Shown here: positions 1 through 64,000 of the stretch, in pieces
How the letters are laid out: every line of letters starts with the position of its first letter
Position numbering within the stretch: position 1 is the first letter of the stretch
Source of the DNA: Solibacillus sp. R5-41
Lineage (GTDB): Bacteria > Bacillota > Bacilli > Bacillales_A > Planococcaceae
NCBI RefSeq assembly: GCF_002736105.1
Contig: NZ_CP024123.1
Location: forward strand, 1,170,001-1,234,000
DNA: 64,000 nucleotides
Direction: 5' to 3'
The notes under the pieces: model-generated
Databases searched by the model: none
Told to the model about the DNA's origin: nothing
Seen by the model: the letters and a program-made list of their open reading frames with translations, nothing else
Made by a program: the position numbers and the translations under genes

Positions 1-252
1 ATTGTTTTTTAATGTATCGATCAGTTCATTTCCAATGTTTAACTGTTCCCCCTGGACTTTTGCTCCTGCATCTTCGTTTACAATCGCTACAGGAATCTGA
101 TCAGTTTTAGCATAAGGGTCCCAAGAAGCATAAATGTTAAGCCATGCATATAAAGAAGGCAGGAAGACTAAACCTCCTATAAGAATTGCAGCCACCCAAT
201 TCCTACTTATATTTTGAATGTCTGTCTTGAAAATATTCCAACTATTTTTCAT
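1..252 (-). CDS. YhgE/Pip-type membrane protein, N-terminal part (gene runs off the window)
   Basis: The first 84 residues read without interruption from an ATG at 252. They show a short positive N-terminus, one hydrophobic segment (about residues 19-38) and then the stretch PSLYAWLNIYASWDPY followed by VAIVNEDAG, which is the usual start of YhgE/Pip-family proteins: large membrane proteins with an extracellular domain between the first and the remaining membrane segments, related to ABC-2-type exporters and phage-infection protein. The rest of the gene lies left of the window, so length and function cannot be checked. In other Bacillales such genes are often paired with a TetR regulator; none is intact here. 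Family call is by recognised motif, function unknown. Confidence 0.75.
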   Translation of the reverse strand, partial: MKNSWNIFKTDIQNISRNWVAAILIGGLVFLPSLYAWLNIYASWDPYAKTDQIPVAIVNEDAGAKVQGEQLNIGNELIDTLKNN

Positions 253-945
253 AACTAGTCCACCCTACTATATTGAAGTTGATAGGTACTTAATGATTGT
301 AGTATACCCCCAATAAATAATGGCTAACCAAATAAGGGCAAGGGGATAGAAAGACTAATTTTTGTAATGATCAACTATTATTTTAAATAAAGTAGGTTAA
401 AATTGCCTGAAATTTAACACTGAACAATGTTTTGCCAAATAAACTGCACCTCCAATTGTTAGACGATTTCTAACAATTGAGATGTAGTACATTCTTTCAA
501 AAGGGTTTAGAGTTAGGGAGTACCAATTTAAGTATTAAAACATAGCTTAGGAAATTATTTTTCTTAACTACCATTTTGACAATAACATGTAATGTGAGGC
601 TATACCGATTCAAAAGATGTCTAAATTTATCGTTTTTCAGAAGGTGGAAACTAACAATGCTTGCCAAGTTGCAGATTCAAATTTAAGTTTTGTTTGAATG
701 TAAAAGGCGATTCTTACTTGCCCTCACCGGTTATTTACTAAAATCCCCAAAATGAATTGGATATATGCTTGTCCTTTTTTTCTATTTCTTATAGGCTCGC
801 GCAAAATCATCTGAATGACCAAGTCAAGCCATCTTCTACGTTTGAGATAACGGAGCAATTTGTGCAATAAAGGATGGTCTTTATTAAAGTGACCATGGTA
901 AGATAATGGAAAACAAATAAAGAGCTAACGTCATGCATAGTAATT
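253..945. other. Long non-coding stretch upstream of the decayed Cys-rich gene
   Basis: About 690 AT-rich bases with no convincing reading frame on either strand. The only distinct structure is a perfect inverted repeat at 453-479. It may be the remains of a regulator gene that once accompanied the YhgE-type gene, but no protein similarity is readable. Confidence 0.5.
453..479. repeat. Perfect 11-bp inverted repeat, possible operator
   Basis: CAATTGTTAGA at 453-463 is the exact reverse complement of TCTAACAATTG at 469-479, with a 5-base spacer. There is no T-tract on either side, so it is not a good terminator. On the minus strand it is followed at once by GGAGGTG, a ribosome-binding-like sequence whose reading frame (TTG, 13 codons) is too short to be a gene. 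GTTAGA/TCTAAC arms are the size expected for a TetR-type operator; this is a guess from shape only. Confidence 0.35.
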
Positions 946-1971
946 TTGGAAAATACAGGGTACCCGCTACACTCTAAAAGTTATTGGACTTACATACACC
1001 ATTTTCGATTCAAGGGCATATACACCTTGGATTTGGAGGAGTTGCAAAAATACCTTTATTCCGCATCTGTTGCTTCCCGACTTGCATTAATGAGGGAAAT
1101 TCAGCTTCATTATGTATCTCAAGACTACAAAGAACTGCATGAAATCGTAATGGGAGCAATGATTCATATGGGACTTACCACTGAAGCGAAACGATTATGT
1201 GGAGATGTTTAATACAGCCGTCTTGTAAGGAATGTTTTATTACGGATCACTTGGAACAATCTCTTAGTAAAGGTTTTATGGGAAATGTAGAAGAGAGGGT
1301 AAGGAGACAAAATAAATTAAAGGTCAATGAGTATGAATGGCGCCTACATGATTTGAAACGTTATTTTATTATGACTGCTCTTTTAAAAGAATCGCTTATG
1401 TTTAGTGAGAAAGTGGATGAATTATGGCATGAGATGCTCATGTTTACTCGTGAGAATGGGGATTTTTCTAAAAATTATTTAGGTGCGGCACTTCATCACA
1501 GTCTGAATGTAAATGTAGAGCCAGAGCCAGATTTACGCGGATTTTTTGATTGGCTGTATGCAGAACTTTTATCATAAGAAGGGAGAACATCCATCTTTAT
1601 AAAGGTTTTTTATATTTACTGTACAACCCAATAGAATTGATAAATTTAGAAATTTACCAGAAAATGAACTTATCGCGATGTATTTTAAAAGTGATACCAA
1701 ATCCATGCCCGTTGTCCTCTCGCTTATTTCTTCGATGAAAAAAACCGCAAATAGAGTAAAAGATTATGATAAACGCACCATTCAGCAATATTACAATGCA
1801 ATGGTCGTTCCTTTTTTATCGGTTTCCTATTTCCATTATGATGAATTTTTCAGTTACATGAAAGCAAGTAGCAGCAGTTCATCCAGTTGTACGAGTTGCT
1901 GATCGGCGAGCGTTTGTAGTTGTAGCTCGTCTGATAGTTCCTGCTCAAGCTGCGGTGGGGGTGGAGATTAA
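946..1971 (+). pseudogene. Decayed gene for a protein with a Cys/Ser/Gly-rich tail
   Basis: Coding potential is spread over several frames: residues from a TTG at 946 to 1212, then a shifted frame 1197-1577 containing VDELWHEMLMFTREN and a later LHH, then a third stretch from about 1603 (VQPNRIDKFRNLPENELIAM) to a TGA at 1900-1902. The same frame continues past that stop into SSDSSCSSCGGGGD and ends with TAA at 1969. The VDELWH...FTRE...LHH pattern resembles the glycine-rich-domain (GRDP-like) family, and the Cys/Ser/Gly tail is a common ending of small Bacillales proteins. At least two frameshifts and one in-frame stop make a functional protein unlikely. It lies only 28 bases upstream of the cob operon. 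Confidence 0.6.
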
Positions 1972-1999
1972 TAAGTAGGTTGTAAAGGAGGGGATGTAG

Positions 2000-2542
2000 G
2001 TGATTTTTATTACAGGTGGTGTAAGGAGTGGAAAAAGCTCCTTTGCGGAGCGCCTTGTTCAGCAATTTGGACAGGATTTGCAGTATTATTATATCGCAAC
2101 AGGTGTCGCATTTGACCAAGAAATGGTAGCACGTATTACGCGTCATCAGCTAGACCGGGAAAAACAGGGATTGCGTTGGCAAACAATTGAAATACAAGTA
2201 GAAATACCAGATGCAATCAAGCAGCTCAATGCCCAGTATGTGCTGTTATTTGAATGTGTCACAACATGGTTGGCCAATGTGCTGTATCATACAGAAACGC
2301 TTGAAAATCGTGAGCAGCGAATTGCAGATTATGTGTTGGCCTTTCAAACACAGCTTCTTGCATGGCAACGGCAAGGGGTGCAAGTCGTCATAGTATCGAA
2401 TGAAATATTGGATGAACCGCGCGCAAGTAATGAAGAAGTAGAATTGTACCGGGCACTCATTGGAAATCTTCACCAGTGGATTGTTGCACATTGTGAGTCA
2501 GTCTATGAAGTACAATACCAACTTGTACAGCAATGGAAGTAA
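2000..2542 (+). CDS. cobU: Adenosylcobinamide kinase / adenosylcobinamide-phosphate guanylyltransferase
   Basis: First gene of a six-gene cobalamin-assembly operon. The 180-residue protein has the CobU P-loop GGVRSGKSS at residues 5-13 and the family signature IATGVAFDQEMVARITRHQLDRE (split here only by reading on) around residues 33-55, which carries the histidine used for GMP transfer in known CobU proteins. The enzyme phosphorylates adenosylcobinamide and then makes adenosylcobinamide-GDP in the cytoplasm. The GTG at 2000 was chosen because AAAGGAGGGG lies 8 or so bases upstream and the P-loop starts right after. Length matches the family. A second, degenerate CobU-like gene follows at 3849, so this copy is probably the catalytically competent one. 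Confidence 0.9.
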   Translation: MIFITGGVRSGKSSFAERLVQQFGQDLQYYYIATGVAFDQEMVARITRHQLDREKQGLRWQTIEIQVEIPDAIKQLNAQYVLLFECVTTWLANVLYHTETLENREQRIADYVLAFQTQLLAWQRQGVQVVIVSNEILDEPRASNEEVELYRALIGNLHQWIVAHCESVYEVQYQLVQQWK

Positions 2543-2554
2543 GGAGTGAACAAG

Positions 2555-3328
2555 TTGAAAAATAGTGCAATTGGATTTTTATTAGCGTGGCAATTTTTCT
2601 CGGCAATCCCCGTGAAAAGGCAGCTCACAATGAACGACAAAACCGTCACATGGATGTATGCGTTTTTACCGATTATTGGATTAATCATGGGCGGTATGTA
2701 TGCGACAACAGCTTATGTTTTGTTTACATATAGTAATATTTCGCCGTTACTACTCACAATCGTACTCGTTGTCGGGATGATTGTTGTAACAGGTGGCTTG
2801 CATTTAGATGGCTGGATTGATATGAGTGATGCTTACTTTTCATACGGAGACAAAGAAAAACGTTTAGCTATTTTAGATGACCCACGAACAGGTGCATTCG
2901 GTGTCATTAGTGTGATTTGCTTACTATTGTTGAAAATAGGCTTTATTTATGAAGCGATTGTGCAAGGGGCTTTTGCCATTATTCCATTTTTAACATACAT
3001 TCCATTTCTTGCTCGAATTGGTGTGTTGACTGTATTTTTAACGACCGAAACGTCGAAGCAAACGGGACTGGCAGCGTATTTTAAAGGTGTTATTTGGAAA
3101 AAACAGCTTTCCATCAGCGTGGTGCTATTATGTGTTGGTTACATCGTTATTTGTATTGTACTCGCAAACTATAGTATGGTCATTCTTATAATAGCCATGT
3201 TACTCGGCGTTTTGCTGTACCGAAAGTGGATTATAAAAAACTTTGGTGGAGTTAGTGGAGATTTACTCGGAGCGCATTGTGAAGGGATGGAGGTGCTATT
3301 ATGGCTCGTGGCATTACTGTTCATTTAA
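2555..3328 (+). CDS. cobS: Adenosylcobinamide-GDP ribazoletransferase
   Basis: Cobalamin synthase, the membrane enzyme joining adenosylcobinamide-GDP to alpha-ribazole (or its phosphate). The protein is strongly hydrophobic with several membrane segments and has the family motifs GGLHLDGWIDMSDA (Asp-rich metal site) and ILDDPRTGAFGVISV. I place the start at the TTG at 2555 because AAGGAG (2541-2546) is 8 bases upstream; a GTG at 2546 would overlap that ribosome site and add three residues. The gene follows cobU after 12 bases and overlaps cobC by 28 bases, so the three are surely co-transcribed. Confidence 0.9.
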   Translation: MKNSAIGFLLAWQFFSAIPVKRQLTMNDKTVTWMYAFLPIIGLIMGGMYATTAYVLFTYSNISPLLLTIVLVVGMIVVTGGLHLDGWIDMSDAYFSYGDKEKRLAILDDPRTGAFGVISVICLLLLKIGFIYEAIVQGAFAIIPFLTYIPFLARIGVLTVFLTTETSKQTGLAAYFKGVIWKKQLSISVVLLCVGYIVICIVLANYSMVILIIAMLLGVLLYRKWIIKNFGGVSGDLLGAHCEGMEVLLWLVALLFI

Positions 3329-3897
3329 TTCGGCATGAAAAAACGCGCGCAAATGTTGAACGAAAATACATTGGTTGGACAGATGAATCCATTTTACAGG
3401 AAGTATCGGCGCAGCTAACAATAGCACCAACTGTCGTTTATGGCAGTGATTTAATACGTTGTCAGCAAACCGCGGCATGCTATTTCCCGAATGCAAACTA
3501 TGTAGGGGTCAAGCAGTTACGTGAAAGCAATTTTGGTGATTTTGAAATGCATACTTACGAACAATTAAAAAACCAGCCAATTTATCGCGCTTGGATTGAT
3601 GATCCTTATGAGGTTACACCACCAAATGGCGAGCATTTTTGGGCATTTGAACAGCGTGTGTTGCAAGCATTTCAACAATTAATAGTGCAACAAGGTACCT
3701 TTACGTTTGTCGTGCACGGTGGGGTAATTCGGCTATTGCTTTCGCATTTTGGACAACAGCAGCAATTGTTTCAAAATACGCTTGCCAAGCATCGCGTACT
3801 TTATACATTGCATTGGGACCAGCTAGAACAATTTTTAGGAGGGGCAGTATGTACGTCATTCTCGGAGGCGCCTATAACGGTAAACGAAACTATGTAG
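3301..3897 (+). CDS. cobC: Histidine phosphatase, probable alpha-ribazole phosphatase
   Basis: A 198-residue histidine-phosphatase-superfamily protein: the N-terminal LIRHEKT supplies the phospho-accepting histidine and VVHGGVIRLL near residue 140 the second catalytic histidine. In a cob operon this is expected to be CobC, which removes phosphate from alpha-ribazole phosphate or adenosylcobalamin phosphate. RHE instead of the common RHG is tolerated in the superfamily. The ATG at 3301 has GGAGGTG just upstream, inside the 3' end of cobS, so translation is probably coupled. The 3' end overlaps the following CobU-like gene by 49 bases in another frame. Confidence 0.85.
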   Translation: MARGITVHLIRHEKTRANVERKYIGWTDESILQEVSAQLTIAPTVVYGSDLIRCQQTAACYFPNANYVGVKQLRESNFGDFEMHTYEQLKNQPIYRAWIDDPYEVTPPNGEHFWAFEQRVLQAFQQLIVQQGTFTFVVHGGVIRLLLSHFGQQQQLFQNTLAKHRVLYTLHWDQLEQFLGGAVCTSFSEAPITVNETM

Positions 3898-4280
3898 AAA
3901 CAATGATACAAAAACGAGGAAATGTTCCAGTACATTATTGTGAAGGGCAAATCCCGGATATTACAGCATTTCAAGAAAAAGATATTGTCGTTATTAGTGA
4001 TTTCGAAACAATTGTTCAATCCATGCTAGAGCAACCAGAAGAAGCGGTTGCTGAAATGATTGTCGAGCAGCTATGCGAGCTCAATAAGCATGCGCAAGTA
4101 ATTTGTATATGCACAGACCAGAGTCGAGGGGTCGTGCCACTTGAAAAAGAGGTACGGCAAATGCGTGACACATGTGGAAGAATTTATCAAAAGCTTTGTC
4201 AAGAAGCAAATACCGTCATTCGTGTTTGGTACGGGCTTCCGCAAATTTTAAAAGGAGAGATAGATCATGGAGAAAAATAA
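3849..4280 (+). CDS. CobU-like protein with a degenerate P-loop
   Basis: A 143-residue protein starting MYVILGGAYNGKR. The glycine-rich start has the shape of a CobU P-loop, but the Ser/Thr that should follow GK is Arg, and the GTATxxDxE region of CobU is not recognisable. The ATG at 3849 is preceded by TTAGGAGGGG at the right distance; an upstream in-frame start at 3813 lacks a ribosome site. The gene overlaps cobC at its start and the CblT-like gene at its end (14 bases), so it is a regular member of the operon. Similar short CobU-like proteins occur beside cob genes in other Bacillales; whether this one is an enzyme, a regulatory subunit or a nucleotide-binding partner is unknown. Confidence 0.7.
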   Translation: MYVILGGAYNGKRNYVETMIQKRGNVPVHYCEGQIPDITAFQEKDIVVISDFETIVQSMLEQPEEAVAEMIVEQLCELNKHAQVICICTDQSRGVVPLEKEVRQMRDTCGRIYQKLCQEANTVIRVWYGLPQILKGEIDHGEK

Positions 4281-4758
4281 ATTACGTTTAATGGTGTTAA
4301 CCGCTCTTATTGCAGCAATTTGTGTTATTGGGAGTTTTATAAAAGTGCCTGGGCCGATTTCAACGGCAGCACTTGATTCTGCACCGGCATTCATCAGTGC
4401 TGTTTTTTTACCACCTCTTTTTGCGGGGATTGCTGGAGCGCTCGGACATATTGCAACAGGTTTGACTTCAGGGATGCCGCTTGGTATATTCCACGTTCTA
4501 ATTGCGGTTGAAATGTTTTTCATCGTTTACATTTTTACGGTACTGCACCAAAATAATTTTCATATTTCAAAATGGATTTTTGCCATTATTGCCAATGGGG
4601 TTATTGCACCGTTGCCATTCTATTTTATAATTTCAGCTGAATTTTATTTGGCTTCGATTGTCACTTTGTCCATCGCAACAGTTATTAATGTCATTGTGGC
4701 AATGATTGTCATGCCTGTATTAAAATTAGTTGTTCAACGACAAGGTACGCAAATATGA
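4267..4758 (+). CDS. cblT: ECF transporter S component, probable alpha-ribazole transporter CblT
   Basis: A 163-residue, highly hydrophobic protein with about five membrane segments, the size and layout of an ECF-type substrate-binding (S) component. A conserved-looking region GPISTAALDSAPAF (about residues 29-42) precedes the second membrane segment. Lying between a CobU-like gene and a CblS-like gene inside a cob operon, it fits CblT, the alpha-ribazole uptake component described for Listeria and Geobacillus. The energising A1/A2/T subunits are not in the window and would be shared with other S components. The specificity is inferred from context, not from the sequence alone; a cobalamin-precursor transporter is the alternative. 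Confidence 0.7.
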   Translation: MEKNKLRLMVLTALIAAICVIGSFIKVPGPISTAALDSAPAFISAVFLPPLFAGIAGALGHIATGLTSGMPLGIFHVLIAVEMFFIVYIFTVLHQNNFHISKWIFAIIANGVIAPLPFYFIISAEFYLASIVTLSIATVINVIVAMIVMPVLKLVVQRQGTQI

Positions 4759-5429
4759 GAAATGCAATCCAAGTAGGTGAGAACATTGTAACGATTGATA
4801 ATGCTGGGTGTATTGGCGAAAAGCCACAAGATGAAGTACAGGTACCCAATGAGGTTACTGGTTATTTTACGGCACGAACGGCAATTTTAGAGCAATGGTG
4901 TGCAGGGGCAATGCCTGTGCAGCTGTTATTAGCCAACTTTTCAGGGGACGATGCATGGCAGTCATACATAAACGGATTTCAACAAGTTTTTAATGAAATA
5001 AATCAACCAATGCCCCCGGTAACAGGATCTAGTGAAACGAATTTTCAAGCACTTCAATCTGCTGTGTCACTGACGATGCTAGGGAAAAAAGCATTTGCAA
5101 GTAATCCTGAAAACTGCCAATATTTTGTAGTTGGCGAACCATTAGTAGGGAATGAAGTAATCAATAATCCACAAAAAATTGCTTCATTAGGCGAGCTTTA
5201 TACAGGATTAAAAGAAGGCTTTATCCAAGCGCTTTGGCCAACTGGTTCAAAAGGAATTGGCATAGAGATTGAGCGCTTTATAGGCTGTAAAGTTTATGAA
5301 ACCGCACTCCCTTTACAAAAATCAGCGGGTCCATCATGCGCGGTATTAGTTGCTGTAAATGACCAAAATATCCAGAGCTTTTTTGAACAAATGACCGCAC
5401 CAATAACAGAAATTAACTTGTTTCAGTAG
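4755..5429 (+). CDS. cblS: AIR-synthase-like protein, probable alpha-ribazole kinase CblS
   Basis: 224 residues beginning with an ATG that overlaps the stop of the preceding gene (ATGA). The sequence has the feel of the PurM/ThiL ATP-binding fold: NIVTIDNAGCIGEK near the N-terminus, and TGSSETNFQALQSAVSLTMLG in the middle (given here in two parts of the same region, residues about 92-112), comparable to the nucleotide-binding part of AIR-synthase-related proteins. In Listeria and Geobacillus a protein of this type, CblS, phosphorylates alpha-ribazole next to the CblT transporter. With cobS, cobC and cobU in the same operon this would complete an alpha-ribazole salvage route. Family call moderately sure, function by context. 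Confidence 0.65.
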   Translation: MRNAIQVGENIVTIDNAGCIGEKPQDEVQVPNEVTGYFTARTAILEQWCAGAMPVQLLLANFSGDDAWQSYINGFQQVFNEINQPMPPVTGSSETNFQALQSAVSLTMLGKKAFASNPENCQYFVVGEPLVGNEVINNPQKIASLGELYTGLKEGFIQALWPTGSKGIGIEIERFIGCKVYETALPLQKSAGPSCAVLVAVNDQNIQSFFEQMTAPITEINLFQ

Positions 5430-5459
5430 AGGTCCCCTACGTTAAAAAATGGCGTATGA

Positions 5460-5600
5460 ATGTCAAATATGCAATTTTATTTAGTGGGCTTAGAACCCAT
5501 GCTGAATCAAATTAATGCCCCGGCGGATGTCACAGATTTTTTATGGGAGTTTATCAAGATTGCTCGAAAAAAATCTGGACGCAATTATGCCAAGGCTTAA
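5460..5600 (+). CDS. Possible small protein or gene remnant downstream of cblS
   Basis: A 46-codon open frame with an ATG at 5460 and a TAA at 5598. The composition looks protein-like (FYLVGLEPMLNQINAP...FIKIARKKSGRNYAKA), but there is no ribosome binding site and I recognise no family. It sits between cblS and the B12 riboswitch promoter. It could be the 3' end of a deleted gene. Low confidence. Confidence 0.25.
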   Translation: MSNMQFYLVGLEPMLNQINAPADVTDFLWEFIKIARKKSGRNYAKA

Positions 5601-5621
5601 TTGATAAAAAAAGTATAGCCC

Positions 5622-5650
5622 TTGCCTTGTGAAAATTCATATGATACAAT
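5622..5650 (+). promoter_or_regulatory. Candidate sigma-A promoter for the riboswitch/nrd transcript
   Basis: TTGCCT at 5622-5627 and TACAAT at 5645-5650 are separated by 17 bases, about 40 bases ahead of the conserved part of the cobalamin riboswitch. The -10 box is one base from consensus; the -35 box is weak. Confidence 0.45.
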
Positions 5651-5689
5651 GGCAACAGCATAAAGATACACAATATATAGTAAAAATAC

Positions 5690-5850
5690 TTGATAGGTTC
5701 TACAACATGTAGATTAAAAGGGAAATTAGTGAAAAACTAATGCTGTCCCCGCAACTGTAATGCTGACGATGATTTCATAATCCACTGCGAATAAGCGGGA
5801 AGGGAAATCAAAGAATGAAGCAAAGCCAGGAGACCTGCCAATTTAAGTAT
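5690..5850 (+). ncRNA. Cobalamin (adenosylcobalamin) riboswitch
   Basis: The conserved blocks of the B12 riboswitch appear in order: AAAAGGGAA, then GTGAAAA, the CTGTCCCCGCAACTGTAA-type core (5743-5760), GCGAATAAGCGGGAAGG (5787-5803 region) and the B12-box-like AAGCCAGGAGACCTGCC (5823-5839). This is a strong, textbook match. It lies downstream of the cob operon and upstream of the ribonucleotide reductase genes, on the same strand, so it controls the latter. The element is followed by a long expression platform ending in a terminator. Confidence 0.95.
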
Positions 5851-5935
5851 ACGACGCATTTCTTCGGGGGCTAGGAAATGGAATAGAGCGATTTATTTCC
5901 TAGGCAATAAATTCTCTTTCCATTTCTAATTGTAG

Positions 5936-5967
5936 CGAATCCGAATTTTATGGGATTCGTTTTTTTG
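5936..5967 (+). terminator. Terminator of the cobalamin riboswitch expression platform
   Basis: CGAATCC (5936-5942) pairs with GGATTCG (5953-5959), followed by a run of seven or more T. Just upstream, GGAAATGGAA (about 5874-5883) can pair with a TTTCCATTTC stretch (about 5918-5927), giving a possible competing structure. This fits transcription attenuation when B12 is bound. Confidence 0.8.
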
Positions 5968-6049
5968 TGTTTAAAAAGGAGAGTATGCTGCGCTATTTTA
6001 GGCAAGTGATACCTTTCCAAGTTGATTACGACGAAAAGGAAGTGCTGTC

Positions 6050-8257
6050 ATGATAGAAGTACAGGAAAAAATACTGGAACAATTAGTGCAACAATTTGGT
6101 GATGAAGACTTGGAGCAATTGCTTCGTTTTTCACAAAAATGGTTACGTAAAAATGAAGGTGCAACAACGAATGCTTGGATTGAGGCAAGCATCCTTGAAA
6201 CGATTAGCTATATCGATGAGCAGGAGCCATACTGGACGTTTGTCGCGGGGAAATTATTAACGGAAAAAATTTACCGTGAGCATCAGCAAAAATTCCAAGT
6301 GTCAGCACCATATGAAAACTTCAATGGCTGGCTAGAAACGTTAGTAGAAAAAGAGTTGCTTCATCCGATGTTAGTGGAAAATTATTCGAAAGCAGAAAGA
6401 ACATTGCTCGGAACGATTATGGATCCATCCCGCGATGAATTATTTACTTATATCGGCTTGCGTACACTAATGGATCGTTATGTTGTCCGAGATTTTGATA
6501 ACTCGTTAGCAGAGCTCCCACAACAACGCTGGTTAATCATTGCGATGACGCTCATGATAAATGAAACGGAAAGTCGTTTGCAAAAAGTAGAAGAAGCATA
6601 TTGGGCTTTATCCAATTTGTATATGACAGTAGCAACACCAACTTTATCAAATGCAGGGAAAACGCATGGTCAACTTTCAAGCTGCTTTATAGATACAGTG
6701 GATGATAGCTTGCAAAGTATTTATGATACGAATACAGATGTCGCAACGCTTTCTAAATATGGTGGCGGTATAGGTGTTTACATGGGGAAAGTCCGCAGTC
6801 GTGGCTCAGAAATTCGAGGATATAAAGGTGCATCAAGTGGCGTACTGCCATGGATTAAGCAGCTAAATAATACTGCTGTTTCAGTTGATCAGCTTGGTCA
6901 ACGTCAAGGGGCGATTGCTGTTTATTTAGATGTATGGCACCGCGATATTTTAACATTTTTAGATTTACGCTTAAACAATGGGGATGAGCGTCTCCGTGCA
7001 CATGATATTTTTACGGGCGTTTGCTTACCTGACATCTTTATGGAGGCGGTTGAGCAAAGAGAGGGTTGGCATTTATTTGATCCTTATGAAGTGCGAAAAA
7101 CAATGGGCTATTCTTTAGAGGATTTTTATGATGAGAAGCGCGGTGAAGGTTCATTCCGTACACGCTATGAGGAATGTGTGGATAATCCAATATTATCCAG
7201 AGAAGTGATTCCTGCGATTGAAATTATGAAACGTATTATGCGCAGTCAATTAGAAACAGGCGTACCATTTATGTTTTATCGTGATGAAGTAAACCGTAAA
7301 AATCCAAATAAGCATGCAGGAATGATTTATTCGAGTAATTTATGTTCGGAAATTGCTCAAAACATGAGTGCGACGCAATTTGAATCGCAAATATTAGATG
7401 ATGATACGATTGTAACACGTCGTAAAGCAGGCGATTTTGTCGTATGTAATTTAAGCTCGATTAACTTAGGGCGTGCCGTGCCAGCTCAAGCTTTACAACG
7501 CTTAATCCCAATTCAAGTGCGCATGCTTGATAATGTAATTGAACTAAATACGATTCCTGTACTACAAGCCGATTTAACGAATAAACGCTATCGCGGCATC
7601 GGACTTGGCACATTTGGCTGGCATCATTTACTAGCGCTCCAGGAAATCGCGTGGGAATCAGATGAGGCGGTTCAGTTTGCTGATGAATTGTATGAAGAAA
7701 TTGCTTATTTAACAATCCAAGCATCGAATGCATTAGCGCAGGAAAAGGGTGCGTATCCGCTATTTAAAGGCTCTGATTGGCAAACTGGGAAGTATTTTGA
7801 GGAGCGTGGTCTTACGTCTGAAAAATGGCGAGAGTTGGCTCAACTTGTACACGCGGGGGGATTACGCAACGGCTATTTAATGGCAGTAGCACCTAACTCT
7901 TCTACATCGATTTTAGCGGGCTCGACTGCGACAATTGATCCGATTTTCCAGAAATCTTATTCTGAGGAGAAAAAGGACTACAAAATTCCGGTGACAGTGC
8001 CGGATTTAAATTCGAAAACAACTTGGTATTATAAATCCGCTTACTTTATCGATCAGCGCTGGACAATTAAGCAAAATGCTGCACGCGCAAAACATATTGA
8101 TCAAGGGATTTCATTAAATTTATATGTCCAAAATACGATCAAGGCCAAGGATTTATTGCAGCTTCATTTAGATGCTTGGAGTAGTGGTATTAAAACGACG
8201 TATTATGTCCGTTCAACATCAACTGAATTATTAGAATGTGAATCTTGTTCAAGCTAA
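6050..8257 (+). CDS. nrdA: Class I ribonucleotide reductase, large (alpha) subunit
   Basis: Reduces ribonucleoside diphosphates to deoxyribonucleotides. The 735-residue protein shows the class I landmarks: SSCFI (first redox cysteine), NLCSEI (the radical Cys with flanking Asn and Glu), NLSSINL, the GGGIG region, APNSSTS and a C-terminal CESC pair that regenerates the active site. The N-terminus lacks a normal ATP-cone, so overall-activity feedback by dATP through that domain is not expected. Start: ATG at 6050 with AAAAGGAAG upstream. It follows a cobalamin riboswitch and terminator, so expression should fall when B12 is plentiful. The small subunit gene follows after 13 bases; no nrdI is adjacent. 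Confidence 0.93.
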   Translation: MIEVQEKILEQLVQQFGDEDLEQLLRFSQKWLRKNEGATTNAWIEASILETISYIDEQEPYWTFVAGKLLTEKIYREHQQKFQVSAPYENFNGWLETLVEKELLHPMLVENYSKAERTLLGTIMDPSRDELFTYIGLRTLMDRYVVRDFDNSLAELPQQRWLIIAMTLMINETESRLQKVEEAYWALSNLYMTVATPTLSNAGKTHGQLSSCFIDTVDDSLQSIYDTNTDVATLSKYGGGIGVYMGKVRSRGSEIRGYKGASSGVLPWIKQLNNTAVSVDQLGQRQGAIAVYLDVWHRDILTFLDLRLNNGDERLRAHDIFTGVCLPDIFMEAVEQREGWHLFDPYEVRKTMGYSLEDFYDEKRGEGSFRTRYEECVDNPILSREVIPAIEIMKRIMRSQLETGVPFMFYRDEVNRKNPNKHAGMIYSSNLCSEIAQNMSATQFESQILDDDTIVTRRKAGDFVVCNLSSINLGRAVPAQALQRLIPIQVRMLDNVIELNTIPVLQADLTNKRYRGIGLGTFGWHHLLALQEIAWESDEAVQFADELYEEIAYLTIQASNALAQEKGAYPLFKGSDWQTGKYFEERGLTSEKWRELAQLVHAGGLRNGYLMAVAPNSSTSILAGSTATIDPIFQKSYSEEKKDYKIPVTVPDLNSKTTWYYKSAYFIDQRWTIKQNAARAKHIDQGISLNLYVQNTIKAKDLLQLHLDAWSSGIKTTYYVRSTSTELLECESCSS

Positions 8258-8270
8258 GGAGATAATAAAG

Positions 8271-9308
8271 ATGCAATTAGAAAAACGCAAAATTATGGAA
8301 AAGACTGCTCCGAACCGTTCAACGGGCATTGTGAATGGACAGTCCTCAAATATTTTAAACTGGGATGATGTTCGTTATAGTTGGGCATACCCAAAATACA
8401 AAAAAATGCTAGCTAATTTTTGGACGCCTTTCGAAATTAATATGAGTACAGATGTGAAGCAATTTCCTACATTAACCGAGGATGAGCAAGCGTCATTTTT
8501 GAAAATTATTGGGCTGTTAGCATTATTAGATAGTATTCAAACAGATTTTGCGGGTAAGGTAGCGGATTATTTAACGGATTCAAGCTTGAGTGCACTTATG
8601 ATTATTTTAGCGCAGCAAGAGGTCGTTCATAATCATTCGTATTCGTACATATTGTCGAGTCTTGTTACGAAAGATGTGCAGGATCAAACGTTCGATTTTT
8701 GGCGTACTGAGCCGGTGTTGCAAAAACGCAATGATTTCGTTGTGAAAGGTTATATTGAATTTGCTGAAAATCCGACTGTTGAAAATATGCTACGCGCCAT
8801 CGTTTATGATGTCATTTTAGAAGGATTATTTTTCTATTCGGGCTTTGCTTTCTTCTACCATTTAGCACGCAAGCAAAAAATGGTCGCAACGAGTACGATG
8901 ATAAATTATATTAACCGTGATGAACAGCTACATGTTGATTTATTTATTAAAATTTACAAGGAACTGCTTGAGGAATATCCACAATATCAAACACAAGAGT
9001 GGGAGCAAGAAGTACAAGCGATTTTCAAAGAAGCGGCGGAGCTTGAAGTCAACTGGGCAAGAGAAATAATTGGGGATAAAATTGATGGGCTAGATGTAGA
9101 GGATGTAGAAGCGTATATTTACTTTTATGCAAATGTAAGATGCAATCAACTTGGTCATGATCGGCCTTTTGAAGGCTATCGTAAAAACCCATTAAAATGG
9201 ATTAAAGCATATGAAGAAGTCGATTTAGGAAAAACGGATTTCTTTGAACAACGTTCACGACAATATACGAAAATTAACGTAGAAGATAATGGATTTGATG
9301 ATTTGTAA
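8271..9308 (+). CDS. nrdB: Class I ribonucleotide reductase, small (beta) subunit
   Basis: 345-residue di-metal radical subunit. Ligands are readable: the Asp in LLDSIQTDF, Glu and His in QQEVVHNHSY, with the Tyr four residues after that His in the position of the radical tyrosine, Glu in VILEGLFF, and Glu/His in NRDEQLHVDL. So this is a tyrosyl-radical class Ia/Ib-type protein, not a radical-free variant. The ATG at 8271 has AAGGAG nine bases upstream; an earlier in-frame start would lie inside the alpha-subunit gene. Co-transcribed with nrdA under the B12 riboswitch. B12 control of a B12-independent reductase implies that a B12-dependent class II enzyme is encoded elsewhere. Confidence 0.93.
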   Translation: MQLEKRKIMEKTAPNRSTGIVNGQSSNILNWDDVRYSWAYPKYKKMLANFWTPFEINMSTDVKQFPTLTEDEQASFLKIIGLLALLDSIQTDFAGKVADYLTDSSLSALMIILAQQEVVHNHSYSYILSSLVTKDVQDQTFDFWRTEPVLQKRNDFVVKGYIEFAENPTVENMLRAIVYDVILEGLFFYSGFAFFYHLARKQKMVATSTMINYINRDEQLHVDLFIKIYKELLEEYPQYQTQEWEQEVQAIFKEAAELEVNWAREIIGDKIDGLDVEDVEAYIYFYANVRCNQLGHDRPFEGYRKNPLKWIKAYEEVDLGKTDFFEQRSRQYTKINVEDNGFDDL

Positions 9309-9506
9309 AGGGAAATGGTAGCTCGCGTAAATTTAACTGTCGTTACTAATCATCGCTTTAGGAATATAGTAGAAACCTTAGTAAAAGGGCTGTTGTGCTA
9401 AGTTAATAAAAAAAATGAATAAATAATAAATAATTATAAATTTTCTAAAAATAAAGTGGTATGATAGAGTGTATCAATTTTATTATTTAGTTAAGGAGTA
9501 ATGAAC

Positions 9507-10577
9507 ATGACGACATATCAAATTACAAAAGAGCTAACAACCAATAAAAAGGACAAAATTGAAGACGATCAGCTTGGCTTCGGTAAAGTATTTACAGACC
9601 ATATGTTTGTAATGGATTATGAAGAAGGCAAGGGCTGGCATAATGCGAAAATTACAGCATATCAGCCATTGGAGCTAAGTCCAGCTTCTATGGTATTTCA
9701 TTATGGACAAGCTGTATTTGAAGGATTGAAAGCATATGCAACAGCTTCAGGTGAGGTTCATTTATTCCGCCCAGATCGCAATTTCAAACGTTTAAATGCT
9801 TCCAATGAAAGACTTTGTATTCCTAAAATTGACGAGGAATTTGCATTGGAAGCATTAAAGGAACTGATTCGTGTTGAGCGTGATTGGATTCCCACTGCAC
9901 CTGGCACATCTTTATACATTCGTCCATTTATTATTGCGACAGAGCCTTACTTAGGTGTAAATCCATCTAAGCAGTATAAATTTATGATTATTATGTCTCC
10001 AGTAGGGTCCTATTATAAAGAAGGCATTAACCCTGTGAAAATTTTAGTGGAGCAACAGTATGTACGTGCGGTTGTGGGCGGTACAGGTGAGGCAAAAACT
10101 GCTGGTAACTATGCAAGTAGCTTAAAAGGCTCAGAACTTGCGAGTCAACAGGGTTACGCTCAAACGCTATGGTTAGACGGGAAAGAGAATAAGTATGTTG
10201 AAGAAGTTGGTAGTATGAATATTTTCTTTAAAATTGCAGGGAAGGTTGTTACACCTGCACTAAATGGTAGTATTTTATCGGGGATTACGCGTGATTCGAT
10301 GATAAATGTATTAAAATCAAAAAATATTCCAATCGAAGAACGCGCAATTGCGTTTGCTGAAATTGTAGAAGCTGCGAGAAATGGGACGTTAGAAGAAGCA
10401 TTCGGAACAGGTACGGCAGCAGTTATCTCGCCAGTAGGGGAATTGAAATGGCTTGATGAAATTCTAACAATTAATAACGGACAAATCGGTGAAATTACGC
10501 AAATGCTTTATGATACATTAACGAGCATCCAATATGGCACAATGGAAGATCCATTTGGTTGGACGATTAAACTATAA
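9507..10577 (+). CDS. ilvE: Branched-chain amino acid aminotransferase
   Basis: PLP fold type IV transaminase that interconverts Leu/Ile/Val and their 2-oxo acids. Seen: FHYGQAVFEGLKAY, LYIRPF, the PLP-lysine region GEAKTAGNYASSLK, LWLDG...YVEEVGSMNIFF and GTGTAAVISP, all in family order; 356 residues is the usual length. Two ATGs are possible; I prefer 9507 because AAGGAG (9493-9498) is 8 bases upstream, whereas the ATG at 9501 would be only 2 bases away. It is a single-gene unit ending in a strong terminator shared with the convergent pentapeptide gene. No T-box or other leader is visible upstream. Confidence 0.93.
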   Translation: MTTYQITKELTTNKKDKIEDDQLGFGKVFTDHMFVMDYEEGKGWHNAKITAYQPLELSPASMVFHYGQAVFEGLKAYATASGEVHLFRPDRNFKRLNASNERLCIPKIDEEFALEALKELIRVERDWIPTAPGTSLYIRPFIIATEPYLGVNPSKQYKFMIIMSPVGSYYKEGINPVKILVEQQYVRAVVGGTGEAKTAGNYASSLKGSELASQQGYAQTLWLDGKENKYVEEVGSMNIFFKIAGKVVTPALNGSILSGITRDSMINVLKSKNIPIEERAIAFAEIVEAARNGTLEEAFGTGTAAVISPVGELKWLDEILTINNGQIGEITQMLYDTLTSIQYGTMEDPFGWTIKL

Positions 10578-10590
10578 TTGTAAAAATAAG

Positions 10591-10629
10591 AAGCAAGCAG
10601 GTAGTGAAAAACTACCTGCTTGCTTTGTT
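10591..10629. terminator. Bidirectional terminator between ilvE and the pentapeptide gene
   Basis: A perfect 15-bp stem (AAGCAAGCAGGTAGT, 10591-10605, with its complement at 10611-10625) closes a GAAAA loop. It serves ilvE on the plus strand and overlaps the last codons of the convergent minus-strand gene. Confidence 0.75.
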
Positions 10630-11452
10630 ATACGAGCCAATGTTTGGGTATGCTAAAGTTTGGTGGTAATACGGTATTTCGGTCGCCGTTTGCAGCATTT
10701 ATTTGAGCTTGTGTAAGAAAAATACTGCCTAGAAGATTTGCACCACTTAAATTCGCGTCCCGCATATCCGCACCGATAAAATCTGTGACTCTCATATCAC
10801 AATCCCGTAAGTCAGCTGCTATAAGCAAAGCACCTCTTAAATTCATTCCTCTAAGGTCAGTACCTCTTAATTTAGCACCAATAAAGTCCGTTCTTTTCAT
10901 TTGTTTAGCAGGATTTTTATTGTTTTTTATAGTTGCACGAACACGTTCACTTGTTTGGAGAAGCAATTTATTAATACTTTCTCTATAAGTCGGAATATTA
11001 AGCTGTAAGAGCAACTGTGGACTTAAATTAGTGAGCTGAGCTGTTTCCTCCACAGCATTTTGCAAATCTTTATACAACGGCAGCGCTTCTTTCAAGTTAA
11101 GAGCTTCATATAAATAGTAAAGCATTTCATGTAGCTGTTGCATAATGGGAAATACATTAAACATTTCGCTTGCGGTGGATGGGTTATTTATCCAGCTGTT
11201 TTGCTTGTACGTTCGTTGTGAAACCTTTTGACCAGCACCGAAGCATTCATATACTGTGCAGCCACGGAAGCCTTTATTTCTTAAATTTTGATGAATACTA
11301 CAACGGTAATCGGTGTTTAAATTTTTACAAGGTGTCCCGCTGTCCTTATTAAATGCAAAATCAGCAGACTTAGCATAAGGTAGGGCGACACAGCATAAAC
11401 CGAAACAATTGCCACAGTCAGCACGTAAGTTTTTCATTTCTTGAATAGACAT
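10628..11452 (-). CDS. Pentapeptide-repeat protein with a Cys-rich N-terminal domain
   Basis: 274 residues. The N-terminus carries CGNCFGLCC (residues 14-22), then further Cys at about 42, 50, 65 and 70, like a YkgJ-type Zn/Fe-S cluster-binding domain. A helical middle part follows, and from about residue 185 there are pentapeptide repeats (ADLxx/ANLxx type: TDFIGAKLRGTDLRGMNLRG and so on) giving a right-handed beta-helix. Proteins of this architecture are widespread in Bacillales; no biochemical role is known to me. ATG at 11452. Monocistronic, convergent with ilvE. The composition matches its neighbours. Confidence 0.75.
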   Translation of the reverse strand: MSIQEMKNLRADCGNCFGLCCVALPYAKSADFAFNKDSGTPCKNLNTDYRCSIHQNLRNKGFRGCTVYECFGAGQKVSQRTYKQNSWINNPSTASEMFNVFPIMQQLHEMLYYLYEALNLKEALPLYKDLQNAVEETAQLTNLSPQLLLQLNIPTYRESINKLLLQTSERVRATIKNNKNPAKQMKRTDFIGAKLRGTDLRGMNLRGALLIAADLRDCDMRVTDFIGADMRDANLSGANLLGSIFLTQAQINAANGDRNTVLPPNFSIPKHWLV

Positions 11453-11634
11453 TAATTACACATCCCTAATGAACGCCTAGTGAAAGAGCTTGTTAAGATC
11501 GCTAAATAAGCACTAGTCGTAAAAATTAAGAGTAATCAGTTAGTGGAAATAACTACCTGATTATTTTATTATAAGCATATTTCAATTAGGGAACTAGAAA
11601 CAAATTGGATTTTTCTGAAATTTCATTTTGACGA

Positions 11635-11780
11635 CGTTTTTCCTACGTACGATTCATTTAGTTCTTTTACGTCAATGCCTGAAGATTCCTTGAGTTTTTT
11701 TTGTAAACTGGACATTAGATTCTTAGCATGGCAGTCACTTTTTCAACGCCACCATTTGCAACATTACCAGTATTGGTGTT
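11635..11780 (-). pseudogene. Decayed duplicate of the flotillin 3' end
   Basis: Read on the minus strand, this stretch gives NTGNVANGGVEKVTA, then after a frameshift NLMSSLQKKLKESSGIDVK and ELNESYVGK. The intact FloT just upstream has DTGSGVGGGAGKVTGYATD, LMAGLQETLKASSGIDMK and DLIETYVGK in the same order. The match is clear over some 45 residues, with a frameshift, so this is a remnant of a second flotillin copy (tandem duplication or a lost paralogue). Confidence 0.7.
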
Positions 11781-11875
11781 TTTTGTTTTGCACATTTTAG
11801 GCTCAATTTCTCCTTATAGGGCAGGGCAGCTCCTATGTTTTCGGTGAATGGAATAATCTATTCTGGTAAAACGAA

Positions 11876-11911
11876 AAAACAGGTTAAGAATAATTATTCT
11901 TAACCTGTTTT
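11876..11911. terminator. Terminator palindrome downstream of floT
   Basis: AAAACAGGTTAAGAATAA at 11876-11893 is followed directly by its exact reverse complement up to 11911. Its 5' A-run gives a T-run on the minus strand, as needed for floT. Confidence 0.7.
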
Positions 11912-11956
11912 GGCTGTTTCAGCACTTGAGCTATATCCAAATGAAATAACTTCGGT

Positions 11957-13480
11957 TTATTTTTTTACTAATTCCTCAACTTGTGAAAAAACTTCACGTT
12001 GTGGAATTGACAGAGCTTTTCCTAATGAATCCTTTCCTACATACGTTTCGATTAGATCCTTCATATCAATGCCTGATGATGCTTTTAACGTTTCTTGCAA
12101 ACCAGCCATTAAATCTGTTGCATAGCCTGTTACTTTACCAGCGCCACCGCCAACACCGCTGCCAGTATCAACGACTGTAATTTTATCAATATTTGCTAAT
12201 GGGCTTGCAATTTGTTTTGCGTATTCTGGCATCATTTTTACAACCATATCTAAAATCGCTGCTTGACCATATTGTTCGAAAGCTTCTGCAATTTTTTGTT
12301 TCGCTTCGGCTTCGGCTAAACCGCGCAGACGGATAATTTCCGCAGCTGCTGTACCTCGTGCGCGCTCTGCATCGGCTTTGGCAATACCATCTAATCGAAT
12401 ACGCTCCGCATCTGCTTGGGCTTGTGTTTCAATGCGGTATTTTTCAGCATCTGCTTCTGCAAGTAGCTTCGACTTTTCTGCGATGGCACGTTGCTCTACT
12501 GCATAGCGCTCCGCATCGGCTTTCTTTTTCACTTCTGAGTCATATTGACGTTCACGACGTAAAATCTCTTTTTCCTCTAATTCAATTTGCTTTTGACGTT
12601 CAATAATTTGAACTTGCATTTCTTGCTCGGTTACTTCCTGTTTAGCTCGTGCCGATTCGAGTTCATATGCTTGGTCAGCACGTGCTTTGGCGATATCTTG
12701 CTCGCGTCGGTATTCGGCAACTTTTAATTGGTTATCTTTTTCGGCCTCTGCAATTTCAGTGGCACGGGCTAGTTCTGCTTGTTGAGCCTCTTGAGCCGCT
12801 TGAGCGCGTTTAATACGTGTTTCTTTATCCGCTTCGGCAGTGGCGATATCCGCATCACGCTTTACTTGGGCAATACGCGGCTTTCCGAGTGATTCTAAGT
12901 AGCCATTTTTATCACGGACATCTTTAATTGTAAAGGAAACGATAATTAAGCCCATTTTCGCTAAATCTTGCGATGCGACGCGTTGTACTTCTTGAGAGAA
13001 TTTATCGCGGTTTTTATAAATTTCTTCCACTGTCATCGAACCTAAAATCGAACGCAGATGACCTTCTAGTACTTCGCGTGCTTCACCTTCTCGCTCATGC
13101 TTTTCTTTTCCTAAAAACTGTTCAGCAGCAGTGGCAATTTCAGAGATTGATCCACCGATTTTAATAATGGCTGTTCCATCTGCCATTACGGGTACGCCTT
13201 GTTCTGTATAAACTTCAGGAGTTGTGACATCGAGCTTACTAGATAGTAAACTTAATGGCTGTGCTTGTTGGAACACAGGAAATACGAATGTACCACCACC
13301 GCGAATGATTTTAATTCGGTTACCTGATTCGTCGGAATGTACATTTTTTGACCCTAAATAGCTTCCCGTCACGATTAACGCCTCATCCGGGCTTGCAGTA
13401 CGGTACTTTGATACATAAACAATAACGATCGATAAAATTAAAAAAGCGACAACTCCAATTGCAATCAATGAACCAGTCAA
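11957..13480 (-). CDS. floT: Flotillin-like membrane scaffold protein FloT
   Basis: 507 residues: an N-terminal membrane hairpin (residues 5-24), an SPFH/band-7 domain (about 30-190), then a long Ala/Glu/Arg-rich coiled coil (about 200-390, with EAEKDNQLKVAEYRREQ and many ADAERxR units) and a C-terminal segment with the GVGGGAGKVTG region. This is FloT/YuaG, which forms membrane microdomains and supports secretion and signalling complexes. The upstream partner yuaF ends 24 bases before the ATG, and the pair shares a sigma-W promoter. Length is equal to that of other FloT proteins. Confidence 0.95.
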   Translation of the reverse strand: MTGSLIAIGVVAFLILSIVIVYVSKYRTASPDEALIVTGSYLGSKNVHSDESGNRIKIIRGGGTFVFPVFQQAQPLSLLSSKLDVTTPEVYTEQGVPVMADGTAIIKIGGSISEIATAAEQFLGKEKHEREGEAREVLEGHLRSILGSMTVEEIYKNRDKFSQEVQRVASQDLAKMGLIIVSFTIKDVRDKNGYLESLGKPRIAQVKRDADIATAEADKETRIKRAQAAQEAQQAELARATEIAEAEKDNQLKVAEYRREQDIAKARADQAYELESARAKQEVTEQEMQVQIIERQKQIELEEKEILRRERQYDSEVKKKADAERYAVEQRAIAEKSKLLAEADAEKYRIETQAQADAERIRLDGIAKADAERARGTAAAEIIRLRGLAEAEAKQKIAEAFEQYGQAAILDMVVKMMPEYAKQIASPLANIDKITVVDTGSGVGGGAGKVTGYATDLMAGLQETLKASSGIDMKDLIETYVGKDSLGKALSIPQREVFSQVEELVKK

Positions 13481-13504
13481 AGAAAATCCCCCTTTAGTTT
13501 CATG

Positions 13505-14032
13505 TTAAAATGCTTCTTTTTCATAAATCGCTACAAAAGCCGTGCCATCCTTCATTTCAATAATTAATACTTGCGTGTCATAAGGAATTTCAACTTCATG
13601 ATAGCTAGCAGTACGCTTGGAAATGATGCCATTTACGGTTTCAATAACCATTTCCCCAAAACCGTTTAGTGGAACAGGAACAATTATTTTCCCGACTTGC
13701 CCCTCCAATGACTCATCTGTATAGGCGAGGGAAACTTCCGCAGAGCGTAGTGGAACGAGTAAAAAAAAGTAAATTAGTGCAGTAAAGATACACGCAATGA
13801 TGATTGAAATGATTAGATTCATGACGCTAGAAAATGAGAAATATCGTTCGAATAAATAGCCTGAAGCTGAAGTTAATGTGATAAAGGATAAAATAACAGC
13901 GGGATCCAAAAAGGGCATACCATCCATCGCGACATCCGCTACGTCCGCGAAAAGTAAATAAACAACCGTGAGACAGCCGATACCGATTAAAATCGTCAAA
14001 TAAATTAGCTCTATTGAAAATCCAAACAGCAT
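13505..14032 (-). CDS. yuaF: NfeD-family membrane protein YuaF
   Basis: 175 residues with about four membrane segments (residues 6-28, 40-60, 65-85, 85-95 region) and a C-terminal beta-rich NfeD/OB-type domain (EGQVGKIIVPVPLNGFGE...SYHEVEIPYDTQVLIIEM). It is the usual partner of FloT in Bacillales, thought to help membrane domain organisation. ATG at 14032 with AAGGGGGTG upstream. A perfect sigma-W promoter lies 35-60 bases ahead, so the yuaF-floT operon should respond to cell-envelope stress. Confidence 0.9.
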   Translation of the reverse strand: MLFGFSIELIYLTILIGIGCLTVVYLLFADVADVAMDGMPFLDPAVILSFITLTSASGYLFERYFSFSSVMNLIISIIIACIFTALIYFFLLVPLRSAEVSLAYTDESLEGQVGKIIVPVPLNGFGEMVIETVNGIISKRTASYHEVEIPYDTQVLIIEMKDGTAFVAIYEKEAF

Positions 14033-14066
14033 GTAAACACCCCCTTATTATGTACGTACTAACATT

Positions 14067-14092
14067 TACGGATTGTATTGTAAAAAGTTTCA
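14067..14092 (-). promoter_or_regulatory. Sigma-W promoter of yuaF-floT
   Basis: On the minus strand, TGAAAC (14092-14087) and CGTA (14070-14067) are separated by exactly 16 bases, an exact match to the Bacillus sigma-W consensus. The position, about 35 bases before the yuaF start codon, is right. Confidence 0.85.
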
Positions 14093-14111
14093 AAAAATAT
14101 AAAATTATTGT

Positions 14112-14154
14112 AAGAAAAGAAAAAAGGTGTTGTCCCATCTCGGAACAACGCCTT
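14112..14154 (-). terminator. Terminator of the YunD-type gene
   Basis: Minus strand AAGGCGTTGT pairs with ACAACACCTT (one G-T pair) around an 11-base loop and is followed by TTTTTTC. It ends 9 bases beyond the stop codon. Confidence 0.75.
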
Positions 14155-14162
14155 CATATCCA

Positions 14163-15608
14163 CTATTTTCGAACTTGGAAAGAGCTTGTCAGCGTAATTT
14201 TCAATGGGCTTTGCTCCTGAATATAACGCATCATCAATTTAGGAATAATCGTAGGGACTTCTCGAATCGCCTGTTTTTGCATCATCATAAATTGATGTGA
14301 ACCTGTGGCGCGGTAACTATTGATAGCTACTTCAAACACATCATCTGGCTGAATTTCTCGGCCCTGATAATACAGTTTTGTGACACGTTGACCGACAGCT
14401 TTTGAAATGGTTAATTCATAATCGAGCCCACCCCAGCAATCATATGTGTACGGATGCGGCTTGGGGTAATGAATCATCGAACTAAAATCAATTTCATTTG
14501 CATCATTCAATTCAAACACCGCTGCACATAATTCCAGTGCATCTCGAATTTCTGAACCAGTCAATGCAATAACTTTTAAATAGTTCGTGCGTGGTAAATT
14601 ATGGAGCACATCACCTAAGTAGATACTTTTAAAAAATCCACCAGTGGAATGGTAGGGGAGCTCCGTTACGGAAAGCTGTGCATCGGTAAAATGTAACTGC
14701 ATTTGATGGATGAGCTGTGTATACGGAATGCTTTGGAACCTAGGGGAGAAGAAATCGGAATAGGATAAATCGATTTCGCTGTCACCAATCCAGGTGTTTT
14801 TCCAATGGTTAAATTGTTCAAAAGATTGTTGTTGAATGGAATCATCCACATAAATGAGTTCAGGATTATGCGTTATTTTACCATTCTCAATTGTCACCGT
14901 AATTTGAGCGAAGCAATGGGCATTTGCACCGGGCTGTACTACCGAAACACCATTTACTGTTGTCGCGATTTCTAAATGCTGGTGCCCCGTAATGAAAATA
15001 TCAATTCCTTCTATTTGTTGCAGCATTTCATAGCCTTGATTTTCTCCATCTTCTAAATCAATTCGATGCCCTGTATTTATATCACGCTCAAATCCCCCGT
15101 GGTAACTCAAAATAACGAGTTGTACATTTTCATGTGATCGAACATACTGTACAGTTCTTTTCGCGCTCTCTAATGCAGTTTCGAAAAATAACGAGGCTGT
15201 CAAACCCTTTTCATCCCATTGTGGTACAAATTGTGTCACAACCCCAATAACAGCAATTCGGATGCCATGAACTTCTTTAATGAAATAAGGTTGTGCAAAA
15301 CCTTGTATATTTGCCGCAATCCATGGGAAATGACAAGCTTTTCTCATATTTGCGATCTCTTTCAAAGGATAATTAAATTCATGATTGCCAAAAATTGCGA
15401 CATCATATTGGATTTCATTTGCCAGGGTGATTTGAGGATGTGTTTCTTTTTTGACTTGTTCATAGTAATAGCTTAAGTGACTTCCTTGCAAAAAATCACC
15501 ATTATCAATTAATAATGCAGGTTTTTCCTTTTGAATCATTTTTGCTAGTTGTGAAAAACGTTCTGTATGTCCGTGAATATCACTTGTTGCAATTATTGAA
15601 AACTTCAT
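14163..15608 (-). CDS. yunD: 5'-nucleotidase/metallophosphatase, YunD type
   Basis: 481 residues. All metal-site motifs of the UshA-type fold are visible in the N-terminal domain: SDIHGH, DNGDFLQGS, GNHEFNYP, SYHGGFE and TGHQHLE. The C-terminal 5'-nucleotidase domain follows (GSEIRDALE and the final third). No signal peptide, so it is cytoplasmic, as for B. subtilis YunD. The start at 15608 (MKFSIIATSDIHGH) has AAGGAG 8 bases upstream; an upstream in-frame ATG would add 27 residues without a ribosome site. Single gene with its own terminator. The exact substrate cannot be told from sequence. Confidence 0.85.
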   Translation of the reverse strand: MKFSIIATSDIHGHTERFSQLAKMIQKEKPALLIDNGDFLQGSHLSYYYEQVKKETHPQITLANEIQYDVAIFGNHEFNYPLKEIANMRKACHFPWIAANIQGFAQPYFIKEVHGIRIAVIGVVTQFVPQWDEKGLTASLFFETALESAKRTVQYVRSHENVQLVILSYHGGFERDINTGHRIDLEDGENQGYEMLQQIEGIDIFITGHQHLEIATTVNGVSVVQPGANAHCFAQITVTIENGKITHNPELIYVDDSIQQQSFEQFNHWKNTWIGDSEIDLSYSDFFSPRFQSIPYTQLIHQMQLHFTDAQLSVTELPYHSTGGFFKSIYLGDVLHNLPRTNYLKVIALTGSEIRDALELCAAVFELNDANEIDFSSMIHYPKPHPYTYDCWGGLDYELTISKAVGQRVTKLYYQGREIQPDDVFEVAINSYRATGSHQFMMMQKQAIREVPTIIPKLMMRYIQEQSPLKITLTSSFQVRK

Positions 15609-15850
15609 CTTGAACTCCTTTATACATAGTTTCATATAGTTATTATACCGTGTTCTTATATGAGAGAGATTAATGTAATACAATTGCAAATAGTTATTAA
15701 TTGCATGTGTGCAACGAAAGTGATTAAATAAAAATTGTTTAGTGGATTCGTAGTATAAGCATCATTCGACATCCGCCTAAGAAAGGGCACGATGCTACAT
15801 AAAGTGCTTTTCAAACGAGGTATGAACTTAATTGTGAGGGAGATGGCAAG

Positions 15851-16177
15851 ATGATTACCGTAACAAACCGTATAAAAGTGAAAAAAGGTATGGCAATGAA
15901 AATGGCACCAAACTTTGCAAAACCAGGTCCTTTACAACAATTTGAAGGATTTGAGAAGGTCGAAGTATTAGTTTCTACACAGTTTGAAGAGTATGATGAA
16001 ATGAGTGTTGTCATGTATTGGGCATCAAAAGAAAATTTTGAAGCTTGGCGTGAAAGCGATGCGTTTAAAGAAACACATAAACGACCTGCTGCTAGCACAA
16101 ATGGTGAACAAGCTGAATCTCCAATGCTTGGCTCACAAATCGTGGTTGCTGAAGTAGCTGCATCTGTTTCAAAGTAA
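15851..16177 (+). CDS. Heme-degrading monooxygenase, IsdG/HmoA family
   Basis: 108 residues of ferredoxin-like ABM fold. The catalytic triad of IsdG-type enzymes is readable: Asn6, the Trp in NFEAWRES and the His ten residues later in FKETHK, the same Trp-to-His spacing as in IsdG. Such enzymes open the heme ring to release iron in the cytoplasm. The ATG at 15851 has GTGAGGGAG upstream. Monocistronic, followed by a terminator. No Fur box or heme-transport genes are visible beside it, which would be usual for iron-regulated copies. Confidence 0.85.
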   Translation: MITVTNRIKVKKGMAMKMAPNFAKPGPLQQFEGFEKVEVLVSTQFEEYDEMSVVMYWASKENFEAWRESDAFKETHKRPAASTNGEQAESPMLGSQIVVAEVAASVSK

Positions 16178-16185
16178 AGCTCATA

Positions 16186-16222
16186 AGCCTGTTGTGATAA
16201 AAATGTCACAGCGGGCTTTTTC
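16186..16222 (+). terminator. Terminator of the heme monooxygenase gene
   Basis: AGCCTGTTGTGA (16186-16197) pairs with TCACAGCGGGCT (16206-16217), allowing G-T pairs, followed by five T. Confidence 0.75.
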
Positions 16223-16403
16223 TATCAAATACGCCTCGGCTAACTTTTATCCAGATTCATTTTAAGTATGATCGAAAAGCTCCCTAAAAAATATGCGACA
16301 TCGGCTGAATATAGCAACCACACAATCTATTGAGATGGAAGTTTTCAGCTGAACGAAGATAAATCATGTATAATAATTAACGTAAACGGTAGGGGGAGTC
16401 GAA

Positions 16404-17105
16404 TTGTCAAAAATCGAAAACTTATTTTATAACGGCCAATTTTTAGCTTGCTATGAAGCGGCGAAGCAAAATAAAGATGTACAAGAAGATAAAATTGCAG
16501 AACGATTAATTCAATTATTTGCGCAGTATGAATATGACAAGTTTCCAGTAGTGACAAAAAAGGTGGTACAAAGTGTTGAGCGTAGTAATGAACTCTATGG
16601 AGAATTTGACGAAGTAGAGGAAATTCGTTCAATTAAAGAGGAAGAGCCATTTTCTCTTCGAATAAAGCAGCTTGAAAAGGATGCGACAGAAGCGGAGGAG
16701 GAGCAAAAAGCCCAATCTTTTTTTGTACAAGGGCAGCTATTTTTAATGGCACATCATTATGATGAAAGTGTCCATTGTTTAATTCACGCAGTAAAGCACA
16801 ATCCAAATAAAGCGGTATTTTATGGCATCGCAGGACAAACAATGAACCGATTTAATTGGTCACCATTTGAGGCGATGATTTATATTGAACGAGCGATTGA
16901 GCTTGATCCGGAAAATGCACGTTGGTACTGGAATAAGGCGCTTATATTAACACAGCTATATAAAGATTTACAGCAGGAGCTATTTTTAGAAGGTGCACTC
17001 ATTGCTTTGGAAAGTGCGACAGAATACTGCAGAGAGGATCAAAAATCGTTGAAAAACGGAATTGATACAACTGTTGAAAATATGAAGGAATATTTATTTA
17101 ATTAA
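16404..17105 (+). CDS. TPR-repeat protein
   Basis: 233 residues. The C-terminal half (about 100-200) has tetratricopeptide-like repeats: AQSFFVQGQLFLMAHHYDES, AVKHNPNKAVFYGIAGQT and AIELDPENARWYWNKALI. The N-terminal half is acidic and helical. No signal peptide or membrane segment, so cytoplasmic. TTG start at 16404 with AGGGGGAG six bases upstream. TPR proteins usually scaffold protein complexes; the partner here is unknown. It is followed by a small membrane protein gene in the same direction after 53 bases, possibly one unit. Confidence 0.75.
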   Translation: MSKIENLFYNGQFLACYEAAKQNKDVQEDKIAERLIQLFAQYEYDKFPVVTKKVVQSVERSNELYGEFDEVEEIRSIKEEEPFSLRIKQLEKDATEAEEEQKAQSFFVQGQLFLMAHHYDESVHCLIHAVKHNPNKAVFYGIAGQTMNRFNWSPFEAMIYIERAIELDPENARWYWNKALILTQLYKDLQQELFLEGALIALESATEYCREDQKSLKNGIDTTVENMKEYLFN

Positions 17106-17158
17106 TTATTGTAAAATGACTTGAACTTGCTTATTAATGAAGGGAAAGAGGGAATCAC

Positions 17159-17587
17159 ATGAAACCATTTTCATGGAAAAGTGTCACCATTTATTTGACG
17201 ATTATCTTATTTTTAATATTAATCATTCAATTCGGTGATTGGAATAAACGTGAAGCGAAGGAACAGCAATATTTAGAACAAATTGTAAGCTCACTTGAAG
17301 TTTTAATCGATTTTCAAAAATCGGTTATAAACGGTGAAGTTGAAGTGGATTCTAATAAAAAGGTGTTAACAATGGCGGATGATAATTTCCAATATCAGCT
17401 GAGTATGTTTATTGATATTTTTGGGAATTTATCTGAGGGTGACGAAACATTGTTTGACCATTACATAGCAATTGAAAAGCTTTTAAATAATTTTAACGAT
17501 GCCACAACAAAGGAAGAACAGCAAAATGTACATCAGCAATTAACGGAGCAATCCGAAAAATTAATGGTGTTTATGGAGCGTCTGTAA
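17159..17587 (+). CDS. Small membrane-anchored protein of unknown function
   Basis: 142 residues: one N-terminal membrane segment (residues 9-25, TIYLTIILFLILIIQFG) followed by a helical, acidic extracytoplasmic region rich in Glu, Gln and Asn. I recognise no family. ATG at 17159 after GGGAAAGAGGG. It follows the TPR gene and ends at a strong terminator, so the two may form an operon. Nothing points to a function. Confidence 0.65.
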   Translation: MKPFSWKSVTIYLTIILFLILIIQFGDWNKREAKEQQYLEQIVSSLEVLIDFQKSVINGEVEVDSNKKVLTMADDNFQYQLSMFIDIFGNLSEGDETLFDHYIAIEKLLNNFNDATTKEEQQNVHQQLTEQSEKLMVFMERL

Positions 17588-17614
17588 CTAACTTGAAAAT
17601 GAGAAAGAACAAGT

Positions 17615-17652
17615 AAAATGCCGTTTCATCTAATTTGAAACGGCATTTTATA
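17615..17652. terminator. Strong terminator, possibly bidirectional
   Basis: AAAATGCCGTTTCA at 17615-17628 pairs perfectly with 17636-17649, with A- and T-runs on both sides. Confidence 0.8.
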
Positions 17653-17689
17653 GTACAAATCGTGTGAAATGTTAAGCAATTGTTTTTTA

Positions 17690-17886
17690 GTTGTTTTTGG
17701 CATTTGACCATAATTAATTTAAATGGAGGTTTACTTTCCATATTTTTATGTGGCTCAATGATTTCCAAATACTCTATTAACTTTCTTTTCAAGGAAAAAG
17801 TCCTTCGTCGAGATGGCGGAGTCTGAAGGTTCAAATCCCCACATCATTTGATTTTCAATAAAACTTGATTCCCAAAATTCTGTCAT
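17690..17886 (-). pseudogene. Remnant of a class I SAM-dependent methyltransferase (internal deletion)
   Basis: From an ATG at 17886, which still has AAAGGAG eight bases upstream, the minus strand reads MTEFWESSFIENQMMWGFEP, then SDSAISTKDFFLEKKV and a stop after about 43 codons. This is the typical N-terminus of a small Bacillales methyltransferase. In a shifted frame the sequence then gives EPHKNMESKPPFKLIMVKCQ, which is like the C-terminal end of the same family. The central SAM-binding part (GxGxGRN and onward) is missing. So the gene has lost its middle by deletion and cannot make an active enzyme. Confidence 0.7.
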
Positions 17887-17956
17887 ACATCAATCTCCTT
17901 TGAAAATATTAGCTTTTATAAAATTGCTATTTGTATAAAAAATATTCATAAATAAA

Positions 17957-18003
17957 AAACTCCAACACCTCTAACACAATTCAGTGTAGGAAGTATTGGA
18001 GTG
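17957..18003 (-). terminator. Terminator of the short-chain dehydrogenase gene
   Basis: ACTCCAA...TTGGAGT flanks a further imperfect stem (CACTGAA/AACACAATTCAGTG region), and the minus strand continues with TTTTTTAT. It starts 13 bases after the stop codon. Confidence 0.65.
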
Positions 18004-18015
18004 TACAAACATCTT

Positions 18016-18786
18016 TTATAAAGGTAATTTTCCTGCTACGTAGCCACCATCAACAGGTAAGATAACGCCGTTGACTTGTTTTGCTAAATCTGAGCATAAG
18101 AATAATACTGCATTCCCTTGATCCTCAGCTTTAGTCATTTCACCTGAAGGCATAGCTTTTAAAACCGCGTTATATTGGTCTGGTGAAGTCTGTGCCCAAC
18201 GTTCGATAGCTGGTGTAATAGTAGAACCTGGTGCAATGGCATTTACACGGATTTTTTCTTTTCCGTATTCTAATGCAGCAGATTTAGTTAATCCAACTAC
18301 CGCGTGCTTAGATGCTACATATGCAGCCATGTTCACAACGCCTTCCATACCAGCACCAGAAGCTGTGTTAACGATAGAACCACCACCATTTTTCATCATG
18401 GCATTTACTTGGTGCTTAATAGAATAGAACGTACCATATAGATTAATTTGTATAGTTTTATCCCATGCAGCTGAATCAGCATCACCGATTTTAGTTTGTT
18501 GTAAGTTTACGCCAGCATTATTGTGTGCGAAATCTAACTTACCGAAAGCGTTTACAGTCTCGTCAACAAGTGCTTTTACTTCCTCTTCTTTACTAGCATC
18601 ACATTTAAAGAATTGTGCTTCGCCACCGATTTCTTGAATCAATTTAACTGTTTCAAGACCACCGTCTACATTTACGTCTGATACCATTACTTTTGCGCCT
18701 GCTTTTGCTAAAGCTAGTGCACTAGCTCGTCCAATACCTGATCCAGCAGCTGTTACTAAACCAGCTTTACCTTCCATTAACATCAT
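18016..18786 (-). CDS. Short-chain dehydrogenase/reductase
   Basis: 256 residues, classical SDR. Seen: TAAGSGIGRA nucleotide-binding motif near residue 12-21, NNAG at about 88, the catalytic Ser (NTASGAG), YVASKHA with the catalytic Tyr and Lys, and VNAIAPGSTITP. An Asp (SDVN) after the second beta-strand suggests NAD rather than NADP. The C-terminal GGYVAGKLPL is typical of glucose-dehydrogenase-like/2,5-diketo SDRs. Substrate unknown. ATG at 18786; AGGAG lies 10 bases before it, and a nearby ATG at 18777 is possible. An inverted repeat 90 bases upstream may be an operator. Confidence 0.85.
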   Translation of the reverse strand: MMLMEGKAGLVTAAGSGIGRASALALAKAGAKVMVSDVNVDGGLETVKLIQEIGGEAQFFKCDASKEEEVKALVDETVNAFGKLDFAHNNAGVNLQQTKIGDADSAAWDKTIQINLYGTFYSIKHQVNAMMKNGGGSIVNTASGAGMEGVVNMAAYVASKHAVVGLTKSAALEYGKEKIRVNAIAPGSTITPAIERWAQTSPDQYNAVLKAMPSGEMTKAEDQGNAVLFLCSDLAKQVNGVILPVDGGYVAGKLPL

Positions 18787-19541
18787 AAAATGTCATCTCC
18801 TCTAAATTTGTTTAATTGTAAAAAAATATCTTCAATTAAAATGGTTTAACATTAAACTATATTATTAATATACAACATTCATTTACGATTGGTCAATGAA
18901 TAAGAATGAAGTTTTAGTCGCTAAGGACGAGAAGATTATAACCATGTCCTCGTTTATGAAAATAAATTATTATATTAGTATTCGGTTGTAATTTTCTGAA
19001 AGATCGATTAATTTTATTGTTGAATCAATCAAATCATTCCGTGGGGGAGACTCGTATTTTTAGCATCAAGTTATCAGAGTAGAGGAAAGGGCTCTATATT
19101 GAGTAGTTTTTGACTATTATTTAATTGGTTATAGGATTACGTCTACATGCGAAGATGGAAATGCCCAACAAATAGTTACAATGTTGGCGATGTTTATGGG
19201 GAAAACGGATAGAAAGATACGAGTGATGGATAGGGAAGGCATTCAAACAGATAGTCGTAAAAATTCGTGCGGGTAAGTGTAAATGGATTTTTAAGGGGTT
19301 TACGCGATTATTTTTAACGATTCAAGATTGAATTAAATAATTATCTCCCTAGTATTTCAATGAATCATTCCTATGCAAAATAGTATTAGTTTTCGATGTT
19401 TCGAGATAATTACAACTAAAAATAAAAAAAATTGAAACTGATTTTCTTCTTTAAACTGAATAATGAACATATATTTATCATTGGGAATTAACAGTATATT
19501 TGTTTTGTATAAGTATCATTAAAAAAAGTCTGTATTAAGAG
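18787..19541. other. Gene-free stretch between the SDR and YitT-like genes
   Basis: About 750 AT-rich bases. It holds an inverted repeat at 18877-18901 and, near 19225-19275, a short broken reading (IQTDSRKNSCG, then stops) that resembles two other short stretches at 27506-27560 and 28970-29005. No intact gene or strong structure is visible. Confidence 0.5.
18877..18901. promoter_or_regulatory. Inverted repeat, possible repressor operator for the SDR gene
   Basis: ATTCATT (18877-18883) and AATGAAT (18895-18901) are exact complements with an 11-base spacer, about 90 bases upstream of the SDR start. TGAATGA-type arms are known for FadR/TetR-like operators in Bacillus. Arm sequence is short and AT-rich, so chance is possible. 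Confidence 0.3.
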
Positions 19542-20114
19542 GTGATCCACCTGTACTTTCTAAAAAAAGGTTTTGCACTAATTATAGGCAGTATCTTTCT
19601 ATCTTTAGGTATAAATTTATTTTTAGTACCACATAAGATATTAGATGGAGGTACAGTTGGTATCGGATTAATAATAAATTACATATGGGGTTTAAATACT
19701 GGACTAACAATTATCATATTAAGTATTCCGATCTTTATATTCGCATGGTTTAAATATAGAAATTATTTCTATAATAGTTTACATGGCATGATTATTTCTT
19801 CTTTTTTCATTGATTTACTAACACCTGTTAATAATCTAGTTGAAATTGAAGCAATATATAGCTCTATTCTAGGCGGCATCTTTGTAGGGATTGGAATTGG
19901 ATTAATGTTGAAAAATAAGACAAGTACTGGAGGTACAGATTTTATTGCCCAGTTTTTATGTGATAAGACGGGTATAAATGCAGGGATATTTATCTTACTC
20001 ATGGATTCAATTGTTATTATATGGGGTGGTATATTATTATCTTCCGAGACGTTTTATCTTTCTATAATAACTTTACTTTTTGTTGGTATAACTACGAGTT
20101 ATATTACAAGATAG
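19542..20114 (+). CDS. YitT-family membrane protein, short form
   Basis: 190 residues with five to six membrane segments. The N-terminal GSIFLSLGINLFLVPHKILDGG and the later LKNKTSTGGTDFIAQ are YitT/DUF161 signatures. Most YitT proteins continue into a cytoplasmic DUF2179 domain of about 90 residues; here the frame stops after the last membrane segment (TTSYITR), so it is either a short family member or truncated. Start uncertain: the GTG at 19542 lies inside the GAGGTG ribosome-like site, while a CTG at 19551 has good spacing. The SD itself is in a small palindrome (AGGTG ATC CACCT). Function unknown. Confidence 0.7.
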   Translation: MIHLYFLKKGFALIIGSIFLSLGINLFLVPHKILDGGTVGIGLIINYIWGLNTGLTIIILSIPIFIFAWFKYRNYFYNSLHGMIISSFFIDLLTPVNNLVEIEAIYSSILGGIFVGIGIGLMLKNKTSTGGTDFIAQFLCDKTGINAGIFILLMDSIVIIWGGILLSSETFYLSIITLLFVGITTSYITR

Positions 20115-20743
20115 GATCTCCCAGCTAATATAGACTTCTTTTAAAACATCGTTTTGAGTATACAGGGCTTGATATCGAATATTCACATGTTGTTAATAGA
20201 TTAAAGTGTACCAAATATGATGGAATCTTTATGCTTATCACTCGTAATAAATTGGGAAGCTATCACAATGGATCATTTTTTAGCCTTTATTGCATTTTTA
20301 TAACGAGTAGTCAACATCCCTCTATTTTCATAATAGAGGGATTCTTTAAACGAGAGCAGGTAAATAGTTGAATTTTAAAAAATAGTTTCTAAATCAATCA
20401 CACTGTTACGACTTTTATGATAATTTACTATGCTTTGGCAATCGCATTCTTCTACGAATGAATTATCATTCTTAGGGAAAATTATTATCCAATGTTTCTG
20501 ATGTTTATATTGCGTGTAGGTTTAATTTCATTCCTTTATTCAATTAGTCGAAGGGGAAATAAATGGCAATAACATCACTCAAAAGAGCGCGTCATTATTG
20601 GTTAAGGTTGGTCACCTTTGTGATAAATACTAAAGATAGGTGATAATATTTGATTTGCATGAAACCATCACGTACTGGTTTTCGTATATATTATATGTGA
20701 TTTTTTTTGGACTATCAAAAGCAATATTTTATGAGGAAAAAAC
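20115..20743. other. Non-coding stretch upstream of the CNNM gene pair
   Basis: About 630 bases without a supported gene. It contains a hairpin at 20318-20340 and, at 20659-20684, a near-copy of the 3' end of the gene at 23292-24182 (ATGAAACCATCACGT is identical in both). Confidence 0.5.
20318..20347 (+). terminator. Terminator-like hairpin
   Basis: CCCTCTATT (20318-20326) pairs exactly with AATAGAGGG (20332-20340), followed by ATTCTTT. It is 200 bases downstream of the YitT-like gene and could end that transcript. Confidence 0.5.
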
Positions 20744-20777
20744 GGAGGTGAATCCCTCAATGTGAGGGAACATATTG
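20744..20777 (+). promoter_or_regulatory. SD - hairpin - TTG leader of the first CNNM gene
   Basis: GGAGGTGA (20744-20751) is followed by a 7-bp stem TCCCTCA (20753-20759)/TGAGGGA (20763-20769) with a 3-base loop, then five bases and the TTG at 20775. The linear SD-to-start distance is 23 bases; with the hairpin folded the effective gap is about 6. The same layout with different stem sequences occurs at 22104-22137 and 47920-47960. Confidence 0.75.
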
Positions 20778-22091
20778 GACTCGAATATATTAAATATCAT
20801 TTTATTAATTATCTTCTTAGGACTGACAGCATTTTTTGTAGCAGCTGAGTTTGCAGTCGTTAAAATTCGTAAATCAAGGATTGATCAACTTATTGATGAA
20901 GGCAATAAGAAAGCGGTCATTGCTAAGAAAGTAGTAAGTGATCTTGATTATTATTTATCAGCTTGTCAATTAGGTATTACCATCACAGCAATTGGTTTAG
21001 GTGCATTTACAAAACCGTATATCAAACAATTAATGTATCCAGTATTTGAATGGTTAAATACCCCAGATACAGTTATGAATATTTTATCTTATGGTATAGC
21101 ACTTGCTGTAGTAAGTTATCTACATGTGGTAATTGGAGAAATGGCACCAAAAACATTAGCAATTCAGTTTTCCGAAAAAACGACATTACTTTTAGCACCG
21201 TCACTTTACTATTTTGGAAAAGTAATGTATCCGTTTATTAAAGCATTAAACGGTACATCTCGCTTTTTGTTACGTGCAGTTGGTGTAAAGTCAGCTAGTG
21301 AAGACCAAGCTTACTCGGAAGAAGAATTGAAAATAATTATGGCACAAAGCTTCCAGGGCGGGGAAATTGATAAGCAAGAATTAGAATACATGGAAAATGT
21401 GTTTACATTTGATGAGCACGTTGTAAAAGATATAATGGTTCCACGTAGAGAAATTATTGCAATTGATCAAAATATGGAAACAAAACAAATTGTCTCGATT
21501 TTAGATGAACATAATTATACCCGTTATCCAGTTGTTGAAGAAAATGATAAAGATAAAATTATTGGCTTTGTTAACGCAAATAAATTACTAAGCCGCATAG
21601 TAACGAATCGTCATGTGAATTTGACAGATTTTGTCCGCACTATACCATTTGTATTTGAACAAACTTCAATACAAAATGCATTGTTAAAAATGCAAGAAGA
21701 ACGTGTGCATATCGCGGTCGTTATTGATGAGTATGGCGGGACTGCTGGTATTTTAACAATGGAGGATATTTTAGAGGAGCTTGTGGGTGAAATTCGTGAT
21801 GAATTTGATGCGGACGAAGTGGATGAAATCCGAAAGACAGGCGAAAATGAATATACGATTAATAGCCGTGTAATGTTAGAAGATTTAGAAGATCGCTTCG
21901 GTCTCGAATTCGAGGATAGTGAAGGAATTGATACAATTGGTGGTTGGGCACTTCAATCAGGTTTAGCAATTGAATCAGAAGTAATTCAAGGTGTCGAAAT
22001 ACAACACGGTAATCATGTATGGGTTATTGGTGAAGTGGACAACTATCATATTAAAGAAGTAGTCTTTAAGCAAAATTTTCTTAAACAATAA
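20775..22091 (+). CDS. CNNM/CorC-family (hemolysin-type) membrane transport protein, paralogue 1
   Basis: 438 residues: N-terminal CNNM domain with four hydrophobic segments (AFFVAAEFAVVKIRKSRIDQ, SACQLGITITAIGLGA, VVIGEMAPKTLAIQ), two CBS domains (about 205-330, IMVPRREIIAID and MTMEDILEELVGEI-type ends) and a C-terminal CorC/HlyC transporter-associated domain. Family members such as MpfA/YhdP export Mg2+ or related ions. The TTG start is supported by the family N-terminus and by the special leader. A shorter paralogue follows after 43 bases, and a third lies at 46597. The name hemolysin is historical. Confidence 0.9.
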   Translation: MDSNILNIILLIIFLGLTAFFVAAEFAVVKIRKSRIDQLIDEGNKKAVIAKKVVSDLDYYLSACQLGITITAIGLGAFTKPYIKQLMYPVFEWLNTPDTVMNILSYGIALAVVSYLHVVIGEMAPKTLAIQFSEKTTLLLAPSLYYFGKVMYPFIKALNGTSRFLLRAVGVKSASEDQAYSEEELKIIMAQSFQGGEIDKQELEYMENVFTFDEHVVKDIMVPRREIIAIDQNMETKQIVSILDEHNYTRYPVVEENDKDKIIGFVNANKLLSRIVTNRHVNLTDFVRTIPFVFEQTSIQNALLKMQEERVHIAVVIDEYGGTAGILTMEDILEELVGEIRDEFDADEVDEIRKTGENEYTINSRVMLEDLEDRFGLEFEDSEGIDTIGGWALQSGLAIESEVIQGVEIQHGNHVWVIGEVDNYHIKEVVFKQNFLKQ

Positions 22092-22103
22092 CGGATTATT
22101 AAT

Positions 22104-22137
22104 GGAGGTGAATCCCTTTAACTAAGGGAATCTATTG
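22104..22137 (+). promoter_or_regulatory. SD - hairpin - TTG leader of the second CNNM gene
   Basis: GGAGGTGA (22104-22111), then stem TCCCTT (22113-22118)/AAGGGA (22124-22129) with a 5-base loop, five bases, then TTG at 22135. Same geometry as the leader at 20744 but with a different loop and inner stem. Confidence 0.7.
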
Positions 22138-23196
22138 GACGGAACAATTATTTTAAACTTAGCATTAATCGCATTATTTATTTTACTAACTGCATTTTTT
22201 GTAGGTGCAGAGTTTGCGATTTTAAAAGTACGTATGTCACGAATTGACCAGCTTATATCTGAAGGAAATAAAAAGGCAATTATTGCAAAGAAAGTAACAC
22301 AGAATCTTGACTATTACTTATCAGCATGTCAATTAGGAATTACAGTTACAGCGCTTATTCTAGGTGCGCTTGGTGAGCCGACAGTTGAGAAAATATTAGC
22401 ACCTGTTTTTGATTATTTAAATTTAGGTGAAACAGTTTCTACAGCATTGTCTTATGCGATTGCGCTATCGGTAGTCACGTTTTTACACGTAGTACTTGGC
22501 GAATTAATGCCAAAAACATTAGCAATACAATATGCAGATAAAATGACACTTCTATTAGCGCCTCCACTCTATTGGTTCGGACAAGTGTCAAAGCCTTTTA
22601 TTGCAGTGTTAAATGGTTCAGCGCAACTTTTATTAAAAGGGTTTGGTGTAAAGCCCGCGGGACATGATGAGGTATATTCTGAAGAGGAACTAAAGTTGAT
22701 TGTGACGCAAAGCTATGAAGGCGGCGAAATTAATCAAACGGAGCTTGCCTATTTAGAAAATATCTTTGCCTTTGATTCACGTCAATTAAAGGATATTATG
22801 ATTCCACGCTCAAAGATGGTGATGCTAGAGAAGCAACAAACACTTGAGCAAATGATAGCCGTAATCGAAGAATTTGAATATACACGATATCCCGTCATTG
22901 ATGTTACGAAAAAGAAGAATGATGTGATTGGATTTATTAACACGAAGGAAATGTTAACGGATATTGCTGTGGGTCGTTCGAATGATCGTACAGCTTTTAT
23001 TCATGACATCCTACGCTTTAAACATTCAACAGCAATTAAAGAGGTTTTCTTAAAAATGCAGCAATCGCATAAACACATGGGCGTAGTAACAGATGGCAAA
23101 GGTGCCATCATCGGACTTGTGACAATGGAAGATATTTTATCGGAAATCGTTGGGGAAATTCAAGATGATGGAGATATCGTCTTCACGACATCGTGA
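22135..23196 (+). CDS. CNNM/CorC-family membrane transport protein, paralogue 2, without C-terminal domain
   Basis: 353 residues. The CNNM membrane domain (AFFVGAEFAILKVRMSRIDQ, SACQLGITVTALILGA, VVLGELMPKTLAIQ) and both CBS domains are present, ending at LVTMEDILSEIVGEIQDDGD. The CorC/HlyC C-terminal domain of about 85 residues found in paralogue 1 is absent; the stop is followed at once by a strong terminator, so this is a settled short form or an old truncation. It is clearly a tandem duplicate of paralogue 1 that has diverged. Starts at TTG behind the SD-hairpin leader. Likely co-transcribed with paralogue 1. Confidence 0.88.
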   Translation: MDGTIILNLALIALFILLTAFFVGAEFAILKVRMSRIDQLISEGNKKAIIAKKVTQNLDYYLSACQLGITVTALILGALGEPTVEKILAPVFDYLNLGETVSTALSYAIALSVVTFLHVVLGELMPKTLAIQYADKMTLLLAPPLYWFGQVSKPFIAVLNGSAQLLLKGFGVKPAGHDEVYSEEELKLIVTQSYEGGEINQTELAYLENIFAFDSRQLKDIMIPRSKMVMLEKQQTLEQMIAVIEEFEYTRYPVIDVTKKKNDVIGFINTKEMLTDIAVGRSNDRTAFIHDILRFKHSTAIKEVFLKMQQSHKHMGVVTDGKGAIIGLVTMEDILSEIVGEIQDDGDIVFTTS

Positions 23197-23198
23197 AA

Positions 23199-23241
23199 AA
23201 GGCACTTAAACAGTACAATCTGTTTAAGTGTCTTTCTTTTT
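23199..23241 (+). terminator. Terminator of the CNNM gene pair
   Basis: AGGCACTTAAACAG pairs with CTGTTTAAGTGTCTT around a 6-base loop, followed by T-rich sequence. Confidence 0.8.
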
Positions 23242-23291
23242 CTAGAAAAAAATATTAAAATGCTGAGGGATATGTGTGAGAAATGAAACCA

Positions 23292-24182
23292 TCACGTGCT
23301 ACTTTTGCAATGATGACGTCTATAAACAACCTGTTTTAATGCTATCCATTCGTTTTCCAGTTGTTCTCTAGCTAATAATTTCCATGGATTAAATATCGTT
23401 TGACCATGTTTATTAAAAAATAAATTTTGTCCAATATGGTAGGCTGCATGTTGAATGACATCCGTTTCGTCAATCCATACAACGACATCGCCTTCCTGTA
23501 AATTTTCAGTGCATACTTTTTCATATTGATAGTAATTTAACTTTTCTATAAATGTATGCTGATGGACCCATTCATTAATAAACCATTGTTGTTTTCCTTC
23601 AGAAATTGCAAATAACACTGCCGCTAAACAATTGGCGCCTTGATGAACACCAAATTTATTTGCAAACGGTTTTAGAAAGTCCGGTAAGAAATTGGGGATA
23701 TCTTCACATGCTCCTATATCCCACCATTCGTAAACCATCGATGTAAGTAACTGTTCTTTACATAATCTACTTAATTTTTCCCACATTCTACGTTGTAAAA
23801 CAACCTGATTATTATGCACATAGCTTGGTGGGATTTGCGAAATATCTTGGATAAAGGAAGCGGGTAATACTAATCCTCGTTCACATCGTATTTGTTCGTT
23901 TAGAATGAATGCGCGTTCTAACTCTGATAGCTGTTCTATCCATTTACTTTCTGCAATTACGACATACTGTGCATTTTTAATATTCCAATATTCATAGCTA
24001 TTTAAAAAGGTAATCTGTCCATATGTATTGTGATTGTAAAACTCTTCAATCGGCATAATGAGTACATCTGAAAAATCCAACCCTTTTTTCATTCCGTCTA
24101 AAGATAAAAAAAAGAAATCTCTCTCAGGTACATAACTGTTAATCCAAGAAGTTAATACATCTGCTGTCGGTTTAATGTTCAT
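23292..24182 (-). CDS. Unknown protein with an NlpC/P60-like C-terminal half
   Basis: 296 residues, no signal peptide or membrane segment. I do not recognise the N-terminal 170 residues. The C-terminal part has a Cys in GANCLAAVLFAIS (about residue 185), then LQEGDVVVWID and VIQHAAYHIGQNLFFNKHG, an order and spacing (Cys, then a turn with DVV, then His) like that of NlpC/P60 cysteine peptidases. So a papain-like amidase or transglutaminase-type fold is possible; this is a pattern-level guess. ATG at 24182 after GGAGGATTATTA. Alone on its strand, followed by the GNAT gene further upstream. Confidence 0.6.
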   Translation of the reverse strand: MNIKPTADVLTSWINSYVPERDFFFLSLDGMKKGLDFSDVLIMPIEEFYNHNTYGQITFLNSYEYWNIKNAQYVVIAESKWIEQLSELERAFILNEQIRCERGLVLPASFIQDISQIPPSYVHNNQVVLQRRMWEKLSRLCKEQLLTSMVYEWWDIGACEDIPNFLPDFLKPFANKFGVHQGANCLAAVLFAISEGKQQWFINEWVHQHTFIEKLNYYQYEKVCTENLQEGDVVVWIDETDVIQHAAYHIGQNLFFNKHGQTIFNPWKLLAREQLENEWIALKQVVYRRHHCKSST

Positions 24183-24298
24183 TAATAATCCTCCGTTTAT
24201 AATTGCTCATCTAGCTGGTAGAGTGCGAGTTGATCAGCGAAAGTATTAATATAATTCGTCGTATAGTTGCTGTTGTTTTGCAACTGGAAGTATCAAAA

Positions 24299-24829
24299 TT
24301 AATAGGGTAAATCATTTATTTTAGTTTGTGTATCCACGTTATTTTTCCAGTCTTCAAAAATGGCTGCATACAATACGCTATCAAATAGTGTGCCATCTTC
24401 ATTTTCCCAAGCATTTCGTAAGTATCCTTCTTTTACAAAACCTGCGTTCGAAAAACATTTTCTCATTGCTAAATTATCAGCTCTAGTATATCCCTCTATG
24501 CGAATCTTCCCTCTAACCCCAAATAAATATTCTTGTAACCATTGCAGCGCCTTAACACCGATCCCTTTGCCGCGTTGATTCGAGGTCAAACGAATATCAA
24601 TCAACGGAATGGTATCATCAATGTCATCAATTATGATTACACCTACTTTTTGTTTATTATCAACTATCCAAAAAGTTTCACGACCATCTGAATAATAACC
24701 ATTTTCAATTGATTTCTTAATAGTGGCTGCTTTTATTTGAGGATTTGAGTGAAATTGCCATTCATTCATACTTAGTAATTCCATTAGTTCCGCTACCTCA
24801 GAATTAAACAATTGTATTTTTAACGTCAA
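24299..24829 (-). CDS. GNAT-family N-acetyltransferase
   Basis: 176 residues of RimJ/RimL-like GNAT fold. Seen: VGVIIIDDID (central strand), IRLTSNQRGKGIGVKALQWL, which contains the acetyl-CoA-binding Q/RxxGxG/A motif (residues about 85-92), and ADNLAMRKCFSNAGFVKEGYLRNA, the characteristic second half. Substrate unknown (protein N-terminus, amino acid or antibiotic). The start is uncertain: a TTG at 24829 has a weak ribosome site, and an ATG at 24784 has GAGGTAG upstream but would shorten the fold. Monocistronic. Confidence 0.8.
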   Translation of the reverse strand: MTLKIQLFNSEVAELMELLSMNEWQFHSNPQIKAATIKKSIENGYYSDGRETFWIVDNKQKVGVIIIDDIDDTIPLIDIRLTSNQRGKGIGVKALQWLQEYLFGVRGKIRIEGYTRADNLAMRKCFSNAGFVKEGYLRNAWENEDGTLFDSVLYAAIFEDWKNNVDTQTKINDLPY

Positions 24830-24921
24830 AAAGAAAACCCCGCTTTTTAAATTGAAGTGTGACTACTGTTGAAATCTAATCTGCAAAGCATTTCATTCCG
24901 AAAAAGCAATTTGGCTACTAT

Positions 24922-26322
24922 TTACTTGTTTGCATCAATAATTTGCATTATTTCTTTAATTGCCTTGGATGTTTTTACACCGATTAACCATTTAGTGGTC
25001 ACCATTACCTGCTTATTCGTATGGATTTCAACAATATCCATATCTTGTAGTATTGTTTGGAGAGATGTAACTTCACCATTCACTTTTGCAAAAGCCATTC
25101 TATTTGCCAGTGAAGGGTTAAATGCAAATGCAAAATCGATAATGTTTGAGTTTTCTGGAAGTGTGATTGAATCCAAATTCGGTGTGAACACTGTTATCTC
25201 CTTTTGAAATAATTCAAATGAAATTAGATCACAAAATGCAACAGAATTAGGTGCGATAGATTGTATAGAATGAATGGAGTTACTTAATAACGATTCACTT
25301 AGATATTGTATTTGGATTTCATCTAAATATTCAAAAACACCATGTTTATAAAAGTTACTAGTTGCTTCATCATGAATCACTACACGAATATTAAGCTGGT
25401 TTATTCTAACTTTCGTTTCCAAATATTTAATAAATGGATGCTTTTCTATTGCTATATGGTCAATAAGCTTATGAGGCACATGTTCAAATAAGGAATGGAT
25501 AATTCCCAGAACAGAATAGCATTTAAGTGTTGTTTTGGTTGTTATGTGAATAGTGAAAAGATCTGAAAATTCTTGTCCCTCGCTTAATAAAATGTAAGAT
25601 TTATAGAGAGGTGTTTTTCTCCATTCAACATGAATAATATCATTGTTTAAGTCTTTCAATTGTAAATCATCGGTAATTTTATGGGAAATATCAGTGAAAA
25701 TTAAAGTGTATTCTTCCATTATCTTTTTATATTGCGTATATCGATGAGAGTTTAAGTAGCTGAAACCTAAATCTTCTAATTCCTCCTGCAACTTATATAA
25801 TCCAACCTTTTCGGCAAGTGGAGAAAAAAATAGTAACGTTTCATTGGCGTACGGAATTGTCTTTTCAATTCTTTTAATAGCAAGAGTTCTCATATTATGC
25901 AATCGATCTGCAAGTTTAATTACTGCGACACGAATATCAAGTAAAGCAGTGGAAAGGAGTTTTTCCGTATTTATGGCTTTGTATTCTTCATTTTCAAATG
26001 AGCCTTTTTCAAACTTTGTTAATCCATCCACGATGAAACTCACATGCGAACCATAATATTCTTTAATTTCATTCAAAGAAACGTGGGTATCCTCCACTAC
26101 ATCATGGAGTAAAGCACTTATTAAAGAAGTTATGTCTGCGTGATACTCTGATAACATCAAGCATACTTCAAGTGGATGAATAATATATGGCTCTCCAGTT
26201 GCTCTTGTTTGACCTTGATGTGCTTTTTCTGAGAATGCCATTGCAGATTGTAATTGTATTACTTCAGCTTCGGTTAAATAATTGCACTTTTGAATAATTG
26301 CATCCTTCACTTCGTTAATCAA
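24922..26322 (-). CDS. RelA/SpoT-like protein: intact HD hydrolase, degenerate synthetase, TGS domain
   Basis: 466 residues. The N-terminal HD domain has all metal-site motifs of (p)ppGpp hydrolases: YIIHPLEV, ALLHDVVEDT and IKLADRLHNMRT. The middle region aligns in position with the RelA synthetase domain, but its substrate-binding motifs are lost: the Arg/Lys cluster is reduced to EWRKTPLYKSY, EFSDLFTIHI stands where DIYDLIAIR is usual, and no NGYQSIHT or EIQIRT is present. A TGS-like domain follows (ITVFTPN...ITLPENSNIIDFAFAFNPSL). There is no ACT domain. TTG at 26322 chosen because GAGGTG is six bases upstream; a GTG at 26331 overlaps it. It is likely a second, hydrolase-only RSH paralogue. 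Confidence 0.8.
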   Translation of the reverse strand: MINEVKDAIIQKCNYLTEAEVIQLQSAMAFSEKAHQGQTRATGEPYIIHPLEVCLMLSEYHADITSLISALLHDVVEDTHVSLNEIKEYYGSHVSFIVDGLTKFEKGSFENEEYKAINTEKLLSTALLDIRVAVIKLADRLHNMRTLAIKRIEKTIPYANETLLFFSPLAEKVGLYKLQEELEDLGFSYLNSHRYTQYKKIMEEYTLIFTDISHKITDDLQLKDLNNDIIHVEWRKTPLYKSYILLSEGQEFSDLFTIHITTKTTLKCYSVLGIIHSLFEHVPHKLIDHIAIEKHPFIKYLETKVRINQLNIRVVIHDEATSNFYKHGVFEYLDEIQIQYLSESLLSNSIHSIQSIAPNSVAFCDLISFELFQKEITVFTPNLDSITLPENSNIIDFAFAFNPSLANRMAFAKVNGEVTSLQTILQDMDIVEIHTNKQVMVTTKWLIGVKTSKAIKEIMQIIDANK

Positions 26323-26457
26323 CAATCCCACCTCGATTTTCCAATATTTTGATATTTTGAAATTTAAATGTATACCAATTGTATTAAATTGTAAATAAGA
26401 TGATGTGAAGGGGATTTTTTGAGAAAGGGGATGATTTCTATAGGTAGGTAATTATTT

Positions 26458-26583
26458 GTGTTATCAGTATTGTTAACCATTATTATTGTGCCATTTCGCT
26501 ATTTGGAAATTCAAAAAATGAAATTAGAAAAACTGGTAGAGGAGTATTTAATAGATGAAAAGGGGTATAGTTTTCAAGAATAG
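26458..26583 (+). CDS. Possible small protein or gene fragment
   Basis: A 41-codon frame from a GTG at 26458: a hydrophobic start (MLSVLLTIIIVPF) and then a charged helix (KMKLEKLVEEYLIDEKGY). It looks like real protein, perhaps a small membrane-anchored peptide or the end of a lost gene, but the ribosome site is poor (TAGGTAGG) and no family is recognised. Confidence 0.3.
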   Translation: MLSVLLTIIIVPFRYLEIQKMKLEKLVEEYLIDEKGYSFQE

Positions 26584-26587
26584 TCAT

Positions 26588-26634
26588 AAAAAAGGGCATC
26601 AACCCGCTATTTAAAATGCGTAAGTTGATACCCG
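26588..26634 (-). terminator. Terminator of the 105-residue membrane protein gene
   Basis: GGGCATCAAC/GTTGATACCC stem (one mismatch) with a minus-strand T6 run beyond it. Its sequence is closely related to the terminator at 31917-31953. Confidence 0.65.
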
Positions 26635-26639
26635 GTCGA

Positions 26640-26957
26640 TTATTTTTTCTTACTTTTCGTATACGAAATGATTATTATGCCCACCTGCACGATAACAATC
26701 GCGATTAAAAAATAAAAATTCTTGCTGGAGTCCCCTAAGTTAAGCTCATCTGCTAAAATGCCTCCGATAATATGAATTTGTGCCATGAGTAAAATGGTAA
26801 ATACACTGACAAAAAGCATTATTTTTGGGTTTACGGTGAAGCGCAAAACGGCAATGAGTAGCAATGCCGAGAACAATAAAGCGAGTATATAGAGTGGATC
26901 GAGTAATGTTAAAATACCATCGACCTCAAATTTTTCGTACGTAAAAGTCGTTTCCAT
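26640..26957 (-). CDS. Small three-segment membrane protein, unknown function
   Basis: 105 residues with three hydrophobic segments (about 22-40, 48-66 and 80-97) and a Lys-rich end (YTKSKKK). No family recognised. ATG at 26957 with AAGGAGCACACT upstream. It follows the 129-residue anchored protein gene by 42 bases in the same direction, so the two may be one operon. Topology is positive-inside at the C-terminus. Confidence 0.6.
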   Translation of the reverse strand: METTFTYEKFEVDGILTLLDPLYILALLFSALLLIAVLRFTVNPKIMLFVSVFTILLMAQIHIIGGILADELNLGDSSKNFYFLIAIVIVQVGIIIISYTKSKKK

Positions 26958-26999
26958 AGTGTGCTCCTTATTTTATAAAATTTCAAAGGATTCTAATGA

Positions 27000-27389
27000 T
27001 TAATTATTAACGTTTTCCACAATCAAAAATTTATTATCCTTTATTGAATAGTCTCCATATTTTCTAGAAATAGAAACTGTTTTAACTACTTTTTTATCAT
27101 TCGCAAATACCAATAAGAAATTGGTTTCCATGACGTCAATTCCGCCAAATAAAAATTTTACGCCCATTGAATCTTCAATCATTTCATCTGTTGTATACGG
27201 TCCAAATGCCCTTACATCAGTCCATTCCAAATCGGTTAGTTTTGTTAAATCAATTTGGGTTTCACCTTGCTCTATAAGGGCATGAATTTCACCACTTGTA
27301 ATTGGATCTTCGGTTTCTATCTTCCAAATAAATTGACCTAATAAACCTGTGAAAGTAATTATGAGGATTGTGTAAATTAGTTTCTTCAT
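27000..27389 (-). CDS. Membrane-anchored extracytoplasmic protein, unknown function
   Basis: 129 residues starting MKKLIYTILIITFTGLLGQF, an uncleaved signal-anchor or signal peptide without a lipobox cysteine, then a small soluble domain of beta-type composition (FGPYTTDEMIEDSMGVKFLF, VVKTVSISRKYGDY). I chose the ATG at 27389 because GGAG lies six bases upstream; an ATG at 27401 has no such site. First gene of a probable two-gene unit with the 105-residue membrane protein. No function can be assigned. Confidence 0.6.
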   Translation of the reverse strand: MKKLIYTILIITFTGLLGQFIWKIETEDPITSGEIHALIEQGETQIDLTKLTDLEWTDVRAFGPYTTDEMIEDSMGVKFLFGGIDVMETNFLLVFANDKKVVKTVSISRKYGDYSIKDNKFLIVENVNN

Positions 27390-27490
27390 AAATTTCTCCA
27401 TTTCTATATCTTGTATTTTACCATAGTTTCAATAAATAATTTATTATAAACAAACTAGGCTAATTTGGATAGAATGGGAAATCCGTATTA

Positions 27491-27619
27491 ATGACTGAAA
27501 TATATGTAGTATTTTTGAGACAGTCGGACGGTAAACCACAGAAACCTGTGCCAGTAAGTATTTTTGATTTTATGGGCAGAAAACTATTATTGATGAATGC
27601 TCTTAATGAAGTAAAATAG
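27491..27619 (+). CDS. Possible small protein or remnant with a QSDGKPQKPVPVSIFDF motif
   Basis: A 42-codon frame from ATG 27491 to TAG. No ribosome binding site. The middle (RQSDGKPQKPVPVSIFDFMG) resembles short broken readings near 19240 (QTDSRKNSCG, stops, MDF) and 28975 (QTDDRRNPRG, stop, GHF), which suggests pieces of one decayed gene family. Family not recognised. Confidence 0.3.
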   Translation: MTEIYVVFLRQSDGKPQKPVPVSIFDFMGRKLLLMNALNEVK

Positions 27620-27686
27620 ATAATAATTAGTGTAATTTTGTATTTTTGTGAGAAAATGTATAACTTATTGAAGTGGGGGTTAAAAC

Positions 27687-28211
27687 ATGTTTTTTATTCA
27701 AATGTCTGGTTTTCCTGGTTCTGGGAAATCTACTCTTTCACGTGAGATTGCTAAAAGAACGGGATGTATTATTATTGACCACGATATTGTTAAGTCAGCA
27801 TTATTAAATTCTATTGATGAAGGTGCGATTGATGGGAAACTTGCTGGGAAAATATCATATAACATTGATTTCTCCTTAGTAGACTTTCATTTATCGCTAG
27901 GGCAAAGTGTAATACTTGATAGCCCATGTTTATATGAGGAAATGGTTGATAAGGGAATGAAACTATCCTCTAAATATAATGTGAAGTATAAATATATTGA
28001 GTGTTTTCTTGATGATTTCATAGAAATAAATTATAGATTAAAAAATCGAGAAAGGATGATTAGTCAAATAGCTGAGATAAAATTAGAAGCTGCTTTTCAA
28101 TCTACTCTTCAAAGTAGCAAAAAGCCCTCCAATAGTAACTATTTCATTTTGAATACAGGTCAACCATTGGAATCCTATATAGAAGATGTAATGGATTATA
28201 TTAATAATTGA
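27687..28211 (+). CDS. P-loop kinase/AAA-type ATPase, small zeta-toxin-like family
   Basis: 174 residues. The Walker A motif GFPGSGKST is at residues 8-16, followed by IIIDHDIVKSALL, as in small polynucleotide/chloramphenicol-phosphotransferase-type or zeta-like kinases. VILDSPCLYEE is a likely Walker B/second Asp region, and YRLKNRERMIS could be the lid with arginines. Such proteins phosphorylate small molecules, nucleic acids or antibiotics; substrate unknown. ATG at 27687 after GTGGGGGTT. No neighbouring antitoxin is evident. Isolated gene in a gene-sparse, AT-rich stretch. Confidence 0.75.
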   Translation: MFFIQMSGFPGSGKSTLSREIAKRTGCIIIDHDIVKSALLNSIDEGAIDGKLAGKISYNIDFSLVDFHLSLGQSVILDSPCLYEEMVDKGMKLSSKYNVKYKYIECFLDDFIEINYRLKNRERMISQIAEIKLEAAFQSTLQSSKKPSNSNYFILNTGQPLESYIEDVMDYINN

Positions 28212-28433
28212 TTTTTTATCCTACACAGTTCCCACTGTATTATAAATCGAATTTCCTAGTACATCACCTAAAGATACAGAAACAAAATTTTATAAGAATC
28301 CGCCGCCTGCCGCACTAAATGCAAAGAGCTTCAAAATTCCACACTTTGTCAGAATCCAGAATAGGTTTTGAAACATACCAAAAGAATAATTCCTCCTATC
28401 TTGCGCACATTACTTTATAGGAGGTGAACATCC

Positions 28434-28670
28434 ATGGGGAATAGAAACACTAATAAAAACAACCGAAACAGCAATAAGACAATGAATGCAAGAACGCATA
28501 ACCCTTTTGGTACTTACAAAAGTATGGACCTTGACGACAGCAATAGTAATAACAATAACCCAAATGACAACCTAAACGAAGAATTTTCTGCAGAATTTGA
28601 TGCAAAAGCAAAAAATACAAACAATAAAACCAACCATGACAAGAACCAACAATCCAATAAAAATAAATAG
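28434..28670 (+). CDS. Small Asn-rich polar protein, possibly spore-related (gamma-SASP-like)
   Basis: 78 residues, more than a quarter Asn, with no hydrophobic core. It ends with NEEFSAEFDAKAKNTNNKT; the neighbour at 28715 contains REEYSAEFNAVIHNN. The EF-S/A-E-F pattern, high Asn/Lys/Gln content and small size recall gamma-type small acid-soluble spore proteins (TEFASETD-type sites cut by GPR), but the match is loose. Strong ribosome site AGGAGGTGAAC. The two genes are 44 bases apart, both with strong ribosome sites, and share one terminator. Confidence 0.6.
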   Translation: MGNRNTNKNNRNSNKTMNARTHNPFGTYKSMDLDDSNSNNNNPNDNLNEEFSAEFDAKAKNTNNKTNHDKNQQSNKNK

Positions 28671-28714
28671 TCAAATGTATCTTTTGATTAATAAATTATG
28701 GAGGTGGACAAGTA

Positions 28715-28849
28715 ATGGCAAAGAAAGGTAAAACAAGCTTTAAGAAGAAAAAGAAAGACGATAAACCGAAGACCAACAGCAATCGTGAGGAATATTCAGC
28801 AGAATTTAACGCAGTAATTCATAATAATGTTCAAAAACCTAAGAAGTAA
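28715..28849 (+). CDS. Small Lys-rich protein paired with the Asn-rich gene
   Basis: 44 residues: a basic N-terminus (MAKKGKTSFKKKKKDDKPK), then NSNREEYSAEFNAVIHNN and a Lys-rich end. ATG at 28715 behind GGAGGTGGAC. The motif EEYSAEFNA repeats the EEFSAEFDA of the preceding protein, so the two are related in that segment though not elsewhere. The strongly basic composition suggests nucleic-acid binding, fitting a spore-core or DNA-associated protein. This gene is easily missed because of its size. Confidence 0.6.
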   Translation: MAKKGKTSFKKKKKDDKPKTNSNREEYSAEFNAVIHNNVQKPKK

Positions 28850-28871
28850 ATAAAATTGGTACGAAACTAAG

Positions 28872-28912
28872 TGCTCCAGGAGTAAAATATAAATACTTCT
28901 GGGGCATTTATT
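28872..28912 (+). terminator. Terminator of the small-protein pair
   Basis: GCTCCAGGAGTA (28873-28884) pairs with TACTTCTGGGGC (28894-28905), followed by ATTTATTTTTT. Confidence 0.75.
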
Positions 28913-29106
28913 TTTTGCTGTTATTAAAGATTTATGCATTCTGTCGCATATTGGCAGTAATTATGAGCCAGACGGATGACAGAAGAAATCCACGCGGGTA
29001 AGGGCATTTTTATGATACGATAAATTTTGAATTGATAAATGTTCATTTAAAGTAGAAAGGACGGTAGTTTCTTCGAGAAAGACTACCGCTAAACCTCTTC
29101 CATTTA

Positions 29107-29199
29107 TTAAATATTTAAGCATGCCTTCATATATTCACTACTAAACCCACACAATAACATACGTAGAAGATTTTTACTTTCACAATGTGCTAATTTCAC
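29107..29199 (-). CDS. Possible 30-residue peptide just downstream of feoB
   Basis: A GTG at 29199, three bases after the feoB stop and six bases after GGGTG, opens a 30-codon frame with three Cys (AHCESKN, LLCGF, KACLNI). Small Cys-containing Feo accessory proteins exist in other bacteria, but I cannot match this one. Could be chance. Confidence 0.25.
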   Translation of the reverse strand: MKLAHCESKNLLRMLLCGFSSEYMKACLNI

Positions 29200-29201
29200 G
29201 A

Positions 29202-31256
29202 TTACACCCAACCAAAAAACTTTGTAATTGTAGCAATCGTAAAGGTTACGAAAATTGCTATACCAGTTGGAATCGCAAAGGCCACGAACGTCCATTTTTT
29301 ACTCTTTGTTTCTTTGTAGATATTTACTAATGTTGTACCACAAGGATAATGCAATAATGAAAATAGCATCATATTTAAAGCGGTTAACCAAGTCCATCCT
29401 TGATCCAGTAAAATTTGTTTTAACTCCGACATTTCAGTGACTTCGGTTAAAGAGCCTGTTGCTAAATAAGCCATTAATAGGACCGGAATTACTATTTCAT
29501 TCGCAGGTAAGCCGATGATAAAGGCTGCTAAAATAAATCCATCTAAACCAAGCAACTGTGCAAATGGATCTAGGAATTGAACGAAATGCATAAGAATACT
29601 CGTATCACCAATATTGATATTAGCTAATACCCACGTTAAAACTGCTGCAGGAGCTGCAACAACTACTGCTCTATATAAAACGAGCCACGTTTTATCGATA
29701 CTAGATCGAAGAATTGTATTCATATATTTTGGTCGACGATATGGCGGTAGTTCTAACGTATAATGAGTAGGGATCCCTCTTAATGCTGTTTTCGATAATA
29801 CCCACGAAACGATTAATGTTACGGCAACTCCAAAAAGTACGAACCCTATTAATATGCCGGCTGTGAAAAAAGTAGCTTTAATACCTGTATAGTTAGCTGC
29901 CATAAATAGGGAAGCTAGTAAGATAAGTGTTGGCCAACGACCGTTACATGGAATAAAATTATTCGTTAATATAGCTAGCATTCTCTCGCGAGGTGACTCT
30001 ATTATTCTAGTACTCATAATAGCTGCAGCATTACAGCCAAAACCCATTGCCATTGTTAAAGACTGTTTGCCATGTGCACCAGCTGATTTAAAAAGCCGAT
30101 CCATGTTGAAGGCAACACGAGGTAAGTATCCATAGTTTTCAAGTAACGCAAACATAGGGAAGAAAATGGCCATCGGAGGAAGCATTACGCTCACAACCCA
30201 CCCTGTTCCTCTAAATAGTCCTAAGACTAACAATCCGTGTAACCACTCAGGTGCATTCATGTAATTAAACCAAATCGTCAATTGTCCTTCTATCGCATTA
30301 AAAAGGTTGGCAAGCATTGAAGAAGGGACATTAGCTCCAGCAATCGTTAGCCATAGGACAACTCCGAGCAAGACAAACATTATTGGAAAACCCCATAATT
30401 TAGAAGTTAATATTTTATCAATCTTCTCTGTTTTAAAATCAGAACGATTATTTGTCAACATCACTTTATTTGCAATCTCATGTGTTTGTTTATATATACT
30501 AGCAACTAAATTTTCTCGTAAATTAGTAGATGTGTTAGCTTTTGCTTGATCTGCAATCTGTTGCAAACTTTCATAGTCTTCAACTTTAGTAGTCAGAGTG
30601 TTAAGAAAAACCTCATCATAATCCAGTAAACGAAGCGCAATCCAGCGAGATGGATAGGAATCTCCAACCAACAATTTCACAGAAGGCTCTATCTCTGCGA
30701 TTTTATATTCAATTTCTTGTGAATATGGAATAGTAAATGCATTGGTGTGTATTTTTCCTGCTACCATTTGGCAAATTGTCTTTCGAAGTTCGTCTAAGCC
30801 CACTTTATTGCGAGCTGAGATTTTCACAACAGGTACGCCCAACTTTTTCGATAAAAGTTTATCATCAACTTTTATATCTTTCTTTTCAGCTTCATCAATT
30901 AAATTTAAACAGATTAATACATTTGAAGTCATTTCTAACACTTGTAATGCTAAATTTAAATTTCTTGTAATGCTCGTTGCGTCTATAACAACTAATGTCA
31001 CATCTGGTTTATCAAAAATAATATAATCTCTTGCAACTTCTTCATCTGTCGAATTGGAATAGAGTGAATATGTTCCAGGTAAATCAATCAATGTGAATTC
31101 TTGATTTTCATAGGTGAATGAGCCAACAGCTTGTTCAACCGTCTTCCCAGGCCAGTTTCCTGTATGCTGATTTAACCCCGTGAGTGCATTAAATAAAGTG
31201 CTTTTCCCGGTATTCGGATTTCCAGCTAAAGCAATTTGAAAATTTGTATCTTTCAT
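29202..31256 (-). CDS. feoB: Ferrous iron transporter FeoB
   Basis: 684 residues. N-terminal G domain with GNPNTGKST (G1), DLPGTYSL (G3) and NLIDEAEKK (G4), a helical linker, then about ten membrane segments with the Gate regions (MGFGCNAAAIMSTR and, later, GLPANEIVIPVLL) and LHYPCGTTLVNIYKE near the C-terminus, all expected for FeoB. It takes up Fe2+ through the cytoplasmic membrane. feoA ends one base upstream, so the two are coupled. No Fur box could be recognised by eye upstream of feoA. Confidence 0.95.
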   Translation of the reverse strand: MKDTNFQIALAGNPNTGKSTLFNALTGLNQHTGNWPGKTVEQAVGSFTYENQEFTLIDLPGTYSLYSNSTDEEVARDYIIFDKPDVTLVVIDATSITRNLNLALQVLEMTSNVLICLNLIDEAEKKDIKVDDKLLSKKLGVPVVKISARNKVGLDELRKTICQMVAGKIHTNAFTIPYSQEIEYKIAEIEPSVKLLVGDSYPSRWIALRLLDYDEVFLNTLTTKVEDYESLQQIADQAKANTSTNLRENLVASIYKQTHEIANKVMLTNNRSDFKTEKIDKILTSKLWGFPIMFVLLGVVLWLTIAGANVPSSMLANLFNAIEGQLTIWFNYMNAPEWLHGLLVLGLFRGTGWVVSVMLPPMAIFFPMFALLENYGYLPRVAFNMDRLFKSAGAHGKQSLTMAMGFGCNAAAIMSTRIIESPRERMLAILTNNFIPCNGRWPTLILLASLFMAANYTGIKATFFTAGILIGFVLFGVAVTLIVSWVLSKTALRGIPTHYTLELPPYRRPKYMNTILRSSIDKTWLVLYRAVVVAAPAAVLTWVLANINIGDTSILMHFVQFLDPFAQLLGLDGFILAAFIIGLPANEIVIPVLLMAYLATGSLTEVTEMSELKQILLDQGWTWLTALNMMLFSLLHYPCGTTLVNIYKETKSKKWTFVAFAIPTGIAIFVTFTIATITKFFGWV

Positions 31257-31257
31257 A

Positions 31258-31506
31258 TTAGCCCACTCTCTCCCCGAGGATTTTCACACACTCCTCTTTA
31301 CGTAGGGCAATTATTGTTCCACTTACTCGAAAAGCAAGTGGATCTCCGAGAGGGCTGTATTGTATCATTTCTACAATAAACCCCGGTACAAAACCCAAAT
31401 CAAGTAATCTTCGTCTCATTACGTTTTCTAATTCTAAGGATGTTATGTTCATTTTCTCGCCTGGCGAAAGGTCAAGCAATGTAATCGAATTCTTCAACTT
31501 GGTCAT
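31258..31506 (-). CDS. feoA: Ferrous iron transport accessory protein FeoA
   Basis: 82 residues of SH3-like fold: LLDLSPGEKMNITSLE, MRRRLLDLGFVPG and DPLAFRVSGTIIALRKEEC are the usual FeoA segments. It is a small cytoplasmic partner of FeoB. The ATG at 31506 lies very close to GAGGGAG; a TTG nine bases downstream would have more usual spacing, so the first three residues are uncertain. Operon with feoB. Confidence 0.9.
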   Translation of the reverse strand: MTKLKNSITLLDLSPGEKMNITSLELENVMRRRLLDLGFVPGFIVEMIQYSPLGDPLAFRVSGTIIALRKEECVKILGERVG

Positions 31507-31916
31507 CTCCCTCTTTTTTTCGGTTGTATAAAAATGTTTCCCTTGAGCAACTTTTATTATACAGCAATCCCATTAAGAAATAAATAAAAAACTTCTTCAG
31601 CCCCAATATATGCTTAGGATTGAAGAAAGGTGGCAAGTAGTTACTTGCTAGGCACCCATTGGGCCATAATAACTAGAAATTTACGCGGCATATTTTGAAG
31701 AACCGGACAGAATTAAAGTTGAATTAATAACCCCTAACGACAAAAATTAACAATCTAAAATTATGTGTTTTTTAACATCTCAACAGTTGTATTGTTGGAT
31801 TTTTATAACGTCTTGTTGTTGCTTTTCGAGCAATAAGATGACTATGTCTATCTCATGCCAAACAATTCTACTACCACTACAAATAAAGGGTTTTCAAGCA
31901 GATTCAAATAAAAAAT
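31507..31916. other. Non-coding stretch between feoA and liaR
   Basis: About 400 bases. A CTTCTTCA...TGAAGAA inverted repeat at about 31591-31628 is visible. No protein-coding frame with a ribosome site or recognisable family. Confidence 0.45.
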
Positions 31917-31953
31917 GGCATCAACCCGTACTTTTTTTGCGTGAGTTGATGCC
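31917..31953 (-). terminator. Terminator of the lia operon
   Basis: GGCATCAAC (31917-31925) pairs with GTTGATGCC (31945-31953); the minus strand then runs into TTTTTTAT. Thirteen bases beyond the liaR stop. Nearly the same hairpin is found at 26588-26634. Confidence 0.75.
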
Positions 31954-31965
31954 TTCTACTATTCT

Positions 31966-32595
31966 TTATTTTACAAGGCCATTTTGAAATGCGTAGACGA
32001 CAGCTTGTGTGCGATCCTGTACTTCTAATTTACTTAAAATATTACTAACATGTGTCTTAACTGTTTTTAATGCAATAAATAATTGTTCGGCAATTTCTTG
32101 ATTGGCTTTGCCGGCAGCCATACATAGAAGGACTTCCATTTCGCGTTCTGTTAGCTGGTCGTGGAGCGCGGCATTTGTATTACGCATTCGAGCCATCACT
32201 TTTGTTGTTGCTTCTGGCTCTAATACGGTCTCGCCTGTCATTGTTTTACGAATGGCATCAGCAATTTGACGGGCATTCGACGTTTTTAAAATATAGCTCA
32301 CAGCGCCTGCTTCTAGCGCTGGGTAAAGCTTATCATCATCAATAAAACTTGTGACCATCATTACTTTTGCTTCCGGCCATTGCTGTAAAATTTCAGCTGT
32401 AGCCTGTGCACCGTTTTTTATCGGCATCACATTGTCCATTAGCACTAAATCTGGACGTAATTCGAGCACTTTTTCGACCGCTTCTTGGCCGTTTGTTGCT
32501 TCTCCTATCACTTCAATATCAGGTTGTGCAGATAGATAAGAAGAAACACCAATTCGCACCATTTCATGATCATCCGCTATGACAACCTTAATCAT
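31966..32595 (-). CDS. liaR: Two-component response regulator LiaR
   Basis: 209 residues of the NarL/FixJ class: receiver domain with DDHEMV, the phospho-acceptor Asp in LVLMDNVMP, and the Lys in ILKTSNA, then a LuxR-type HTH (LTEREMEVLLCMAAGKANQEIAEQL in two parts). Last gene of a five-gene set in the order liaI-liaH-liaF-liaS-liaR (minus strand), with an 8-base overlap with liaS. The cell-envelope stress regulator LiaR activates liaIH after lipid II-interfering antibiotics in B. subtilis; the same circuit is inferred here. Confidence 0.93.
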   Translation of the reverse strand: MIKVVIADDHEMVRIGVSSYLSAQPDIEVIGEATNGQEAVEKVLELRPDLVLMDNVMPIKNGAQATAEILQQWPEAKVMMVTSFIDDDKLYPALEAGAVSYILKTSNARQIADAIRKTMTGETVLEPEATTKVMARMRNTNAALHDQLTEREMEVLLCMAAGKANQEIAEQLFIALKTVKTHVSNILSKLEVQDRTQAVVYAFQNGLVK

Positions 32596-33613
32596 TTTTT
32601 GGTTCCTCCCTTATTAAAGGTACTTTCACTTCTACGATGGTTCCTTCATTCGGCACGGAGACAATTTTATACGTACAGCCGATTTCCACAGCACGCTCAG
32701 CGATATTACGTAAGCCATATGAAGAGGTTTTATCTTCATCTATATCAAAGCCTAAGCCATTATCCTGAATTCGTAAAATGGCTAATTGATCGCGTGCAAT
32801 TAATAATAACTCGACTTCATTTGCTTTAGCATGACGAAGCGTGTTCGATAGGGCTTCCTGTGCGATGCGAAAAAGATGGTCTTCCTCAGTTTTTGACAAA
32901 GCGATTTCTTCGATTTGATAGTCAATATTGAAATACACTTTTTCCTGTAGTTCTAATATTAAATCCTCGAGTCCTTCTGCTAACGTTTTATTGTGCAATG
33001 CAACAGGGCGAAGATGTAAGAGAAGGGCGCGCATTTCAAGCTGTGCCTGTTGGACAACTTTTTCAACTTGGCCGAGCCGTTTTTGTGACTGTGCATCTTG
33101 CTCTTGTTCCGTTAATGCAGAGAGTAGCATCGAGGCCGCAAATAGTTGTTGAGAGACCGAATCATGAAGCTCACGTGCAAGTCGTTGACGTTCGGCAAGA
33201 AGGCGTTCTTGCACAATCGCATCATTTGTTTGCACTTTTTCCGTTGCTAAACGTTGTAATGAAGCACGTTGGGTTTCAATCAAATCATTGGCATCGCGCA
33301 ATGCCTTTTTTAGTGGGCCACTTGTTTTTTTTATACTTTCAGAAAAATTGGGTTCCGCAATTTTTTTGACGAAGCGGGTTGTCTTATTTTCTTTCAAAAT
33401 TAAGGAGATGCCCATCCAAGTCGAAATAACGAAACTAAGTGCTAATAATAGGGTAAGCATAATGGCAATAATGGGCACTTGATTGGAAGTAGCATCCCAT
33501 AAAAAACGCCAATTTTCTTCTATAGGTTCGCCTAAAATGGACAACAATAGCATAAATAGCATGATAGAAAAAGTGATGAATAACGTGAACATTCTGCTAA
33601 TAAATGCAATCAT
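32588..33613 (-). CDS. liaS: Sensor histidine kinase LiaS
   Basis: 341 residues: two N-terminal membrane segments (about 7-27 and 46-70) with a short extracytoplasmic loop between, a HAMP-like linker, the dimerisation domain with the phospho-accepting His in RELHDSVSQQLFA (HisKA_3), and a GHKL ATPase domain (RIAQEALSNTLRHA, IQDNGLGF, YGLRNIAERA). The short sensor loop is typical of intramembrane-sensing kinases, whose stimulus comes through LiaF. It overlaps liaF by four bases and liaR by eight. Confidence 0.93.
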   Translation of the reverse strand: MIAFISRMFTLFITFSIMLFMLLLSILGEPIEENWRFLWDATSNQVPIIAIMLTLLLALSFVISTWMGISLILKENKTTRFVKKIAEPNFSESIKKTSGPLKKALRDANDLIETQRASLQRLATEKVQTNDAIVQERLLAERQRLARELHDSVSQQLFAASMLLSALTEQEQDAQSQKRLGQVEKVVQQAQLEMRALLLHLRPVALHNKTLAEGLEDLILELQEKVYFNIDYQIEEIALSKTEEDHLFRIAQEALSNTLRHAKANEVELLLIARDQLAILRIQDNGLGFDIDEDKTSSYGLRNIAERAVEIGCTYKIVSVPNEGTIVEVKVPLIREEPKND

Positions 33614-34293
33614 CCGCGTTGCACCTCCACATCACCAATCCAAGAAGTAACATAAATGACAAGTACCCGTTTTGCATCCTTATCGCCATTGTCAAAGGAT
33701 AGTTGCTCATTGATAAGGCGTTTTGGATGATAATCAAAACAAGTCGCTTCTCCGTAAAGTGTGGAGTAATGGAGTTTAACGGTCACTTCATAAGGGACAA
33801 TGACACGAACTTTACCTAAAGATTGTTGAATCGAAATAATAGATTTCCCAGGAGGTAAAATGGTTTGCGTCACATCTAAAGTAATATCACCAATAAAACG
33901 TTGAATTTGAATGTCACGCCATTGGAATGCTTCCGTTTCAGCGGCGGTAGTCCCAATTAACTTATTTTGCTGAAGCTGCTCATTTAGCGGATGCTTAAAA
34001 ATTTCAATTTGTTCCTCTTTTTTCGTTAAATATTTATATAGGACAAAAACGAGAACTCCAATTATTAGAAGTCGAAGTGTCCATAAAGTGATAATGGCAA
34101 AAAATAATAAAATAATACCTAGCCAAAGAGTGATTTGTTTTTTCTTTTCCTTTTTGAAGCTAAAGACAACGAGTGCCAAACCAGCAATAAATAAAAAGAC
34201 GCTGCCATTATTAAATAGTGTCAATTCAACTAAAATAACTAACGCAAAACTGATGGCAATAACCGCAATTTGATCAGATGAAATTTTAGACAT
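33610..34293 (-). CDS. liaF: LiaF-type inhibitor of the LiaRS system
   Basis: 227 residues: four membrane segments in the first 105 residues, then a soluble C-terminal DUF2154/LiaF domain (IQRFIGDITLDVTQTILPPGK, VRVIVPYEVTVKLHYSTLYGE). In B. subtilis LiaF keeps LiaS inactive until the envelope is damaged. It lies between the PspA-type gene and liaS. ATG at 34293 after AAAAGGAGG. The B. subtilis gene liaG is missing from this operon. Confidence 0.88.
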   Translation of the reverse strand: MSKISSDQIAVIAISFALVILVELTLFNNGSVFLFIAGLALVVFSFKKEKKKQITLWLGIILLFFAIITLWTLRLLIIGVLVFVLYKYLTKKEEQIEIFKHPLNEQLQQNKLIGTTAAETEAFQWRDIQIQRFIGDITLDVTQTILPPGKSIISIQQSLGKVRVIVPYEVTVKLHYSTLYGEATCFDYHPKRLINEQLSFDNGDKDAKRVLVIYVTSWIGDVEVQRG

Positions 34294-34403
34294 GGGCTAA
34301 CCTCCTTTTAACGTGCAAAATGGAGAAAGTACGAGGACTTTCTCCTTATAGCAGTATAACATTGATCTTCATTCAACAGCATTCAAAATCAAGAGTTTAT
34401 TTT

Positions 34404-35033
34404 TTAAGAAAGCTCGATTAATTTTTGCTCTTTTTCTAATTGTGCTAAACGTGCTTCAAACGTTGTGACTTCATATTTTCGGTCGATATTTTGTGCTAAG
34501 TCGTCGATGTAAGTAGATAATTCATCGAAGTTTTCAGCCTTATTTTCCGTTAATACTTTGTCCATTTGGTGATGTGCACGTACAACATTTTCTTTCCCCA
34601 TTAATTGGAGTTGACGAACTTTCATATCTTTAATTTTATGCTTCATAGTTTCAAACTTGCGTTCTAGTGCAAAATATTCTTCATTTGCTGCTTCCATGCT
34701 TGCTAGTAAGGCTTGTTTTCGTGTGCCATAAGCGGCAACCTCATCATTTGCAAAGGCGATTAATGCCGCTTCTTCTGTAGTTATAGCAAGTGCTAGTTGT
34801 TTTTCGCGTTTTTCAAGCATTTCACCTGTTTGAATGAGCTGAGCTTCTAACTCTTTTTTCAGCTGTGCTTGACGCGTTAAAAGTTTGCCTGTTTGCTCCG
34901 TTTGTTTTTCAGCTTCTCGGATATACTGATTTAACATGGACAGAGGATTTTTTTCAACCTTTTTATCAAATAAATCGTGTAAATCTGCTTGGATTGAATA
35001 TTTTAATTTTACTAATAAGTTTTTCATCTTCAT
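34404..35033 (-). CDS. liaH: PspA/IM30-family phage-shock protein, LiaH type
   Basis: 209 residues, almost entirely alpha-helical and charged, with the family start LKYSIQADLHDLFDKKVEKN PLSMLNQYIREAEKQ (two adjacent parts) and long coiled coils. PspA-type proteins assemble into membrane-protecting oligomers. The neighbouring small membrane protein gene ends 7 bases before its start, as in liaIH. A further 110 bases separate it from liaF. ATG at 35033 with AAGGAGCGGATG upstream. Confidence 0.88.
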   Translation of the reverse strand: MKMKNLLVKLKYSIQADLHDLFDKKVEKNPLSMLNQYIREAEKQTEQTGKLLTRQAQLKKELEAQLIQTGEMLEKREKQLALAITTEEAALIAFANDEVAAYGTRKQALLASMEAANEEYFALERKFETMKHKIKDMKVRQLQLMGKENVVRAHHQMDKVLTENKAENFDELSTYIDDLAQNIDRKYEVTTFEARLAQLEKEQKLIELS

Positions 35034-35040
35034 CCGCTCC

Positions 35041-35397
35041 TTAGTTGTTTAATTTTGCCCATTCACGTTCGAAGTTTGTGAAAGGATCTTCTTCTTTCTT
35101 TTCTGTTGTTGAAAAAATTTCTACTTTTTCATTTTTACGTGATTTGTAAATGTAATAAAGAATCGCGATTGCAACTAATCCGATAAATCCTGGAATGTTC
35201 GATAATGCGCTAATTAATCCAGCAAGTGCTAAAACTAGGCTCATTACTTTTCCGAAAGTCGATGTGCTTTCTGTGTAATAATGTAAACCAGCCGCTAATA
35301 ATAAGCCGGAAACTAAAAGTCCTGCGACGGGTGCAAGTAAGACAAGTGCAACAAGTGCTGCAAAGAAACCTGCTGTGTATACGAATAGTTTTTTCAT
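35041..35397 (-). CDS. liaI: Small membrane protein, LiaI-like anchor
   Basis: 118 residues with three or four hydrophobic segments in the first 85 residues, rich in Ala, Leu and Gly, then a charged tail (KSRKNEKVEIFSTTEKKEED). By position, directly before the PspA-type gene, it corresponds to LiaI, the membrane anchor of LiaH. Sequence alone would not prove it. ATG at 35397 with GAGGAGGAAC upstream. First gene of the operon; the LiaR-controlled promoter should be upstream, around 35420-35510. Confidence 0.7.
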   Translation of the reverse strand: MKKLFVYTAGFFAALVALVLLAPVAGLLVSGLLLAAGLHYYTESTSTFGKVMSLVLALAGLISALSNIPGFIGLVAIAILYYIYKSRKNEKVEIFSTTEKKEEDPFTNFEREWAKLNN

Positions 35398-35611
35398 GTT
35401 TTGTTCCTCCTCGTTTAAGATATTTCTATCTTATCGCGTGTATAAGTTTTCGATAACGACCTGTAACTGTATTTTTGACTAGGTCTAGAGGCGGAGGGCA
35501 ACTAAGTCTGATTTGTCTTAAATTAATATATAGAAACGCCTATCTTTTTAGTGTATAATCCATCTTGGAGAGTTTTTCTCGGTATATTGGTAGTGGAGGA
35601 GGTTGGAAGTT

Positions 35612-35830
35612 ATGACATGGGCATGGATTTTAGGTATTGTAGTAGCATTAATCGCAGGTGTAGCAATTGGTTTCTACGCTGCTCGTCAATATATGATGAA
35701 GTATTTAAAAGAAAATCCACCAATTAATGAACAAATGATTCGTATGATGATGGCACAAATGGGACGTAAACCTTCTGAAAAGCAAGTACGTCAAATGATG
35801 TCACAAATGAACAAGTTCCAAGATAAATAA
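35612..35830 (+). CDS. yneF: YneF-family membrane protein
   Basis: 72 residues: one N-terminal membrane segment ([20 protein letters not shown]), then the family motif [31 protein letters not shown] (split across the region), ending in MSQMNK. UPF0154/YneF; membrane-associated, function unknown. ATG at 35612 chosen because GGAGGAGG lies nine bases upstream; a TTG at 35603 touches that site. Single gene with a terminator. Confidence 0.9.
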
Positions 35831-35838
35831 TGAAGTTG

Positions 35839-35877
35839 AAACTATCTTTGTAGAAATTTACAAGGGTAGTTTTTTTA
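35839..35877 (+). terminator. Terminator of yneF
   Basis: ACTATCTTTGTA (35841-35852) pairs with TACAAGGGTAGT (35859-35870) with G-T pairs, then T7. Confidence 0.75.
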
Positions 35878-35923
35878 TGTTCTTTTAAATGTTCTGAATT
35901 TATAAAAGTTTCTAAAAATAGTA

Positions 35924-35952
35924 TTGATTTTCAATATTCTTTGTAATAATAT
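35924..35952 (+). promoter_or_regulatory. Candidate sigma-A promoter of the cystine-type transporter operon
   Basis: TTGATT (35924-35929), 17-base spacer, TAATAT (35947-35952), 45 bases before the first gene of the operon. Confidence 0.5.
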
Positions 35953-35997
35953 AAAACTTATCAAATAACTAGGTTTTAAAGTTGGGAGGAAACAACA

Positions 35998-36786
35998 ATG
36001 AAAAAAATGTTTGCAGCACTTGCACTAGCGACATTGGCACTAGCGGCGTGTGGAGGGGAGGACGAGGCAACGAGCATAAATAAATTGAAGGAAATTGAAG
36101 ATGATGGTGTAATTCAAATCGGCTTAGAGGGAACATTTCCACCGTTTAGCTACCATAACGAAGCAGGTGATTTAACTGGGTTTGAATATGAAATTGCTGC
36201 TCAAATTGCGGAAGATTTGGGTGTGAAGGCAGAATTCATTGAAACAAAGTGGGATTCACTAATTGCTGGTTTAGATACAGATAAATATGATTTTGTAATT
36301 AATAATGTTTCGATTACAGATGAACGGAAAGAAAAATATGATTTTTCGATTCCATACATGGAATCTGTAGCCGTACTTGCTGTAAACAAAGACAAATCAG
36401 ATATTACTAAAATTGAAGATTTAGATGGAAAAAAGGCAGCCCAAACGATCACGAGTAATTTTGCGAAAGATGCGGAGGCATTAGGAGCAGAGATTGTTCC
36501 GGCAACCGATTTAACAAGTTCGATTGAATTAGTCCTACAAGGGCGTGCAGACGGGACGATTCATGACCGCGTGACGTTTTTAACGTATTTACAAGAACAG
36601 TCAGATGCAAAGTTAAAAATTGTAGAGGGCTCAACAAGTTCATCTAATATTGCATTAATTTTAAATAAAGACAACGAACAATTCCGAAAAAAGTTAAATG
36701 AAATCATTCAAAATCGAACGGAAGATGGCACATTTGCGGCCATCTCAGAAAAGTACTTTGGAGAAAATATTATTTCGAATGACTAA
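35998..36786 (+). CDS. tcyA: Amino acid ABC transporter substrate-binding lipoprotein, cystine type
   Basis: 262 residues. Signal peptide with lipobox LALAAC (Cys18), then a family 3 solute-binding protein: IQIGLEGTFPPFSYHNEAGD, LIAGLDTDKYDFVINNVSIT and ERKEKYDFSIPYMES are close to the cystine-binding TcyA/FliY group. It would capture the substrate outside the membrane. Permease and ATPase genes follow in the same direction, with an unusual 179-base gap before the permease; luxS follows the ATPase, which supports a sulfur amino acid role. ATG after GGGAGG. Specificity inferred. Confidence 0.8.
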   Translation: MKKMFAALALATLALAACGGEDEATSINKLKEIEDDGVIQIGLEGTFPPFSYHNEAGDLTGFEYEIAAQIAEDLGVKAEFIETKWDSLIAGLDTDKYDFVINNVSITDERKEKYDFSIPYMESVAVLAVNKDKSDITKIEDLDGKKAAQTITSNFAKDAEALGAEIVPATDLTSSIELVLQGRADGTIHDRVTFLTYLQEQSDAKLKIVEGSTSSSNIALILNKDNEQFRKKLNEIIQNRTEDGTFAAISEKYFGENIISND

Positions 36787-36832
36787 TAACGATGGAGTCG
36801 TCGTGGTGGATGTCAACGATTTTGAAAGGAGG

Positions 36833-36847
36833 CCTGCACGATGCAGG
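36833..36847 (+). repeat. Small hairpin between transporter genes
   Basis: CCTGCA CGA TGCAGG, 15 bases, in the 179-base gap after tcyA. No T-run follows. It may protect or process the tcyA message and so set a higher level of the binding protein than of the permease, a common arrangement. Confidence 0.35.
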
Positions 36848-36965
36848 TCAGTTAGCCGTTGTCACATGGATGCGACGGACATAGGCAAACATCCTGTGCG
36901 AGCACAATTCTAAAACCTAACGCAATTAAGCCGAAGCATAATTGAAAGAAAGGAAGTGGTAATCA

Positions 36966-37625
36966 ATGAGTAGGGAAATGCAAATAGCACTTGACTCTAT
37001 TTGGCCGATTTTGAAAGCGGGACTAATTGTGACGATTCCGCTTTCACTCGTTGCTTTTGCGATTGCCTTAGTAGTTGCGGTTTTGACGGCGCTAGCCCGC
37101 ATTTCAAATTATAAAGTTTTGCGTGGTATTTTCGGAATTTATGTATGGATTTTCCGTGGAACGCCAGTGCTTGTGCAACTATTTATCGTATTCTTTGGAT
37201 TTCCAAAAGCAGGAATAACACTGGATGCATGGACGGCCGCGATTATTACATTTTCTTTAAACACAGGTGCATATGCATCGGAATCGATTCGTGCTTCAAT
37301 TTTAGCGATTCCAAAAGGGCAATGGGAAGCAGCTGAATCACTAGGGATGACGTATTGGCAAGTATTGCGTCGTGTAATTGCGCCACAAACCATTCGCATT
37401 TCATTGCCACCTATTACGAATGACTTTATTGATTTAGTAAAAGGGACGTCGCTTGTTGCCAGCATTACGCTAGCGGATATGTTTATGATCGGACAACAAA
37501 TCACAGCACGTACATATGAGCCTTTACTTATTTATTCGCTGTGTGCAGTTATTTATTTAATTTTTATAAGTTTTTTGATGTTTTTACAAGGTAGGCTTGA
37601 AAAATATGCGTCTAAATATGTATAA
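36966..37625 (+). CDS. tcyB: Amino acid ABC transporter permease, cystine type
   Basis: 219 residues with five membrane segments (first at about 16-38). The His/Glu/Gln permease family signature is present: YVWIFRGTPVLVQLFIVFFG and the EAA loop EAAESLGMTYWQVLRRVIAPQ. It forms the membrane channel with the ATPase encoded 17 bases downstream. ATG at 36966 with AAGGAAGTGG upstream. Substrate type inferred from the binding protein. Confidence 0.85.
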   Translation: MSREMQIALDSIWPILKAGLIVTIPLSLVAFAIALVVAVLTALARISNYKVLRGIFGIYVWIFRGTPVLVQLFIVFFGFPKAGITLDAWTAAIITFSLNTGAYASESIRASILAIPKGQWEAAESLGMTYWQVLRRVIAPQTIRISLPPITNDFIDLVKGTSLVASITLADMFMIGQQITARTYEPLLIYSLCAVIYLIFISFLMFLQGRLEKYASKYV

Positions 37626-37642
37626 GAAAGGAGTGGCTTCGT

Positions 37643-38383
37643 ATCGTAAAGTTTCAGCAAGTAACTAAATATTTTGGGCAGCAAGAAGCGTTGAAAAATA
37701 TTAATTTGACCCTTAATAAAGGTGAAACAACGGTTATTTTAGGTCCTTCTGGCTCTGGGAAGTCCACCCTTCTTAGATGTATTAACTTGTTAGAAAAGCC
37801 AGAAAAAGGTACGATTTCTATAGATGACATTATGATTGATTTAACAAAACCTGTAGAGAAAAAGGATACATTGGCAATTCGTCAACGCACAGCGATGGTG
37901 TTCCAAAGTTTTAATCTATTTCCACATATGAAAGTGCTTGAAAATGTCATTGAAGGACCGGTAACTGTTCTAAAAGAACAAAGGGTAAACGCTGTGACGA
38001 AAGGTCAATTATTACTGGCAAAAGTAGGCCTTAGCCATAAAATGGACAGCTATCCTTCGAAATTGTCAGGCGGGCAACAGCAACGAGTCGCAATTGCGCG
38101 GGCTTTGGCGATGGAGCCGAAGTTTTTACTATTTGATGAACCGACAAGTGCACTAGACCCAGAATTAGAAGGCGAAGTGTTGAAAGTGTTAAAGGATCTT
38201 TCAGAAGAAGAAAAGTCCATGATAATCGTGACGCATAATTTAAATTTTGCACGCGAAGTAGCGGACCGAATTTTATTTTTAGAACATGGCGAAATTGTTT
38301 TTGATGGTGCGACTGCCCACTTTTTCGAGCAAAATGACAATATTCGCATCAAATCATTTATTCAATCAATGCAATTCATTTAA
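37643..38383 (+). CDS. tcyC: Amino acid ABC transporter ATPase, cystine type, apparent ATC start
   Basis: ATPase with GPSGSGKSTLL (Walker A), LSGGQQQRVAIARAL (signature), LLFDEPTSALDPE (Walker B) and THNLNFA (switch His). The family begins with M-x-x-F-x-x-V-x-K-x-[YF]-G about 16 residues before the first LKNI. Here that reading is (I/M)VKFQQVTKYFGQQEALKNI, starting with ATC at 37643; no ATG, GTG or TTG exists upstream in frame after the permease stop. AAGGAG (37628-37633) lies nine bases before the ATC. The next usual start, TTG at 37691, has no ribosome site and would remove the first beta-strand and the aromatic A-loop residue. So ATC initiation is the best reading. Confidence 0.8.
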   Translation: MVKFQQVTKYFGQQEALKNINLTLNKGETTVILGPSGSGKSTLLRCINLLEKPEKGTISIDDIMIDLTKPVEKKDTLAIRQRTAMVFQSFNLFPHMKVLENVIEGPVTVLKEQRVNAVTKGQLLLAKVGLSHKMDSYPSKLSGGQQQRVAIARALAMEPKFLLFDEPTSALDPELEGEVLKVLKDLSEEEKSMIIVTHNLNFAREVADRILFLEHGEIVFDGATAHFFEQNDNIRIKSFIQSMQFI

Positions 38384-38417
38384 TTAATTTTAACGGAATT
38401 TAAAGGAGGAACAAACA

Positions 38418-38891
38418 ATGGCAACAGAAAAAACAAATGTAGAAAGCTTTGATTTAGACCATACGAAAGTGGTCGCACCGTATGTACGTCTGGCAGGTAC
38501 GAAGCAAGGTCAGCACGGGGATGTTGTAACAAAGTATGATATTCGCATTAAACAACCAAATAAGGCGCATATGGAAATGCCGGCTCTCCATTCATTAGAA
38601 CATTTAATGGCAGACCGTATCCGCAATCATTCTGACGCTGTCGTGGATCTTTCGCCAATGGGTTGTCAAACAGGCTTTTACGTTTCATTTTTAAACTATG
38701 ATGATTATGAAGGCATTTTAACTATATTAGAGAAGACTGCACAAGATGTACTCGCTGCAACTGCTGTACCTGCATGTAATGAAGTGCAATGTGGATGGGC
38801 TGCGAGTCATAGTTTAGAAGGTGCACAAGCATTAGCGCAAGAATTTTTAGAAAAACGGAATGAATGGCATATAATATTTAAAGTGGAATAA
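38418..38891 (+). CDS. luxS: S-ribosylhomocysteine lyase (AI-2 synthase)
   Basis: 157 residues. Splits S-ribosylhomocysteine into homocysteine and DPD, the autoinducer-2 precursor, as part of S-adenosylhomocysteine recycling. The metal ligands are seen in HSLEH (residues 55-59 region) and [11 protein letters not shown], preceded by ACNEVQ. It follows the cystine-type transporter by 34 bases with AAAGGAGG upstream of its ATG, so it may share the transcript, which would link cysteine supply and the activated methyl cycle. Ends in a strong terminator. Confidence 0.97.
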
Positions 38892-38902
38892 TCGGCTAAA
38901 TA

Positions 38903-38947
38903 AAAAGGAATGGAAAATCACAAACAGTGGATTTCCATTCCTTTTAT
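38903..38947. terminator. Terminator of luxS, shared with the convergent hydrolase gene
   Basis: AAAAGGAATGGAAA.TCAC (38903-38921) pairs with GTGG.TTTCCATTCCTTTT (38927-38944). A- and T-runs lie on both sides. Confidence 0.8.
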
Positions 38948-38949
38948 TT

Positions 38950-39906
38950 TTATACTAACGGATCTCCCTCTAGGTTATTCCAATAATTTCCGACGAAATC
39001 TTGTAAAAACTTAGTGATTACTTGCTCGTATTCAAATGGCGATACATTGAACGATTGTGCGTGAGCGCCGTCCTTAAATATTTTTAACATTTTTGCATCC
39101 GGCTTCGCATCAAAAAGCTGTTCCGTCATAGTAGACGGGATAAAATCATCGGGCTCACTATGAATAAATAACGTAGGTTTCCTTATATTTTTTACAGCCA
39201 ACTTAGGATTTACATGATCAAACGAATAGCCTTCACGCAGTCGAATAAAAATATTAGTAAAATGGATGGCAAACTTAAAATCGATGGATATGGAATTTTT
39301 GATAATGCGCGCAAGTAATTCACGGAAATCTGAAAATGCGCAATCCGAAATATAAAAAGATGCATTATCCTCGACCGTACCTGCATAGAGCAAAGTCGTT
39401 GCAGCGCCCATGGATTCGCCGTGAATGCCTAACAATGCATTCTCACCGATAATAGCCTTTACCGCTTGCACAATCGCTTGTAGATCATATTTTTCATAAT
39501 GACCATAACTAGTCGTTTTACCCCCAGAATCTCCGTGGCGGCGATGATCATAAACGACCGTGTTAAAGCCTAGTCTTTCGTACATGCGTGCATATTTAAT
39601 CGAATTCATTTTACTTTCGGTCACGCCATGGCAAATAATCATCGTATTTTTTGTCGTTAGGGGCTTTAGAAAAATCCCTTTTATTGTGTAATCGTTCGGG
39701 GATTGGATTGTTAATTCTTCTTTTAAACAGCCATTAAACCATGCTTCGTCAAATCTTTTTGCTTTCACTTCACGATCATAGATGAAGGCTGCATCTTTAG
39801 GTTTAATATACATTAATCGGTTTGTTAGCATAATTCCTGAAACAGCCGTTGCGGTAGCTAAAAAAGTTGTCGCGATACTAGAAGCTAACATAAATTTCTT
39901 TTTCAT
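38950..39906 (-). CDS. yqkD: Alpha/beta hydrolase, YqkD type
   Basis: 318 residues: an N-terminal membrane anchor (residues 6-28), then an alpha/beta-hydrolase domain. Catalytic residues: Ser in GIHGESMGAA, an Asp in SEPDDFIP and a His in DGAHAQSF; MIICHGVTESKMNS is the oxyanion region. Substrate unknown. In B. subtilis yqkD lies next to yqkE, yqkF and nudF, and the same four families are found together here. ATG at 39906 chosen because GAGGTG is at the right distance; a GTG at 39915 overlaps it. Confidence 0.85.
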   Translation of the reverse strand: MKKKFMLASSIATTFLATATAVSGIMLTNRLMYIKPKDAAFIYDREVKAKRFDEAWFNGCLKEELTIQSPNDYTIKGIFLKPLTTKNTMIICHGVTESKMNSIKYARMYERLGFNTVVYDHRRHGDSGGKTTSYGHYEKYDLQAIVQAVKAIIGENALLGIHGESMGAATTLLYAGTVEDNASFYISDCAFSDFRELLARIIKNSISIDFKFAIHFTNIFIRLREGYSFDHVNPKLAVKNIRKPTLFIHSEPDDFIPSTMTEQLFDAKPDAKMLKIFKDGAHAQSFNVSPFEYEQVITKFLQDFVGNYWNNLEGDPLV

Positions 39907-40096
39907 CGTTCGCACCTCACTTGTTTTAGTAATTTCCTATTTGAAACACTATAATACAACAGAAAACACAAATTATTTAAGTAGAAAAAATAAACCTATC
40001 TCGAAAATATTCGGAATGTTTGTTAAAATTATGCTGACGGATGAATTTTAAACATTCGCTTAACAAAGGGAACTGACAAGCAAAGGGGGAAAATTT

Positions 40097-41278
40097 GTGT
40101 CACAAGAAGTCGTAATTGTAAGTGCAGTACGTACAGCAATTGGTGCATTTCAAGGAACGTTAAAAGATATTGCAGCGCCGGTTTTAGGTGGGATTGTAAT
40201 GAAAGAGGCTCTACAACGAATTAACTTAGATCCTAATTTAGTAGATGAAGTAATTATGGGGAATGTGTTAGCAGCAGGTTTGGGACAAAATTCAGCACGT
40301 CAAGCGAGCATACATGCAGGCTTACCGAATGAAGTGTCGGCAATGACTATTAATAAAGTATGTGGTTCAGGTTTAAAAGCGGTGCATTTAGCGGCTCAAG
40401 CAATTGCAGTTGGGGATGCAGATATTATTATTGCGGGCGGCTTTGAAAATATGAGCCAAGCACCATATGTTTTACAAAATGCACGTGAAGGTTTCCGAAT
40501 GGGTGACCAAAAGGTTGTTGACACAATGATTAAAGATGGCTTATGGTGTGCATTTAATGACTACCATATGGGCGTTACGGCTGAAAATTTATGCGATTTA
40601 CATCAAATTACAAGAGAAGAGCAAGATGACTTTTCTGCACGCTCACAAGCACGTGCCGCAGCGGCCATTGCAGCAGGCAAATTTTCAGATGAAATTGTGC
40701 CAGTTGAAATTCCGCAACGAAAAGGGGAGCACATTGTTTTTGCACAAGATGAATATGTGAAGCCAAATTCGACAACGGAAAAACTAAGTACGTTACGACC
40801 GGCTTTTAAAAAAGAAGGTTCGGTTACAGCTGGCAATGCATCGGGAATTAATGATGGCGCGGCAGCTGTAATTGTTATGTCAAAAAAGCGTGCACTTGAG
40901 CTTGGTTTGACGCCAATGGCCACAATTTTAGCCAATGCGAGTGCAGGTGTTGATCCGTCCATTATGGGGGTAGGACCGGTTCAAGCTGTGAAAAAGGCGT
41001 TGTCAAAATCAAATTTAACGTTAGAACAGATGGATTTAATTGAAGCAAATGAAGCGTTTGCTGCACAAGCGATAGCAGTTGATCGCGAACTTGCCTTCAA
41101 TCATGATAAACTAAATGTAAATGGTGGCGCGATTGCACTCGGACATCCAATTGGAGCGAGTGGCGCACGTATTTTAGTCACGCTTTTACATGAGATGCAA
41201 AAGCAGGATGCAAAGCTTGGTCTTGCTACTTTATGCATCGGAGGCGGGCAAGGTGTCGCAACAATCGTCCAACGCTAA
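40097..41278 (+). CDS. Acetyl-CoA C-acetyltransferase (thiolase)
   Basis: 393 residues, full-length biosynthetic-type thiolase. The nucleophile Cys is in [12 protein letters not shown], the active-site His in [13 protein letters not shown] and the second Cys in TLCIGGGQG. It condenses or cleaves acetyl-CoA/acetoacetyl-CoA in the cytoplasm. GTG at 40097 preceded by AAAGGGGGA. The neighbouring genes (yqkD, yqkE) are not metabolic partners, so the pathway (mevalonate, fatty acid or butanoate) cannot be told. Often labelled thlA, atoB or mmgA. Confidence 0.92.
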
Positions 41279-41300
41279 TAAAATTGTAGGTGAATAAAAG

Positions 41301-41555
41301 ATGGCAAGGAAAAAACAACAACAAACGAACAATGGATTTGAGCTACCGAAAGAAAAGGCGGCAACATTAGCTGATCAGTTAGGTGGTGATGTGCTGGCGA
41401 AATTGAAGGCAGCCAAAAAAGATATGCTTGCGGAAGAAAAGGTTCAAGAAGAAGAGCGTATCGCAAAAGCTGCATTTGAACGCAAGCAACGCGAGAAAAA
41501 TATGAGTTTTGAAGAGCTGTTAGATCAATACGGTAATAAAGGTTCGAAATTTTAA
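41301..41555 (+). CDS. yqkE: YqkE-family protein (DUF3886)
   Basis: 84 residues, highly charged and helical, with the family ending SFEELLDQYGNKGSKF. Cytoplasmic, function unknown. In B. subtilis it is beside yqkD and yqkF, as in this window. ATG at 41301 has only a weak ribosome site (GTAGGTG). Follows the thiolase gene by 22 bases and ends at a bidirectional terminator. Confidence 0.85.
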   Translation: MARKKQQQTNNGFELPKEKAATLADQLGGDVLAKLKAAKKDMLAEEKVQEEERIAKAAFERKQREKNMSFEELLDQYGNKGSKF

Positions 41556-41571
41556 TTTCATAAAGGAAATT

Positions 41572-41610
41572 AAAAAAAGCTGAGCATTTTAACTGTGCGC
41601 AGCTTTTTTT
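41572..41610. terminator. Bidirectional terminator between yqkE and the VanZ gene
   Basis: AAAAAAAGCTG.GCA (41572-41586) pairs with TGTGC.CAGCTTTTTTT (41594-41610). It overlaps the 3' end of the VanZ-family gene. Confidence 0.75.
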
Positions 41611-42080
41611 GTGATAACTCGTTTAATGGAAACAATACTTTTGACTAATAGTAAAAAGAAGATAGCACCTGCAGCATCAATAAGCACATCATCGAAAATT
41701 CCTGTTCGCCCAGGGATTTGACTTTGACGATACTCATCTAAACAAGCGATAATAAAAATAGTTACAAATGCTAAAATACTTGGAAGCCGCCATCTTAGTT
41801 TTAAAAATAAGAAATAAAAAATGACTGTAAGCATGCCATAACCAATAAAATGTGTTGCCTTGCGAATTAAAAATTCAATAAAGTAAAAATAGCCTCTTGA
41901 TTCAATTGAAATAATCGTTCCCCAATAAGGTATTTCAAGCGAACTTAAAGCGCCTTCTAATGGTTTGTCTTTTAATAGTGTGCGGAGTTCGGGTACAATC
42001 GTTTGTTGCTGATAGGTCATATTGGAGGCGTAAATAACGATGATAAGCGCAGCAATCGTGAGTATAATAGCTTTTTTCAT
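41589..42080 (-). CDS. VanZ-family membrane protein
   Basis: 163 residues with four membrane segments. The VanZ-like signature is seen: RKATHFIGYGMLTVIFYF, FIIACLDEYRQSQIPGRTG and FDDVLIDAAGA. VanZ proteins confer low-level teicoplanin resistance in enterococci, but most chromosomal members have no known role. The ATG at 42080 overlaps the end of yqkF in the ATGA manner, indicating coupling; an upstream ATG (42113) would lie fully inside yqkF. Two-gene unit with yqkF. Confidence 0.85.
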   Translation of the reverse strand: MKKAIILTIAALIIVIYASNMTYQQQTIVPELRTLLKDKPLEGALSSLEIPYWGTIISIESRGYFYFIEFLIRKATHFIGYGMLTVIFYFLFLKLRWRLPSILAFVTIFIIACLDEYRQSQIPGRTGIFDDVLIDAAGAIFFLLLVKSIVSIKRVITKKAAHS

Positions 42081-42967
42081 CGGTGTTCTGTATAACGCTC
42101 CGGCTCTATCCATTCAAGTAAAGTAGAAATCGAATCGATTTGTTGCGCTTTTTGATACGCTGTCAAATTTTGCTGAAGCTGTTCCATCGTTCGCGCTCCA
42201 ATGACAGTGGAAGCAATTGTTTCATATTGCAAATTAAACGCAAGAGCCGCTGCATGAACATCTTCATAGTGGTGCTCAATCTTTTTTATGATTTCATGCA
42301 CGTGTTCTTTTTCATACCCCATATAGGATTGCAGACGATTACGCCAGTCATTTGTAAGCAAGCCTTTTGCAATCGAACCCCGTGTCACAACAGAAGCACC
42401 AGACTGTTGAATGGACGTGAAATATTCGCTTGCTCGTTGATCTAAAATATTTAGTTGCATCATGTTACTAATGGCGGCACTATCTTTTAAAAAGGGAATG
42501 AAAACATTAGGGCGGATTGATGAAATCCCATATTCGCGAATGAGCCCTTCCTTTTTTAGTTGGTTAAATGTGTCGATAATTTCCTCCCAATTGTCATCGA
42601 TTGTTCCACCATGTAGTTGATAAACATCGATATAATCCGTTTGCAGTCGACGAAGACTGTCTTTTACGGCTTGTTTCAAATAGGCAGGTGAAGCGTCCCA
42701 GTGCCAGCCTTCTTTGCCCTCTTCCCAGCGATTTCCTCCTTTCGTTGCTAAAATGATGTCGTGTCGATTTTTCTTCACGAGTGCTCCGACAATTTCTTCA
42801 TTAACACCACGATCATATAAATCGGCTGTATCAAAATAATTAATGCCATAATCAAGAGCGGCAGCAATGACGTTCGCTGCTAAGGCCTTATTTGGAGGCA
42901 ATGACATACAGCCTAGGCTAATTTCAGAAACCTCAATAGGACTAGTGCCTAAAATTCTTTTTTTCAT
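42077..42967 (-). CDS. yqkF: Aldo/keto reductase, YqkF type
   Basis: 296 residues, (beta/alpha)8 fold. The catalytic tetrad is visible: Asp and Tyr in FDTADLYDRGVNEEIVG, Lys in ILATKGG and His in DVYQLHG. NADPH-dependent oxidoreductase of unknown substrate. Same family and neighbourhood as B. subtilis yqkF (next to nudF). ATG at 42967 with GGAGGAAATTAAAC upstream. Divergent from nudF with a short intergenic region. Confidence 0.88.
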   Translation of the reverse strand: MKKRILGTSPIEVSEISLGCMSLPPNKALAANVIAAALDYGINYFDTADLYDRGVNEEIVGALVKKNRHDIILATKGGNRWEEGKEGWHWDASPAYLKQAVKDSLRRLQTDYIDVYQLHGGTIDDNWEEIIDTFNQLKKEGLIREYGISSIRPNVFIPFLKDSAAISNMMQLNILDQRASEYFTSIQQSGASVVTRGSIAKGLLTNDWRNRLQSYMGYEKEHVHEIIKKIEHHYEDVHAAALAFNLQYETIASTVIGARTMEQLQQNLTAYQKAQQIDSISTLLEWIEPERYTEHR

Positions 42968-43056
42968 GTTTAATTTCCTCCAATCTTCAGTATGATAGAA
43001 AAGTATATACTAATGGTACAATGAAAATAAGATGCAAAACAAGTGGGGGCCTAATG

Positions 43057-43605
43057 ATGAAAAAATTCGAAGAGAAAACAATACAATCAGAGAAAATTTT
43101 TGATGGAAAAGTCATTTCGTTAAAAGTAGATGATGTCATATTACCAAATGGTGCGACAAGTAAACGTGAAATTATTAATCATCCTGGTGCGGTTGCTATC
43201 ATTGCTATTACAGAAGACAACAAAATTCTACTTGTCGAACAATTTCGTAAAGCACTTGAACGTTCGATTATTGAAATTCCTGCTGGAAAAATAGAAAAAG
43301 ATGAAGAACCGATCGTTACAGCACGTCGTGAGTTAGAGGAAGAAACGGGCTATACGACAGATTCACTTCAATATTTACAATCTTTTTCAACTTCCCCTGG
43401 GTTTGCAGATGAGATTATTCATGTTTTTGTAGCGCGTTATTTAACAAAAATGCAAACGGCTGCGCAATTAGATGAGGATGAATTTGTAGAATTAATGGAA
43501 GTTTCGGTGGAAGAGGCGGAACAGATGGTTAACAATCAGCAAATTTTCGACGCAAAGACCGTTTTCGCGGTGTTATGGATGAAGATCAATAATGCCTCAG
43601 TATAG
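43057..43605 (+). CDS. nudF: ADP-ribose pyrophosphatase (Nudix hydrolase)
   Basis: About 182 residues. Nudix box GKIEKDEEPIVTARRELEEETG (residues about 76-97) with the REL-EE core, preceded by HPGAVAIIAI and VEQFRKALE as in NudF. It hydrolyses ADP-ribose to AMP and ribose 5-phosphate. Several starts are possible; I prefer the ATG at 43057 (or 43054) because GGGGG lies seven bases upstream, while an ATG at 43021 has no site. Upstream neighbour of fur, as in B. subtilis. Confidence 0.9.
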   Translation: MKKFEEKTIQSEKIFDGKVISLKVDDVILPNGATSKREIINHPGAVAIIAITEDNKILLVEQFRKALERSIIEIPAGKIEKDEEPIVTARRELEEETGYTTDSLQYLQSFSTSPGFADEIIHVFVARYLTKMQTAAQLDEDEFVELMEVSVEEAEQMVNNQQIFDAKTVFAVLWMKINNASV

Positions 43606-43753
43606 TTGCAACCTGAATCGGCCTTGTAGTTGAATTATAATTCGCTCCTTTTTTACAATAAGCTAATCTCTAAAGTGAAAATATAGAAGTTAAAATTTAT
43701 TAGCATATGAGCAGTAGACAAGCATAGATTGTATGGACAAGGGGGAGTCCAAC

Positions 43754-44263
43754 ATGCGCAAAATGATCTATGTTCAGTACGCAACAATGATTGTCCTAAG
43801 CTTTATTAGCGGGGTAGCTTGCTATCAACTGTTTGACATACAGCAAGTAACCCAAATTATTGAATGGGGGGACCGCCGATTACTTTCGGTGGACAAACCG
43901 ACGTTTATTTGGAGTATAATTCCTTTTTTATTAGCGATTATCACGGTATTATTATTTTCTACACATAAATTTTTAACGATGATTGCCCCAATTATTATTG
44001 CGATTAAGGTAACCTTTTTAGGATTTAGCTCGGTTTTTTTACTTGTTCAGCACCATTCTATTAAACTATATGCACTTTGGTGGTTTCCTTTTCAATTTTT
44101 ATATTGTCTTTTATTGATCGCGCTATATAAAAGTGGACAAATAAACCGTTCTGGACGACCGATAAGAGGGGCTGTTCCATGGAAAAAAGTTGTGGCGGTG
44201 CTCATTTTAATGAATGTTGTATTTATTGGAGAAAATTTTGTGATATCATATTTATTTAAGTAA
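43754..44263 (+). CDS. Membrane protein in the SpoIIM position
   Basis: 169 residues, four to five membrane segments (about 7-25, 50-70, 75-100, 107-125, 148-165). By place, between nudF and fur, it corresponds to spoIIM of B. subtilis, and its size and topology are compatible with a SpoIIM-like protein (part of the engulfment machinery), but I see no convincing sequence signature. ATG at 43754 chosen because GGGGGAG is seven bases upstream. It ends 63 bases before the fur start, with the fur promoter in between. Confidence 0.6.
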   Translation: MRKMIYVQYATMIVLSFISGVACYQLFDIQQVTQIIEWGDRRLLSVDKPTFIWSIIPFLLAIITVLLFSTHKFLTMIAPIIIAIKVTFLGFSSVFLLVQHHSIKLYALWWFPFQFLYCLLLIALYKSGQINRSGRPIRGAVPWKKVVAVLILMNVVFIGENFVISYLFK

Positions 44264-44272
44264 ATCATTATC

Positions 44273-44302
44273 TTGTAATCAGATTTACTCATTTGGTATA
44301 AT
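44273..44302 (+). promoter_or_regulatory. Candidate sigma-A promoter of fur
   Basis: TTGTAA (44273-44278), 18-base spacer, TATAAT (44297-44302), 25 bases before the fur start codon. Confidence 0.65.
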
Positions 44303-44326
44303 GAAGTGAGTTTAGGAGGGCGTCGC

Positions 44327-44794
44327 ATGGAGAGCCGTATTGATCGAATTAAAAAACAACTGCATAGTGCGAGCTATAAGCTGACGCCACAGCGAGAAGC
44401 AACCGTAGCAGTTTTATTAGAGCATGAGGAAGACCATTTAAGTGCTGAAGATGTTTACTTATTAGTAAAAGAAAAGGCACCTGAAATTGGTTTAGCAACA
44501 GTTTATCGCACACTGGAGCTATTAACAGAATTGAAAATCGTGGATAAAATTAATTTTGGTGATGGCGTATCTCGATATGATTTGCGTCAAGAAGGTGCAA
44601 AACATTTCCACCATCATTTAGTTTGTATCGAATGTGGCGCAGTAGACGAAATTCAAGAAGATTTATTGGAAGACGTAGAAGTCATTGTGGAGAAGCGTTG
44701 GAACTTCATTATTAAAGACCATCGATTAACGTTCCACGGCATTTGCTGGCGTTGTCATGATAAAGAAGAAAATGTTGGAGACAGTAATGCCTAA
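44327..44794 (+). CDS. fur: Ferric uptake regulator
   Basis: 155 residues. Winged-helix DNA-binding part (SYKLTPQREATVAVLLEHEE, GLATVYRTLELLTE), then the dimerisation and metal-binding half with HFHHHLVCIECGAVDE and CWRC; the two Cys pairs hold the structural zinc. As Fe2+-dependent repressor it would act on iron genes such as feoAB in this window. ATG at 44327 after TTTAGGAGGG. Position next to nudF and before xerD is the same as in B. subtilis, supporting fur rather than perR or zur. Confidence 0.93.
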   Translation: MESRIDRIKKQLHSASYKLTPQREATVAVLLEHEEDHLSAEDVYLLVKEKAPEIGLATVYRTLELLTELKIVDKINFGDGVSRYDLRQEGAKHFHHHLVCIECGAVDEIQEDLLEDVEVIVEKRWNFIIKDHRLTFHGICWRCHDKEENVGDSNA

Positions 44795-44817
44795 TAATGA
44801 TTGAATATGATTTGGAA

Positions 44818-44850
44818 AATTGGACAGCTGAGGGGCTGTTCAATTTTTTT
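44818..44850 (+). terminator. Terminator of fur
   Basis: AATTGGACAGC pairs with GCTGTTCAATT (one G-T pair) around a short loop; nine T follow. Confidence 0.8.
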
Positions 44851-44894
44851 TTGCTTTTTTTAGAAGAAGTGCATATTACCAAAATGATAATTTA

Positions 44895-44924
44895 TTGGAA
44901 TTACTATTTGATGAATAGTATAAT
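44895..44924 (+). promoter_or_regulatory. Candidate sigma-A promoter of the GGDEF gene
   Basis: TTGGAA (44895-44900), 18-base spacer, TATAAT (44919-44924). It leaves a 5' leader of about 100 bases. Confidence 0.5.
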
Positions 44925-45033
44925 AGTATTATTTATCATATAGTGTAAAAGTAATGGTATCGAGGAATTATAAGTTATTTCCTTTGTTTAATAGTAAAAT
45001 TTACGAGATAAGTATAAGGTATGGTGTTTTTTT

Positions 45034-46515
45034 ATGCAAAAATTATTGGCAAAATTACTTCTCAGTTTATTAATATTTACGATTATTATCGTATGTGTTA
45101 TTACACTAGCAAATAGGCATCTATTAGTACAGGATATTAAGCAGCGCCAGGATGAAAGCCGTGCGCTAATCGAAAATCATATATTGTCGGATATGCAAAT
45201 GGTTGATAATGCACATTTTTATTTTAATCGAACATATTTTGAGCAAATGAAAAACGAGTTACTTTTTTTACAAAACTATTATGAATCAAACCCGGATATT
45301 TATTCATGGGATGTTCAAGAAATAAATGACCGTACAGGGATGCAACTTTACATAATTGATTCACAAAATAAAATTGTCGTATCGACGAATGAACCGAGTG
45401 TCGGACTCGATTTATCCGAATGCTGTGCAAGGTTTGCTGCGTTTTTAGATAAAAGAAGACAGTGGGATGAATTTTATACAGACGGTATAGAAAATGCAGA
45501 AGTGACGAAGGATTTGTGGAAATTTAGTTTTTTACCTACGAAAGACAAACAATACATATTAGAGTTAGGGGGTGAATTGCAAGGTTCCCCTATTTTTAAA
45601 ACCTTTAATTATTTTGATACAGCAGATAGTTTAATTGTGGAATACGAAGATTTACATAGTATTGAAATTATTAGTGAAGAAGGATTCTTCTTACAAACGA
45701 GAGATGATATTAAAACGATTGATGAGTTAAGTACAGAGTTAAAGGAAGTGTATCAAAAAGTAACTGAAACCGACCAACCAGCGGAAGTGATAATTAATTT
45801 AAAAAATGGAAAAATGGATACACACCGTTTTATTCCGTATCATGTGGTAAACGAGCAGGGGGATTCAACGAAAAGGATTATCTATGTGCAATATAGCAAT
45901 TGCACAGAATTGCAGCTTTTATATAAGAATACACAGCAGTTTTGGATGTTGTTAGGAGTAGGCATTGTCACAGCAGGCATACTATTAGTTATTATTTTGA
46001 AAATATTAACGGAGACGATTCGTTTAGCAACGTTTGACCAATTAACAGGGGTATATAATCGCTCTTCCTATTTAAAGTATATCGAACGATTAATCCAGAA
46101 GAAAAATATGAAGCACATCGGTTTATTATTAATTGATTTGGACAACTTTAAACAAGTAAACGATCAATATGGGCATTTAGAAGGTGATGAAGTGCTCAAG
46201 CAGATGGCGGATATTTTGCGGAATGCTATCGGTAAAAAAGGTTCTGTTGTGCGGTTTGGTGGGGATGAGTTTGCCATTGTTTTGGAGGATGCGAATGACC
46301 AGGAGCTACATAATATAGCGAATGATGTATTAACAAGTGTCCGAAAGAAACAACAAGAACATTCCATATGGAAATTGTTATCTGTAAGTATTGGTGGGAC
46401 AATTCAAGAAAACCCTCAGGAAACGGAAGTGAATATTTTCATGCGCGGAGATAAAGCGCTTTACCAATCAAAAAATATGGGAAAAGATCAATATTCATTC
46501 ATTTCAAATAAGTAG
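45034..46515 (+). CDS. Membrane-bound diguanylate cyclase with extracellular sensor domain
   Basis: 493 residues: membrane segment at 8-27, an extracellular sensor region of about 270 residues (Cache-like by size and position), a second membrane segment at about 303-325, and a GGDEF domain. The catalytic site is complete (RFGGDEFAIVLED), with DQLTGVYNRSSY and LLLIDLDNFKQVNDQYGH. No RxxD inhibitory site is seen ahead of GGDEF, so product feedback is not expected. It should make cyclic di-GMP in response to an outside signal. No EAL domain. ATG at 45034 has a weak ribosome site (AAGGTATGG). Single gene with a terminator. Confidence 0.9.
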   Translation: MQKLLAKLLLSLLIFTIIIVCVITLANRHLLVQDIKQRQDESRALIENHILSDMQMVDNAHFYFNRTYFEQMKNELLFLQNYYESNPDIYSWDVQEINDRTGMQLYIIDSQNKIVVSTNEPSVGLDLSECCARFAAFLDKRRQWDEFYTDGIENAEVTKDLWKFSFLPTKDKQYILELGGELQGSPIFKTFNYFDTADSLIVEYEDLHSIEIISEEGFFLQTRDDIKTIDELSTELKEVYQKVTETDQPAEVIINLKNGKMDTHRFIPYHVVNEQGDSTKRIIYVQYSNCTELQLLYKNTQQFWMLLGVGIVTAGILLVIILKILTETIRLATFDQLTGVYNRSSYLKYIERLIQKKNMKHIGLLLIDLDNFKQVNDQYGHLEGDEVLKQMADILRNAIGKKGSVVRFGGDEFAIVLEDANDQELHNIANDVLTSVRKKQQEHSIWKLLSVSIGGTIQENPQETEVNIFMRGDKALYQSKNMGKDQYSFISNK

Positions 46516-46520
46516 TAAAT

Positions 46521-46562
46521 AAAAATGTCATCTTACCGCAATACGGGCGAGATGACATTTTT
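46521..46562 (+). terminator. Terminator of the GGDEF gene
   Basis: AAAAATGTCATCT (46521-46533) pairs perfectly with AGATGACATTTTT (46550-46562). It also lies 35 bases past the stop of the convergent CNNM gene and may serve both. Confidence 0.8.
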
Positions 46563-46596
46563 GAATTCAACTGTAAGTGGAAGAGGGGCAAAATTG

Positions 46597-47922
46597 TTAC
46601 GCTTTTTCTGTAACTTCCATTGCAACTAATTTTTTAATTTCTAAATATTGAATTTGGTGACCATCGATTTCTCTTATTTTAAATTCATAGCCTTCATGAA
46701 TGTAAGAATCTTCAATGTTTAAGTCTTGCATATTAGAAAAATACCAACCACCGATTGTGTCAATATTAGGATCTTCTAATTCAAGTTGTAAAAGTTTGGA
46801 GATGTCATCCAATAAAGCTTTTGAAGAGACAATGTAATGGTCCTCCTCAACTTTGCGGATTTCCGGAATTTCATCATCATCAAATTCATCGCGAATTTCA
46901 CCGACAAGCTCTTCTAAAATATCCTCAACTGTCACCATACCACTTGTACCGCCGTATTCATCTAAAAGAATCGCAATATGAATGCGTTTCTTTTGCATAA
47001 TTTGTAGTAAATTTTGAATTGGCGTCGTTTCAATTGTCCGAATAACAGGGTTAATAAAATCAGTTAACATAAAGGTTTCAGGTTGAATGCGATTATTCAT
47101 ACCGAGTGTTAAAAAATCTTTAATATTTAAGAAACCTAAAATATTATCACGGTCGCCATCATAAACAGGGTAACGTGTATAACGTTCCTCTGAAATTTGT
47201 GTTAATACTTCCTCAAAAGATGCGTGAATCTCAAAACCAACAATATCTGTACGAGGTACCATAATTTCACGAGCAATTTTATCATCAAATTCAAATACAT
47301 TATTCACATATTTTAATTCGTTCATATTAATCTCACCCGATTTATAGCTCTCTGAAAGTAATAAACGTAATTCTTCTTCTGTATGAGAAATTTCATGTTC
47401 GCTTGCAGGTTGCATACCTAAAGCTTTTAATAATAGACGGGATGAGCCATTTAATAACCAAATTAATGGGAACATGATTTTATAGAAAAACTGAATTGGC
47501 TTAGAAAATAAAAGCGTTACAGCCTCTGCTTTTTGAATCGCAATCGTTTTTGGTGCTAATTCTCCAACAACTACGTGGAAAAATGTAGCTAAGAAAAAGG
47601 CTCCACCAATTGTGAACCAATGAATATAATCAGTTGGAATACCTATTGTGTCGAATAATGGGTGGAGAATGAATTCAAAAGTCGATTCTCCAACCATACC
47701 GATTCCAAGTGCGGTTACCGTAATACCTAATTGGCAGGCTGATAAATACTCATCCAGATGAGTTGTTACATTTTTAGCGGCTAATGAGCCAGTTTTACCT
47801 TCAGCAACGAGCTGATCAATACGAGATTGACGCACCTTTACAATAGCGAATTCAGTCGCTACGAAAAATGCGGTTAAAGCGATTAACATCGTGAAAATCG
47901 TTAAGTTTATAATTGTGGTCAA
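46597..47922 (-). CDS. CNNM/CorC-family membrane transport protein, paralogue 3
   Basis: 441 residues with the same three parts as paralogue 1: CNNM membrane domain (AFFVATEFAIVKVRQSRIDQ, SACQLGITVTALGIG, VVVGELAPKTIAIQ), two CBS domains (MVPRTDIVGF, MVTVEDILEELVGEI) and the C-terminal CorC/HlyC domain. Probably an ion (Mg2+-type) exporter or a regulator of one. TTG start at 47922, behind an SD-hairpin leader like those of the two paralogues at 20775 and 22135. A MerR-family gene lies directly upstream on the same strand; its stop codon overlaps the SD. Confidence 0.9.
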   Translation of the reverse strand: MTTIINLTIFTMLIALTAFFVATEFAIVKVRQSRIDQLVAEGKTGSLAAKNVTTHLDEYLSACQLGITVTALGIGMVGESTFEFILHPLFDTIGIPTDYIHWFTIGGAFFLATFFHVVVGELAPKTIAIQKAEAVTLLFSKPIQFFYKIMFPLIWLLNGSSRLLLKALGMQPASEHEISHTEEELRLLLSESYKSGEINMNELKYVNNVFEFDDKIAREIMVPRTDIVGFEIHASFEEVLTQISEERYTRYPVYDGDRDNILGFLNIKDFLTLGMNNRIQPETFMLTDFINPVIRTIETTPIQNLLQIMQKKRIHIAILLDEYGGTSGMVTVEDILEELVGEIRDEFDDDEIPEIRKVEEDHYIVSSKALLDDISKLLQLELEDPNIDTIGGWYFSNMQDLNIEDSYIHEGYEFKIREIDGHQIQYLEIKKLVAMEVTEKA

Positions 47923-47960
47923 ACATACGTTCTACTCTCGAAGTAGAACGTTCACCTCCT
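47920..47960 (-). promoter_or_regulatory. SD - hairpin - TTG leader of the third CNNM gene
   Basis: On the minus strand: AGGAGGTGA (47960-47952), then a perfect 10-bp stem ACGTTCTACT (47951-47942)/AGTAGAACGT (47936-47927) with a 5-base loop, four bases, and TTG at 47922-47920. The linear SD-to-start gap is 29 bases. The stem sequence has nothing in common with the two other leaders, yet the geometry is the same. Confidence 0.8.
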
Positions 47961-48354
47961 AGTTATTTAAAATTAATAATAGTGATTGCATAAGTGCTAC
48001 ACTTTCGGGAGACACTTTTTTCTTTAATTTTTGCTTTTCATTGTCATCTAATTGTTCCATAAGCATAGCGACATCTTTTTCAAGTTTGCGCATTTGTAGT
48101 CGAATGTCTTGAACATCTATTTCCTCATGTATCATTGTTGCTGGAGCCAATAAGGAATGAATTTCTTCGAGGCATTTCCCTCGTTTTTTTTGCGCTTCAA
48201 TCCAATGAATTCGTTCAATCATCGCACAGTCGTAGTAGCGATAATTTGATGCGGAGCGTTCCACTGTAAGCAGTCCTAAATTAGTATAGTAGTCAATTGT
48301 TCGCTTTGTTACCCCTGATGCAGAGGCAAGCTCACCAATTTTTAGTTTCTCGAT
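47959..48354 (-). CDS. MerR-family regulator with apparent ATC start
   Basis: 131 residues. The N-terminal winged helix reads (I/M)EKLKIGELASASGVTKRT, then IDYYTNLGLLTVERSASNYR and YYD, the usual MerR DNA-binding part, followed by a long coiled-coil helix (LQMRKLEKDVAMLMEQLDD) and a short end without effector-binding Cys. No ATG, GTG or TTG exists at the family start; the frame opens after a TGA with TTA TTT GGG ATC GAG, and ATC at 48354 is at the right residue, with GAGGTG ten bases upstream. An internal ATG at 48264 would delete the DNA-binding helix. Co-directional with, and just upstream of, the third CNNM gene. Confidence 0.75.
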   Translation of the reverse strand: MEKLKIGELASASGVTKRTIDYYTNLGLLTVERSASNYRYYDCAMIERIHWIEAQKKRGKCLEEIHSLLAPATMIHEEIDVQDIRLQMRKLEKDVAMLMEQLDDNEKQKLKKKVSPESVALMQSLLLILNN

Positions 48355-48536
48355 CCCAAATAATCACCTCAAACTGTCACGTTATAGTTTTAAGGATAAA
48401 GTAAAGAATGTCTTTTGTAAAATATTTACGCACGATTTTATGGATTTTTATTAATCAAGGTGTCAGGATTAGTACCGTCTAACGATTAGAAAATGTTACT
48501 ATATATGGACAGAAGCAATTTTGGGGAGTGATTTGT

Positions 48537-49439
48537 ATGCAATCATTAAAAGATCCAATTGAAGATTATCTTCACTTTATTAAAGTAGAACGCCAGCTTT
48601 CAGATAATACGCTGCAATCCTATAAAAGGGATTTAATTGCTTATGCACGTCATCTACATGCTGAACAAGATATTCATTCCTTTAACATTGTCACACGTCA
48701 TCATATTTTAAATTTTTTAGATAGTTTACGTGCCGTTGGGAAATCATCTAAAACCATTTCAAGACAAATATCGTCGGTGCGATCCTTTCATCAATTTTTA
48801 TTGCGTGAAAAAGTAGCAGAACAAGATCCAACTGTTCATTTAGAAATGCCAAAAAAAGAGCAAACTTTGCCCAAGGTGCTATCTATTGAAGAAATAGATG
48901 CATTAATTACCGCTCCAACAATTGAGAAACCACAAGGAGTGCGTGATATTGCGCTATTAGAATTATTATATGGCTCGGGTATGCGGATTAGTGAGTTAAT
49001 CGCATTGAATTTAGAGGACATCCATATTACGATGGGCTTCGTTCGTGTATTTGGTAAAGGTGGTAAGGAGCGAATTATTCCTTTAGGAAGAGGAGCGATT
49101 CATGCCTGTACGGATTATTTAAACGAAGCGAGACACATATTATTAGGGAGCGCACCAAAAAATGATGCGTTTTTTATTACACAGAGAGGGAAACGCTTTA
49201 CAAGACAGGGCTGTTGGAAAATTATTAAAGGCCACGCTTTGACAGCGGGTATTCAAAAAGAGATTACACCCCATGTTTTACGGCATTCCTTTGCGACACA
49301 TTTGATTGAAAACGGAGCGGATTTACGAGCAGTTCAGGAGTTATTAGGGCATGCAGACATTTCAACAACACAAATTTATACACATGTAAGTAAAACGAGG
49401 TTATCGGAAGTTTATAAGCAATTTCATCCACGGGCATAG
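48537..49439 (+). CDS. xerD: Site-specific tyrosine recombinase XerD
   Basis: 300 residues. N-terminal SAM-like domain (VERQLSDNTLQSYKRDL) and a C-terminal catalytic domain with the expected residues: Arg in GSGMRISEL, Lys in GKGGKERIIP, HVLRHSFATHL (His/Arg), LGHADISTTQIYTHV (His and nucleophile Tyr). It resolves chromosome dimers at dif together with a XerC/CodV partner. ATG at 48537 has GGGGAG eight bases upstream; a GTG at 48528 touches that site. Place between fur and deoB matches B. subtilis. Confidence 0.95.
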   Translation: MQSLKDPIEDYLHFIKVERQLSDNTLQSYKRDLIAYARHLHAEQDIHSFNIVTRHHILNFLDSLRAVGKSSKTISRQISSVRSFHQFLLREKVAEQDPTVHLEMPKKEQTLPKVLSIEEIDALITAPTIEKPQGVRDIALLELLYGSGMRISELIALNLEDIHITMGFVRVFGKGGKERIIPLGRGAIHACTDYLNEARHILLGSAPKNDAFFITQRGKRFTRQGCWKIIKGHALTAGIQKEITPHVLRHSFATHLIENGADLRAVQELLGHADISTTQIYTHVSKTRLSEVYKQFHPRA

Positions 49440-49601
49440 AAGCCAACACGATGTTGGATACTGTGTTCTTAGCCAAAGTTCCACTATTGATGCGTGTTTT
49501 ATGCTGAACGAAGATAAATTCAGCGTTATCGGATGTCTGACCTTTATTTGTTGAGAAAAATTTTGTAAAATAAAGTAGATAAAAGAGGAGTGAAAGTAAT
49601 T

Positions 49602-50780
49602 ATGAACCCGTTTAAAAAAATTCACGTTATTGTAATGGATTCTGTAGGTATTGGAGAAGCACCAGATGCACATATGTTTGGAGATGTAGGTTCACATACA
49701 TTAGGTCATATCGCTGAACAAATGGACGGCTTAACAATGCCAACAATGGCCAACTTAGGATTGTCGAATATTCATGAATTGAAAGGGATTGAAAAAGCAG
49801 AAAATCCACGAGCATTTTATGGCATGATGCAAGAAACGTCAGTTGGAAAAGATACAATGACGGGGCACTGGGAAATTATGGGTTTACATATTGATAAACC
49901 ATTTAAAGTATACCCAGAAGGCTTTCCACCAGCTTTAGTTGCAAAAATAGAAGAAGCAACTGGTCGCAAAGTAATTTGTAATTTACCATACAGCGGTACA
50001 CAAGTTATTGACGACTTCGCAAAAGAGCATATGGAAACAGGTGCACTAATTGTTTATACATCTGCGGATCCTGTCCTACAAATTGCTGCACATGAAGAAG
50101 TGATTCCACTTGAAGAATTGTATAAAATTTGCGAAATCGTACGTGAATTAACGCTTGATCCTGAATATTTAGTTGGTCGCATTATTGCGCGTCCATTCGT
50201 TGGAACACCAGGCAACTTTACACGTACGTCAAACCGTCATGACTATGCATTAACACCATTCGGTCGCACAACAATGGCGGAAATGAAGGATGCAGGTCTT
50301 GATGTGATTGCCATTGGTAAAATTTCAGACATCTTTAACGGAGATGGAGTGACAGAATCGATTCGCACAAAAAACAATACAGATGGTATGGATAAGATGG
50401 TAGATGTCGTAAAGCGTGATTTCCATGGCTTAAGCTTCTTAAATTTAGTAGATTTCGACGCCAATTTTGGACATCGTCGTGATCCACTAGGCTACGGTGA
50501 GGCACTTGAAGAATTTGACCGTCGCTTACCGGAAGTTTTGGCAGAACTGTCAGATGAAGATTTATTAATGATTACAGCAGATCATGGAAATGACCCAACA
50601 TTTACAGGGACAGATCATACGAGAGAATTTGTTCCGTTACTTGTTTATTCACCACGTTTTGAAAAGGGTTCACAATTACCGTTGCGCGAAACATTTGCGG
50701 ATATTGCAGCGACAATTGCGGAAAACTTTAACATAGCAGCACCTGAATTTGGGAAAAGCTTTTTAAATGAGCTGAAATAA
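49602..50780 (+). CDS. deoB: Phosphopentomutase
   Basis: 392 residues of the alkaline-phosphatase superfamily. Metal and phosphate-site motifs: [31 protein letters not shown] and [15 protein letters not shown]. Converts (deoxy)ribose 1-phosphate to 5-phosphate in nucleoside breakdown. Works directly with the phosphorylase encoded 14 bases downstream. Start at the ATG at 49602; a GTG at 49590 lies inside the AGGAG ribosome site. Confidence 0.95.
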
Positions 50781-50794
50781 GGGGGATAATTAAA

Positions 50795-52099
50795 GTGAGA
50801 ATGGTTGATATTATTGAGAAAAAACGTGATGGAGGAGAGCTGTCAAAAGAAGAAATCCATTTTTTTGTAAAAGGATATACTGATGGCTTAATTCCGGATT
50901 ATCAAGCAAGTGCTTTATGTATGGCAATTTATTTTCAAGATATGACAGACCAAGAGCGCGCGGATTTAACGATGGCGATGGTTGAATCAGGTGATCAAAT
51001 TGACCTTTCTGCAATAGCAGGCATCAAGGTGGATAAGCACTCTACTGGTGGAGTGGGCGATACAACTACATTGCCGTTAGCCGCTATGGTTGCAGCAGTT
51101 GGCGTACCCGTTGCAAAAATGAGTGGGCGCGGACTAGGGCATACAGGGGGAACGATTGATAAACTAGAAGCAATTGAAGGGTTCCATGTTGAGCTTTCCA
51201 ATGACAACTTTGCGAAACAAGTAAACGAAATTGGCATGGCGGTCATTGGTCAATCTGGAAATTTAACGCCTGCGGATAAAATGCTCTACGCATTACGTGA
51301 TGTAACAGGTACAGTATCGAGCATCCCATTAATCGCAAGTTCAATTATGTCGAAAAAAATTGCTGCGGGTGCAGATGCGATTGTACTCGATGTGAAAACG
51401 GGCGATGGAGCTTTCATGAAAACAGTTGAAGACTCAAAACTGTTAGCACAAGCGATGGTTAAAATCGGTAATAATGTCGGTCGTAAAACGATGGCGATTA
51501 TTTCGGATATGAGTCAGCCTTTAGGGTTCGCGATTGGGAATGCGTTAGAAGTGAAAGAAGCGATTGATACGTTAAAAGGGAATGGTCCCGAAGATTTAAA
51601 TGAATTATGCTATACACTCGGCTCTCAAATGGTTGTGTTAGGTGGGAAAGCAAAAACAATCGATGAAGCGCGAAAAATGCTAGAAGAAGTTGTTGCAAAC
51701 GGAGCGGCGTTAGAAGTATTAAAGAAATTTATTACTGCTCAAGATGGCGATGCATCGGTCGTAGAGGATACAACACGCCTTCCACAAGCGCAATTTGAAA
51801 TCGAAGTACCAGCAAAGGAATCGGGCTATATTTCAAAAATTGAAGCGGATGATATCGGGACAGCAGCAATGTTATTAGGTGCAGGGCGTGCTACGAAAGA
51901 ATCTGAAATCGATTTAGCTGTGGGACTTGTTTTACGCAAAAAAATTGGAGATCCCGTAACACAAGGTGAGTCCCTCATGACAATTTACGCAAATCAACAA
52001 AATGTGGATGATGTGTTGGCGAAAATCTATCAACATGTTCATATTTCAAGCAACAAAGTGAGTGCACCGAACTTAATTGAAGCGGTTATTACAGAGTAG
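50795..52099 (+). CDS. pdp: Pyrimidine-nucleoside phosphorylase
   Basis: 434 residues. Seen: [37 protein letters not shown] (phosphate site), [19 protein letters not shown] and [19 protein letters not shown], the usual order of thymidine/pyrimidine phosphorylases. It releases uracil or thymine and (deoxy)ribose 1-phosphate, which deoB converts further. GTG at 50795 with GGGGGA eight bases upstream. In B. subtilis the purine enzyme pupG stands here instead; pupG is not in this window. Confidence 0.95.
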
Positions 52100-52134
52100 A
52101 AGTTTGTCAATTCACTTAACTTAAATAAAAATCA

Positions 52135-52178
52135 AGCTATTAGTCACTCCAAGTATAGGGATGCTAATAGCTTTTTTT
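52135..52178 (+). terminator. Terminator of deoB-pdp
   Basis: AGCTATTAG (52135-52143) pairs exactly with CTAATAGCT (52164-52172), then TTTTTT. Confidence 0.75.
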
Positions 52179-52210
52179 ATTTGCTTCAGGGAGGTCCCTC
52201 ACTTTTATAA

Positions 52211-52779
52211 GTAGGGATCGTACTCATTTTATTGACTCCACATCTTTTACCAAAAGTTCCAGGAGCATTAGTAGAAATTGTCCTATCATCTGTAATTACG
52301 ATGCTATTTTTACAAGTTCAGGTCGTACCGATTGGTTCGACATATGGCGTGATTCCAAATACGTTACCTCACTTTCAAATTCCAGAAATTACGTTGGAAC
52401 GAATTTATATACTTCTCGGTCCTGCATTTGTCATTGCGTTGCTAGGAGGGATTGAATCGTTATTGTTTGCAGTTGTTGCGGATGGCATGGAGGAGGCAAG
52501 CATCATAGTAATCGGGAGTTAATTGGGCAGGTGCTTTTTTTGTTAACGGTATTTACGAGTTTAACAGTTGCTGTACAGATTGGTTTATTGCTTGCGGTCG
52601 TTCTTTTTGCCAAGCGCATGAGTGAAATGCTCGTTGTTGCAAAAGTTTTATCCGATATAAATTCGAATAAAGGCAAGCTACAAGCAAGTATTGTTTCGAA
52701 CACGCATGATTGTCCACAAATTAGTATATCAAATGAAACTACATCAAAAATCAAAGAAGTTGCTGAAGTAATTGGATAA
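52211..52779 (+). pseudogene. Remnant of a SulP-family anion transporter
   Basis: The first open part (52211-52522) reads VLILLTPHLLPKVPGALVEI and later ALLGGIESLLFAVVADGM, typical of the middle of SulP permeases. In a shifted frame the sequence then gives HHSNRELIGQVLFLLTVFTS and LTVAVQIGLLLAVVLFAKRMS, where NREL normally precedes about 100-150 further residues before the last membrane segments. So the N-terminal third and a central block are gone and the frame is shifted. No STAS domain of the usual kind is left beyond a short tail. Confidence 0.75.
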
Positions 52780-52788
52780 CCTCACTGA

Positions 52789-52817
52789 AGCCTCGAACAA
52801 TGTTTCGGGGCTTTTTG
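52789..52817 (+). terminator. Terminator left from the SulP gene
   Basis: AGCCTCGAAC (52789-52798) pairs with GTTTCGGGGCT (52802-52812) with a bulge, then TTTTT. Confidence 0.65.
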
Positions 52818-52920
52818 TATGCGCAATGATGTTTAAAATGGCTTGAATATCCCTATACTACTAGCAGTTGTCGCACAGGCACTACTTTTAGCGAATTTAT
52901 TCTAGTTTTGTCAGTCATAA

Positions 52921-52946
52921 AGGAAATTAGAAAGAAATAGAGAATT
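52921..52946 (+). promoter_or_regulatory. Candidate sigma-H promoter of the spoIIA operon
   Basis: AGGAAAT (52921-52927) and AGAAT (52941-52945) with 13 bases between them fit the AGGAnnT / HGAAT pattern of Bacillus sigma-H promoters. The spoIIA operon of B. subtilis uses sigma-H plus phosphorylated Spo0A. It lies 26 bases before the spoIIAA start. Confidence 0.55.
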
Positions 52947-52971
52947 TGCGAACAAGAAGGAGGGCGATACT

Positions 52972-53325
52972 GTGAAATTTAATATGACACTTCATCCAAA
53001 TCAAGTTCTCGTCATTAAACTATTTGGAGAGCTTGATCATCATCAAACAGAAAAGGTTCGCGCACAAATTTCCAAAGCAATTTTACAAGGGAATGTGAAG
53101 TTGCTTATTTGGAATTTAGAGCAACTGCACTTTATGGATAGTTCAGGTATTGGACTCGTGTTGGGAAGAATACGTGAGTTGCGAGCGGTAGATGGGCAAA
53201 CGGTAATTTTAAATCCATCTGAAACTATGCAAAAAATATTTCAATTTTCAGGGTTAGGTGGCTTGATTATGGAAGGCTCGGAGCAAAATGTGATTTTACA
53301 GGCAAGGGGGATTGTCAATGGATAA
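52972..53325 (+). CDS. spoIIAA: Anti-sigma-F factor antagonist SpoIIAA
   Basis: 117 residues, a single STAS domain with the phosphorylatable Ser in HFMDSSGIGLVLGR. In its unphosphorylated form it binds SpoIIAB and frees sigma-F in the forespore. GTG at 52972 with AAGAAGGAGGG upstream. The stop overlaps the spoIIAB start (ATGGATAA), indicating tight coupling, which is the known arrangement for keeping the two proteins in ratio. Confidence 0.95.
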   Translation: MKFNMTLHPNQVLVIKLFGELDHHQTEKVRAQISKAILQGNVKLLIWNLEQLHFMDSSGIGLVLGRIRELRAVDGQTVILNPSETMQKIFQFSGLGGLIMEGSEQNVILQARGIVNG

Positions 53326-53758
53326 CAAAATGACACTAACGTTTATAGCACGCAGCGAAAATGAAGGACTTGCACGTGTTGCCGTGACAAGTTTTATTGC
53401 GCAATTAGACCCAACGATTGAAGAATTATCCGAATGCAAAACAATTGTCTCGGAGGCTGTTTCAAATGCAATTATTCATGGCTACGCGAATAATCCCAAT
53501 GGCATCATAACGATCCATGCTATTCGCGATGGAGCAGCAATTAGTGTTGCAATTAAAGATGAAGGATGTGGTATTGAGGACATTGAACAAGCGAGGGAAC
53601 CACTTTACACAACAAAACCAGAAATTGAACGCTCAGGAATGGGCTTTACGATTATGGAAAGCTTCTCTGATTTTTTGCAAGTTGAATCGAGTGTCGGTGT
53701 GGGAACCGTCATTACGTTTACGAAACAAATATCTTCAGCACGCACACTTGTTACGTAA
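53318..53758 (+). CDS. spoIIAB: Anti-sigma-F factor SpoIIAB
   Basis: 146 residues, GHKL kinase fold: EAVSNAIIHGY (N box), KDEGCGIEDIEQA (G1) and RSGMGFTIMESF (G2). Binds and blocks sigma-F and phosphorylates SpoIIAA. ATG at 53318 with AAGGGGG seven bases upstream; a TTG at 53312 is too close to that site. Overlaps spoIIAA by eight bases. Confidence 0.95.
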   Translation: MDNKMTLTFIARSENEGLARVAVTSFIAQLDPTIEELSECKTIVSEAVSNAIIHGYANNPNGIITIHAIRDGAAISVAIKDEGCGIEDIEQAREPLYTTKPEIERSGMGFTIMESFSDFLQVESSVGVGTVITFTKQISSARTLVT

Positions 53759-53770
53759 CGAAATAGGGGG

Positions 53771-54550
53771 ATGAGTACGATCGAACAGTCATCTGAAACG
53801 TTATTAACGCAAGAACAAATGAGAAAACTCATTGCAAGTTCACAAGCCGGTGATAAAGAAGCACGTAAAACTATGATTGAAGGTAATACACGACTCGTTT
53901 GGTCCATTGTCCAACGATTTTCATCAAGGGGTGTTGAATTAGATGACTTGTTTCAAATCGGTTGCATTGGCTTAATGAAATCGGTTGATAAATTTGATTT
54001 ATCCTATGAGGTGAAATTTTCAACGTATGCCGTTCCGATGATTATAGGTGAAATTCAACGGTTTTTAAGGGACGATGGGATGGTGAAAGTAAGTCGCTCG
54101 ATTCGAGAGCTCAACTTTAAAATTCGCCATGCTACGGACGAATATTTAAAAACGAATGAAAAACCACCTTCTATTGGAGAGCTTGCGCAAATTTTGAATG
54201 TTACACATGATGAAATTTTAATGGCAGCGGATGCAATGCGTGATCCAGCAAGCCTTCATGAACAATTATTTGAAAATGATGGGGATTCCATTACATTAAT
54301 GGATCAGATGAGAGACGATAAGTCGGAATTACCGTTTGACTATATCCCACTAAAAGAACTACTAAAGAAACTTGGGAAACGAGAACAAGCGATTATTTAC
54401 TTCCGCTATTATTTGGATTTAACCCAAACGGAAATTGCTGAACGACTAGGAATTTCCCAAGTACAAGTGTCACGTCTTGAAAAGAAAATACTCGCACAGC
54501 TAAAGACCTGGATGGATTTAACAACGACTTCAAAGACGGTGAATAAATAA
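53771..54550 (+). CDS. sigF: Forespore sigma factor SigF
   Basis: 259 residues, sigma-70 family with regions 2 (NTRLVWSIVQRF, DLFQIGCIGLMKSVDKFDLS), 3 (VSRSIRELN) and 4 (RYYLDLTQTEIAERLGISQVQVSRLEKKIL). First forespore-specific sigma factor. The ATG at 53771 follows GGGGG without any spacer, which is unusual; an ATC nine bases on (53780) would have normal spacing, so a short uncertainty in the start remains. Followed by spoVAF without a gap. Confidence 0.95.
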   Translation: MSTIEQSSETLLTQEQMRKLIASSQAGDKEARKTMIEGNTRLVWSIVQRFSSRGVELDDLFQIGCIGLMKSVDKFDLSYEVKFSTYAVPMIIGEIQRFLRDDGMVKVSRSIRELNFKIRHATDEYLKTNEKPPSIGELAQILNVTHDEILMAADAMRDPASLHEQLFENDGDSITLMDQMRDDKSELPFDYIPLKELLKKLGKREQAIIYFRYYLDLTQTEIAERLGISQVQVSRLEKKILAQLKTWMDLTTTSKTVNK

Positions 54551-55993
54551 ATGACCAATCAATTGTTTGCAACTTTAGAAATTGCAAAAGCATACTTTGA
54601 AAAAACTTTTGATTCAGAAAATACGTTTGATGTTTGTATAAAAGTAATTACGGTAAGAAATTTACCGACGCTTACGGTTTATGTCAGTGGATTAATCAAT
54701 AGCGATACTTTGACGGAGCTTTTGGCTAATTTACAGTGGCAAGAAGAGGAAGAAATTGAGGATGAAGTTGAGTATTTTAATGGGCACTTCAACTACCACG
54801 GCAAGGAAGATGCAACGTCTATCGAGAATTTTCTGCTAGGAGTCCTTAGTGGGCGTGTTGGATTTATTACACGCAGTGGCTATAGTTTCTTAGCAGAATT
54901 CCGAGAATATCCTGGCCGAACTCCTGAAGAGCCGGATAATGAGAAGGTAATTCGAGGAGCACGTGATGGTTTTGCTGAAAACATTATTCAAAATACAGGG
55001 CTTATTCGTAGACGGATCCGAAGTGAAAAATTAAGGTTTCAAATGCACCAACTCACAACCCTTGGGCAAACGGATGTAGCGGTTTCCTATATGGAAAACT
55101 TGGTCAATGAAAAACATTTACATTGGCTTATTGAACGCTTACATCAAATTAAACATGACGGCTTAACAATGGGCGACAAGTCACTTGAGGAATGGTTGTT
55201 TAAACAAAAATTCCATCCATTACCTTTCGTTCGGTATTCAGAAAGACCGGATATTGTCGCAGCACATTTATTAGAAGGTCATATTGCGATTATTGTAGAT
55301 ACATCACCTTCAGTCATGCTTATGCCTGTGACAATGTTTCACTTATTGCAGCATGCAGAAGAGTATCGTCAAGCTCCAATAATAGGAACGATGATGCGGA
55401 TTTTAAGGTATATAGCGGTAATTTTTAGTCTAATATTACTTCCTATGTGGTATTTATTGGTGACTAACGATAATTTACTGCCAGAAAAATTAGCTTTTTT
55501 AGGGACAAAGGAACCGAGTGAAATTCCTTTGTTTTTACAAATAATCATTGCGGATGTCGGGATTGAATATTTGCGATTAGCAGCTATTCATACACCAAGC
55601 CCGTTATCGACGGCGATGGGTTTACTAGCGGGTATTACTATTGGGCAAATTGCAATTGATGTTGGCTTATTTTCAAGTGAAGTTGTGTTATATATAGCGA
55701 TTAGCGCCATTTTCACATTTGCACTTCCCAATTACGAGCTCAGCATTTCGGTGAAGGTTTTCCGATTATTATTATTAACAAGTACGGCTTTGTTTGGTTT
55801 GAATGGTTTCTTTATCGGTGGTTTCATTATCTTCAGTTATTTATGTGCATTAAAACCGATGAATGTGCCGTATTTATGGCCGCTCGTTCCATTTTTCCCA
55901 AAAGCCTTTATGCGTGTAATCATTCGATTCCCAATTTCTCAAGATGCACTTCGTCCGTATGTAATCGGTGCTAAACAGCGAAAACGTTCATGA
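54551..55993 (+). CDS. spoVAF: Spore germination/SpoVAF protein (GerA family)
   Basis: 480 residues of the GerAA family: a soluble N-terminal half (LSGRVGFITRSGYSFLAEFR, PGRTPEEPDNEKVIRGARDG, RRRIRSEKL) and a C-terminal half with five membrane segments (about 280-440). In B. subtilis spoVAF ends the spoVA operon and lies before lysA; it forms a germination channel with a SpoVAE partner. Here it starts on the base after the sigF stop, so spoVAA-spoVAE are missing from the place between them. Sigma-F or sigma-G control is expected but no promoter could be read. Confidence 0.9.
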   Translation: MTNQLFATLEIAKAYFEKTFDSENTFDVCIKVITVRNLPTLTVYVSGLINSDTLTELLANLQWQEEEEIEDEVEYFNGHFNYHGKEDATSIENFLLGVLSGRVGFITRSGYSFLAEFREYPGRTPEEPDNEKVIRGARDGFAENIIQNTGLIRRRIRSEKLRFQMHQLTTLGQTDVAVSYMENLVNEKHLHWLIERLHQIKHDGLTMGDKSLEEWLFKQKFHPLPFVRYSERPDIVAAHLLEGHIAIIVDTSPSVMLMPVTMFHLLQHAEEYRQAPIIGTMMRILRYIAVIFSLILLPMWYLLVTNDNLLPEKLAFLGTKEPSEIPLFLQIIIADVGIEYLRLAAIHTPSPLSTAMGLLAGITIGQIAIDVGLFSSEVVLYIAISAIFTFALPNYELSISVKVFRLLLLTSTALFGLNGFFIGGFIIFSYLCALKPMNVPYLWPLVPFFPKAFMRVIIRFPISQDALRPYVIGAKQRKRS

Positions 55994-56096
55994 ATCTACA
56001 TTGCATGACTTTCTCTCCTATGTTAAAGTTCTCATATAATATTTTGTGACTTTTAAGAAAATTAGTACACTTTAGCTAAAGTTAGGGGAGATAGGA

Positions 56097-57416
56097 ATGC
56101 ATTTATATGGAACACAGAAAATCAATGAACACGGACATTTAACAATTGGTGGTATCGATACGATCGAGTTGGCAAAACAATATGGAACGCCATTATTTGT
56201 ATATGACATCGCATTAATTCGTAAACGAGCACGTGGTTTTATACAAACATTTGAAAAATTAGGTGTGACAGCTCAAGTAGCGTATGCATCAAAAGCTTTT
56301 GCTTGTATAGCAGCATACCAATTAGCTGCTCAGGAGAATTTATCACTTGATGTTGTCTCAGGTGGAGAGCTTTATACTGCAATTCAAGCAGATTTCCCAG
56401 CGGAACGTATTCATTTTCATGGGAATAATAAATCGCTTGCGGAATTAGAGCTTGCATTTGAAACAGGTGTCGGCTGTATCGTGATTGATAATTTTTATGA
56501 AATCACTTTAGTAAAAGAAATTGCACATGCACGTCAACAAAAGATGAATGTTTTACTACGTGTAACCCCAGGTGTAGAGGCACATACACATGATTTTATT
56601 ACAACGGGTCAAGCAGATTCAAAATTTGGTTTTGATTTAAATAACGGTCAAGCGGATGAAGCGTTTGAACAAGTAGTACAAGATGAATACATCCAATTAC
56701 TAGGCTTACATTGTCATATTGGCTCGCAAATTTTCGAAACGGATGGCTTTAGCCTTGCTGCAGGAAAAGTGATGCAAAAAATGGGTGCGTGGAAAGCTTC
56801 TCATAACTTTGATGCAACCGTTTTAAATTTGGGTGGTGGATTTGGAATTCGCTATACAGAAGAGGATACACCACTTGAACCACACGAATATGTGGAAGAA
56901 ATGATAAAAACTGTACAAGCCGAAAGCAGTAAGCTAAAATTAGCAATGCCGGAGATTTGGATCGAGCCTGGTCGCTCTTTAGTAGGAGATGCAGGAACAT
57001 CACTTTATACGATTGGCTCACAAAAAACAGTTCCTGGTGTACGTGATTATATTGCTGTTGATGGAGGGATGAGCGACAATATCCGTCCCGCTTTATATGA
57101 TGCAAAATATGAAGCGATCATTGCGAATAAAGCGCAAGAAGCGAAAACTTGTACATACACGGTAGCAGGGAAACTATGTGAATCTGGTGATAAATTAATC
57201 ATTGATGCAATCTTACAACAGGCACAAGCTGGCGATATTTTAGCGATGTTCTGTACAGGCGCATATGGGTATTCAATGGCATCCAACTACAATCGTGTTC
57301 CGAGACCAGCAGTTGTCTTCGTGGAAAACGGCGAACATCAATTAGCGATCAAACGAGAGAGCTATGAAGATATTGTCCTAAACGATCTTCCGCTAACATT
57401 GAAAAAGGGTGAGTAA
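56097..57416 (+). CDS. lysA: Diaminopimelate decarboxylase
   Basis: 439 residues, PLP enzyme with alanine-racemase-like barrel. Lys in VAYASKAFACIA binds PLP; HCHIGSQI, GGGFGIRY, EPGRSLV and CESGD follow in the family order. Makes lysine from meso-diaminopimelate, the last step of the pathway. ATG at 56097 after TAGGGGAG. A small membrane peptide gene follows after three bases. lysA beside spoVAF is the B. subtilis order. Confidence 0.96.
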   Translation: MHLYGTQKINEHGHLTIGGIDTIELAKQYGTPLFVYDIALIRKRARGFIQTFEKLGVTAQVAYASKAFACIAAYQLAAQENLSLDVVSGGELYTAIQADFPAERIHFHGNNKSLAELELAFETGVGCIVIDNFYEITLVKEIAHARQQKMNVLLRVTPGVEAHTHDFITTGQADSKFGFDLNNGQADEAFEQVVQDEYIQLLGLHCHIGSQIFETDGFSLAAGKVMQKMGAWKASHNFDATVLNLGGGFGIRYTEEDTPLEPHEYVEEMIKTVQAESSKLKLAMPEIWIEPGRSLVGDAGTSLYTIGSQKTVPGVRDYIAVDGGMSDNIRPALYDAKYEAIIANKAQEAKTCTYTVAGKLCESGDKLIIDAILQQAQAGDILAMFCTGAYGYSMASNYNRVPRPAVVFVENGEHQLAIKRESYEDIVLNDLPLTLKKGE

Positions 57417-57419
57417 TCT

Positions 57420-57536
57420 TTGAAACTTTCAAGACAGGCAAAATGGGGCATTGGTTTATTAATAGGAATTATTACATGGTCATTGCTGTTCATTTACGTC
57501 ATAAGTCCGTTATTTTACATGTATACTACTAAGTAA
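57420..57536 (+). CDS. Small single-span membrane protein downstream of lysA
   Basis: 38 residues from a TTG at 57420: a basic start (MKLSRQAKWG), one membrane segment (IGLLIGIITWSLLFIYVISP) and a short tail. AGGGTGAG overlaps the lysA stop, six bases before the TTG, so it is translated with lysA if at all. The clear topology argues for a real gene. Function unknown. Confidence 0.55.
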   Translation: MKLSRQAKWGIGLLIGIITWSLLFIYVISPLFYMYTTK

Positions 57537-57629
57537 AGTGCCGTCTATTATAGCATTGGAAAATTGTGTTATTGCATTTCCGATTATCTTTTGATAGGAT
57601 TTGCAATGGTAGAATTGAGGGAATGTGAA

Positions 57630-57989
57630 ATGTTAGTACGATATAAAAAAGCACTTGAAAAAATTGCAATGGGCTTAATTTCATTAATGCCACAAGAAAA
57701 AGAAATTAAGCGCTTAATGGAAACCATTCAACATTACGAACAGGATGAAAATTGGGTTTTGTATTTATGGAAAAAGGATGACGAATATGTGGGTACAGTG
57801 GGCCTTGTTGAACAAGATGCCATTGCCACGATCCAACATATTACCGTAATTCCTTCTTATCGCGGAGAAGGTGTAGCGATGGAAATGTTACAGGAACTGC
57901 GAGAACTTGGATATGAAACCATTCGAGCAAATGAAGAGACAGAGCCATTTATACAGAAATGCATACCTATATTAAAAGAAGCCGACTAA
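57630..57989 (+). CDS. ribT: RibT-type GNAT acetyltransferase
   Basis: 119 residues starting MLVRYKKALEKIAMGLISLM, very like RibT of B. subtilis. GNAT features: ITVIPSYRGEGVAMEML (acetyl-CoA loop R-G-E-G-V-A). In B. subtilis ribT is the last gene of the riboflavin operon before ypuF and scpA; here no riboflavin genes accompany it, but ypuF and scpAB follow. ATG at 57630 with GAGGG upstream; in-frame upstream starts lack a ribosome site. Substrate unknown. Confidence 0.85.
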   Translation: MLVRYKKALEKIAMGLISLMPQEKEIKRLMETIQHYEQDENWVLYLWKKDDEYVGTVGLVEQDAIATIQHITVIPSYRGEGVAMEMLQELRELGYETIRANEETEPFIQKCIPILKEAD

Positions 57990-58486
57990 TGTTGGCTTCT
58001 TTTTTTTGATTCACGTGCAGCAAGAATATCTGAACGGTCACGTAGCATATGCTTATTCATAATAAAATGTGCTGAAAGCGGAGGAAGCGAAGTTATTTTC
58101 TGTGACACGAGAAGCTGTAGTGTATCTTTTACAATAGGAAGTTTAAACGCTACAAAATGCTGTGCTTCATGGATACGCTGTAAACTAATATGCATTTGCT
58201 CTAGTAAATCTTCCCTGTTAATATATTCATAAAAAAGATGGGAATCGTTTTTTTCAAAAATGGTTAGGGCTTTTTGCAAAATTCGGTTAGCGCCTAATAA
58301 ATTTCCTCGTCGCCAATGATACAAGCCTGTTGCTAGTTGTACATAGCCAACGAGTGGGTGGTGTTTTTCGCCAGGGGCAATTTCTTTCCAATATTCTTCT
58401 AACACCTCATGGCATTCAAAATAGTCCTCATTGCCATTAAAATAGCTACAATAATCGACAAACAATGGATGAAACAAAGGATGCAT
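57986..58486 (-). CDS. ypuF: DUF309-family protein YpuF
   Basis: 166 residues, helical. The family motif DYFECHEVLEEYWKE is at about residues 22-36, followed by HHPLVGYVQLATGLYHWRRGN. Function unknown. B. subtilis ypuF is also between ribT and scpA, but on the same strand; here it is inverted, so its 3' end overlaps that of ribT by four bases. ATG at 58486 after AAAGGTGAG; a GTG at 58495 is inside that site. Confidence 0.88.
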   Translation of the reverse strand: MHPLFHPLFVDYCSYFNGNEDYFECHEVLEEYWKEIAPGEKHHPLVGYVQLATGLYHWRRGNLLGANRILQKALTIFEKNDSHLFYEYINREDLLEQMHISLQRIHEAQHFVAFKLPIVKDTLQLLVSQKITSLPPLSAHFIMNKHMLRDRSDILAARESKKRSQH

Positions 58487-58575
58487 TGTTCTCACCTTTC
58501 CTCTATACTATTAAAATAAAATATTAATTTGTGTTATGATAAATTTCGACTAGAAATGACAGGTGGTTTCGTAAT

Positions 58576-59358
58576 ATGTCCTACGAAGTAAAGCTAGATG
58601 CCTTTTCAGGGCCACTAGATTTATTATTGCATTTAATTCATCGTTTGGAAATTGATATTTATGATATTCCGATGGCCGAGCTGACGGAACAATACATTGA
58701 TCATATCCATGCGATGCAAACATTAGAACTTAATGAAGCAAGTGAATATTTAGTAATGGCAGCAACACTTCTTGCGATTAAAAGCAGAATGTTAATTCCG
58801 ATACATGAGGGAGAAATTGATGATACTGAAATTGATTTAGATGATCCAGACCCTCGTGATGAGTTAGTAATGCGCTTAATTGAATATAAAAAATATAAAG
58901 AAGCCGCGATTCAATTGCAAGAATTAGAAAGTGAGAGAGGCCAAGTATTTACAAAAGCGCCAGCCGACCTTTCTGAATACATGCCAGATGAGCAACTTGC
59001 ATTATTTGATAAAAATGTCAACGTCTACGATATGTTGAGTGCTTTTCAAAAATTAATGCGTCGGAAACAATTAAAAAAACCGTTAGCAACCCGTGTAGCG
59101 AGACAAGAAATTTCTGTTAAAGAACAAATGCGCGCGGTAATTACTGTGCTAAAAAATAATGGGGGAAAAGTGATGTTTTCGGAACTTTTCACCTATGAAG
59201 ACAAATCAATGCTTGTGTTAACATTTTTAACGTTACTTGAATTAATGAAACGCCAAGTCATTTTTGTTGAACAACAAAAAAACTTCGATGATTTATCGGT
59301 TTTGTTACAAAAGGAGGATATTGGCGATGAACTCGAACAAATTACTGAGCCGAATTGA
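58576..59358 (+). CDS. scpA: Segregation and condensation protein A
   Basis: 260 residues, the kleisin of the bacterial SMC complex. N-terminal LDAFSGPLDLLLHLIHRLEIDIYDIPMAE (two adjacent parts) binds the SMC head and neck; an acidic linker (about 80-90) and a C-terminal winged helix follow. Works with ScpB and Smc in chromosome segregation. ATG at 58576 with ACAGGTGG upstream. Overlaps scpB by 32 bases. Confidence 0.95.
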   Translation: MSYEVKLDAFSGPLDLLLHLIHRLEIDIYDIPMAELTEQYIDHIHAMQTLELNEASEYLVMAATLLAIKSRMLIPIHEGEIDDTEIDLDDPDPRDELVMRLIEYKKYKEAAIQLQELESERGQVFTKAPADLSEYMPDEQLALFDKNVNVYDMLSAFQKLMRRKQLKKPLATRVARQEISVKEQMRAVITVLKNNGGKVMFSELFTYEDKSMLVLTFLTLLELMKRQVIFVEQQKNFDDLSVLLQKEDIGDELEQITEPN

Positions 59359-59914
59359 GGCATTATTATTCGTAGCTGGTGATGAAGGAATGACTGTTAA
59401 ACAGCTTGCCCAATATATAGAAGTAGAACAAATGGATATAGAAGCGGGTCTTAGTGAGCTTCTTTCACAATATAATGAAGGAGAAGAACGCGGTATTACA
59501 TTGAAACAACTTGCAGGTACGTATCAAATTACAACGAAACCAGAAGTTGCGGATACTTTGAAAAAATTGATTGAAAATCCGACTAATCAAGTATTAACAA
59601 GCGCTTCTTTAGAAGTATTAGCGATTATTGCATACAAACAGCCAATGACGCGCGCGGAAGTGGAAGATTTACGTGGTGTGAAGAGTGAGCGTCCAATCGC
59701 TACGTTAGCAGCACGTGCACTCGTTCAAGAAGTAGGTCGAGCGGAAGGGACAGGTCGTGCCATTTTATATGGTACAACGAAGGAATTTTTAAATTACTTT
59801 GGCTTGAAAAATATTAATGAGCTGCCACCTTTACCGGAGCAAATTGAGCAAGATGAAGAGCAGCCAACAGATTTATTTTTAACGAAATTCCAAGAAACGT
59901 TTACCCAAAAATAA
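59327..59914 (+). CDS. scpB: Segregation and condensation protein B
   Basis: 195 residues, two winged-helix domains: LLSRIEALLFVAGDEGMTVK and LEVLAIIAYKQPMTRAEVEDLRG with KSERPIATLAARALV. Binds ScpA and stabilises SMC-ScpAB. ATG at 59327 chosen because AAGGAGG lies 10 bases upstream within scpA; an earlier start at 59264 has no site. Confidence 0.95.
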   Translation: MNSNKLLSRIEALLFVAGDEGMTVKQLAQYIEVEQMDIEAGLSELLSQYNEGEERGITLKQLAGTYQITTKPEVADTLKKLIENPTNQVLTSASLEVLAIIAYKQPMTRAEVEDLRGVKSERPIATLAARALVQEVGRAEGTGRAILYGTTKEFLNYFGLKNINELPPLPEQIEQDEEQPTDLFLTKFQETFTQK

Positions 59915-59926
59915 AGGAGTGGCTCG

Positions 59927-60901
59927 TTGAAAAAATGGATTGTAGTCGTAATATTGGCGAATTTTTTGTTGTTTAATCACGTGACCGTACAAGCGCAAGG
60001 AAGTAGCTATGCAGTCATTGATGCACAAAATGGGCGTTTATTGCTTGGTTCAAATGTAGATGCAAGACTGCCGATAGCGAGTTTAACAAAAATGTGGACC
60101 GCAATTGTCGTAATTGAAAATAGTGCCCTGAGTGAACAAGTTCTCGTCTCAAAAGAAGCGGCATCAGTAGAAGGTTCCTCTATTTATTTGGAGGAAGGGA
60201 ATAGCTACTCGGTGGAATATTTATTGTACGGTTTAATGATGCAATCTGGGAATGACGCTGCGACGGCACTAGCGGAACATGTAGGTGGTTCGGTAGAAGG
60301 ATTTGCCCGATTAATGAACGAAAAAGCAAACTATTATGGCCTCGCACAAACCTATTTTACGAATCCAACGGGCTTACATCATCCGGATCATTTATCTTCT
60401 GCAATGGATACCGCAAAAATGTTGCAAATTGCGATGAAAAACGAAACCTTTCAAAAAATAGCTTCCACTACACAATACAATGAAGGCACTCATTGGAAAA
60501 ATAAACACCGACTTTTACATTTGAAAGATGGCGCGGTTGCAGGAAAGACGGGTTATACAAAGGTCGCGGGTCGGACGCTTGCAACCTATTATGAGCGAGA
60601 CGACAAAAAGTTCGTTGTCGTTACATTGAACGGTGCGAATGACTGGAATGTCCACCAAGGTTTAGCGGATGAAATCGACCGAACATATGAATTAGAAACA
60701 GTCGCAGATGATGGTAAGTATAAGAAAAATGGCGTGACCATTTTTTTGGATAAACCAATTAAGATGCTGCTAAAAAAAGGTGAATTGAAGCAAATCCAGC
60801 ATGTTGTCTATCTTTCGCGGCACAGCCAATCAAAGCGGGCAGTGTGGCATGTTTTCTTAAACGATGAAATGGTAATTGCAAAGCTAGCCGAAAAAAAATG
60901 A
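59927..60901 (+). CDS. dacB: D-alanyl-D-alanine carboxypeptidase (DacB/DacF type, low-molecular-weight PBP)
   Basis: 324 residues with a signal peptide (first 24 residues, ending VQAQG). Penicillin-binding motifs: SLTK (SxxK), SGN in MQSGNDAATA and KTG in AGKTGYTK. It trims peptide side chains of peptidoglycan; in the scpAB-dacB position of B. subtilis the enzyme is DacB, acting on the spore cortex, and this one is likely equivalent, though DacF is an alternative. TTG at 59927 after AAAGGAGTG. spmA and spmB, which follow dacB in B. subtilis, are absent. Confidence 0.85.
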   Translation: MKKWIVVVILANFLLFNHVTVQAQGSSYAVIDAQNGRLLLGSNVDARLPIASLTKMWTAIVVIENSALSEQVLVSKEAASVEGSSIYLEEGNSYSVEYLLYGLMMQSGNDAATALAEHVGGSVEGFARLMNEKANYYGLAQTYFTNPTGLHHPDHLSSAMDTAKMLQIAMKNETFQKIASTTQYNEGTHWKNKHRLLHLKDGAVAGKTGYTKVAGRTLATYYERDDKKFVVVTLNGANDWNVHQGLADEIDRTYELETVADDGKYKKNGVTIFLDKPIKMLLKKGELKQIQHVVYLSRHSQSKRAVWHVFLNDEMVIAKLAEKK

Positions 60902-60934
60902 GACGGTCTTTTCCAAAAGACCGTCTTTTTTTCG
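60901..60934 (+). terminator. Terminator of dacB
   Basis: GACGGTCTTTT (60902-60912) pairs with AAAAGACCGTC (60915-60925 region), then T8. It begins within the stop codon. Confidence 0.8.
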
Positions 60935-61014
60935 TGGTTTTTCACCGCTAAATTTATGGCTATATAGATTGAACTAAAGAATTCCTCTTTTAAAGGCCTC
61001 CAATAATGGGGGGC

Positions 61015-61081
61015 GAGTTGATTTCCATTCCGGTCCGGACGTTATCCGCAGGAGTCGCCTCCCCTTCATTCCAATCAACTC
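61015..61081. repeat. Intergenic repeat-like element with inverted ends
   Basis: GAGTTGATT at 61015-61023 and AATCAACTC at 61073-61081 are exact complements and flank a GC-rich core with GGACGTTATCCGCAGGAG. A core of this kind (GGACGC-TTTCCGC-like) is common in dispersed intergenic repeats of Bacillales. Only one copy is in the window, so the repeat nature is inferred. Confidence 0.5.
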
Positions 61082-61363
61082 TATGCTATAAAATTCTACC
61101 AAACTAACTTCTTATCATTTTCTTCTTGATATTAAGTTCGTTTCATATGTTCGAATCAAATATTGAAATACTAGTTCACAACTAAAATCTGCCTTGTCAT
61201 ACAGTCATACTTGCAACACATGCCGACTGATTCCTGCTCTTCAATAATTACATAAATAGGATGAGTTTTTCCTATTGGGATGAAAATCTAAATATCAATC
61301 CGCCGCCTCCCACGTTAGCTACGCCCCAAATCCAGAAATTTTCAGAATGGCTAACATTAAAAA

Positions 61364-61444
61364 GGCTGGCCTTGCACATAGCACACAGATGAGTCGTACA
61401 GATTTGTGACAACAAAGCTGTGTGATACATGTGCTTAGCCAGCC
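61364..61444. ncRNA. Long imperfect hairpin, possible structured RNA or terminator-like repeat
   Basis: GGCTGGC (61364-61370) pairs with GCCAGCC (61438-61444); inside, GCACAT pairs with ATGTGC, CACACAG with CTGTGTG, and TTTGT with ACAAA. In all about 28 pairs over 81 bases. There is no T-run after it and no obvious promoter before it. It could be a structured RNA, a small mobile-repeat relic or an mRNA leader element, though it is 200 bases ahead of rluB. Confidence 0.4.
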
Positions 61445-61651
61445 TAACAAGTACACGCTCAATTTGAATCTAAATTTGTAGCGCATTTCCATTTGTTTAG
61501 ACCAAAAACGAAAAGAAAAGTAATTTCTCTTTTATAATGTCGAAAGATGTGACATAATTTTCAACAGTTAATATAGTTAACGCAGTTATGCTTTATCGAA
61601 TGCAGAGAGTGTATACGGTCAAAGCAACTGATCAATCAATGAGGTGAACTT

Positions 61652-62386
61652 ATGGAAAGATTACAAAAGGTGATTGCCTATGCAGGTGTCGCATCAAGAC
61701 GTAAGGCAGAGCAATTAATTGTCGAAGGAAAAGTAAAAGTAAACGGAAAAGTAATACGTGAATTAGGAACAAAGGTTGCAAATTCAGACACAATTGAAGT
61801 GGAAGGCGTAAAGCTTGAAAAAGAAGATAAAGTGTATTTCTTACTTTATAAACCACGTGGCTATATTTCTGCCGTAACAGACGATAAAGGTCGAAAAACG
61901 GTAACAGATATTTTCAAAAAGCATGTTCATCAACGAATTTTCCCTGTCGGACGATTAGATTATGACACAACAGGTTTACTTTTAATGACAAATGATGGTG
62001 AATTTTCGAACTTAATGACACACCCGAAATTCAAAATTGATAAAACGTATATTGCACGTGTAAAGGGTGTTCCAACGAAGCAAGGCTTAATGAAGCTACA
62101 AGGTGGAATTAAATTAGAAGACGGAAAAACAGCACCAGCAAGAGTAAGTATGACAAGCTTTGATGAGTCAGCTGGAAAAGCAATTTGTGAAATTACGATT
62201 CATGAAGGTCGTAATCGTCAAGTGCGCCGTATGTTTGAAGCAATTGGTACACCTGTTGTGAAGCTAAAACGTGAACGCTTTGCCTTTTTAGATTTATCAA
62301 ACTTAATAGCTGGGGAATACCGAGAATTATCAAAGCATGAAGTAAAACAATTACGTGTTCTTGCTGAGACAGGCAAACTTGATTAA
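61652..62386 (+). CDS. rluB: 23S rRNA pseudouridine synthase RluB
   Basis: 244 residues: S4 RNA-binding domain (residues 1-48, RLQKVIAYAGVASRRKAEQ), then the RsuA-type catalytic domain with the active-site Asp in GRLDYDTTGLLLMTNDG and the end motif EGRNRQVRRMFEA. Makes pseudouridine at 2605-type position of 23S rRNA. ATG at 61652 with GAGGTGAAC upstream. Followed by resA-resB in B. subtilis order. Confidence 0.94.
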   Translation: MERLQKVIAYAGVASRRKAEQLIVEGKVKVNGKVIRELGTKVANSDTIEVEGVKLEKEDKVYFLLYKPRGYISAVTDDKGRKTVTDIFKKHVHQRIFPVGRLDYDTTGLLLMTNDGEFSNLMTHPKFKIDKTYIARVKGVPTKQGLMKLQGGIKLEDGKTAPARVSMTSFDESAGKAICEITIHEGRNRQVRRMFEAIGTPVVKLKRERFAFLDLSNLIAGEYRELSKHEVKQLRVLAETGKLD

Positions 62387-62502
62387 CAACAAGAAAATAG
62401 TGGAAACGTTCATAAATCATTCAAATTAAACAAACTAGAAGCGCCCATTTGTTTGCTATAATAGGCAATAAGTAGAAGTGCTTCTAGAAGGAGGTTTTTT
62501 TG

Positions 62503-63036
62503 ATGGATAAGAAAAAAAGACGTTCAATCACCCGTGGAATTATTTTAGCTGTGCTTGCATTAGCAATTGGTTATACCGTATATGCAGCATGGGCAAAAGA
62601 CAAAGTTGAAATTGTAAAAGAGGGCTCAAAAGCACCTGATTTTGAAGTGGTCGATTTAAACGGTGAAAAGCATCGATTAGCAGACTATTATGGTGAAGGC
62701 GTCCTATTAAATTTCTGGGGTACTTGGTGTGCACCATGTGAGCGTGAATTCCCTGCAATGACAAGGCAATATGAAACGTACAAAGATTTAGGGGTACAAA
62801 TTATTGCTGTGAACTTTGCACAATCAGACTTTGAAGTACAAAAATATGTCGATAATATGGGTATGAATTTCCCTGTTGCCATTGATAAAACGAAAAGTGT
62901 TTTTACAGCCTATAATATTGATCCACTTCCAACATCTATTTTTATTAAGCCAGACGGAACAGTGGATCGCATTATCACGGGCGAAATGAGTGAAGCTCAA
63001 ATCGCAGCATATTTAGAATCGATAAAGCCGGAATAG
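62503..63036 (+). CDS. resA: Thiol-disulfide oxidoreductase ResA
   Basis: 177 residues: one N-terminal membrane anchor (about 12-30) and an extracytoplasmic thioredoxin fold with the active site WCAPC in FWGTWCAPCEREFP. It reduces apocytochrome c for heme attachment in cytochrome c maturation. ATG at 62503 with AAGGAGG upstream; the TTG at 62500 is an alternative. resB follows after 13 bases, so they form the res operon. Confidence 0.95.
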   Translation: MDKKKRRSITRGIILAVLALAIGYTVYAAWAKDKVEIVKEGSKAPDFEVVDLNGEKHRLADYYGEGVLLNFWGTWCAPCEREFPAMTRQYETYKDLGVQIIAVNFAQSDFEVQKYVDNMGMNFPVAIDKTKSVFTAYNIDPLPTSIFIKPDGTVDRIITGEMSEAQIAAYLESIKPE

Positions 63037-63049
63037 GAGTTTTTACGCG

Positions 63050-64000
63050 ATGAATAAATTACTATGTGAATGCGGCCATGAAAATCCAGAAGGCACAAAG
63101 CTCTGCCAAAAATGTGGTCGTCCGTTATCAGAAGAGGAAAAAGACAAAAAAATAGCAGACATGCGTTACGAGGGAACAGCCATTCGTTCAAAAACGTACA
63201 ATAAGTCGATTATTGATAAAGTTTGGAACTTTTTCTCGAGTGTAAAAGTTGGAATTGCCCTTATTATTATTAATTTAGTGGTAGCGTCTATTGGTACTAT
63301 TTTGCCGCAGGAATTTTACATAAGCGTTGCAACGGATGCAGAAAAAGAAGCGCATTATTCAGATGTGTATGGATGGTTTGGTGAAATTTATTATGCACTT
63401 GGATTATCAGATGTTTATTCGTCTATTTGGTTCCAAGTTCTGGTCTTAATGTTAGGTGTATCAATTATTATTGCAAGTATTGACCGTGGTTTTCCATTAC
63501 ATAAGTCGTTAAAAAATCAACGTGTAAAACGCCATGCAAGCTTTATGAAACGTCAACGTGTCATAGCGGAGGGGCAACCTGCTAAAAATGCCGATGAAAC
63601 ACTCGCATTAGTAGAGCAAAAATTAAAAGAACTCAACTATAATGTTCGCCGTGAAGATCAATCAATTTTAGCTGAACGAGGGCGTTTTTCTCGTTATGGT
63701 CCTTATGTGAATCATGTCGGCTTAATTGTGTTTCTTTTGGGCGTAATGTTACACCTCGTGCCTGGTTTTTATGTAGATGAATCGATGTGGCTACGTGAAG
63801 GTGAAACACGCGCGATTCCAGGGATGGAAGGTTATTTCTTAAAGAGTGATAAATTTATATTAGAAACATATGACAATGATCCGCAAGGCGAACAATTAAA
63901 ACAAGGTGTCAATGTTGTCGCTAAAAATTTCCAAACAGATGTAACGCTTTATCAGCAAAAGGAAGGCGCTGTTGCTGGGCAAGCGGATGATTTGGAAGTA
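63050..64000 (+). CDS. resB: Cytochrome c biogenesis protein ResB, N-terminal part (gene runs off the window)
   Basis: The first 317 residues are readable. They start with a small zinc-ribbon-like motif (CECGHENPEGTKLCQKCG, residues 6-23), then membrane segments (VGIALIIINLVVASIGTIL, VLVLMLGVSIIIAS, HVGLIVFLLGVMLHLV) and the beginning of the extracytoplasmic ResB domain. With ResC it carries heme for cytochrome c assembly. ATG at 63050 with TAGGAG upstream. The ORF is open to the end of the window. Confidence 0.93.
   Translation, partial: MNKLLCECGHENPEGTKLCQKCGRPLSEEEKDKKIADMRYEGTAIRSKTYNKSIIDKVWNFFSSVKVGIALIIINLVVASIGTILPQEFYISVATDAEKEAHYSDVYGWFGEIYYALGLSDVYSSIWFQVLVLMLGVSIIIASIDRGFPLHKSLKNQRVKRHASFMKRQRVIAEGQPAKNADETLALVEQKLKELNYNVRREDQSILAERGRFSRYGPYVNHVGLIVFLLGVMLHLVPGFYVDESMWLREGETRAIPGMEGYFLKSDKFILETYDNDPQGEQLKQGVNVVAKNFQTDVTLYQQKEGAVAGQADDLEV

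Follow-up and report, generated by a model that had tools for sequence, protein, structure and literature searches.

The window analysed here, a 64,000-nucleotide stretch of the Solibacillus sp. R5-41 genome, contains a transporter gene whose TTG start codon is separated from its Shine-Dalgarno sequence (SD) by a perfect hairpin. This arrangement raised the question of how initiation works at such a site and what the hairpin contributes to it. On the minus strand, positions 47960-47920 read AGGAGGTGA, ACGTTCTACT, TCGAG, AGTAGAACGT, ATGT and TTG in that order (Table 1). The 5′ arm ACGTTCTACT occupied 47951-47942, the loop 47941-47937 and the 3′ arm AGTAGAACGT 47936-47927. An earlier note on this DNA had described a perfect 10-bp stem, a 5-base loop, four bases and TTG, and the description was exact on re-reading of the minus strand. 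Together with the adjacent TGA (47952-47954), AGGAGG forms what we take to be a 9-nt match to the anti-SD. The stop codon TAG of the upstream MerR frame (47961-47959) has AG in common with AGGAGG, so the overlap of SD and stop codon was present as the note had it. A start further upstream in the same frame was excluded because an in-frame TAG lies inside the 3′ arm of the hairpin. By itself, the hairpin had a predicted free energy of -12.7 kcal/mol at 37 °C.

The gene behind this leader comprised 441 codons and encoded CNNM, CBS and CorC_HlyC domains. Solved structures related to its protein include ones named CorC and CNNM. The CNNM membrane domain and the CBS domains were both found, which places the protein in the CNNM/CorC (MpfA-type) group. 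Its putative function is Mg2+ export, an activity that the literature reports or proposes for related proteins.

Table 1. Features of the copy-3 leader, its neighbourhood and the two other leaders within the window (positions are those of the window).
Feature	Position	Strand	Basis
Palindrome AAACTATAACGTGACAGTTT just upstream of the MerR SD	48371..48390	-	Similar sequence in many relatives
MerR-family regulator upstream; stop TAG overlaps the CNNM SD	47959..48359	-	Domain search, sequence
Shine-Dalgarno sequence AGGAGG	47955..47960	-	GGAGGTG invariant in the relatives' alignments
Hairpin: 10-bp stem ACGTTCTACT/AGTAGAACGT, loop TCGAG	47927..47951	-	Sequence, folding, covariation
ATGT, 4-nt gap preceding the start	47923..47926	-	Sequence
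CNNM-CBS-CorC_HlyC gene (copy 3), TTG start 47922-47920	46597..47922	-	Domain search
Copy 1 leader: GGAGG-TGAA-7-bp hairpin-ACATA-TTG (TTG at 20775)	20744..20777	+	Sequence
Copy 2 leader: GGAGG-TGAA-6-bp hairpin-ATCTA-TTG (TTG at 22135)	22104..22137	+	Sequence

All four CNNM genes of the Solibacillus genome were preceded by the series SD, hairpin and TTG. Three such genes had been counted before, here called copies 1 to 3; the fourth (L004, at G000:C1:3681137) was laid out alike, its hairpin being longer and internally looped. The leaders at 20744 and 22104 showed the same order of parts, as had been claimed, and their stems, TCCCTCA/TGAGGGA in copy 1 and TCCCTT/AAGGGA in copy 2, were indeed unlike that of copy 3. 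The 3′ arm of copy 1 contains GAGGGA, which is SD-like if unpaired, and that of copy 2 is AAGGGA. The protein of copy 2 (22135-23196) matched CNNM and CBS domains with no CorC_HlyC match, and its gene still kept the hairpin leader.

Folding energy was unusual in copy 3, where the leader folded at -15.9 kcal/mol (z -2.2 to -2.5), and ordinary in copies 1 and 2 (z -1.3 and -0.3), so a single sequence proves little. A covariance model built from nine leaders (R1), run on 92 of the 189 loci from CNNM searches, was too specific to its own orthologues and missed other stems; a sample of genome stretches was therefore used instead. This background comprised the window, L004 and 40 further stretches, together 867,579 bases with 770 open reading frames (ORFs) of at least 80 codons. 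A compact SD-hairpin stood at the first start of three of the 770 ORFs, all of them CNNM genes; the fourth CNNM gene escaped the scan because of its long loop. Five more matches lay inside ORFs, at codons 6 to 49. A compact hairpin was present in 62 of 72 distinct spacers, a fraction conditional on their preselection as detector matches, compared with 743 of 5112 arm-swapped and 1125 of 14400 dinucleotide-shuffled ones. The copy-3 layout is neither a product of chance nor unique. Across the window, no Rfam model matched the leaders when the gathering score was applied, and at E values up to 10 the matches near them were implausible; a known Rfam element was rejected as an explanation. Elsewhere in the window, Rfam identified a cobalamin riboswitch at 5678-5857 (113 bits) and a Bacillaceae-1 RNA at 36833-36900 on the minus strand (51 bits).

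The hairpin leader was widespread among relatives within the Bacilli. In the family sample, SD, hairpin and NTG were recognised by eye in 29 of 30 loci, the exception (L009) being an ATG behind an ordinary SD. A further sample drawn at the level of the order contained only the same family and added 18 of 18 loci; the loci of both samples were the best-scoring ones, mostly one per genome. Loss of the hairpin in close relatives that keep the gene, which the earlier note had named as evidence against its reading, was not seen, and the inspected relatives of copy 3 retained it. Among the matches listed above the cut-off in the class sample, 67 of 116 CNNM genes in 42 of 55 genomes had the hairpin, according to a hand-made list in which short or weak-SD hairpins (L128, L142, L146) were counted as present and L056 and L112 may be one gene split over two contig ends. 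The other 49 genes had none, and some of these start at TTG behind an ordinary SD. L118, L120, L133 and L141 are Bacilli CNNM genes of this kind, with a TTG or GTG start behind an ordinary SD and no hairpin; weak starts may be more general in the CNNM family. In other classes of the Bacillota, the hairpin was accepted in none of the 28 best-scoring loci. It was also absent from L059 and L097, which were read close to a contig edge. The 80 named loci included hairpin leaders from Lysinibacillus, Cytobacillus, Neobacillus, Bacillus haynesii, Staphylococcus, Sporolactobacillus and Carnobacterium, and from some, not all, Paenibacillus; none was seen in the Clostridium, Selenomonas and Sporomusa loci among them. 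Start codons of the 105 detector-positive hairpin leaders were TTG in 99, GTG in four and ATG in two.

Paralogues differed in one genus, whose leaders matched named Staphylococcus records. There, the hairpin preceded 28 of 28 copies of mpfA length, with TTG in frame in 27, and was seen by eye in none of the 20 shorter, mpfB-like copies among the shorter matches listed. The hairpin-bearing copies were about 105 codons longer than the others, which agrees with the 103-residue difference stated for the S. aureus genes SA0657 (mpfA) and SA0780 (mpfB) (PMC5122736). In one staphylococcal mpfA-type locus (L324), SD, hairpin and TTG were intact and a run of ten T put the TTG out of the gene frame; the run is either a record error or a variable tract.

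Detection combined a program with inspection. A first, loose detector was replaced by a stricter one owing to false matches, and matches of the stricter one were still rejected by eye: four of 28 outside the Bacilli (L088, L089, L103, L110), several within the class (including L117, L122, L127, L144, L159, L168, L182, L185 and L186), L009 in the family, and the mpfB-like L346, L351 and L354, which were internal starts. An in-frame stop in the hairpin was discarded as a defining feature; with 57 of 94 distinct leaders, as against 35 and 40 in the other frames, it is enriched and not universal.

Stem sequences differed between leaders and the spacing on either side of the stem was held within narrow preferences. 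Scanning of 189 loci (L001-L189) gave 71 compact leaders with 21-42 nt between SD and start. The gap after GGAGG on the 5′ side had its mode at 4 nt (37 of 71), and the gap before the start was 6 nt in 30 and 5 nt in 21. The main SD and the TTG lay outside the stem in all 71. Over 94 distinct leaders, the linear distance from SD to start was 34.5 ± 8.9 nt (21-57) and the summed gaps were 9.8 ± 2.1 nt, with 9-11 nt in 63 leaders. Since the detector admitted summed gaps of 4-14 nt only and shuffled spacers gave 8.2 ± 2.7 nt, the evidence in this measure is the peak and not a narrow spread. In ordinary genes here, GGAGG ended 7-8 nt from the start in 103 of 182 cases and at most 12 nt from it in 178, in a count where the choice of start favoured 8.

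Pairing was examined in copy 3 and 18 chosen relatives, aligned blind to structure. Standard pairs made up 90.5% of the pair cells, and shifting the partner column by 1 to 3 positions reduced pairing to 34-48%. Cells changed on both sides numbered 24, compared with 7.0 ± 2.1 in shuffles, and the covariation score was matched by none of 500 shuffles. The number of pairs with two-sided changes (81 of 500 shuffles) and of pair types (182 of 500) showed no excess over shuffles in this set. Seven core pairs were never broken; broken cells were confined to the outermost and innermost pairs, and the outermost pair was open in 12 of the 19 leaders. A nine-leader set gave the same covariation picture, with one measure not above shuffles. 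Stems were misaligned by MAFFT in a set of 38 mixed leaders, and that alignment was kept out of the pair counts. In ensemble predictions, the stem was the predicted structure, with a median probability of 0.95 for the three outer pairs, which fell below 0.2 in 13 of 106 leaders. Predicted accessibility was moderate (medians 0.34 for the SD and 0.40 for the start), and predicted hairpin stability had a median of -11.0 kcal/mol, ranging from -6.7 to -16.4 kcal/mol in the four Solibacillus copies. Judged from these alignments, the stem is maintained by compensatory change.

The two arms of the stem were not equivalent. At the six outer positions, the 5′ arm was 17% purine and the 3′ arm 83% across the 94 distinct leaders. 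The 3′ arm was the purine-richer and the 5′ arm pyrimidine-rich in 93 of 94 leaders, and in 57 of the 58 that lack CCC in the 5′ arm. The purine-rich 3′ arm occupies the usual position of an SD. An SD core, GGAG or GAGG, stood on the start side in 28 of 94 leaders, compared with 6.1 ± 2.3 in mononucleotide shuffles, a weaker purine run in 44, and neither in 22. Copies 1 and 2 were among the leaders with an SD-like sequence on the start side; copies 3 and 4 had none, and the tested relatives of copy 3 had no 4-nt core there. With arm polarity fixed in this way, the stems are not arbitrary. The earlier argument for selection on structure, made from conserved geometry with unrelated stems, thus stands as regards compensatory changes and the conserved gaps on both sides, with the qualification that the stem sequence is not wholly free.

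We consider it probable that the hairpin is a structural spacer within the ribosome-binding site and is required for initiation. A strong SD that ends 21-57 nt before the start would be too distant to act linearly. If the folded hairpin is looped out, about 4 nt would remain after the SD and 5-6 nt before the start, a path from SD to TTG of about 9-10 nt that would allow one 30S subunit to hold both. This presumes that the subunit accepts the folded hairpin, and folding would then be expected to raise initiation, the site being ON when folded. Our confidence was lowered by the discovery of the arm polarity, which is not predicted by a pure spacer model. The lack of a nearer SD was also dropped as a general argument for the spacer, being true of copies 3 and 4 and not of the 94 leaders as a whole. 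The polarity might do no more than prevent a second SD register in the 5′ arm. Regulation may not be involved at all: pairing and gaps would persist without it because loss of pairing would be harmful once the hairpin is in place.

A serious rival is a standby site whose second SD is masked. The 30S subunit would be parked by the upstream SD, which is open, while the hairpin is closed and, on opening, the purine-rich 3′ arm would pair with 16S rRNA, the pyrimidine-rich 5′ arm serving as its mask. The near-universal arm bias and the excess of start-side cores, with weaker runs in a further 44 leaders, speak for it. Against it stand the leaders without any purine run, copies 3 and 4 included, the missing 4-nt core in the tested copy-3 relatives, the predicted stabilities, which make spontaneous opening rare, and the other possible reason for 5′ pyrimidines given above; on balance, we hold it to be unlikely. 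Much less probable is a hairpin that simply inhibits initiation or senses temperature. Inhibition by stable hairpins in initiation regions is common (examples in PMC3014915), but the stem includes neither the main SD nor TTG in any of the compact leaders, and the four Solibacillus hairpins were still predicted at -2.1 to -3.9 kcal/mol at 70 °C. With hairpins predicted to be this stable, temperature or Mg2+ alone is unlikely to be the switch.

Proximity to other genes and gene products suggested further explanations. The earlier note had proposed, as a possible switch, that ribosomes finishing the upstream MerR gene disturb the hairpin; termination there would open or reset it. Stop codon and SD did overlap in 23 of 29 MerR-linked loci, the upstream frames tested being MerR in seven of seven. 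As a general function, the switch did not hold up: among 72 detector-positive hairpin loci with 1.5 kb of upstream sequence, an ORF (at least 80 codons from ATG, GTG or TTG, a test that could miss frames without a canonical start) ended at most 60 nt before the SD in only 26, leaving 46 without a nearby upstream ORF, and copies 1 and 4 had none. Coupling is accordingly a very unlikely explanation of the hairpin; it may add to copy-3 expression. Binding of a protein or of a nuclease, or a role in mRNA stability, is hardly more convincing. It would suit the report that mutation of the S. aureus DEAD-box helicase gene cshB raises mpfA mRNA under every condition tried, most strongly at 25 °C and in RPMI (PMC5122736), but apart from the purine/pyrimidine bias the paralogues have neither loop nor stem sequence in common, and such a role would not account for the fixed spacing to SD and start. 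That the perfect inverted repeat beside the MerR gene is a DNA palindrome acting as operator of the MerR protein is the least probable reading and close to negligible, with an identical layout in copies that lack MerR and a separate palindrome preceding the MerR gene.

This separate palindrome, AAACTATAACGTGACAGTTT, is the probable MerR operator, to judge from its position and recurrence. Two copies of a similar motif precede the CNNM gene at L005, a locus with no upstream ORF found close by. The MerR gene itself had an irregular beginning. Before its helix-turn-helix, the MerR frame contained no in-frame ATG, GTG or TTG. The start placed by the SD was TTG at 48359-48357 on the minus strand, followed by GGA and one base out of frame (-1; region 48354-48370). 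The comparison loci were L358-L412. All 30 family loci had NTG-GGA with the MerR frame at -1 (29 recognised by script, L384 by eye), and in 22 of the 29 no in-frame start lay between NTG-GGA and the conserved IGEL motif, seven having one. NTG-GGR was present in 23 of 25 class loci (including L389); L392 had an in-frame GTG and L404 lacked the pattern. A TTG, GTG or ATG three codons before the Ile, a possible alternative start, was also in frame in 11 of the 23. A GAN codon lies four codons upstream of the Ile. Across 21 distinct sequences from the family, its variation was almost confined to the third position as read in the MerR frame, and this frame is therefore already coding at that point.

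Judged from these reading frames, the MerR gene thus appears to depend on a conserved -1 frameshift at its second codon. With the SD a short way upstream, the glycyl-tRNA at codon 2 would slip by -1, leaving GGR and pairing with the overlapping GGG. Where relatives have an ATG at the stop of the tiny frame of 4-5 codons, reinitiation after that frame is plausible; in L385-L387 an in-frame ATG of MerR adjoins or overlaps the stop of this NTG-GGA frame (e.g. TAATG). As the sole explanation it was rejected, such an ATG being present in only seven of 29 family loci. A non-standard start codon is the other rival. The text available from a review on frameshifting (PMC5009743) made no mention of MerR.

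If any regulator of the hairpin exists, a CshB-type DEAD-box helicase is the most plausible one. MpfA and MpfB of S. aureus and B. subtilis belong to the same CNNM-CBS protein family (PMC5122736, PMC6711546, PMC8844918). Loss of mpfA was reported to relieve in part the slow growth of the cshB mutant, and the effect of CshB on mpfA was called possibly indirect by its authors (PMC5122736, PMC6711546). A change of the mpfB start from GUG to AUG, or a mutation of the initiator tRNA, relieved the Mg2+ sensitivity of an mpfA mutant (PMC6711546); because of this relief by the mpfB start change, start strength in the MpfA/MpfB family matters in vivo. The word 'hairpin' did not occur in the available text of PMC5122736 and PMC6711546, and no MpfA leader element was described there or in that of PMC8844918. 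The link between CshB and a hairpin in S. aureus relies on the match of the genus sample to Staphylococcus records and is to that extent provisional.

It is conceivable, though doubtful as a joint proposal, that CshB unwinds a hairpin that is ON when folded and so lowers the exporter, and that the MerR slip at codon 2 ties exporter supply to the state of the ribosome. Helicase loss or cold would keep the hairpin folded, MpfA would rise and Mg2+ would be drained, while better ribosome cover would raise mpfA mRNA. For the MerR slip, the ribosome state would itself be Mg2+-dependent. If true, the CshB part would explain the overexpression of mpfA, the cold sensitivity of cshB mutants and the benefit of losing mpfA. 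The hairpin would offer a concrete candidate target for the unexplained link between CshB and mpfA.

Known leader systems share parts of this architecture. RNA thermometers and leaders that sequester the SD likewise have a short hairpin in the initiation region; they pair the SD or the start, whereas the main SD and start of the CNNM leaders lie outside the stem. Ribosome standby on structured initiation regions uses a single-stranded landing site beside a stable hairpin. Such a site adjoins a stable hairpin in the CNNM leaders too, with the differences that it is itself a near-perfect SD and that the main start is outside the hairpin. These leaders could separate a structural spacer from a standby site experimentally, as many stems with one geometry and one polarity form natural replicates for the handling of structure between SD and start by the 30S subunit. 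Predictors that assume linear spacing easily misjudge the starts of these genes. In open-licence full texts, a search found no report of a hairpin in CNNM leaders and no experiment on such leaders, a weak negative, nor was a 'DUF21 RNA motif' found in the open-licence literature searched.

The closest parallel is provided by two genes of phage T4. In gene 38, a structure reduces the spacing between SD and AUG from 22 to 5 nt and in gene 25 from 27 to 11 nt, and initiation falls when mutations destabilise the structure (PMC3014915). In these split, 'accommodated' sites, as in the CNNM leaders, the structure lies wholly between a distant SD and the start and makes the spacing workable, and the gene 25 site, like that of copy 3, is situated at a gene junction (PMC3014915). 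Three marks of a T4-type split ribosome-binding site were found here, a distant SD, an intervening structure whose gaps sum to a workable spacing, and compensatory change; a further mark, the lack of another SD at ordinary distance, was seen in copies 3 and 4, with a 4-nt core in 28 and a weaker purine run in 44 of the 94 leaders. Bridging by a hairpin is an established principle in T4; what the literature searched did not show is its chromosomal use by a single family across many Bacilli, with fixed arm polarity. If the structural spacer is true, many Bacilli regularly use a layout known from two T4 genes in one of their chromosomal transporter families. The T4 sites differ in their AUG start and in belonging to phage genes, and the gene 25 layout is limited to close T-even phages (PMC3014915). 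The CNNM leaders, by comparison, start mostly at TTG, belong to one chromosomal transporter family with several paralogues per genome, and differ in their stems while keeping the pyrimidine/purine polarity of the arms.
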